From Ignavibacteriota bacterium (lineage in GTDB: Bacteria; Bacteroidota; Ignavibacteria; UBA10030), in assembly GCA_003155495.1 (NCBI GenBank), contig PMDB01000014.1, positions 1 through 32,498 on the forward strand: a stretch of 32,498 bases of DNA, written 5' to 3'. Below, in pieces: positions 1-32,498 of this stretch; position 1 is the first letter of the stretch, and every line of letters begins with the position of its first letter. The translations under genes and the position numbers were made by a program. The notes beneath the pieces were generated by a model. The model was not told the origin of the DNA. It saw only the letters and a program-made list of their open reading frames with translations, and did not search any database.

Positions 1-892
1 TGATTATTGCAGCGATTTCAAGCAAAGATGCAGTCCCGTGTTCTGGAAACGGTAAGCAGCGTGTTTTTTCTATAAGTCTCTGCTTCGTTTTTAGCATAAT
101 CGAATCTTTCGGAGCATGAAGAAGAAGCGTTTGATATGACGTATTCGAACTAAGATATTCTCCTATCAATAAAGCTTGTTCAGTTGAAATTCTTCTTTCA
201 GAGTCATTCGCAGAAAGATTGAATATAATATAAGGGAGTCCTTTATTCCCGGAAAGCAAACGCGGTTGAAGGTTGTGTTTCGTCCAATACGCTTGGATGA
301 CCTCTCCTGTCTTACGATCAATGATGATATCATACGATAATTGATCCGGGTTTAGGCGGACATTGAACACCATTTTGATGATCGATGCAAGAGTTTCAAC
401 CATGTGATTATGTTGACGAGTGAGTCTTAGGAGGATGTTGAAATAGAATCTGTATTTCGCATCCCCCTGCCCTATCTTTATTCCATTGGGTGCGACCAGA
501 TTAGCGAGAATTCCTCCACTCGTTGTTCTATTAAAAACAAGATTGAGGACAACATCATACTGTTCTTTCCGTGCACGTTTGATTTCCTTCCACATCTGCC
601 ACCAAGAAGAAGAAAGGATGTGAATTGTGTCGACATTGTGATTGTTCTGAATGATTTCTGAGTTGGCTTTACTCGCGAAGACTCCGATTCGCAAGTGAGG
701 ATAAACTTCCTTCAAACCCTTAAAGATAGGTGTCGTGACAATCATATCTCCAATTCGGTCATACCGTAAGATGAGAACGCTTTTAATAGATCGGATATCA
801 ATAGGTATATTTTTTTCAGTGTTGCGGAATATCCCTCGAAGGACTGGATAGACAATGTGATGTCTCCACCAATATTCTAATTTTTTGATCAT
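1..892 (-). CDS. Glycosyltransferase family 9 (heptosyltransferase-like), cut by the window edge
   Basis: An open frame begins at the ATG at 892-890 and runs without a stop to base 1, so 297 codons are visible and the C-terminus lies outside the window. The N-terminal strand carries Asp-Arg-Ile-Gly-Asp at residues 45-49, followed by a TTPIFKGLKEVYP segment. This is the signature N-terminal half of GT9 enzymes, which transfer heptose or related sugars from nucleotide donors to the growing lipopolysaccharide core at the inner face of the inner membrane. A short amphipathic stretch precedes it. The ATG lies 4 nt after the stop of another GT9 gene, so the two are almost certainly co-transcribed. 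The product resembles its neighbour in layout, but the two differ in most positions outside the motif, so they are old paralogues rather than a recent duplication. The acceptor sugar cannot be told from sequence. Confidence 0.85.
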   Translation of the reverse strand, partial: MIKKLEYWWRHHIVYPVLRGIFRNTEKNIPIDIRSIKSVLILRYDRIGDMIVTTPIFKGLKEVYPHLRIGVFASKANSEIIQNNHNVDTIHILSSSWWQMWKEIKRARKEQYDVVLNLVFNRTTSGGILANLVAPNGIKIGQGDAKYRFYFNILLRLTRQHNHMVETLASIIKMVFNVRLNPDQLSYDIIIDRKTGEVIQAYWTKHNLQPRLLSGNKGLPYIIFNLSANDSERRISTEQALLIGEYLSSNTSYQTLLLHAPKDSIMLKTKQRLIEKTRCLPFPEHGTASLLEIAAII

Positions 893-896
893 TCTT

Positions 897-2018
897 TTAT
901 TTTGGTTCTGATACGCCTATTTCAGCTTCTTTACGTGATCGCCGAATAAGTCTTTCTAAAGCATCTTGAACTTGAGTAACTGGAATCATCGATAGATCAT
1001 CTACATCTGTTACGATACATTCATAATCAGTCCCATAAGGTTCCCAGATGCGTATCGTTTTGTTTGATTGAACATAAAGTACAACAGCTCCGACTTTAAA
1101 GGCAGATGCTAAATGTACAGCAGCTGTATCTGGAGTAACTAAGAATGACAATCGTTTAATAAAGGCAGCGAATTGATCAAACGATGATGTTACCGGCGAG
1201 AGAACGACACGCTGATTAGATTCGGCTATCATTTGGGCGCGCCGCTCGTCAGATGGTTGATAGAGTACCAATGATGTATATTCTGGATACATGTTTCTCA
1301 AGTGATTCAGAAGTCCCTTGAAGTTCTCGACACCCCAAAATCGTACATTACTACCGGCAGAAATATTTACACCGATGATGGGATGAGAGAATATGTTATT
1401 TTTCCGCATAAAACGATCGACGAATTCCTCAGACTCAAAGGATGTATAGTATCGAACAGTAAGTATTTCTTCACGAGGATTAATGTTAAAGGGGATCAGT
1501 AATTGTGCGATCCTATCGATAATATGTGTCTCACAACGCGAAAGCATAGGCACGATAATATCATAGACAAATCTATTATCCTTGTCAATTCCTACATTCC
1601 ATTTTGCGTTGATCAGTAAACAGAGAACAGTTGAAGTAGTCGAGGGATTATCCATCAGATCGATAACAAAGTCATAGTGTTCGTTTCTCAACGCTCTGAT
1701 TAAGGAAATGATTCTTCCTATTTTCTTTCTGTACATCCAACGTGTATGAATCAGTGGATCATTTTCCAGAACAAAATAGTTTCTTTCACTCAAGAGCACA
1801 TCTAGTATCGCGCGGGGGTAATGTTTTTTAAGAACTCCAAGCAAAGGTGTCGAAATCAGAACGTCACCGATCCTGTCTTGACGGATAAAAAGAAACCTGC
1901 AAGTATTAAAATCAATGTTGCTTTGAAGAGCATTGTTTCGCCGGAACAATCGCCCGAGCAATTGAATCAGCATCCGGCGAAACCAGCGTTCGATACGTTT
2001 TTGAACTGGATCTTTCAT
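897..2018 (-). CDS. Glycosyltransferase family 9 (heptosyltransferase-like)
   Basis: The 373-aa product has a basic, amphipathic N-terminus (residues 1-30, many Arg) and then Asp-Arg-Ile-Gly-Asp at 48-52 with STPLLGVLKKHYP, the GT9 N-terminal fold. The C-terminal half has the GT9 donor-binding features: an NISAGSNVRFW strand-loop and, near residue 300, TPDTAAVHLASAF, where the family keeps a conserved D-x-A-x-x-H-[LI]-A pattern. Length is usual for the family. The likely role is sugar transfer in lipopolysaccharide core assembly on the cytoplasmic face of the inner membrane; donor and acceptor are unknown. Its ATG overlaps the stop of the upstream ABC exporter in an ATGA (2015-2018), so translation is probably coupled. 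A second GT9 gene follows after 4 nt. Confidence 0.88.
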   Translation of the reverse strand: MKDPVQKRIERWFRRMLIQLLGRLFRRNNALQSNIDFNTCRFLFIRQDRIGDVLISTPLLGVLKKHYPRAILDVLLSERNYFVLENDPLIHTRWMYRKKIGRIISLIRALRNEHYDFVIDLMDNPSTTSTVLCLLINAKWNVGIDKDNRFVYDIIVPMLSRCETHIIDRIAQLLIPFNINPREEILTVRYYTSFESEEFVDRFMRKNNIFSHPIIGVNISAGSNVRFWGVENFKGLLNHLRNMYPEYTSLVLYQPSDERRAQMIAESNQRVVLSPVTSSFDQFAAFIKRLSFLVTPDTAAVHLASAFKVGAVVLYVQSNKTIRIWEPYGTDYECIVTDVDDLSMIPVTQVQDALERLIRRSRKEAEIGVSEPK

Positions 2019-3850
2019 GAAACAGAATTGTCGGCAAATTGAAGAGAATGCAAGCGCCGGTACAATCCGCTTTCTATGCTGAGAAGCTCCTCATGTGTTC
2101 CAACTTCCACAATTCTGCCCGAATCTATGACAACAATGCGGTCACAATGTGCAATCGTTGATAACCGGTGAGCAATAATAAATGAAGTTCTTCCTTCCAT
2201 GAGCCGATCGAGGGCTTCTTGTACCATGAGTTCTGATTCCGTGTCGAGTGCAGACGTTGCTTCATCCAACAAAAGGATTCTCGGATTACGAAGAATCGCA
2301 CGGGCAATCGCAATTCTTTGTCTCTGACCACCCGAAAGCTGAAGTCCTCGTTCACCTACTTCAGTATCGTAACCCTTTTCTAATTTTTCAATAAACACAT
2401 GTGCATTGGCAGCCTTTGCCGCTTCAATAACTTCGTCGTGCTGCGCTTCGAGTCTGCCATAACGAATATTCTCAAAGATTGTACCTGAGAATAGTATGAC
2501 ATCTTGTGGCACAATCGCAATTTGACTCCTGAGCCCGAAGAGATCGATATCCTGAATATTCATCCCATCAACAAAGATAGCACCTTCGGACAATTCATAG
2601 AACCGTGGGATCAGGTTGACCAATGTACTTTTTCCTCCGCCGCTCGGTCCCACAAGTGCTACTTTTTCACCTGAAGCAACAATCAGATTGACCTCTTTAA
2701 GCGCTTGAATATCTCCAGCATAAGCAAATGATACGTTCCGAAATTCAACAGTACCTTCTTTAATTATGAGTGATGGAGCAGAGATCCTATTCGTTTCTAT
2801 TGGAAGATCAAGTATTTCAAAAATATATCCTGCAGAAACGAGTGTCTTTTGAATCCTCGCTGCACCCTCACCTAATGCTTTTACCGGTTGTCTCAAATTG
2901 ACTATTAAAAATATAAATAAGATCATCATATCTATTGCCATCGCTCCAGTGATAAAAAGATATCCACAAAAGATCACGAGTAATAATACAGCAGTTGTAT
3001 TGAACAGTTCATTGGTCGAACTTAAGAGTGCAATAGCACGTACAATTTTCATCGAAAAATGATAATTACTGCCGACTTTATTTCTGAATACCCTCTTTTC
3101 CTCCTCTTCCCTTGTGAAAGATTTAACAATACGTACCGCAGCGATTCGCTCCTGTAAAAATGCCGAAATATCTGCTAGAGTATTTGTGATATCATGACTG
3201 TGTTTTCGAATTCGATCACCATACCTCCTCGAAATCTCTCCTGAAAGAGAAAATATAATTATTGTAACAATAGCTAATTTCCAATTTGTTATAAAGACCG
3301 CAGTGGCAAAAAATAATGTATAAACAAGATTTTGTGCTATTTCTATGATCTGAATTAAAGATTGTTCAAGATTGAACACATCGTTTGTAATTCGCGACAT
3401 AATATAGCCCGTCTTATTCTCGTCAAAATAACGCACAGGCAAAGCAATGATTCGATTGAAGAGATCAACGCGGAATCGTACTAATATTTTTTGCTGCACA
3501 GAACTCATGACGTATTCGCGAATGTATACAAATGTCACTTTCATGAGTACAACAATGAATGCGACAATTGCAAATCTATAAATAAACTGGAAGCTTTCAT
3601 CATTTCCATGAATCGTGGTTGAATAAAAAATATAATCAAACACTTTCATAACAACAGGAACAAGAATCTCCTGACCTGATCGCACTTGTAAACTAATTGA
3701 TTGAAGAACATCAATAAGGCGTGAAGCTAAAAATGCGTAAGATATTTCGGATAAACTCATAATGGCGACAGCTATAAGTCCAGCTACAATTCGCCATTTA
3801 TATATTTTAAAATATTTCAGAAGCCGAAGAAAGGTTTTTAATGGACTCAT
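2015..3850 (-). CDS. ABC exporter, fused permease and ATPase (MsbA-like)
   Basis: This is a 611-aa half-transporter. An N-terminal membrane domain (about residues 20-325) has six hydrophobic segments, and the ATPase follows: Walker A GPSGGGKST at 401-409, signature LSGGQRQR at 505-512, Walker B ILLLDE at 525-530, then an IIAHRLST H-loop near 560. The layout is type IV ABC exporter, which works as a homodimer or heterodimer. Because two glycosyltransferases of lipopolysaccharide type follow directly (the first by ATGA overlap), the simplest reading is a lipid A/core flippase like MsbA. Multidrug or peptide exporters share the same domains, so the substrate is inferred from context only. About 79 bp separate it from uvrC upstream, and I see no convincing promoter there. 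Confidence 0.85.
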   Translation of the reverse strand: MSPLKTFLRLLKYFKIYKWRIVAGLIAVAIMSLSEISYAFLASRLIDVLQSISLQVRSGQEILVPVVMKVFDYIFYSTTIHGNDESFQFIYRFAIVAFIVVLMKVTFVYIREYVMSSVQQKILVRFRVDLFNRIIALPVRYFDENKTGYIMSRITNDVFNLEQSLIQIIEIAQNLVYTLFFATAVFITNWKLAIVTIIIFSLSGEISRRYGDRIRKHSHDITNTLADISAFLQERIAAVRIVKSFTREEEEKRVFRNKVGSNYHFSMKIVRAIALLSSTNELFNTTAVLLLVIFCGYLFITGAMAIDMMILFIFLIVNLRQPVKALGEGAARIQKTLVSAGYIFEILDLPIETNRISAPSLIIKEGTVEFRNVSFAYAGDIQALKEVNLIVASGEKVALVGPSGGGKSTLVNLIPRFYELSEGAIFVDGMNIQDIDLFGLRSQIAIVPQDVILFSGTIFENIRYGRLEAQHDEVIEAAKAANAHVFIEKLEKGYDTEVGERGLQLSGGQRQRIAIARAILRNPRILLLDEATSALDTESELMVQEALDRLMEGRTSFIIAHRLSTIAHCDRIVVIDSGRIVEVGTHEELLSIESGLYRRLHSLQFADNSVS

Positions 3851-3929
3851 ACTATTGGTAACTTACTATTATTTCATCCGATTCGCAATTTATGACTCAT
3901 CACGCTTATGACACAGTTCCATTTAATGT

Positions 3930-5798
3930 TTATTCTTTTTCTGTATGATCGAAATATTCTAAAATCTTCTTTCCGACTGCTTCGCCAACAATTTCTGCAA
4001 GTTGTTCCTCTGTGGCAAACTTTACACCTTGCACAGAACCGAATGCTTCAAGCAATTCCCCTGCACGCTTCTTTCCTACACCTTTGATCAAATCTAACTC
4101 TGTCTGAAGTATTCGTTTTGAACGCACCACTCGATGATATGTTATGGCAAAACGATGCGCTTCATCCCTGATTTGTTGCAGTAGCCGCAGGCCAGATGAT
4201 GTTCGGGGCAGCTGAATAGGTTCACTTTGATGGGGCAAGAACACCTCTTCAAGCTTTTTCGCCAATCCGAGTATGGGTAGCGTATTCAATCCTAAAGAAC
4301 CCAATACTTCCACCGCACTCGAAAGCTGCCCTTTACCTCCATCAACCATAATTAAATTTGGGATTTCATCATTTTCTCGAAGAAGTCTCTCATACCTGCG
4401 CTTCACCACTTCCTGCATGCTCGCGAAATCATTTTGTCCTTCAACGGAATGTATTTTGAATTTCCGATATTCGCTTTTCTTCGGCTTGCCATCCATAAAG
4501 ACCACCATGGAGGCAACGGTATCTGTTTCTTGAATATTAGATATATCGAAACACTCGATTCTTCGTGGAAGAGAAGGAAGTCGAAGATCTCTTTGAAGCG
4601 CCACGAGCGAATGAGGGACAATATCTCCGCGTTTGAGTTTTGTCAATTCCATTTCATCTAACCAGAACTGTGCGTTGGTGCGCACAAGTGCTACGAGTTT
4701 TGCCTTGTCTCCTGTCTTTGGGATTTCGACGTTGACCTCATGACCGCTCTGTTTCCGGAGCCATTCTTTAATAATACCTTTGTTCTCCAGCTCATCAGAT
4801 AACAACAAATCAGGCGGAATATCCTCTTGATCAAGGTAGTACCGTTCAAGAACTGCTTCAAGGAGATCACTAAAATATTTTCCGGCAATATTAGAAAGAT
4901 AGATATGCTGACTCCCGATCGTTTTTCCATCGCGAACCTTAAAGACGACCGCACATGCATCATCCTCTTTGGATACAAGTGCAACAATATCCCGATCCGC
5001 TTCAGTTGCATCGACAATTTTCTGCCTCTCCGAATACACCTTGAGTGCATTGATGCGGTTACGAACAGATGCGGCTTCTTCATACTTTGTCGCTTCTGAA
5101 AGCATATCCATTTCCTTCTTCAATACCTCTGTCACGCCTTTAGTCTTTCCGCGAAGCACTTGTGCGGCCTGATCAATCAATACATTGTAATGCCCTCGTG
5201 TCACATATCCTTCACATGGTCCTTCACATTTTTTAATATGATAATCGAGACACACTTTGAATTTATTCTGTGAAATAGAAGATTCAGCGAGATCATAATT
5301 ACAGCTTCGGATCAAAAATATATCACGTATAGTCTTCAGTGCACTCCGCATCGCTTTCACGTCGGTGTATGGCCCGAAGTAACGATATCCAGGGATCTTT
5401 CTTCTCGTAACGAACACTCGAGGATACATTTCTTTCGTAAGAGCAATAAAGGGATAACTTTTATCGTCTTTGAGTACGACATTATAACGCGGCTTCAGCT
5501 GTTTGATAAGATTGGCTTCAAGAATGAGCGCTTCAATTTCGCTGTCGGTGACAGTGAGTTCTACATCAACAATCTTGGCAACCATTGCATCGATCCGCGT
5601 GTCAGGTACTCGTGATCTGTGGAAGTACTGGCGAACTCGATTACGTAAATTCTGTGCTTTTCCAATATAAATAACTTTTCCATCGTTGTTCTTGAATTGG
5701 TACACACCAGGTTTTGCCGGAAGAGCATCAAGCTTTTCGACCAAGGAAAGATCTTTAACAGCGAGTGTGAATGTTGCCTCATTCACTGGATTCACCAT
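3930..5798 (-). CDS. uvrC: Excinuclease ABC subunit C
   Basis: UvrC makes both incisions around a bulky lesion in nucleotide-excision repair after UvrA-UvrB loading. The 622-aa product has the full order of domains. A GIY-YIG nuclease lies at the N-terminus (GVYQF at 31-35, YIG at 44-46). A cysteine-containing segment follows, then a UVR (UvrB-binding) helix pair near residues 205-240. The RNase H-like second nuclease has IECFDISN, the metal-binding IMVDGGKGQ and DEAHRFAITYHR. A tandem helix-hairpin-helix closes the protein (IKGVGKKRAGELLEAFGS). Length is typical. The gene is co-directional with its neighbours but not functionally linked to them; the upstream gene ends 62 bp before its ATG. 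Confidence 0.97.
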   Translation of the reverse strand: MVNPVNEATFTLAVKDLSLVEKLDALPAKPGVYQFKNNDGKVIYIGKAQNLRNRVRQYFHRSRVPDTRIDAMVAKIVDVELTVTDSEIEALILEANLIKQLKPRYNVVLKDDKSYPFIALTKEMYPRVFVTRRKIPGYRYFGPYTDVKAMRSALKTIRDIFLIRSCNYDLAESSISQNKFKVCLDYHIKKCEGPCEGYVTRGHYNVLIDQAAQVLRGKTKGVTEVLKKEMDMLSEATKYEEAASVRNRINALKVYSERQKIVDATEADRDIVALVSKEDDACAVVFKVRDGKTIGSQHIYLSNIAGKYFSDLLEAVLERYYLDQEDIPPDLLLSDELENKGIIKEWLRKQSGHEVNVEIPKTGDKAKLVALVRTNAQFWLDEMELTKLKRGDIVPHSLVALQRDLRLPSLPRRIECFDISNIQETDTVASMVVFMDGKPKKSEYRKFKIHSVEGQNDFASMQEVVKRRYERLLRENDEIPNLIMVDGGKGQLSSAVEVLGSLGLNTLPILGLAKKLEEVFLPHQSEPIQLPRTSSGLRLLQQIRDEAHRFAITYHRVVRSKRILQTELDLIKGVGKKRAGELLEAFGSVQGVKFATEEQLAEIVGEAVGKKILEYFDHTEKE

Positions 5799-5860
5799 AA
5801 TTTACCGCTATGTATTTCATAAAAATCATATTACGAACTCAAGTGTACCTCTGATTTTTT

Positions 5861-6772
5861 TTATGTTTCACTCATTTTGCGGCGGTAGACGGCAACGAGA
5901 TCACCAATGGTAGCAACTGCAACGCCAATGAGAACAATCGTTGAGCCTATGTATGCTGTTGATGTAAATCCTTCTCCCATCATAATCACACCAATGAATA
6001 CTGCTATCACTGGAGTGATAAATGCAGACAGAGACAGGATAACAGCTTCTATGTGCTTGACTAACCAGAAGTAAATAACAAATGTAACGACGGTACAAAA
6101 AATGGAAAGATAAACGAGCGACCCTATTGCTTTTATGTCGAATAGAACTGTGGAATAATCCTCAATACCAACGCTGATAGCAAACAGAATTATTGCGCTC
6201 AATAGCATTGGCCAAAAGTTGAGCACTACCGGATGCATTTGCTTGGCGAATCGTCGTAAAGCAATCAATCCAAAGGCTTGGATAATTGCTCCAATGATGA
6301 GTGCAATCATCCCTAAAAGAGTTGTACTGCTCACATCTGAAAGACCATTGTTGAAGATGACAACCACTCCAAGGAACCCGAGAACCATACCCACGACGCG
6401 TTGAGGCGTCATTCGTTCATCAGGAAGAAAGAAATATGAGAAGATTGTAACCCAAAGTGGGAACGTAGCGAAAAGAACGGACGCAAGCCCTGAGTTCACC
6501 CGGATTTGAGCCCAGTAAATCAACACAAAAGGGATGGTGAACGATGTACTGCAAAGAATGAACACCAGCTTCCAGAAGTTCTTATCGGTCGGAACACCTA
6601 AGCGCCTCACAATGATGACCAGCCCAAGAATAATACTTGCGATGAAAAACCTAATTCCTAGCGAGAGAAATGGCGGAATAGTTTCAAGACCGAGCTTTAC
6701 CGCTGCCCATGATGAACCCCAGAGAAGACAAATGACAAGAAACCCGGAATAGATTCTTAAACGCACCGACAT
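5861..6772 (-). CDS. EamA/DMT-family inner-membrane transporter
   Basis: The 303-aa protein consists almost entirely of hydrophobic helices, about ten, arranged as two tandem halves of five. The first half opens with LLWGSSWAAVKLGLE, and each half ends in a G-rich helix (VVGMVLGFLGVVVIF; STIVLIGVAVATIG). This is the drug/metabolite transporter (EamA) layout. Members export amino acids, amines or other metabolites, and the substrate here cannot be predicted. Its ATG lies 19 bp after the era stop with a GAAAGAG purine stretch as a plausible ribosome-binding site, so it is probably co-transcribed with era. The C-terminus ends in a short basic tail, expected in the cytoplasm. Confidence 0.85.
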   Translation of the reverse strand: MSVRLRIYSGFLVICLLWGSSWAAVKLGLETIPPFLSLGIRFFIASIILGLVIIVRRLGVPTDKNFWKLVFILCSTSFTIPFVLIYWAQIRVNSGLASVLFATFPLWVTIFSYFFLPDERMTPQRVVGMVLGFLGVVVIFNNGLSDVSSTTLLGMIALIIGAIIQAFGLIALRRFAKQMHPVVLNFWPMLLSAIILFAISVGIEDYSTVLFDIKAIGSLVYLSIFCTVVTFVIYFWLVKHIEAVILSLSAFITPVIAVFIGVIMMGEGFTSTAYIGSTIVLIGVAVATIGDLVAVYRRKMSET

Positions 6773-6791
6773 CTATACAACTCTTTCAATC

Positions 6792-7697
6792 TTAACTATG
6801 ATAACCGAGTTGACGAATGATCGTCTCATTTTCACGCCACTTTTCACGTACCTTCACATGAAGCTCAAGAAATACCTCCTGCTGCAAAAAGTTTTCAATT
6901 TCCCTGCGTGCCTCAGTACCGATTTCCTTAAGCGCCTCTCCTTTTTTACCTATGACGATACCTTTTTGTGAATCGCGTTCAACAATAATATCTGCATTGA
7001 TGAGTGTCTTGCCTGTTTCACGTTCCTTGAATTCACGAATCTCTACTGCTGTAGAATAGGGAATTTCTTCCCGGAACTTCTCAAAAAGTTTTTCCCTGAT
7101 AAACTCCGCAACAAAGAACCGTTCAGGATATTCACTCACAATATCTTTAGGATAGAATGCTTCATGTTCTGGTAAATATTGAATAATCGTTTTTAGAATT
7201 GCATCAAGATTGTCTCGTTTGAGAGCAGAGATGGGAATAATTTCCTTGAATTGTTTTTCCTGAGCAAATGTCTGGATGATGGGCAGTAATTCTACTTTGT
7301 TTGCTTTGTCTACCTTGTTGATGACCAGAAATACAGGTTTGGTTTTGCACAGCGGCAGAACGCGCATACTTACTTCTTCCGGCAGTTTCGTCTTTCGCGA
7401 TGCATCAGCCATCACAAGAATAATATCTGCATCTGCGAGTGCGCTTTCAGCGTGTTTGACCATCTCTTTGTGCAGAAGATATTTCGGCTTGAGCAGTCCG
7501 GGTGTATCTAAAAAAATAATTTGTGCATCTTCTCGACTGAGAATTCCCAAAACACGCTGACGCGTTGTCTGCGGTTTGTTCGTTACAATCGAAATCTTTT
7601 GATCTAGAAACGCATTGAGAAGTGTCGATTTTCCGACGTTGGGCTCACCCACAATTGCAACATACCCGGCTTTATATTTTGTTTTAATTTCTTCCAT
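6792..7697 (-). CDS. era: GTPase Era
   Basis: Era is an essential GTPase that binds the 3' end of 16S rRNA and assists 30S maturation. The 301-aa protein has G1 GEPNVGKST at residues 17-25, G3 DTPG, G4 NKVD and a G5 SALK. The C-terminal KH RNA-binding domain contains the GIVIGKKGEALKEIG loop. Length and order are standard. The ATG is preceded only by TTAAAAA, with no recognisable Shine-Dalgarno sequence. A hairpin terminator for the upstream glnB ends 10 nt before this start codon, so transcripts must either read through it or be processed. See the separate terminator entry. Confidence 0.97.
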   Translation of the reverse strand: MEEIKTKYKAGYVAIVGEPNVGKSTLLNAFLDQKISIVTNKPQTTRQRVLGILSREDAQIIFLDTPGLLKPKYLLHKEMVKHAESALADADIILVMADASRKTKLPEEVSMRVLPLCKTKPVFLVINKVDKANKVELLPIIQTFAQEKQFKEIIPISALKRDNLDAILKTIIQYLPEHEAFYPKDIVSEYPERFFVAEFIREKLFEKFREEIPYSTAVEIREFKERETGKTLINADIIVERDSQKGIVIGKKGEALKEIGTEARREIENFLQQEVFLELHVKVREKWRENETIIRQLGYHS

Positions 7698-7707
7698 TTT
7701 TTAAGAC

Positions 7708-7740
7708 AAAAAAGCGTTCCGTCTTTCCATGACAGAACGC
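7708..7740 (-). terminator. Rho-independent terminator between glnB and era
   Basis: On the minus strand a 10-bp stem (bases 7740-7731 pairing with 7723-7714, with one G-T pair) encloses a 7-nt loop and is followed at once by six T at 7713-7708. It lies 54 nt after the glnB stop, as expected for a terminator of the secA-glnB transcript. Its U-tract ends 10 nt before the era ATG, which leaves no room for a normal era promoter downstream of it. Confidence 0.8.
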
Positions 7741-7794
7741 CCAGAATAATTTTCCTAATGTTACTTACACTATGCGCGCAGCGATGCCGATTCC

Positions 7795-8160
<366 letters not shown>

Positions 8161-11100
8161 TTAACCGCCATGACAATTTTTATATTTTTTGCCGCTGCCG
8201 CAAGGACATGGATCGTTTCTCCCAATCTTCGGACCAACACGTATTTGTTGAACCCGCGGAGCACTCGTTTGTTGTGCTCTTTGTGGCCCATCTGATGAGG
8301 AAACAGGTTCTTTATTTGCAGCAAATCCGGCTCCTGCCGCAGAATCGTGTGTCAGCACCATATCTTCTCGCCGCATGGGGCGACGTGCTCTTTGCGTAGG
8401 AAGCTGCTCAGGATGTTCAGGATAAAGCTTCAGTACCAAATTGAGAACGTCGGTCGCAATCAGGTCCATTAACTCCATAAACATCTTAAACGCTTCACCT
8501 TTGTATTCAACTAAAGGATCTTTTTGTCCATATCCTCTCAAGTGAATACCTTCTTTCAAGTCGTCCATCTCGCGCAAGTGGTCGCGCCATTTTACATCGA
8601 TCACTTGCAGCATCGCCATCTTTTCAAGTGTCGACATAAGATCCGAACCTATTTGTTCCTCCTTCCGTTTATAAAATTCTTGAGTCACCCTGATAATTTC
8701 ATCTGCGATACCCCTTTCACCTAATGTCTGGAACTGCTCTGGTGTGAGACTGAGATCTGCAAGAAAACGTGCCCGTACTTCATTTCGAAGCCCTTCAATA
8801 TCTCCTTCCGGAAAATACACTTCTACAAGCTTATCAATGGCATCACGCATCATATCGAATATGTCATCCCGCAGATGCTCCCCCAGCAATGCGTGTCGAC
8901 GTCTGGCATAAATGACTTCGCGCTGCTGGTTCATGACATTGTCATATTCTAAGAGCCGTTTCCGAATACCGTAGTTATTTTCTTCAACTTTTTTTTGCGC
9001 TCGTTCAACTGAGCGCGTAATCATCGGATGCTGAATCACTTCACCTTCCTTCAATCCCATCCGATCCATGATCTTTGCAATGCGTTCACTTCCGAATAAA
9101 CGCATGAGATCATCTTCGAGAGAAAGATAAAAAAGCGAGGATCCTGGATCGCCCTGACGGCCCGCACGGCCACGAAGTTGTCGATCGATGCGCCGGGCCT
9201 CATGTCGTTCAGTTCCAATAATATGTAATCCACCGTTGTCTCTCACTCCCGGGCCTAATTTGATATCTGTTCCACGGCCAGCCATATTCGTCGAGATGGT
9301 GACGGCGCCCGGTAATCCAGCGTTCCCTACGACCTCTGCCTCTCGTTGGTGTTGTTTCGCATTCAAGACATTATGTGGAATGCCTTTCCGCTTGAGCATC
9401 CGACTAATCGTTTCTGAAACATCTACACTTGTCGTTCCAACTAGTACGGGCCTTTGAATGGCACGCATCTTTTCAATTTCAGCAATCACTGCGTTGTATT
9501 TTTCACGTCTCGTCTTGAATACTTGATCATCCTTATCATCGCGCACCATCGGCTTGTTTGTCGGAATGACAACAACATCAAGTTTGTAGATGTCATAAAA
9601 TTCCGCGGCTTCTGTTTCCGCAGTTCCTGTCATACCGGCGAGCTTTTTGTACATTCTGAAATAATTTTGAAGCGTAACCGTTGCAAGAGTCTGAGTATCA
9701 CGTTCTACCTTAACACCTTCTTTTGCCTCAATAGCTTGATGAAGCCCTTCTGAGTAACGCCTACCTGAGAGTAGACGACCTGTGAATTCATCCACAATCA
9801 TGATCTTACCATCTTCTGATACGACGTATTCAACATCTTTTTCGTACAGACTATACGCTTTGAGAAGTTGATGGATCGTATGGATACGGTCATTTCGTTC
9901 GGCAAACAGTTTATTTGCTTCGTCTTTCCTTTTCTGTTTCTCATCAATGGAAATAGTTGCATCACCTTCTATCATACTCAATTCTGTACCAATATCCGGG
10001 ATGACAAATAGATCTTTATTGTTTCCAGGATATCCTTGAGCAAGAAACTCACGTCCTTTTTCCGTGAGATCGATAAGATGCGATTTTTCATCCGTGCTGA
10101 AATAGAGTTCATCATCGACCTCGTGCATTCGCGCACTTTGATCCTGCATATACTCACGCTCTGTTTTTTGCATAAGTATCTTATTGGATGGCTCGGAAAG
10201 GAGTTTCATCAACTTCTTATTCTTCGGCAACCCCCTCTGAGCGCGTAGTAATTGAACTCCGGCTTCATCCATCCGTCCCTGTGTTAAGTACGTTTCTGCT
10301 TCAGAAGTAATTTTCGCAACATAGTTTTGCTGTGCTCTGACCAATCGGTCAACATACGGTTTCATTTCATCGAACTTATGGTCTTCACTTGCCACCGGTC
10401 CGCTGATAATGAGAGGTGTTCGCGCTTCGTCAATCAAAACCGAATCCACTTCATCCACAATCGCGTAGTTGTAGGGACGTTGAACCATTTCGTCGGCACT
10501 CACCACCATATTGTCACGCAAGTAATCAAATCCAAATTCATTATTCGTACCGTAGGTAATATCAGCGGCATATTGAATCCGCCGTTGGTGAGGATCCATA
10601 TTTTGCAAGATACAAGCGACTTTCAATCCTAAAAACTCAAATACTTTACCCATCCACAGACTATCGCGGAGTGCAAGATAATCGTTTACGGTAACGATAT
10701 GTACACCTCGTCCAGTAAGCGCGTTGAGATATGTAGGCAGCGTGGCTACAAGCGTTTTCCCTTCACCAGTGGTCATTTCTGCGATCTTGCCTTTATGCAG
10801 CACAACGCCACCCATTAATTGAACGTCAAACGGTACCATGTCCCAAACAATCTTCGTACCGGCAACATCCCATGACTGCCCTACCAATCGACGGCAGGCA
10901 TCCTTAACAACGGCAAATGCTTCCGGAAGGATTTCATTCAACACTTCCTCAATTTGCCCATCAAGCTGCTTGTTGAGTTCATCTATCTTTGTATAGAGAC
11001 CTTCACGTTCTTCAAATAAGTCTGATTGTTTCAGTGTATCTTTCGCCTGGGCTATCTCATCTTCAGTGGTTTTTATGTACTCTTGAATTCTCTGGCGAAA

Positions 11101-11244
11101 TTCTGTTGTTTTGTTACGAAGTTCTTCATCAGTAAGTGCTTCCAACGGAGCCATGTATTGATTGATCTCCTCAACCATGGGATAGAGATCTTGCACATCA
11201 CGTTCGTGCTTTGAACCAAAGAGATTTTTAAGAAATTGTAGCAT
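8161..11244 (-). CDS. secA: Preprotein translocase ATPase SecA
   Basis: SecA drives unfolded preproteins through SecYEG by ATP hydrolysis. The 1027-aa product has Walker A GEGKT at 160-164, DEVD at 264-267 followed by [15 protein letters not shown], the preprotein-binding region, and the second nucleotide-binding fold with [25 protein letters not shown] (split here only by its continuity). The zinc-binding SEC-C tail has Cys1013, Cys1015, Cys1024 and His1025. It is about 125 residues longer than the E. coli protein. The extra length includes a charged helical insert near residues 285-370, a form common in Bacteroidota/Chlorobiota. AAGG lies 7 nt before the ATG and a sigma70-like promoter lies upstream at 11280-11308. 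Confidence 0.98.
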
Positions 11245-11279
11245 GCTTTAACCTTGATAATTACACAAGTTTCGGTGAA

Positions 11280-11308
11280 AATATACCCTTTTTTCGATGA
11301 GATTGCAA
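11280..11308 (-). promoter_or_regulatory. Sigma70-like promoter of secA
   Basis: On the minus strand TTGCAA (11308-11303) is followed after exactly 17 bp by TATATT (11285-11280). These match the sigma70 consensus at 4 of 6 and 5 of 6 positions. Transcription would begin near 11273, giving a leader of about 29 nt before the secA ATG. It would serve secA and probably glnB. Confidence 0.6.
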
Positions 11309-11379
11309 TGTAAGCAAACCAATATACCTATGGATTTTCAAAAATTGTCTTCCTTCAAAAGCATTCTCTTGGAAATACT

Positions 11380-13398
11380 TTAGAATTGAACATCTAATTG
11401 CATACTCAAGAGTGATTGAGTATTCCCTTCTATTTCATCAAGACCAGAGCCAGTAGACGTAACGTCATCTTTGATAGTCTGAGAATATTTTGCGGCGATA
11501 TCGACTTTTGAAAAGATGTTATATCGGAGGATAAAATACCATCGTAAGCCGCGGCCGTACAGTGCCGGATTAGATGATGAACGTGGGAGGTCGTCTTCGT
11601 ACTCATACATCCGTGAATCATATGAATCCGTCTCGAAGATACCAACCCTTGCTCGAAGTGCCAGTGATTGTAACAATGTCCATATAATAGTTTGTGAGAG
11701 CAGTAAACCTTGTTCCGATTTCTTCATCCCTGCGTACGTTACTTTTGCCCACTCTATTCTGTTCGCTAAACGAACAGAAGATGACGAGATCAATTTGCTC
11801 GTCAGCTGATAATTTTCCTGAATGCGGGAAATAATTTGTTTCATCATTCTGCCGTACAAATCGTACTCATCTATTGCAGATGGCGATTCTTTTCTCTTGA
11901 AGCGAAACGCAAGTTCGTACTTATTTGATATTTGACATTCTGCAAGCGCAAGGAAATCGTTGCCGTGTGATGAAGCGGGAATCAACTGGGTGGCTTGAGG
12001 ATGATCAAATTGATCATAGTACGTTGAGATCCAGACCCAATCAATCGGTTGTATCCTTACTCCAACGTACACACCATTTTCGTTTTGAACATCCTTGCCG
12101 GATTCACCAAATGCATTCCCGTGAATACTCTGAAATTCGGACGGATATTTTCTTGCTACCAATGAAAGTGAAAGCGACGTTATCGGTTCATAGGTCATAC
12201 CGCCAATCATAGCAATTTCATGTGACCGATCCTCAGCAAGTTCTGTGAATAGATCCACCTTTCGGTTTGTGTATGAAATATCCATTCCCTGCATCCACAG
12301 CTGGGGAGTCGTCTCATTATTTCCATTCTTCAATATTAAAGGATTTTTAAAATGTGTTCGATATACCGTTCCGCCGAGCTTTAATCCATCAAAAAGATGT
12401 GCAACTGCACGACAACCGATCATGGTCTCGCGAGTCGATTTTTGTTTGTGTAATTCATTCTCTGTTCGGAATAATCCGCTTTGGTCGATACTCGATATTT
12501 GACCGAGTGAATCTATCGTCGCATTGACTGATTTATTCGAATAGAACATCAGGAACTGTATGCAGCTGAATTCCAGAGACGCTGCGATTCCCTGATGGAA
12601 AGAATTTTCATCGGTTGAGAGGTATGGATGAATTCCGCTGCCATTTTTGCGTGTAGGAGCAATGACATCGCTCCCTTTTGAAAATGCACCTGCACGCCAG
12701 AAGATTAATCCCTCTGCTGCCTCGACTTGATAATTACCAATAATCAACTGTGTTAATAATGCTGGTACATATATGTATCCAAAACCGCTTGAAAAACCTG
12801 TGAGACTTCGTTCACCAGGATCTTTTTCCATTAAGGCTCCGACCTCAAGTGTTGATATTTCTGAAGTCAGCGGAGATTCTTTGTTACCAACCGCTATGCG
12901 GAATTTGTCGAGAATTTTAATGGGCGAGCCTGGATACGCATTATTCATAAATCCTTTCCGTTTTTCTATTTCGGTCGAAACTCTGCTAAGGAACACTCCT
13001 GCCATGATCGATCTTTCCTCCATCTTCGTTATCCTCACATACGGTCGAATGAAAGAAAGCATCTCCGGCGTTATTCCCTCGACGGTTATCAGTTCATCCA
13101 GCGAAGTAAATTGTGAGAGTTTTCGTCTAGCAACAATTCGAGATGCGACCACATTTGTCATGGCAGGAATACGATGAAGTTCCTCTAATGGCGCCGTGTT
13201 AAGATTGAGCGGGTTATCTTCAAGTTGCGCAGCTTCGTCAACAGCCGAAGAATTTTCTTCATCTTCGGTTCCTGTCTCAAACAGTTTCTCCCATGGAACA
13301 TCTTCTGAAGCTTTCGAAGTATCCACTGATTGCAACTCTTGTGCGCTAAGTGCAACTGGGACACCGAAGACTAAGAAATAAAAGAATGAGCAACGCAT
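11380..13398 (-). CDS. Helix-hairpin-helix protein with a C-terminal outer-membrane barrel
   Basis: The 672-aa product starts with a signal peptide (hydrophobic 4-18, cleavage likely after Ala19 before QEL). An acidic linker (20-62) leads to a ComEA-like double helix-hairpin-helix at 65-120 (NLNTAPLEELHRIPAM, then FTSLDELITVEGIT). Roughly 550 residues follow with alternating polar/hydrophobic strands, many aromatic residues and a C-terminal Phe, as in outer-membrane beta-barrels. HhH domains of this type bind DNA backbone non-specifically in ComEA and also occur in secreted proteins of unknown role. The function is unknown; an envelope-located DNA-binding barrel is one possibility, and the HhH may equally be structural. 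The gene starts 3 nt after the stop of another barrel gene, so the two form a unit. Confidence 0.7.
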   Translation of the reverse strand: MRCSFFYFLVFGVPVALSAQELQSVDTSKASEDVPWEKLFETGTEDEENSSAVDEAAQLEDNPLNLNTAPLEELHRIPAMTNVVASRIVARRKLSQFTSLDELITVEGITPEMLSFIRPYVRITKMEERSIMAGVFLSRVSTEIEKRKGFMNNAYPGSPIKILDKFRIAVGNKESPLTSEISTLEVGALMEKDPGERSLTGFSSGFGYIYVPALLTQLIIGNYQVEAAEGLIFWRAGAFSKGSDVIAPTRKNGSGIHPYLSTDENSFHQGIAASLEFSCIQFLMFYSNKSVNATIDSLGQISSIDQSGLFRTENELHKQKSTRETMIGCRAVAHLFDGLKLGGTVYRTHFKNPLILKNGNNETTPQLWMQGMDISYTNRKVDLFTELAEDRSHEIAMIGGMTYEPITSLSLSLVARKYPSEFQSIHGNAFGESGKDVQNENGVYVGVRIQPIDWVWISTYYDQFDHPQATQLIPASSHGNDFLALAECQISNKYELAFRFKRKESPSAIDEYDLYGRMMKQIISRIQENYQLTSKLISSSSVRLANRIEWAKVTYAGMKKSEQGLLLSQTIIWTLLQSLALRARVGIFETDSYDSRMYEYEDDLPRSSSNPALYGRGLRWYFILRYNIFSKVDIAAKYSQTIKDDVTSTGSGLDEIEGNTQSLLSMQLDVQF

Positions 13399-13401
13399 GC
13401 T

Positions 13402-14271
13402 TTATTTATCGTCGAGAATGAATGAAATTTCGATCTGATGAGTCCAGCCAAGATCAAGGTTACTATAGCCTGCATATCCAATTTCAAAAATAGAATATTT
13501 CACGGATATTCCCGCTGAATACTTCTCCGGATTATTCGACACTCCTGCATGAAACGCCAGCACCTCAAACACTTTTTGTTCAATACCCCATTTTATACTT
13601 GCAGGATAACGGATATCTTTTTCCATCTCCAATGATAACAGTAAATCATCAAGCGGAGACCAGCAAGTGCCAAGAGTAACCAGTTGTGGCATTTTCTCAC
13701 CCATCCTTCCAACAGTTGCCCCCATCATGTTGTTGAAATTGAAGCCAATCTTCACAGTCTTGAGTGCATATGCAAGGATCCCGCCATTGAGTATGATATT
13801 TTGTGTACTGCCATATCGAACAATATCGAGACGATGAAGATTAAGGCTTAATCCTCCTGAAATGTTCTGATCAAGCCTTGCTGCGAAAGCTATTCCAACT
13901 TCGGTTTCCTTATATAAATCATAACCGAATTTCTCCGCTTTCAATGCAAACGTCGCAAAGGAGAATGGCACAGCAGCTGCAAGAGCTGTTGTCCGCAATT
14001 CAGGTAGGCCGAATTGATTGGGAATGATAAAAGCAGAGCATTGAATACCAGTGACTTGCGTAAGGCCAGCTGGATTGTAATTGACTGCCCAAAGATTATC
14101 TGAGACTGCGACGAATGCATTCGCCATCCCAATCGCCTTTATGCCTCGGCCATTATTTTCCATTGAATGAAGATATAAAGTACCTGCCAGCATGCAGATG
14201 AGGGATACAGAACCTATCCTTTTCCCTTGCTGAGGCAATAGAAATTGGCTATATTTCCTATACACAATCAT
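13402..14271 (-). CDS. PorV/FadL-like outer-membrane barrel protein
   Basis: The 289-aa product has a basic N-terminus and a hydrophobic segment (about residues 19-34), so a signal peptide is likely. The motif GIKAIGMANAFVAVSDNLWAV continues into NYNPAGL. This resembles the N-terminal hatch of the UPF0164/PorV and FadL families (A-x-G-x-A-F-x-A-x-x-D, N-P-A-G-L). Repeated strand-like segments with GG and aromatic girdles follow. The gene lies directly upstream of the HhH-barrel gene and 14 bp from the divergent DUF4835/PorD gene, which suggests a link to outer-membrane protein handling or type IX secretion, but PorV or PorQ identity is not shown. The start is uncertain: in-frame TTG (residue 12) would give a more usual signal peptide and a wider promoter region. 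Confidence 0.65.
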   Translation of the reverse strand: MIVYRKYSQFLLPQQGKRIGSVSLICMLAGTLYLHSMENNGRGIKAIGMANAFVAVSDNLWAVNYNPAGLTQVTGIQCSAFIIPNQFGLPELRTTALAAAVPFSFATFALKAEKFGYDLYKETEVGIAFAARLDQNISGGLSLNLHRLDIVRYGSTQNIILNGGILAYALKTVKIGFNFNNMMGATVGRMGEKMPQLVTLGTCWSPLDDLLLSLEMEKDIRYPASIKWGIEQKVFEVLAFHAGVSNNPEKYSAGISVKYSIFEIGYAGYSNLDLGWTHQIEISFILDDK

Positions 14272-14285
14272 GGAATGAGTCTCCT

Positions 14286-15194
14286 ATGAAACGAATATTT
14301 GTTTTTATGTTCACTCTCGTGCTCATCAGAACACCCTTTCTTGTCTCGCAAGAGCTCGACTGTAAAGTGACAATCAATATAGAAAGCATTCAATCTTCTC
14401 AGCGAGATTATCTTCGCAATTTTACATCCGACATTGAACGCTATTTGAACAACACACGTTTCACCATTGAAGATCTCAATGGAGAAAAAATCTCTTGCAA
14501 TATGGAAATCTTCTTCAAAAGCGGGACAAGCGATAATCGTTATCAAGTACAAATTGTCATCGCCAGTCAGCGTCCTGTCTATATCAAAGATGAAATATCA
14601 AATCGCACAACACCTGTTTTAAGAATAGCTGATAACAATTGGGAATTCACCTACATGCCCAACCAACCGATGCATCATGATGAAATGATTTTCGAGCCGT
14701 TAACCGGTTTTCTTGATTTTTATGCGTATCTCATTATTGGATATGATTTGGAAACATATATTCCTATGTCCGGAAATTTATGTTTTCAAAAAGCATTAAA
14801 TATTGTCCGACTTGCAGCGAATTCCTCCGCGAGTGCCGACTGGAAACAATCTTCTGCCAGCTATAGCAAGTTCGGCATTTCGGATGAATTAACGAATATG
14901 AAATATGATTCTTTCCGTAGTGCGCTCAATAACTATCATTATGACGGAATTGATTTGCTCGCTACGGAACAGAAAAAGGCGCAAGACAATATACTAAATG
15001 CACTTGAATCTATCAACGATGTACGAAATCGGCAAAATCGGACCAGCATCATTGTGAAGCAGTTTTTTGATGCAAAATTCAGAGAAATCGCAGAAGTATT
15101 CCAGACCTACCCTGACCGAAGTGTCTACGATAGACTTTCAAACTACGACGAAGAACATCGATCCACCTACCAAGAAACGAAGACAAAACCTTAA
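14286..15194 (+). CDS. porD: DUF4835/PorD-family periplasmic protein
   Basis: The 302-aa product has a signal peptide (MKRIFVFMFTLVLIR, cleavage near VSQ). The mature start QELDCKVTIN and a following ERYLNNTRFTIEDLNGEKISC stretch (read as two adjoining pieces) are the hallmark of DUF4835. This family in Bacteroidota is named PorD because of its association with type IX secretion; its biochemical role is not established. A later block ending in ALNNYHYDGIDLLA is also typical of the family. Length is usual. The gene is divergent from a barrel gene only 14 bp away and convergent with the HEAT/cyclophilin gene, whose stop is 13 bp beyond its own. No clear Shine-Dalgarno sequence is visible upstream of its ATG. 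Confidence 0.75.
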   Translation: MKRIFVFMFTLVLIRTPFLVSQELDCKVTINIESIQSSQRDYLRNFTSDIERYLNNTRFTIEDLNGEKISCNMEIFFKSGTSDNRYQVQIVIASQRPVYIKDEISNRTTPVLRIADNNWEFTYMPNQPMHHDEMIFEPLTGFLDFYAYLIIGYDLETYIPMSGNLCFQKALNIVRLAANSSASADWKQSSASYSKFGISDELTNMKYDSFRSALNNYHYDGIDLLATEQKKAQDNILNALESINDVRNRQNRTSIIVKQFFDAKFREIAEVFQTYPDRSVYDRLSNYDEEHRSTYQETKTKP

Positions 15195-15207
15195 AAACAC
15201 TTTGTCG

Positions 15208-17322
15208 CTATCGTACAATCCGAACGGACTGTATGGTATCACCGATTTGGAGATTGTCGGCAACCTCCATCCCTTTCACCACTTTCGCGAATATCGTGTA
15301 GCGTCCATCAAGATGCGGTGTAGAAATATGCGTAATGAAAAATTGACATCCTTCCGTGTCTTTTCCTGCACTTGCCATACCACAGCTCCCGCGTTTATAA
15401 TTTACTAATGACACTTCTGTACGCATCGTGTATCCGGGTCCACCCCAGCCGTCACCTCGAGGGTCTCCCCCTTGGACTACAAAGTTCGGAATAACGCGAT
15501 GGAAACATAAACTATCATAATAATCGTTCTTGATCAATTTCACAAAGTCTAACACCGTGAACGTTGCATGCTCTTTCATCAATTCTACGATGATGACGCC
15601 TTTATTTGTAGCAATACGAACTTTTTGATCCGGTAGAATGCTTTCGAGAAGATTCCAGTCTTCTTCTGTTCTCTTGGGAATTGAATACTGTGCCAACCGA
15701 GCTGAATAATTCTTACCAGTCAATCGATGCAATGAAGCAGCAGCCTCTGCGGCAACTGCATGATCCGGATCAGATAATACATTTTCAAGAAACGGAACGG
15801 CGCGCAAGGTGTCCATAGTTTCTAATGCTTGAATGATCGATTGCTTTGCTTCTGCATTGCCCGGATTTTTGAGACTATCAAATGCCATTATGAATGCATC
15901 AATAATCTCGCCGTTAAGTCCATGATCCTTATTGTTTTTCCATATGACAGTATCGGCAAAGAGATTGGCTATGACAGTGGTGAGGCCTATATCTCTCTTC
16001 ACCAACGCAATGTTCGCATCCTCGAAAACGTCACGAAGCAAATTGAATTCGGCTGTTGAATCGAAATCAAGATTTTTCTTCGCAACCGAAATAAGCATTG
16101 GTTTCACAAAGTCCCATGCTGCCATTGCTACTCGTACTGACTCATGATTGAGATGAGCAAGGAGAATACTCAAATGCTCGCGAGTGATCTGTTGTGCAAT
16201 TCCTTCAAGCAGTTTTGCCTTCAGCCGTGGTGTCACTCGCGTGTCAGCAATCCAACTATGGAATTGATTTAATTCCTCCGGAAAATGTTTCCCCAACGTT
16301 ACAAGTGCTTCTCCGCGTACAGCTTCGTTTTCTCCTGACTGCGCGGCGGCATATCCGCATATTGTCTGCCGTATTGAATCGATTTCGTTTGACTGACTCA
16401 TGATTTTCGATGGCATGAGTGCAAGCGCTTGCAATGCCGAGATCTTTACATGATCATTCTTCATTCCAAGATATTGAGGGTACTTCATGAGAACATTTTT
16501 ATCCTCTGCAGCCAGCGAAGTACGCGCACGAACAATCTGCACCCATACATGCCAATCATTCGTCTTTTGTTCTGTCCGTTCTAATATATCTAAGATTTCT
16601 ACAGCGTTTTTCGACTTTGATCGTGACAACAGCGTTGCCAAATGCATCCGAATCATAGGATCAGAATCTTTCGATAATCGAATGAGTCTGTCCTTTTCCT
16701 TAGAGATTTCCAAATCAATTAAACCATGCGGCGCAGATCTCCATAGTGCAAAGAGCGCAGCAGAACGGACATTCGATGATTTGTTCTGTGCCATATCGAA
16801 ACATTTCCGGATTGATCGTTCTGTTTTGATCTGGCGAATTGCAAATCGAGCAATGCACAATGCAATATCTTTCACCGGAAATAACTGTGGTTTCATCGCA
16901 TCAAGATTGAGAACTGAATCTAAACTTCGTAATGAACTGCTCTTTCCGATTGCTTCTAATATTCGCGAAAGAACCATTGCATTCTTTTCTTTCGAGACAG
17001 TAGAAAGCAGTGCTTCATCCGCCTGTTGGGAGCCGATCTGCCCCAATGCGAACGCAGCCGCTGCGCGAACTTTGTTCCTGGTATCTTTCATTGAGATCGT
17101 AAGTGCTTCAATGCTCGCGGGATTCTGAATATTTGCCAATGCAATTGCAGCACGATATCGAAGCCTCGCATTCCTATCTCTAAGATAAGACACCAGTTTT
17201 CCCTCCCCTAAAGAACGTTGATCCTGTAACTGGAGTATCTCCCGTTCCTTTGGAGAAATAAGCTGAGCGAGTTGAATCGAATAAACACCCACGATGAGTG
17301 CAAAACAAAAAATTTTCCTCAT
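15208..17322 (-). CDS. Exported HEAT-repeat protein fused to a cyclophilin-type peptidyl-prolyl isomerase
   Basis: The ATG at 17322 (AAGGAG 8 nt upstream) is preferred over an in-frame GTG at 17331 and gives 704 aa. A signal peptide (MRKIFCFALIVGVYS) is followed by about 500 residues of HEAT-like helical repeats, clearest at the N-terminus (RYRAAIALANI, VRAAAAFALGQIG) and again just before the C-terminal domain. The last 145 residues are a cyclophilin. It has FHRVIPNFVVQGGD with the catalytic Arg and Gln, CQFFITH, and LDGRYTIFAKV, where the tryptophan of human CypA is replaced as in most bacterial cyclophilins. It should act in the periplasm, catalysing proline isomerisation, with the HEAT solenoid as a protein-binding scaffold. 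Targets are unknown. Confidence 0.88.
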   Translation of the reverse strand: MRKIFCFALIVGVYSIQLAQLISPKEREILQLQDQRSLGEGKLVSYLRDRNARLRYRAAIALANIQNPASIEALTISMKDTRNKVRAAAAFALGQIGSQQADEALLSTVSKEKNAMVLSRILEAIGKSSSLRSLDSVLNLDAMKPQLFPVKDIALCIARFAIRQIKTERSIRKCFDMAQNKSSNVRSAALFALWRSAPHGLIDLEISKEKDRLIRLSKDSDPMIRMHLATLLSRSKSKNAVEILDILERTEQKTNDWHVWVQIVRARTSLAAEDKNVLMKYPQYLGMKNDHVKISALQALALMPSKIMSQSNEIDSIRQTICGYAAAQSGENEAVRGEALVTLGKHFPEELNQFHSWIADTRVTPRLKAKLLEGIAQQITREHLSILLAHLNHESVRVAMAAWDFVKPMLISVAKKNLDFDSTAEFNLLRDVFEDANIALVKRDIGLTTVIANLFADTVIWKNNKDHGLNGEIIDAFIMAFDSLKNPGNAEAKQSIIQALETMDTLRAVPFLENVLSDPDHAVAAEAAASLHRLTGKNYSARLAQYSIPKRTEEDWNLLESILPDQKVRIATNKGVIIVELMKEHATFTVLDFVKLIKNDYYDSLCFHRVIPNFVVQGGDPRGDGWGGPGYTMRTEVSLVNYKRGSCGMASAGKDTEGCQFFITHISTPHLDGRYTIFAKVVKGMEVADNLQIGDTIQSVRIVR

Positions 17323-17498
17323 TGTGATCACTCCTTATTCGCTTAATAAATCTTTTCTACTACAACCAGCAAACCATTGCCGATAGAATGCGGCAGTAAA
17401 TAATTCTCAATCATGAGCACTAGTTGAATTGGAATAGACTACCTCAGAATACCCTGCGGGTTAATAAACCCGAAAAAGAATAAATTTTCATTCCTTCA

Positions 17499-18305
17499 TC
17501 ACTCATCCAATCCAAACAGATGCATTGTATTTTCCGTTGTCACTCGCGCTACTTCTTCTTCCGTGATATGAAACGCTTCTGCTATCTTCCGCCCGATAAA
17601 CACGATATTTGCTGGCTCGTTTCGTTTTCCCCGGAGAGGAACCGGTGTCATATAAGGAGAGTCCGTTTCGAGAAGAATATTATGAACTCCGATCTGTTTC
17701 ACGATCTCAATGATTTCTGATTTCTTAAATGTCACTATTCCTGGATATGAGACATAAAATCCGAGCCCGCGCACATATTCTGCTTCTTCTGCAGTCCCTG
17801 GAAAACAATGAAATACTCCACGCCGAGGTGTCGTTCTGGTCTCTTTCCAATCGGGATGAGTTTTTACTGCTTTTTGGACAATTGCGAATGCATCCTGTAT
17901 CGATTCACGTGTATGCACAACGATTGGCAGATTTCGCCGTACGGCAATTTTTATCTGTTCTGCAAAGATTTCTTCCTGCCGATCTTTGGGAGAAAAGTCA
18001 TAATGGTAATCCAAACCTATCTCACCGATGGCTACCACTTTCGGATGGTTGCCCAGTTCTTCAATTTCCCCAAAATCCTTATCCGTCGCTTTAGTAGCTT
18101 CATGCGGATGGACACCGATACAAGCAAAAATATTCTCATGCTGCTCAGCCAGTAAGACCGCTTCTCGGCTGGTCTTCAAATCAATTCCGGGTACGATGCA
18201 AATTTTCACACCTGCGTCCTTTGCGCGAGTCAGAACGGTCTCAAGATCTCTTTGGTAATCTTCGTAGAAGAGGTGGGCGTGAGAATCGATATACTGATAC
18301 ATCAT
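17499..18305 (-). CDS. tatD: TatD-family metal-dependent DNase
   Basis: TatD proteins are TIM-barrel hydrolases with 3'-5' exonuclease activity on DNA and RNA in the tested members. The 268-aa product has every expected ligand: His9 and His11 (DSHAHL), Glu95 (GEIGLDYHYD), His131 (VVHTRES), His166 (FHCFPGT) and Asp215 (ETDSPYM). Two consecutive ATG codons are possible starts, and the first is used here. The gene is divergent from the ubiE-mqnD operon across 171 bp, with a promoter at 18338-18366. About 166 bp without genes separate it from the HEAT/cyclophilin gene downstream; a CGGGTT-AATA-AACCCG hairpin lies there but has no U-tract on its 3' side. Confidence 0.95.
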   Translation of the reverse strand: MMYQYIDSHAHLFYEDYQRDLETVLTRAKDAGVKICIVPGIDLKTSREAVLLAEQHENIFACIGVHPHEATKATDKDFGEIEELGNHPKVVAIGEIGLDYHYDFSPKDRQEEIFAEQIKIAVRRNLPIVVHTRESIQDAFAIVQKAVKTHPDWKETRTTPRRGVFHCFPGTAEEAEYVRGLGFYVSYPGIVTFKKSEIIEIVKQIGVHNILLETDSPYMTPVPLRGKRNEPANIVFIGRKIAEAFHITEEEVARVTTENTMHLFGLDE

Positions 18306-18337
18306 AGTCTGTATCCTCTGGGCAATGTGTCGATGAA

Positions 18338-18366
18338 ATTGTACGTTAATCTTTCATTTGATTCAA
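18338..18366 (-). promoter_or_regulatory. Sigma70-like promoter of tatD
   Basis: On the minus strand TTGAAT (18366-18361), a 17-bp spacer and TACAAT (18343-18338) form a promoter-like pair. Transcription would begin near 18331, about 26 nt before the tatD ATG. Confidence 0.55.
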
Positions 18367-18399
18367 TATGCGATGATAACAGAGATGCATAATTTAACG

Positions 18400-18428
18400 T
18401 TGGAATTCTTGGCTCTCTTGTGTATATT
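18400..18428 (+). promoter_or_regulatory. Sigma70-like promoter of the ubiE-mqnD-amidohydrolase operon
   Basis: TTGGAA (18400-18405), a 17-bp spacer and TATATT (18423-18428) match the consensus at 4 of 6 and 5 of 6 positions. The start would be near 18435, about 42 nt before the GTG of ubiE. It is divergent from the tatD promoter 34 bp away. Confidence 0.55.
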
Positions 18429-18476
18429 TACTCCGAGTTTTAAAGATAGAGAACCGGTGAACCAACGATAGGCAGT

Positions 18477-19202
18477 GTGACCAGAGAAGAGAAACGTGAT
18501 CGACGCATTTACCGACAAGCGTATGTGCGTTCGCTCTTTGATGCTATTGCGTACCGGTACGATTTTCTGAATCATACACTCAGTTCGGGCATAGATATAC
18601 TTTGGCGACGGCGAGCCGTTCGGATGCTCCAAGAATTACACCCAAGACGAATACTCGATGTCGCTACCGGCACAGCAGATCTGGCAATCGAAACGGCTTG
18701 GCTCAATCCGGAGCGAGTCATCGGTATAGATATTTCAACGAAGATGCTTGAAATTGCCCAAGCTAAAATTATTAAGAAGAACCTTGAAGATATTATTGCA
18801 CTTGAATCCGGCGAAGCAGAACTTCTTCGATTTGAAACTGGATCGTTCGATGTAGTTATGACAGCATTTGGAGTGCGAAATTTTGAGAATCTTGAACTCG
18901 GGCTACGTGAATTCTACCGCGTGCTTCGCAGCGGCGGAACAACAATGATACTCGAATTTTCAAAGCCGAATCGGTCGCCGGTGAAACAGTTCTATCAGTT
19001 CTATTCTCGATATATCCTTCCCTTGCTGGGAGGTCTTATTTCAAGGAATCGTTCGGCGTATGAGTATCTTCCGAGCACGATCACTGAGTTTCCGGACGGC
19101 GAAGAATTTTGCAAATGCCTGATAAGTGCCGGGTTCTCAAGTGCCACATGGTATCCGCAAACCTTCGGCATAGCATCCATCTATATGGCAGTGAAAGTGT
19201 AG
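18477..19202 (+). CDS. menG: Demethylmenaquinone methyltransferase (UbiE/MenG family)
   Basis: The enzyme methylates the naphthoquinone ring of demethylmenaquinone with S-adenosylmethionine, the last step of menaquinone synthesis. The 241-aa product has the family opening VRSLFDAIAYRYDFLNHTLS (after a short basic tail), the SAM-binding motif ILDVATGTADLA near 59-70, IGIDIS, and FGVRNFENLELGLREFYRVL, diagnostic of UbiE/MenG. The start is a GTG; there is no ATG upstream before the in-frame stop at 18447. The next gene, mqnD, starts 11 nt after its stop, which fits the menaquinone rather than ubiquinone assignment. Confidence 0.92.
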   Translation: MTREEKRDRRIYRQAYVRSLFDAIAYRYDFLNHTLSSGIDILWRRRAVRMLQELHPRRILDVATGTADLAIETAWLNPERVIGIDISTKMLEIAQAKIIKKNLEDIIALESGEAELLRFETGSFDVVMTAFGVRNFENLELGLREFYRVLRSGGTTMILEFSKPNRSPVKQFYQFYSRYILPLLGGLISRNRSAYEYLPSTITEFPDGEEFCKCLISAGFSSATWYPQTFGIASIYMAVKV

Positions 19203-19213
19203 ACAAGCAAAGT

Positions 19214-20050
19214 ATGAGCGACAAAATTATCAGAATTGGCCATAGCCCTGATCCGGATGATGCATTTATGTTTTATGGCCTCTCCTCCGGGAAAGTGAAA
19301 CTCGACGGCATCATTATTGATCATATACTTGAGGATATTCAATCCTTGAATATGCGTGCTTTAAAGGGCGAACTGGAAGTGACCGCCATCTCTGCTCATG
19401 CGTATCCTTCTACCGCTGATAAATATTGGATTATGGCAACAGGCGCCAGTATGGGCGAAGGATACGGGCCAGTTCTCATTTCAAAAATTTATAATTCGTT
19501 GGAAGAACTCAAAGGCAAAAAGATTGCAACACCGGGAAGACTCACAACAGCATCGCTCATTTTCAAAATCTTCACGGATGGATTGGAGAATGTAGATATC
19601 CCTTTTGATCAGACTATGGAGCGTGTCGAGTCGCGCGAGTTTGCGGCCGGTGTATTAATTCACGAGGGACAAATTACATACGCCGATCAAGGCTTTAATA
19701 AGATCATCGACTTCGGTGAGTTGTGGAAATCGCGATTTGCTGATTTGTCGCTGCCTTTGGGGCTCGATGTTGTACGGAAAGACCTTGGTAAAGTATTGGC
19801 TCGCACACTTTCCGTTGGCTTGAAACAAAGTATTCATTACGGGTACACGCATCAATCGGAAGCAATCCCGTACGCATTGCAATATGGGCGCGGAATCGAC
19901 ATTGCGATTGGCGAACGCTTTGTGAAAATGTATGTCAACGAATTAACGATAGATATGGGAGAACGCGGTAAGAAAGCTCTTGAAACACTCTTTCACCTCG
20001 GTGCAGAACGAAAATTGATAGCCCCTGTGGGTACTATCGAATTGTTTTAG
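19214..20050 (+). CDS. mqnD: MqnD-type 1,4-dihydroxy-6-naphthoate synthase
   Basis: MqnD converts cyclic dehypoxanthinylfutalosine to 1,4-dihydroxy-6-naphthoate in the futalosine route to menaquinone. I take the ATG at 19214 (278 aa), which begins MSDKIIRIGHSPDPDDAFMF as the family does. An in-frame ATG at 19109 would overlap ubiE by 94 bp. The SPDPDDAFMFYGL motif, the GEGYGPVL strand and a GVLIHEGQITY strand with His150 (at the place of the proposed catalytic His of MqnD) are visible. The fold is periplasmic-binding-protein like but there is no signal peptide, as expected for the cytoplasmic enzyme. The SPDPDD variant (classic MqnD has SPCPND) marks a subfamily that could include MqnA-like or other members, so the exact step is likely rather than proven. 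Confidence 0.82.
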   Translation: MSDKIIRIGHSPDPDDAFMFYGLSSGKVKLDGIIIDHILEDIQSLNMRALKGELEVTAISAHAYPSTADKYWIMATGASMGEGYGPVLISKIYNSLEELKGKKIATPGRLTTASLIFKIFTDGLENVDIPFDQTMERVESREFAAGVLIHEGQITYADQGFNKIIDFGELWKSRFADLSLPLGLDVVRKDLGKVLARTLSVGLKQSIHYGYTHQSEAIPYALQYGRGIDIAIGERFVKMYVNELTIDMGERGKKALETLFHLGAERKLIAPVGTIELF

Positions 20051-20052
20051 CA

Positions 20053-20976
20053 ATGATTGGGCTCTTCAAAATATTTGACGCACACGCTCACTTCTACTCC
20101 AACTCCTTCTTTAAGTTTTTAATAAAGCAGAAGCCGAACCGAGCAGATATCAATGCTGAACTTCGGAATTTAGCAGCCAAGGGGCATATTGAAATCCCCG
20201 GCGAAGATCCGGAACAGCTTGCCAAACGGTGGATCGATATCATGGACAAATGGAAGTTGGAAAGGTTGATGCTCTTCGGTAGTATTCCCGGTGATGAAGA
20301 ATCCGTCGTCAAAGCAGTCCAGGCATTTCCTACTCGTTTTACCGGAATGTTTGCAGTCGATCCTAACTCAAATGTGTTGATGGAAAATGCCACCAAGCGA
20401 ATGAAAGAAGACAAGCTCAAGGGCGTCTTGCTCTATCCTTCGTTGTACAACATTAGTGTCAACGACGAATGGCTTTATCCGCTCTACAATCTCATCCAGG
20501 AATGCAAAGGTATCATCTTTGTTCACTTCGGCAAACTCATTATGCGTCCGCGCGACTATGCAGGCATTCCTCCGATGACGAACGATGAATTCTCAAATCC
20601 CAAAGATCTTATTCCGGTTGCAAAAATGTTTTCAGGTATTAAGTTCATTATTCCAAATTTCGGCGCAGGAAAGTTGGCTGAGACAATATTGACCGGTCAA
20701 GAATGTAAAAACGTTTACGTTGACACTGCCGGTTCAAACTCATGGATCGCCGAACATACGGATAAACTGGATATGCGCCGTGTGTTTCAGAAATTCTTAG
20801 ATATCTTTACGGCAAACAGGATATTGTTCGGATCGGATTCTGGATTGCTGCCGCGGGGATACCGGTATGATATCATTGATAACCAATTAAAGTTGGTACA
20901 GGAAATGCGCTTACCGATAGCTGACATTAAAAAGATTTTCTACGAAAACATGGCAGGATTGGTAGATAACGGATAG
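20053..20976 (+). CDS. Amidohydrolase_2 (ACMSD-like) family protein
   Basis: The 307-aa TIM-barrel protein begins 2 nt after the mqnD stop, so it is the third gene of the menG-mqnD operon. Metal-ligand positions of the ACMSD/amidohydrolase_2 family are present: His11 and His13 (DAHAHFY), His158 (FVHFGK) and Asp262 (FGSDSG). The strand-6 histidine, normally in a P-H-x-G context, is replaced by PNFGAG with Asn202. This family includes non-oxidative decarboxylases of aromatic acids as well as hydrolases. The operon position suggests a part in quinone metabolism, and removal of the naphthoate carboxyl group is an attractive but untested role, because the known MqnL/MqnM (UbiD/UbiX-like) enzymes are not in the window. 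It could also be catalytically altered or a plain hydrolase. Confidence 0.75.
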   Translation: MIGLFKIFDAHAHFYSNSFFKFLIKQKPNRADINAELRNLAAKGHIEIPGEDPEQLAKRWIDIMDKWKLERLMLFGSIPGDEESVVKAVQAFPTRFTGMFAVDPNSNVLMENATKRMKEDKLKGVLLYPSLYNISVNDEWLYPLYNLIQECKGIIFVHFGKLIMRPRDYAGIPPMTNDEFSNPKDLIPVAKMFSGIKFIIPNFGAGKLAETILTGQECKNVYVDTAGSNSWIAEHTDKLDMRRVFQKFLDIFTANRILFGSDSGLLPRGYRYDIIDNQLKLVQEMRLPIADIKKIFYENMAGLVDNG

Positions 20977-21030
20977 AATTTGCTCCGTCTGTTCAGAAGA
21001 TGACCGTAGCAATATCTCCTGCAAAGCTTT

Positions 21031-21219
21031 TTACTCTTCGGCAAAATTCTTTATCGAGTCGTAGTATTTCACGATCGCTTTTGCTTTGTTCTTACCAAAC
21101 GAAAGCCAATGCCACGTTATCTCAGGGTTTGGATTATCTACAGTCGGGATGCGGATGATTGGTTTGCCTTGATATTCACCTTTGACGGGTCGTGCTTCTT
21201 GTTTATTTTCATCTTCCAT
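21031..21219 (-). CDS. Small conserved protein of unknown function
   Basis: This is a 62-aa acidic/basic protein with no signal peptide or membrane segment. A GGAGGAG ribosome-binding site 4 nt before the ATG supports translation. The pattern Gly-x-Tyr-x-Gly-Lys-Pro near the middle and F-G-K-x-K-A-x-x-I then an I-K-x-F-x-E end resembles short conserved proteins seen in many bacterial genomes. No function is known to me. It is convergent with the amidohydrolase gene and downstream of the RRM gene. Confidence 0.7.
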   Translation of the reverse strand: MEDENKQEARPVKGEYQGKPIIRIPTVDNPNPEITWHWLSFGKNKAKAIVKYYDSIKNFAEE

Positions 21220-21308
21220 ATGCTCCTCCGCTATTTTAATTTTCCTGTTATACTGTGGCCGAGGTCGTCAACTACGAATTTCTGCAAACCGCGAACAATC
21301 ACCATATC

Positions 21309-21349
21309 ATTCGGGAGGGCTATAATATTTTATAGCGGTCTTCCCGAAT
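21309..21349. repeat. Imperfect inverted repeat between the RRM gene and the 62-aa gene
   Basis: ATTCGGGA (21309-21316) and TCCCGAAT (21342-21349) are exact reverse complements, with CTATA/TATAG nearby as an inner stem. The two arms are separated by 25 nt. It sits downstream of the RRM gene but has no U-tract. Part of the flank (CAAACCGCGA before it, GGCTATAATATTTT inside it) recurs near 23974-24006. Confidence 0.5.
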
Positions 21350-21422
21350 TGCACATAGCACTTCCTGAGTGTATCTCCCTCGGAAATACAAAAAAGATTA
21401 AAATAAAAAAAATACAGAGTGG

Positions 21423-21731
21423 CTAGTACTTAGAACGGTTTCCACCGCCGCCTTTACCGCCGTGTCCACGGTCGTTCGATTTTCGGTCGGCCATCGGTCG
21501 GGCTTCGTTCACCACTATCTTACGACCCTTGAGTTCTTTATCATTCAATCCGGCAACAGCCGCCTGTGCTTCCGCTTGTACCCCCATCTCCACAAATCCG
21601 AACCCCTTCGCTGTCCCTGTAAATTTGTCTTTTATAAGGGTAACAGATTCAACTGCCCCGAACGCTGCAAATTCCTTTCGCAATTCGTCTTCCGAAATAT
21701 CGCGAGCTAAATTGCCGACATACATTTTCAT
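21423..21731 (-). CDS. RRM-type RNA-binding protein
   Basis: The 102-aa protein is a single RNA-recognition motif with RNP2 MYVGNL at residues 3-8 and RNP1 KGFGFVEM at 42-49, followed by a basic, glycine-rich tail (about 85-100). Such short glycine-rich RRM proteins in bacteria, as in cyanobacterial Rbp proteins, are cytoplasmic RNA binders often induced by cold. AAAGGAG lies 7 nt before the ATG and a TATAAT box lies at 21763-21758 on the same strand, without a clear -35. It probably forms its own transcription unit. Confidence 0.93.
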   Translation of the reverse strand: MKMYVGNLARDISEDELRKEFAAFGAVESVTLIKDKFTGTAKGFGFVEMGVQAEAQAAVAGLNDKELKGRKIVVNEARPMADRKSNDRGHGGKGGGGNRSKY

Positions 21732-21972
21732 GGTGTTTCTCCTTTGAGGACTTTGTTATTATATACTAGTATTAGATACGTGAGAGATACAAGTGATTTT
21801 CTCTATAGGTGTTATCTTGAGTTTTTTCTGGCAGGAAGCTATTGAATATTATACTTATCCTTTGGGGTATCTTTCTACACATAGGATACTATATATTTTC
21901 ATCATTTCCTACTGTAGACCAATCTTCAAAAGAATGTCCGGACGATGTGTTAAAGCCAAGTAAGCTATAATT
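21732..21972. other. Intergenic stretch, no gene seen
   Basis: This is AT-rich sequence between the RRM gene and the transposase remnant. Apart from a TATAAT box for the RRM gene (21758-21763) I find no ORF, hairpin or repeat that I can support. Confidence 0.6.
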
Positions 21973-22172
21973 CATATCTTTATGTGGCAAATTACCCCTT
22001 CTTGAATATAAACATTGATGATTTTAAAATAATTCCATGTACTTAAGGATACTGGTTCGTGCATCTTGCCGAGTCTTATATCGATGAATATATATTCGGT
22101 TTTCAGCGTATTTAAGAAGATTTTGAAAACGGCCTAAACGTAAAGGTTTCCAGTTCGATGATCGAGGAAATA
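21973..22172 (-). pseudogene. Remnant of an IS3-family transposase (C-terminal part of DDE domain)
   Basis: Read across frames on the minus strand, this stretch reproduces the conserved end of IS3-type OrfB transposases. GNLY-V-stop-AVF (for GNCYDNAV) is followed by FLNTLKTEY, and after a frameshift by YIHRYKTRQDARTSILKY. MELF then meets a stop (22024-22026) where the family has Tyr, and the frame continues NHQCLYS and GNLPHKDMNY (for N-R-x-R-x-H-S-x-L-G-x-L-S-P). Two in-frame stops (22134-22136 and 22024-22026) and at least one frameshift show it is dead. No terminal inverted repeats or the orfA/orfB N-terminal part were found, so only about 200 bp of the element survive. Confidence 0.72.
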
Positions 22173-22175
22173 GAT

Positions 22176-22343
22176 TCACCTGAATATATAAATAAATGCT
22201 AAAAATATGAGTAGTATAATAAAGGCATAGATGAATAATTTTATCGTCTTTTTTATGAAAAAATAAACCATGATCCCTAATATACATGCAGCAAAAATCA
22301 TATAATGCTTGTTCGATAAGATTACATCGATAAGACCACTCAT
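22176..22343 (-). CDS. Small membrane protein, 55 aa
   Basis: An ORF of 55 codons starts at the ATG at 22343 with AGGAG 8 nt upstream. The product has two hydrophobic segments (about 14-29 and 35-53) separated by a KKTIK loop, and ends in Arg. It has no recognisable family. Its stop lies 4 nt before the first recognisable codon of the transposase remnant. The good ribosome-binding site and protein-like composition favour a real gene, perhaps one truncated or capped by the insertion. It could also be chance in AT-rich DNA. A longer frame on the same strand (108 codons from 22350) overlaps it but has no site and merges into the dead transposase. Confidence 0.5.
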   Translation of the reverse strand: MSGLIDVILSNKHYMIFAACILGIMVYFFIKKTIKLFIYAFIILLIFLAFIYIFR

Positions 22344-22435
22344 ATTTCAACTCCTGTTCATGGACCTATAGCCGAGATTGTTGACCTTGACGTTCATAAA
22401 TCCACGATCAATGATCTCGACCGCAATGATTCCAT

Positions 22436-23278
22436 TTACTTTTTTACGTCATGCAGTTTTATATATTCGATAGTTTTTTCAGGTGACGACATACCCGGTA
22501 ATTTCATCCATTCTTTATATTTTTCTGCCAACTGATTTTCTTTTCCTGGGTCTATCGCAGCAGATGTCATATCAATAAAATATTGACGCATGGATAGAAC
22601 CATTTCTTTATCGCCCGCCTGACCATGTCCAGGAACAATTTTGCTGTATCCCCAGCGGCTCAGAATGATATCCAACACATGTATCCATTGAGAGACTCTT
22701 GCCCCGCTCTCTTCCTTTAACACCGGATTGACCCGATTGAAAATCAAATCTCCCGTAAACAAGACATTATGGTTTGACAGATAGACAACGAGATCATTGA
22801 ATGTATGGGCTTGCCCAAGATTATAGAGGTACACTTTCTCATTGCCAAGATCGAGCAGCAGACTGTCCTTCACAAAATCCGTCGGTTGATTTTCTGCGTC
22901 GATATTTTTTTGAAGAAATTCTTTTTCATAACTCCCGATATAGATCCTGCTGCCCTTGAAGAATTTGTTTCCCTTTACGTGGTCTCCGTGATAATGAGTG
23001 TTGATCACTATAATCGGTTTTTGGCCCGCTTTCTCCTTGGCGAATTCGTACAGGTTTTCAGAACTGCCCATCATTTTCGTATCGATGACAACCACCGCAC
23101 TATCGCCTATTATGATTCCGCTATTACCGCCGCCTCCAAGCATGAGTGTGAGGCTTTGATCAAGCCGGACAATATCTTTCTGTGTCATCATGCGAGCCAT
23201 CGGATAGAATAGAATGATTGCACCAATGATTATAACAAGCAATCCTATTCCCATGCCGATAAATATTTTCTTCTTCAT
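22436..23278 (-). CDS. Membrane-anchored metallo-beta-lactamase-fold hydrolase
   Basis: The 280-aa product has one N-terminal membrane segment (about residues 5-26) that anchors or exports the rest. All metal-binding residues of the metallo-beta-lactamase fold are present: His95, His97, Asp99 and His100 (THYHGDH), His158 (GQAHTFND), Asp177 (FTGDL) and His218 (VPGHGQ). The family includes beta-lactamases, quinone-degrading-type hydrolases and many of unknown substrate. The pattern with GQAHT and VPGHG is common to class-B-like and SoxH/QpeD-like members, so the substrate is open. An AAAGG site precedes the ATG. It is downstream of the double-ACT gene, 196 bp away. Confidence 0.87.
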   Translation of the reverse strand: MKKKIFIGMGIGLLVIIIGAIILFYPMARMMTQKDIVRLDQSLTLMLGGGGNSGIIIGDSAVVVIDTKMMGSSENLYEFAKEKAGQKPIIVINTHYHGDHVKGNKFFKGSRIYIGSYEKEFLQKNIDAENQPTDFVKDSLLLDLGNEKVYLYNLGQAHTFNDLVVYLSNHNVLFTGDLIFNRVNPVLKEESGARVSQWIHVLDIILSRWGYSKIVPGHGQAGDKEMVLSMRQYFIDMTSAAIDPGKENQLAEKYKEWMKLPGMSSPEKTIEYIKLHDVKK

Positions 23279-23395
23279 GGTTTTACCTTTCTTTTTTTTC
23301 TGTTTCTATCTTCCTAATTCTTCATATCTACACACATTTGTAGCCGACGTCGTCCCGTCCACCAGCTTGTCGGGCAACCAGAGGCCCGTAACTGT

Positions 23396-23412
23396 TACAC
23401 GCAAAGCGTGTA
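23396..23412. repeat. Perfect 7-bp hairpin between the ACT gene and the hydrolase gene
   Basis: TACACGC and GCGTGTA flank a 3-nt AAA loop. It lies 62 nt past the stop of the double-ACT gene but is not followed by a T-run on the minus strand, so a terminator role is unproven. Confidence 0.5.
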
Positions 23413-23474
23413 TCAATATTTCAAATTTACTAACGACGACACTGGCCTCGGGATTCTGCCGTTCTGCTTCAACT

Positions 23475-23864
23475 TTATTTTTCGGCTCCCTGGAGAACAG
23501 ACATAGCACGATCGATGTCTTCGACATCGAGGATGACGGCTGCATCCTTCTGTCCTTTGCCGACGGTGCTATAGCAGTAATCGATGTTGATCCCGGCGGC
23601 TCCGAGACGCGAGACAACAATTGCGAACGAGCCAGGTTTGTTGTCCAGGTGAAGCCGGAGTATTTCACGTTGCTCAACCTGATAGTTGCTTTTTCTCAGT
23701 ACTTTTGCAGCGAGATCAACATCTGAAACAGAAAGTTTCGCAGTATCTTGAAAAAGTCCGATGGCTTCGATATTAATTTTCTCCCTGCCAAGACATCCGA
23801 GAAGCTCTCCCAGTGCGCCGGGTCTATTCTCAACGACAACAAAGAGTTCTGTAATTTTCTCCAT
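23475..23864 (-). CDS. Stand-alone double-ACT-domain protein
   Basis: The ATG at 23864 (AGGAGG 8 nt upstream) gives 129 aa and is preferred to the in-frame GTG at 23870. The protein is two tandem ACT domains with no catalytic domain. The first has VVVENRPGALGELLGCLG, the second HLDNKPGSFAIVVSRLG then GINIDYCYS. Proteins of this type bind small ligands, often amino acids, at the domain interface, and many sit beside genes of amino-acid or central metabolism. Here the neighbours give no hint. A TATAAT box lies at 23896-23891 upstream, without a clear -35. The likely location is the cytoplasm; the ligand is unknown. Confidence 0.9.
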   Translation of the reverse strand: MEKITELFVVVENRPGALGELLGCLGREKINIEAIGLFQDTAKLSVSDVDLAAKVLRKSNYQVEQREILRLHLDNKPGSFAIVVSRLGAAGINIDYCYSTVGKGQKDAAVILDVEDIDRAMSVLQGAEK

Positions 23865-23976
23865 AATCACATCCTCCTATGATGAAATAGATTATAAAAA
23901 CTTGTCATTTCTCGTATACCTCAAAATCTCAATAACCGAAGTCTCTGTAGCCTTACTATTTTGGGGTTCCTTCAAA

Positions 23977-23995
23977 CCGCGACCATCGGTCGCGG
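23977..23995. repeat. Palindrome CCGCGACC-ATC-GGTCGCGG
   Basis: Perfect 8-bp stem with a 3-nt loop, preceded by CAAA and followed by CTATAATGTTTTT. Its flanks are shared with the inverted repeat near 21309. Confidence 0.75.
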
Positions 23996-24019
23996 CTATA
24001 ATGTTTTTGATTTTGTAGA

Positions 24020-24037
24020 GACGTGATTTATCACGTC
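24020..24037. repeat. Palindrome GACGTGAT-TT-ATCACGTC
   Basis: Perfect 8-bp arms around 2 nt, preceded by GTAGA. Sequences of this kind occur as dispersed intergenic palindromes in many bacterial genomes. Confidence 0.7.
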
Positions 24038-24314
24038 CTCTTCCATAAGGATTTTCCATCTACAATTTTTATCTCTTTCTTTTTACCCACCATCTTATAT
24101 TACCTGCCATGCTTACGCGTTGTGTGTGTCCCTATGATTTATATTGGGATGGTGAGGCATCTGCTAAGAAGTTATGCAAAAGGAATGGAAATCTCAACGG
24201 TAAGAAGTCTAAATAGCTTACGCCGACATTTGTGAAAAACGTATTATACAAATCCCGGTTCACAAAATAATCTGCTAACCAATATTTTCTTGTAATAATT
24301 CTGATTTTACAGAT

Positions 24315-24335
24315 TGCCCGCCTGACCGTCGGGCA
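24315..24335. repeat. Palindrome TGCCCG with 9-nt loop
   Basis: TGCCCG (24315-24320) pairs with CGGGCA (24330-24335) across CCTGACCGT. The TGCCCGAC core also occurs on the minus strand near 23375. Confidence 0.6.
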
Positions 24336-24375
24336 GGTTTCGTCATTCATCGCGCTTCACGTGATACTTGTTTAA

Positions 24376-24392
24376 AGGGCATGACGTGCCCT
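24376..24392. repeat. Palindrome AGGGCA-TGACG-TGCCCT
   Basis: Perfect 6-bp stem with a 5-nt loop in the same palindrome-rich stretch. Confidence 0.6.
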
Positions 24393-24484
24393 ACAGGTTC
24401 AATCTCAAAGAAAACGGCACATATACTATTACAGTTTTAATTTTAGAAAGATTCCCGCCCGTGCGTGCCATCATTTGGGCAGGT

Positions 24485-24535
24485 TGCCATGGGAATGGCA
24501 TTCCCTTCTTTTTTCCTTTTTTCTCTCCTTCTTTT
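24485..24535 (+). repeat. Two overlapping hairpins followed by a pyrimidine tract
   Basis: TGCCAT-GGGA-ATGGCA (24485-24500) and GGGAAT-GGC-ATTCCC (24491-24505) share bases and cannot form together. A 35-nt pyrimidine run with blocks of T (24501-24535) follows. On the plus strand it looks like a weak terminator, but no plus-strand gene lies upstream. Confidence 0.45.
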
Positions 24536-24761
24536 ACGTAAGCCTGCGAAATCGAGAGATTTAGATTCGATAAAGCAAAGTGAATTCCAATCCGTTCGTA
24601 TATCCCGCTCCAAATAAAAAACTCAATGCATCCATGATATGACTTCAACCTTGCGATAACACATTTCGATTTCGCATGTGTGTCTTTCTGCCACTTTCTA
24701 TGCACATTCAAAGTAAATGGCGATAATTATATTTTTTGAATAAGTGAGTAATTAAACTAAG

Positions 24762-24781
24762 ATACCCTCTTATGCGGGTAT
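24762..24781. repeat. Hairpin ATACCC/GGGTAT downstream of the small barrel gene
   Basis: A 6-bp stem with an 8-nt loop lies 48 nt past the stop of the minus-strand barrel gene and is followed on that strand by a T-rich CTTAGTTTAATT. It is at best a weak terminator. Confidence 0.4.
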
Positions 24782-24828
24782 GACTGAACAGAAATGTGTG
24801 TGACAAGTAATGCGCGAGGTAAAAAATT

Positions 24829-25422
24829 CTAGCGCCTAATCTTTAATCCAAGTGAGATGCCATATTCCGGAATTTCATGATGTTCACCGTAGCGGCCGGC
24901 AAGAGACAGGGTATAGTTTGCTTGCAAGGGGAATTCCAGACTAGTTCCAAATCCCCAATTTTGGTAAATTCCTGCGTTGGCTCCCATCCAAAGACGTGTG
25001 CCATTCTGTGCTATAGGTGTCCCCATTCCTATCCGGAAAAGTCCTTTGCCCGTAGCGTAAGGAATTTCATCCAAACATTTGATTTCAAAAAAGGTTCTTT
25101 CTAAATATCCTATTCGTAAACCTGTTGTTCCAAGAGAAAAGAATCCATTGTCATAAGCAAAGTCCGGATAGCCAAAAATCAATAATTGCTCGTTAGAAGG
25201 TATCGCACTTATACTCGCTCCTAATCTCCAAGGAGATTTGAATTTCTGCGTTACACGAAAGCCTGCATCATAAAAATGTGAAGTATGCTCGCCGCTGCAA
25301 TCTTCATATGTATATTGTCCACTTCCTGCACCGATGTGCCATTCAGTATAGGAAGAGTCCTGTGGAGCAAAACCAAAGATGTAAGGCGCTAAAAAGCATA
25401 GTATGGAAAAACGTTTCCACAT
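24829..25422 (-). CDS. Small outer-membrane-barrel-like exported protein
   Basis: The 197-aa product has a signal peptide (MWKRFSILCFLAPYIFGFA, likely cleaved before PQD). The rest is strand-rich: alternating Gly/aromatic segments such as WHIGAGSGQYTYED, LRIGYLERTFFEI and GISLGLKI, about eight to ten strands, like a small outer-membrane barrel. No catalytic motif or family is recognised. It begins 24 nt after the end of mqnC and may be read from the same transcript. AAGGA directly abuts the ATG, so the ribosome-binding site is poorly spaced. Confidence 0.65.
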   Translation of the reverse strand: MWKRFSILCFLAPYIFGFAPQDSSYTEWHIGAGSGQYTYEDCSGEHTSHFYDAGFRVTQKFKSPWRLGASISAIPSNEQLLIFGYPDFAYDNGFFSLGTTGLRIGYLERTFFEIKCLDEIPYATGKGLFRIGMGTPIAQNGTRLWMGANAGIYQNWGFGTSLEFPLQANYTLSLAGRYGEHHEIPEYGISLGLKIRR

Positions 25423-25446
25423 TCCTTGATCCGTCTGTTGATGAAG

Positions 25447-26527
25447 TTATGCTGAAGCAGATTTTTCTTCCACTTTGAGAATTTCGTACAGGGTTGTACG
25501 TTGCGCTGGAATAAATCCAGACTCCCATATCAGGTTCCTGCACTCTTCAGCACTAGTTGTATTAATGAAATTAGCAGCTGCATGAACATTCTCTTCAAGC
25601 AATGTGCCGCCAAAATCATCAGCACCAAAGTGTAAAGCAATCTGGCCGATCTTCTTCCCCTCTGAGAACCACGACGCCTGGATATGCTGAAAATTGTCTA
25701 AATAAACGCGTGAGAATGCGATCATCTGCAGATACCGCGTAAAGAGGTAGCATAATGCGGAATAATCTTCTCTAATGGCGTGTTACCGGGCTTAAATGAC
25801 CACGGAATGAAGGCAGTGAACCCACCGGTCTCATCCTGCAGCTGTCGGATAACCTCGAGATGCTCAACGATATCCTCATCTGTCTCAAGATGTCCGTACA
25901 TCATTGTTGCCGTTGTTTTAAATCCGATATTCTGTGCAATGCGCATAACATTCAGCCAATCGGCGGAAGTGCCTTTTTTACTGCTGATCTTCTTCTTGAC
26001 GCGGTCCGAGAGAATTTCGGCACCACCGCCGGGAATAGACCGCAATCCTTTTTCCCACAATTTCTCCAGTACTCTACGAATCGATAAGCCGGAGACTTGC
26101 GACATCGCAATAATTTCCGATGTGGAAAAGAAATGCGGATAGATCTCCGGGACTTCCTTCACTGTGCGTTCAACAAGTTCCAGATAATATTCAAATGGAA
26201 TTGTCGGGTCAACTCCGCCCTGGAGAAGCACTGTCGTGATTCCGTGCGACACCGCTTCCTTAAATTTCTGAATCAATAGATCGCTCGACAGCCGGTACGC
26301 ACCTACTTCGCCTGGATGCCGGTAGAATGCGCAGAAGATACAATCGATGTTGCAGACATTTGAATAATTCGGATTGGTATCGAGTAAATAAGATACCCAT
26401 TGATTCGGATTTCATTCGCTATGTCACCGAGATCCAATAACTCCGCATTCCTCACAAGGAACAATCCTTCTTCCCGCGAGATACGAACGCCTTCCCGAAC
26501 CTTCTGATAAATTTCTTCCAGCGTCAT
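25447..26527 (-). pseudogene. mqnC: mqnC, cyclic dehypoxanthinylfutalosine synthase, interrupted by two frameshifts
   Basis: MqnC is a radical-SAM enzyme of the futalosine menaquinone route. Three frames on the minus strand join into one normal-length protein of about 360 aa. The first part ends LGDIANEIRING, and the second begins VSYLLDTNPNYSNVC and holds the Cys-x3-Cys-x2-Cys cluster motif (CNIDCIFC). The third begins FTRYLQMIAFSRVYLDNF and ends IPAQRTTLYEILK. The first break is at GGG (26398-26396), where GGGG would restore the frame. The second is at TTT (25743-25741), where TTTT would. Both are one-base losses in homopolymers and every other residue is well kept, so sequencing or assembly error is as likely as real decay. 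The ATG has AGGA upstream. Confidence 0.88.
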
Positions 26528-26537
26528 AGAACACGTC

Positions 26538-27386
26538 CTATAAATGTATTTGACATCCTGCGGCTTTGAGTTCTTTCAACAATCCCAAGCTTGCTTCTTC
26601 CAACTTGATAACAATCGGTTTCGCAAGCACACCCGGCACGTTTTTGGGAAAATTAACATCCGACATATGGAGAACACAGACTCGATTCTTTCCCAGTTTC
26701 CCGACGAAATGACCAATCTCGAACATTGCATATGTGAGGTCATCCGAATTGACAACAAAAAATGCAAATTTCACCCCGGCATCTATTTGAAGTGTTTCGA
26801 GGGACAGCATCTGTCCGTGCTGACGTTCAAGATTGATTTCTTCTAATCCGACTTCTCTGAGAAATTGCAGTAATTGAGCATACAAGGGATCATCCGCTTC
26901 TCCTATCACATACACTTTGCTGGGCTGTGCAGCTGCTTGCGGCTGTTGAGGAGGATGGGCCGGTGTTGTTGCAGGAGCCGATTGAACTGCTACCGGTTTT
27001 GGCGGTGGTTTCAATACCCGAACTCCTCCGGTGTCTATTGTCGTCTGAACTGTCGGTGTCGGAAGATCCATGACCGGAGCAGCCGGAGCCGATGCAAGCT
27101 CGGGAGAAGCTTTAACTTTTTCGTACAGTTCACGCATACAATTGAAAATCAATTGGGCGGACGGTTGAAAAAAGAATCCTCCGTTTTTATCGCCAAGAAT
27201 TTTTTGTTTGTACGGGAATCCAATCGGTCCGGAAGACTCGATCGCTTCCAAACATGCTTTACGCCAATCCAGATATTTATTCTGTAATCGTGCATTATAC
27301 CCGGACGCCTCGAATCCTCCTTGAGGTGCTAATTGAGTTCCGCTGGTTATTAGCTCTTCACATTTTTTTAGTAATTGTTCCGGCAT
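26538..27386 (-). CDS. TIR-like nucleotide-binding-domain protein
   Basis: The 282-aa cytoplasmic protein has an N-terminal helical region (1-95), a Pro/Ala/Gln-rich linker (101-156) and a C-terminal domain (157-265). That domain reads KVYVIGEADD, FLREVGLEEINLERQ, GQMLSLE, FAFFVVNSDD, then FEIGHFVGKLGK and NVPGVLAKPIVI. The last blocks match the TIR-like predicted nucleotide-binding family (Pfam PF10137 by memory), whose motif is E-L-G-x-F-x-G-K-L-G-R. In some antiphage systems such domains cleave NAD, and others have no known function. The stretch between the DD and the E-x-G helix is shorter than usual and lacks the arginine-rich part, so activity is uncertain. The gene ends 10 nt before mqnC and starts 29 nt after the mqnA remnant, with AGGA before its ATG. 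Confidence 0.72.
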   Translation of the reverse strand: MPEQLLKKCEELITSGTQLAPQGGFEASGYNARLQNKYLDWRKACLEAIESSGPIGFPYKQKILGDKNGGFFFQPSAQLIFNCMRELYEKVKASPELASAPAAPVMDLPTPTVQTTIDTGGVRVLKPPPKPVAVQSAPATTPAHPPQQPQAAAQPSKVYVIGEADDPLYAQLLQFLREVGLEEINLERQHGQMLSLETLQIDAGVKFAFFVVNSDDLTYAMFEIGHFVGKLGKNRVCVLHMSDVNFPKNVPGVLAKPIVIKLEEASLGLLKELKAAGCQIHL

Positions 27387-27415
27387 AGCTCTTCCTGCGA
27401 ATACTATCTCTTTCC

Positions 27416-27712
27416 TTATAGTGGAAGTCTAGGATGATGGTACACATGCTCTAATTTTTCAATTTCCAAAAGCAGTTCTTGAAATTCTTCTATCGCCGCT
27501 CGTTCCCTGACGCCCATGCGGAAGTTGAAACCGGCGAGATAGTCCACCGATTCTTCGTTCGTAAGATTAATCCGCTTTGCAGGCAATTGTCCTACCGATG
27601 CATAATCTCCTTCAGCGCGTGCAAGTGACTGCTGGATAATTCCACATAATTCATCTCTCTGTTCTATGGGCATGGATTTCTGTACCGCCCAGATTGCAAA
27701 TACAAACGGCAA
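27416..27712 (-). pseudogene. mqnA: mqnA remnant, C-terminal third of chorismate dehydratase
   Basis: The frame opens with NLPFVFAIWAVQK, the conserved strand of MqnA (L-P-F-V-[FY]-A-x-W), and continues through about 95 residues of typical MqnA C-terminal helices to a stop at 27416. MqnA makes 3-enolpyruvylbenzoate from chorismate at the first step of the futalosine pathway. Complete proteins have about 270 residues, so roughly the first 170 are missing. Upstream in this frame there is a stop within about 50 bases, and the sequence there belongs to an mqnC copy instead. No ATG starts the fragment (only TTG at 27712), so it is unlikely to make a working enzyme. Confidence 0.75.
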
Positions 27713-27713
27713 G

Positions 27714-27824
27714 TTCGTATAAGGTTGTACGCTTCGCTGGAATAAACCCCGACTCCTTTATTAGGTCATTGCATTCTTCTGTATTCGTCGTATTCACAAA
27801 GTTTGTAGCCGCACAATAACTTTC
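27714..27824 (-). pseudogene. mqnC-like tail fragment joined to the mqnA remnant
   Basis: About 108 bp align without gaps to the end of mqnC (25483-25590), with roughly 70 % base identity counted by hand. The encoded residues AATNFVNTT, EEC, LIKESGFIPAKRTTLYE mirror AAANFINTT, EEC, LIWESGFIPAQRTTLYE of mqnC. It is therefore the tail of a diverged mqnC copy, cut off upstream near 27824 and downstream at the mqnA junction near 27712. No upstream part of this copy is present in the window. Confidence 0.75.
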
Positions 27825-27873
27825 AGATCTATACTGCATCTATACGCGTCATACCTTTGAGTTGTTTGATCTA

Positions 27874-28767
27874 TTATCCGATAAAAAGTCCCACAGCGAG
27901 TAAAATCGGTGTTGTCAAATTGATAACTACGTTTAAGCCCATTGAGGGAATCAGGGAAGGGATATTTTCAGCGTTTTGGTATGCACCCCGATAGGCTTTC
28001 CAAGCAGGGATAACTGTTAAGAGAGCAAGCAGGCTATAGCGAGGCAATAAAACAAAAATCACACCGATCACTACCGAAACATACGCAAGCAGCAAGAAGA
28101 CGCCATATAGTACAGCGCTAGCTTGCCGCCCCATAGTAATCGGAAAATGTTTTCGTCCGATGCTTTTATCAGCATCCACATCAGGAAATTGATTGAGCAA
28201 CAGCAAGTCGCTCACAAGAAACATAGGAACAAGAGATGCAACGAAAGATATCCAGCTGTATGAACCTGTCAAACAGAAGTGTGTCCCCATAACCATGAGA
28301 ATACCGAAACCCAATCCCGGTGCTATTAAACAAAGGATCGGATTATATGCCCACCAAATAGTATATGTTACCAATAAGATCAGTCCGATGATGCCAAGCG
28401 GCAACAAGAGGTAGCCTCGCAGCCATATGAAATAAAATCCCACTACCGCAGTAATAATAAAAGTGATTATGGCAAGATAAAGAATGTTTTTCTTCATTTC
28501 CGGATGTGCCTGCAGAGTGCCACTGCCGCCGCTGAAGGGTGTGCGTTGAGTTTTAGTGTCAAGTCCGCTTTTGAAATCAAAATATTCGTTAAATGCGTTT
28601 GCGCTAATATGACTTGCGAGTGCGCCAAGAATAATTATGAAGACCTGGATCCAGCTTATTGCATGTGTTTGCCAGAAGGCCGTTCCCGCACCCACAGCAA
28701 CACACGCAGGTGCCAGGATCAAAAACGGTACCCGCATAGGGCCAAGCAGTGATTTCATTTTGCTCAT
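27874..28767 (-). CDS. UbiA-family prenyltransferase (MenA/MqnP type)
   Basis: The 297-aa membrane protein has about eight or nine helices and both aspartate-rich UbiA motifs. The first is N57-x2-N60-E-Y-x-D64-x3-G-x-D70. The second is NQFPDVDADKSIGRKHFP around residue 190. These bind the prenyl diphosphate through magnesium. The form of both motifs is that of MenA, which prenylates dihydroxynaphthoate. In a futalosine-pathway organism the equivalent enzyme, MqnP, uses the 6-carboxylate isomer. GAGGAG lies 7 nt before the ATG. The gene lies upstream of the damaged mqn locus and after metG (72 bp), and appears intact. Confidence 0.85.
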   Translation of the reverse strand: MSKMKSLLGPMRVPFLILAPACVAVGAGTAFWQTHAISWIQVFIIILGALASHISANAFNEYFDFKSGLDTKTQRTPFSGGSGTLQAHPEMKKNILYLAIITFIITAVVGFYFIWLRGYLLLPLGIIGLILLVTYTIWWAYNPILCLIAPGLGFGILMVMGTHFCLTGSYSWISFVASLVPMFLVSDLLLLNQFPDVDADKSIGRKHFPITMGRQASAVLYGVFLLLAYVSVVIGVIFVLLPRYSLLALLTVIPAWKAYRGAYQNAENIPSLIPSMGLNVVINLTTPILLAVGLFIG

Positions 28768-28839
28768 GCAATACTCCTCTATAAGATTGATTTTACCACT
28801 CTATCATAATGCCTAACCATAGTGTTCAGGCACAACGCT

Positions 28840-30909
28840 TTACTTCACAGTCGCTCCTGTAGATATTTCCGATTGCACACCAACGAGTGTTAATGTACCG
28901 GATTCATTGCTAGCAGCAAGAATCATGCCTTGCGACTCTTGCCCCATGAGCTTCGCAGGTTGGAGGTTCGCGACAACAACGATCAACTTTCCGATTAAAT
29001 CCTCCGGTTTGTAATGCTGTGCGATGCCTGCAACCACTTGACGCCTTTCGTTTCCAATTTCAACTTGCAGCTTTAAAAGCTTTTCAGACTTGGGTACTTT
29101 TTCTGCTTCGATAACTCGTCCGATGCGAAGATCAATCTTTTTAAAATCATCAATCGTGATCGTAGGTTTCAGCGGAGAAATCGGAACGGCTTCAGGAGTG
29201 TCCCCACCTTCGAGGAATCTCACAATCTCGTCGATCTGCTTATCCTCAATTTTGGCTATGAGAATTTCCGGTTTGTTAAGCTGGTGTCCTTCTTTGATTC
29301 GGAATTCAGCTGCAGAATCCCATCCATCGACTCTCAACGGAATATTGAGATTGAGGAGTTTCCATATTTTTTCAGAAGTTGCAGGTACCACAGGTTCCAA
29401 CAAAATTGCAAGAGATCGCACTATTTGGATAGCAACATGAAGAGTCGTTGAGCAGCGTTCCGGACTCGATTTCAGTGTCTTCCATGGCTCGCTGTCATTA
29501 AAATACTTGTTCGCGGCGCGGGAGAGATTCATCACTTCCATCAACCCTTCGCGAAAGCTGTAATGTTCAAACAACTCACCAATCTTAGACGGTGCTTGTT
29601 TTACTGCTGCAAGAACTTCTTCGTCAAGCTTATTAAGCGTACCGAGCTTCGGTACGGTACCTCCGAAATTCTTATCTATGAACGCAATCGTGCGATTAAC
29701 AAAGTTCCCGGTAATGTCTGCCAATTCATTATTGATGCGTGCTTGAAAATCTTTCAAATAAAAATCACTGTCGCGGGTTTCAGGCAGATTGACAGCGAGA
29801 GCATACCGCAGCATATCCGCCGAAAAGAATTTCAGAAATTCTTGAACATCAATTCCCCATCCGCGGCTCTTGGAAAACTTCTGACCTTCAAAATTAAGAA
29901 ATTCGTTTGCGGGTACATTTTCCGGCAGCACATACTGATTGGTATTGCCGTCATTCCAAGCCATCAGCATTGACGGAAAAACGATGCAATGAAACACAAC
30001 ATTGTCCTTGCCGATAAATGCAACGTACTTTGTGTCTTCATCCTGCCAATATTCCTTCCACGCTTCCGGTTTTCCGTGAGTTGCCGCCCATTCTTTGGCA
30101 GATGAAATATACCCGAGCACCGCATCGAACCAGACATAAATCACTTTATCTTCATATCCGGCAACCGGCACGTGTACACCCCAGTTCAGATCGCGTGTCA
30201 CCGCACGATCCTTCAATCCATCTTTGAACCATCCTTCGCAATACCGAAGAACATTGTCTTTCCAGCCATCTCTTTTGTCTCGTTCAGCGATGTACGATTC
30301 CAATCGTGGCTGATAATTCCCGAGCGGAAAGTACCAATGTGTTGTTTCCCTCACAACCGGGGTCGTTCCGCACAACTTGCACTTTGGATCAATGAGTTCA
30401 GTCTGATCCAGCCACGTACCGCAATTCTCGCATTGATCACCACGCGCCTGCGTTGATTTACATTTTGGGCAAGTACCTTCAACATAACGGTCGGCAAGAA
30501 ACATGGCATCTTTTAAACAATACAACTGTTGTTCCTTCTTATCGATCACAATACTGCGTTTGTGGAATTCCCTAAAAAAATCTTTTGCTGTTTCGTGATG
30601 CAATGGAAGCGATGTACGCGAGTAATTATCAAAACTCATTTCGAACGCTTCGAATGCCGCCTTATTGGCTGGATGGTAGCGGTCGATAATGCTCTTTGGC
30701 GTCGTCTTTTCTTTTTCCGCTGAAACGGTAATGGCGACACCGTGCTCATCGGAGCCGCAGAGGAAGAGAACATCACGCTTCTTCATGCGTTGATAACGGG
30801 CATAGATATCTGCTGGCAAATAGGCGCCTGCAAGATGACCAAGGTGCAGATATCCGTTTGCATACGGCAATGCTGCTGTTATAAGGATTCGTTTGAAAGG
30901 AGACTTCAT
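28840..30909 (-). CDS. metG: Methionyl-tRNA synthetase
   Basis: MetG charges tRNA-Met. The 689-aa product has the class-I HIGH element as HLGH at residues 22-25 and KFSKS as the KMSKS loop. The connective domain is zinc-binding with three visible Cys pairs (CPKC, CENC and CKLC). A helical anticodon-binding region follows. The C-terminal EMAP-II/Trbp111-like tRNA-binding domain (IDDFKKIDLRIGRVIEAEKV, LQPAKLMGQESQGMI) is kept, as in many bacterial dimeric enzymes. Length is usual for this form. Its ATG overlaps the holB stop in an ATGA (30906-30909), so the two are translationally coupled. Confidence 0.97.
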   Translation of the reverse strand: MKSPFKRILITAALPYANGYLHLGHLAGAYLPADIYARYQRMKKRDVLFLCGSDEHGVAITVSAEKEKTTPKSIIDRYHPANKAAFEAFEMSFDNYSRTSLPLHHETAKDFFREFHKRSIVIDKKEQQLYCLKDAMFLADRYVEGTCPKCKSTQARGDQCENCGTWLDQTELIDPKCKLCGTTPVVRETTHWYFPLGNYQPRLESYIAERDKRDGWKDNVLRYCEGWFKDGLKDRAVTRDLNWGVHVPVAGYEDKVIYVWFDAVLGYISSAKEWAATHGKPEAWKEYWQDEDTKYVAFIGKDNVVFHCIVFPSMLMAWNDGNTNQYVLPENVPANEFLNFEGQKFSKSRGWGIDVQEFLKFFSADMLRYALAVNLPETRDSDFYLKDFQARINNELADITGNFVNRTIAFIDKNFGGTVPKLGTLNKLDEEVLAAVKQAPSKIGELFEHYSFREGLMEVMNLSRAANKYFNDSEPWKTLKSSPERCSTTLHVAIQIVRSLAILLEPVVPATSEKIWKLLNLNIPLRVDGWDSAAEFRIKEGHQLNKPEILIAKIEDKQIDEIVRFLEGGDTPEAVPISPLKPTITIDDFKKIDLRIGRVIEAEKVPKSEKLLKLQVEIGNERRQVVAGIAQHYKPEDLIGKLIVVVANLQPAKLMGQESQGMILAASNESGTLTLVGVQSEISTGATVK

Positions 30910-32033
30910 ACTGATGGTGCTTCCGTTATAAATTCCCGTAAATCAATTGCTAACGTCGTTAGAATAAGATGAAGGTAGACATTTTTGTCTAGATGAGCAA
31001 TCGCCTTCTCGACAGCCTGAATGCAGGCTATGAGATTTGCATGGTTAAATTTCGCAACAAAATTATCCATACTTTTCTTTTCGTCGTCGAGCAATGGCGC
31101 TTGCGCGTTCTGCTGCAGAAGGAGCGCATCACGCAGCCATGACTGGAGAAGTTTCAGCCATCGCTCAATACCTGGACGATCAGAAGACGATGCAAGTTCG
31201 TCTATTGCATCGATGAGCGCCGCTTTATTCTTGCTAAGTACCAGGCGCAAGAATTCGACGACATCTTTTCGCTCTTCAATCATGTTTAATGAACTAAGTC
31301 GCCTTGCATTCCCATAGCTTCCGTGGGAAAGTTGTGCAGCAAGCCGGGCAATCGAATGATCAACTTCTTCTTTGCTAATGAGAGCATTTTCAATTTCCGC
31401 ATCCTGCAACGAATTGCACTGGAGTAATTGACAGCGAGAAATGATCGTTGGCAACAGCTGGTCTTTTACTGATGTGGTCAAAAGGAGAATTATTCCTGGT
31501 AGTGGTTCTTCCAAAGTCTTTAAAAGTGAATTACTTGCCTCTGCATTCATCATATCTGCGTTGAGAATGACAAATATTTTTTTCCCTTCTTCCGTCCGGC
31601 TCAGAGAAGCCTCATGCTTGATATCCCTAACACTATTAATTTTGATAAAGTTCGCTTTTTGCACTTCGATACGATGGTACGGGTCTTTTGCTTTCCATTG
31701 GATCTGCTCCCGCACATCAGCAACCTGCGCTTCGGTTAGAACGGTGATCGGATCATCTCCAGTTTTTTCACTTTTTCCGGAAGGAAGCGCGAATACCAGC
31801 TTGGTATTAGGATGCTGAAATGTATCCATCCGTCTACAATTTTTGCATGTACCGCAAGCTTCTGTGCTCCCGGTCTCACAGGTTATTGCTTTTGCGAATT
31901 CGATTGCCAGGGCATCCTTTCCGATTCCCTCTGGCCCATAAAAAAGATACGCATGAGCAATTCGATGATTTTGCAGAGTTTGCTTTAGCTGCGTTTTGAT
32001 GCGTTCTTGGCCTATAATTGACGACCAACTCAT
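30906..32033 (-). CDS. holB: DNA polymerase III delta-prime subunit
   Basis: Delta-prime is the stator of the clamp loader that places the sliding clamp on DNA. The 375-aa AAA+ protein has a zinc module with Cys52, Cys60, Cys63 and Cys66 and an SRC motif (TIISRCQLLQ) that acts on the neighbouring subunit's ATP. Its own P-loop is GPEGIGKD, with Asp40 where ATP-binding relatives have Thr or Ser. A similarly impaired site is normal in delta-prime, which does not hydrolyse ATP in E. coli. A charged insert near residues 85-120 lengthens it a little. It starts 12 nt after the barrel gene and overlaps metG by 4 nt. Confidence 0.93.
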   Translation of the reverse strand: MSWSSIIGQERIKTQLKQTLQNHRIAHAYLFYGPEGIGKDALAIEFAKAITCETGSTEACGTCKNCRRMDTFQHPNTKLVFALPSGKSEKTGDDPITVLTEAQVADVREQIQWKAKDPYHRIEVQKANFIKINSVRDIKHEASLSRTEEGKKIFVILNADMMNAEASNSLLKTLEEPLPGIILLLTTSVKDQLLPTIISRCQLLQCNSLQDAEIENALISKEEVDHSIARLAAQLSHGSYGNARRLSSLNMIEERKDVVEFLRLVLSKNKAALIDAIDELASSSDRPGIERWLKLLQSWLRDALLLQQNAQAPLLDDEKKSMDNFVAKFNHANLIACIQAVEKAIAHLDKNVYLHLILTTLAIDLREFITEAPSV

Positions 32034-32045
32034 ACTTGATGTATC

Positions 32046-32498
32046 TTAGAATGTGTGCCCTACTCCAAGTTGGAGAATACCGTTTTTGACTGTTTCTGAA
32101 AAAAAACCTTTTTGTGTGACCCATCTTCTTGTTTCGGGAGCGTCAGGATCATACAATTTCATACCGAAGTCAATGCGGATGGGTCCTGCAATCGTGTTAT
32201 ATCTCACTCCAAGTCCAAATGCCATTGCAATTTCACTCAGACGCATCTTTTGTGGTTCTGCCCAGAGATTACCGAAATCATAAAAGAAAACGAAAGAAAT
32301 TTTTTTGAAATCGATGAACCAAAATGTACCGGCTTCATTAAGGGGATTCCATCGTGCTTCGATGGTTCCCTCCAACATTGCATCCCCTCCCAGATTTCTT
32401 AGGGAAACTGGCATTGTACCAAGCGTTCTTGCCCTCCAGCCACGCACATCTCCACTCCCTCCTGAATAAAACCGTTGTGAAAGCGGTATATCTTTCAA
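32046..32498 (-). CDS. Omp85-superfamily outer-membrane barrel (BamA/TamA-like), C-terminal part
   Basis: Only the last 150 residues are in the window; the frame is open to the right edge, so no start is visible. RFYSGGSGDVRGWRARTLG is the conserved Omp85 motif that includes the VRG-F/W of the lid loop, and the later strands WNPLNEAGTFW, GVRYNTIAGPIRIDFG and a C-terminal Phe (GVGHTF) fit the barrel end and beta-signal. BamA inserts barrels into the outer membrane; TamA and other relatives have narrower roles. The copy here next to holB and metG rather than among skp or lpx genes leans toward a TamA- or surface-antigen-like paralogue, but this is inference. Confidence 0.8.
   Translation of the reverse strand: MKDIPLSQRFYSGGSGDVRGWRARTLGTMPVSLRNLGGDAMLEGTIEARWNPLNEAGTFWFIDFKKISFVFFYDFGNLWAEPQKMRLSEIAMAFGLGVRYNTIAGPIRIDFGMKLYDPDAPETRRWVTQKGFFSETVKNGILQLGVGHTF

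Follow-up and report, generated by a model that had tools for sequence, protein, structure and literature searches.

What is a gene for a TIR-like protein doing between the menaquinone genes of an Ignavibacteriota bacterium? The gene, here called TIRX, lies at 26538–27386 on the reverse strand of contig PMDB01000014.1 (assembly GCA_003155495.1); "the window" denotes the whole 32,498-nt stretch that was analyzed. An initial annotation, made from the sequence alone, proposed an inserted defense gene, a quinone/NAD-linked sensor, or an inactive member of a TIR family, and took the damage in the adjacent genes to be compatible with an insertion. Comparison with 61 relatives, mostly metagenome assemblies, identifies TIRX as an Ignavibacteria gene for a degenerate TIR, passed on by vertical descent. 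It looks like a defense-type protein turned to a housekeeping job that is probably non-enzymatic. No papers were found on TIR-like domains in quinone operons or on Ignavibacteria futalosine genes.

Gene and protein architecture

TIRX begins with an ATG preceded by AGGAAG a few bases upstream, and 10 bases lie between its stop codon and the first mqnC fragment, whose ATG is at 26527. The ribosome-binding site and the spacing agree with the initial annotation. The 282-aa product has a four-helix N-terminal domain, a linker, and a degenerate TIR-type domain. An AlphaFold model was built with 37 family sequences. Helices at residues 2–19, 32–51, 53–64, and 74–93 were predicted with confidence in the N-domain (residues 1–93; 27108–27386, reverse strand), the most conserved part of the protein. 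A Pro/Ala-rich linker, annotated earlier as proline-rich, covers about residues 100–153 (26928–27089, reverse strand) and joins the two folded parts; pLDDT is below 50 over most of it, as expected of a disordered segment. The C-domain (26541–26927, reverse strand) is modeled confidently as a five-stranded alpha/beta fold, and the strings NSDD and FEIGHFVGKLGK stand where they had first been placed.

The C-domain matches Pfam PF10137 (CAP12-PCTIR_TIR) with 35.2 bits against a gathering cut-off of 24.7, and PADLOC family PDC-S35 with E 9e-18 over profile positions 109–258 of 264, the TIR part only. PF10137 (E 0.01 or better) and PDC-S35 are each matched by 37/37 TIRX members, and PycTIR by 34/37. 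Weak matches to the nucleoside deoxyribosyltransferase-like family PF15891 occur in three members. The domain has a flavodoxin-like fold with F-E-x-G in helix C. In the fold search TIR-STING shares the top rank (Z 11.8 over 118 residues), with SfSTING at 10.9 and SPARTA TIR at 10.7. Response-regulator receivers score nearly as high. Flavodoxin-like folds generally score near TIR folds, and a fold match alone is weak support for a TIR; the assignment rests mainly on sequence because receiver domains fall in the same Z range. Its profile matches trace the C-domain back to the TIR domains of the PF10137/PDC-S35 group. The TIR-like domain of the initial annotation is borne out by PF10137, PDC-S35, and the comparison with TIR structures that had been proposed as a check. 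Among PHROGs, one without an assigned function matches the TIR half, and no relative was found in viral contigs; a viral origin was considered and rejected.

NAD pocket

An alignment set 40 TIRX family members beside 12 PF10137 proteins of canonical type, all from one phylum. Missing from 40/40 members are HGH(D/N) in the loop after the first strand, the loop EQ..G.T (EQPN-G-T), the CC loop over its full 16 columns, RARQN included, and the PSD loop with its aspartate. Nearly all of these motifs are kept in the 12 canonical proteins. The loop before the E-x-G helix, described as short in the initial annotation, is 16 alignment columns shorter than in canonical relatives.

In SfSTING, the NAD pocket is formed by S10, R78, N80, and the catalytic E84, and the active site is completed by D110 from the partner subunit of the dimer (PMC9402430). 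Mapped onto TIRX by HMMER sequence alignment rather than by a superposed model, E84 corresponds to E223 (codon 26718–26720, reverse strand), N80 to Y219, and D110 to N249. E223 is kept in 38/40 members; the exceptions are L049 and L050 (genomes G049 and G097), where TIRX still lies between MqnEA and MqnC. The family has a C-terminal motif of its own, VVKLEE(A/I)SFSLxKELKAAGY. Except for the helix-C glutamate, this alignment shows that TIRX has lost the sequence elements that build an NAD pocket, which supports the inactive-member option. The close relative G002, which carries degenerate TIRX at its mqn locus, also encodes a second PF10137 TIR protein elsewhere (L051 638–1513, reverse strand); this one is canonical, and every NAD-pocket motif is present in it.

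N-terminal domain

The N-domain is under the strongest constraint. Its consensus is GGFExSGYNARLQxxYLxWRK, and 17 of 101 columns are invariant, including G23, G24, S28, G29, N31, A32, Q35, W41, R42, and K43. Between the window and the sister genome G001, dN/dS is 0.12 for TIRX and 0.05 for the N-domain alone. A fold search with the N-domain alone returned common helical bundles and no significant match; the best score (Z 8.6) was to a designed protein. This lack of a match is no proof of a new fold. Homology to the N-domains of canonical PDC-S35 proteins was considered and rejected (hhalign E 0.09–0.18, not significant). In a profile search of 395 genomes of the phylum, the combination of N-domain and TIR was found only in the window genome's GTDB-type family (f1) and in another family of the same order (f5). 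Other matches were sporadic and to the TIR half alone.

Distribution and origin

TIRX orthologues are present in 30/31 f1 genomes (the completeness of the one exception is 55%) and in most of the f5 genomes that carry mqn genes. Wherever the locus is intact, its order is (UbiA-UbiX-UbiD)-MqnE/MqnA fusion-TIRX-MqnC. The search of relatives for the order mqnA-TIR-mqnC, proposed earlier as a check, recovered it in both families. An inserted defense gene is not supported, as relatives with intact mqn genes have TIRX at the same place. In families f2, f3, f4, and f6 the same operon lacks TIRX, and MqnEA and MqnC are adjacent or split by unrelated genes. TIRX is therefore not needed for menaquinone synthesis. 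The initial annotation had set against its own reading a fixed operon member with a metabolic role. The fixed position was found, but it does not establish a metabolic role: sister families have MqnEA and MqnC without TIRX, and TIRX outlives MqnEA, MqnC, and MqnD. In f5, TIRX is absent where mqnC is absent (G040, G053, and G068). Disrupted copies occur in two family genomes, by a deletion and frame change in G020 and an in-frame TAG in G028. What looked like loss or breakage was traced to the end of a contig in G062 and to a run of Ns within the linker in G027.

The MqnEA/MqnC junction of f3, f4, and f6 holds ParE, RelB/Phd-like antitoxin, or PIN genes (L053, L055, L057, and L098), and is an insertion hot spot for small modules inside a biosynthetic operon. 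Repeated entry of such modules fits a very old capture of a defense-type gene that was later domesticated. A single origin in an f1 and f5 clade was rejected, since the two families do not join in the MqnC tree. Either ancient presence with losses in other families or a transfer that reached the same slot is then required.

Decay of mqn genes around TIRX

In the window, mqnC is a pseudogene spread over three frames (25447–26527, reverse strand), a point absent from the initial annotation. The mqnA remnant that had been noted is real; it derives from an MqnE-MqnA fusion of which a tail is left (27416–27839, reverse strand). It comprises the MqnA C-terminal tail (27416–27712; PF02621 match 2e-10) and, fused in front of it, a diverged copy of an MqnC-like C-terminal tail. 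That copy (27711–27824) and positions 25471–25580 share 75% DNA identity over 103 bases. An intact mqnD lies at 19109–20050 on the forward strand, with a true start probably near 19211. It is followed by a PF04909 amidohydrolase gene (20053–20976, forward strand); a PF04909-like gene is also kept beside TIRX in mqn-lost genomes (L107 and L110).

The sister genome G001 has an mqnC truncated differently from that of the window, and no mqnC was found in G004, G015, G017, G019, and G027. MqnD is absent in G001, G004, G015, G017, and G019, the search having covered these without G027. On the TIRX protein tree, with the TIR tree used as a stand-in for the species tree, mqn loss requires six changes, at least three of them forced by well-supported branches. 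TIRX is intact after mqn loss in G000, G001, G004, G015, G017, and G019, and in G027 it is complete apart from the assembly gap in the linker. It survives the loss of MqnEA, MqnC, and MqnD around it, and terminal TIRX branches of mqn-lost genomes are not longer than those of mqn-keeping ones. The upstream neighbor of TIRX in the window is metG (28840–30909, reverse strand), and TIRX lies directly downstream of metG after mqn loss in G015, G017, G019, and G027. The mqn damage is decay separate from TIRX and repeated in several lineages. Damage caused by insertion finds no support, as relatives with TIRX have undamaged neighbors.

In the comparison of the window with L031, dS is 0.67 for TIRX (1.28 for the TIR part) and 0.59 for the mqnC remnant; the values for metG and the MenA-like gene are much lower (about 0.21). 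The contrast hints that the flanks have recombined or been replaced. In the comparison with L034, protein identity is 96% for the MenA-like gene and 85% for metG.

Quinone genes after mqn loss

A MenA-like UbiA prenyltransferase is encoded at 27874–28767 (reverse strand). Among 61 genomes, homologues of it (E <1e-17) were found only where intact MqnEA/MqnC is lacking; the mqn-lost f1 genomes with the enzyme are the window genome, G001, G004, G015, G017, G019, and G027. An intact menG/ubiE methyltransferase gene lies at 18477–19202 (forward strand), and G015 and G017, like the window, have kept MenG. No MenB or MenD scored above cut-off in mqn-lost f1 genomes, and a host switch to the classical Men pathway was rejected on that ground. 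MenA-like and MenG proteins without MenB and MenD suggest scavenging of external DHNA. No MqnB or MTAN scored above cut-off in the 61 relatives, including genomes with MqnE, MqnA, and MqnC. In G001 two PF01048 proteins were classified, both as purine nucleoside phosphorylases. In these searches the step that makes dehypoxanthinyl futalosine in this order has no recognizable MqnB or MTAN enzyme.

Comparison with known systems

PDC-S35, a PADLOC candidate single-gene defense family, has a homologous C-terminal TIR domain and a similar overall size. In contrast to PDC-S35, TIRX has an N-domain without detectable homology (hhalign E about 0.1) and no canonical pocket motifs, and it is fixed and vertically inherited where PDC-S35 is sporadic. 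CBASS Cap12/TIR-STING and Pycsar PycTIR share family PF10137, the fold, and the F-E-x-G of helix C with TIRX, which differs from them in having no STING or cyclic-nucleotide sensor domain, no HGHD, no CC loop RARQN, and no D110-equivalent loop. NCBIfam Cap12 models score 14.6 bits against a cut-off of 450. The STING domain and neighboring CD-NTase gene of CBASS Cap12 are absent; the neighbors are mqn genes and metG. Of the features of NAD-hydrolyzing PF10137 effectors, TIRX has the helix-C glutamate and lacks the HGH(D), RARQN/CC loop, and PSD motifs. The operon slot of TIRX corresponds to the futalosine-pathway step expected between MqnE/MqnA and MqnC, that of MqnB/MTAN (PF01048). TIRX belongs to an unrelated sequence family, with no match in Pfam or NCBIfam to PF01048, TIGR03664, or TIGR01704, and is not required for the pathway in sister families.

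Interpretation

The best explanation, to which we give a probability of roughly 55%, is a domesticated pseudo-TIR that acts through its conserved N-domain and TIR-type self-assembly and not as a standard NADase. Because the MqnEA/MqnC junction repeatedly takes small modules, a defense-type gene probably entered there long ago and was then domesticated. TIRX would no longer cut NAD as a defense effector. Its pseudo-TIR domain may self-associate through the retained helix C, where interface-type residues are kept, and the N-domain, which has an invariant loop and a Y-x-x-W-R-K helix, may bind a partner or ligand. The whole protein would then act as an assembly or regulatory module. Against the pseudo-TIR reading, conservation of E223 in 38/40 members is more than a purely structural role needs, though interface residues flank it, and the copies in G020 and G028 are disrupted.

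An ancient PDC-S35-type anti-phage gene, fixed in these families and with a TIR activity modified to another substrate or exerted only on assembly, is a doubtful alternative. The matches of all members to PDC-S35 and of 34/37 to PycTIR, the kept glutamate, the toxin-antitoxin genes at the same junction in sister families, and the persistence of TIRX when mqn genes go are all in its favor. However, defense genes are patchy in distribution, whereas TIRX holds a fixed position in 30/31 f1 genomes and has a low dN/dS; the NAD-pocket motifs are gone, and PDC-S35 is itself only a candidate family whose profiles align to the TIR part alone. Recent insertion of an active NADase defense gene that broke the operon is hardly credible. 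It would account for a TIR-type domain beside damaged neighbors, but it is already contradicted by the conserved gene order, which places TIRX at the same position beside undamaged neighbors in relatives and rules it out as the cause of the mqn damage; the neighbors also decay independently in several lineages, and the NAD pocket is lost.

A role in quinone metabolism, in which TIRX would scaffold or regulate the enzymes UbiA-UbiX-UbiD-MqnEA-MqnC or steps further along the quinone pathway, is rather unlikely. The operon position is conserved in two families, f5 genomes without mqnC (G040, G053, and G068) also lack TIRX, and f1 genomes that lost the front end keep the MenA-like enzyme, with MenG near TIRX where looked at; yet f2, f3, f4, and f6 possess MqnEA and MqnC but no TIRX, and in f1 TIRX outlasts MqnEA, MqnC, and MqnD. 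A TIR-fold N-glycosidase supplying the (amino)futalosine nucleosidase activity that is missing between MqnE/MqnA and MqnC is improbable. In its favor, gene order matches reaction order, MqnB/MTAN is missing above cut-off from all 61 genomes, both PF01048 proteins classified from G001 are purine nucleoside phosphorylases, E223 is kept, the residues lost from the pocket serve the NAD phosphodiester, and three members match PF15891 weakly. It is disfavored because families with MqnEA and MqnC but without TIRX share the MqnB/MTAN gap and TIRX is kept after pathway loss; the glutamate is also gone from G049 and G097, where MqnEA and MqnC remain. A wider version, in which the TIR fold was turned to a biosynthetic N-glycosidase that also serves other 5'-deoxyadenosyl nucleosides, is just as improbable; if true, it would explain survival of TIRX after mqn loss.

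The domesticated pseudo-TIR reading bears on how such genes are labeled, as annotation tools will call TIRX a defense gene. PF10137 TIR domains have been studied mainly as sporadic NAD-cutting defense effectors. The TIRX family is the opposite: fixed and constrained, with the NAD pocket dismantled, placed at a metabolic locus, and retained after loss of the pathway. The family lends itself naturally to the question of what use a TIR fold has without NADase activity.
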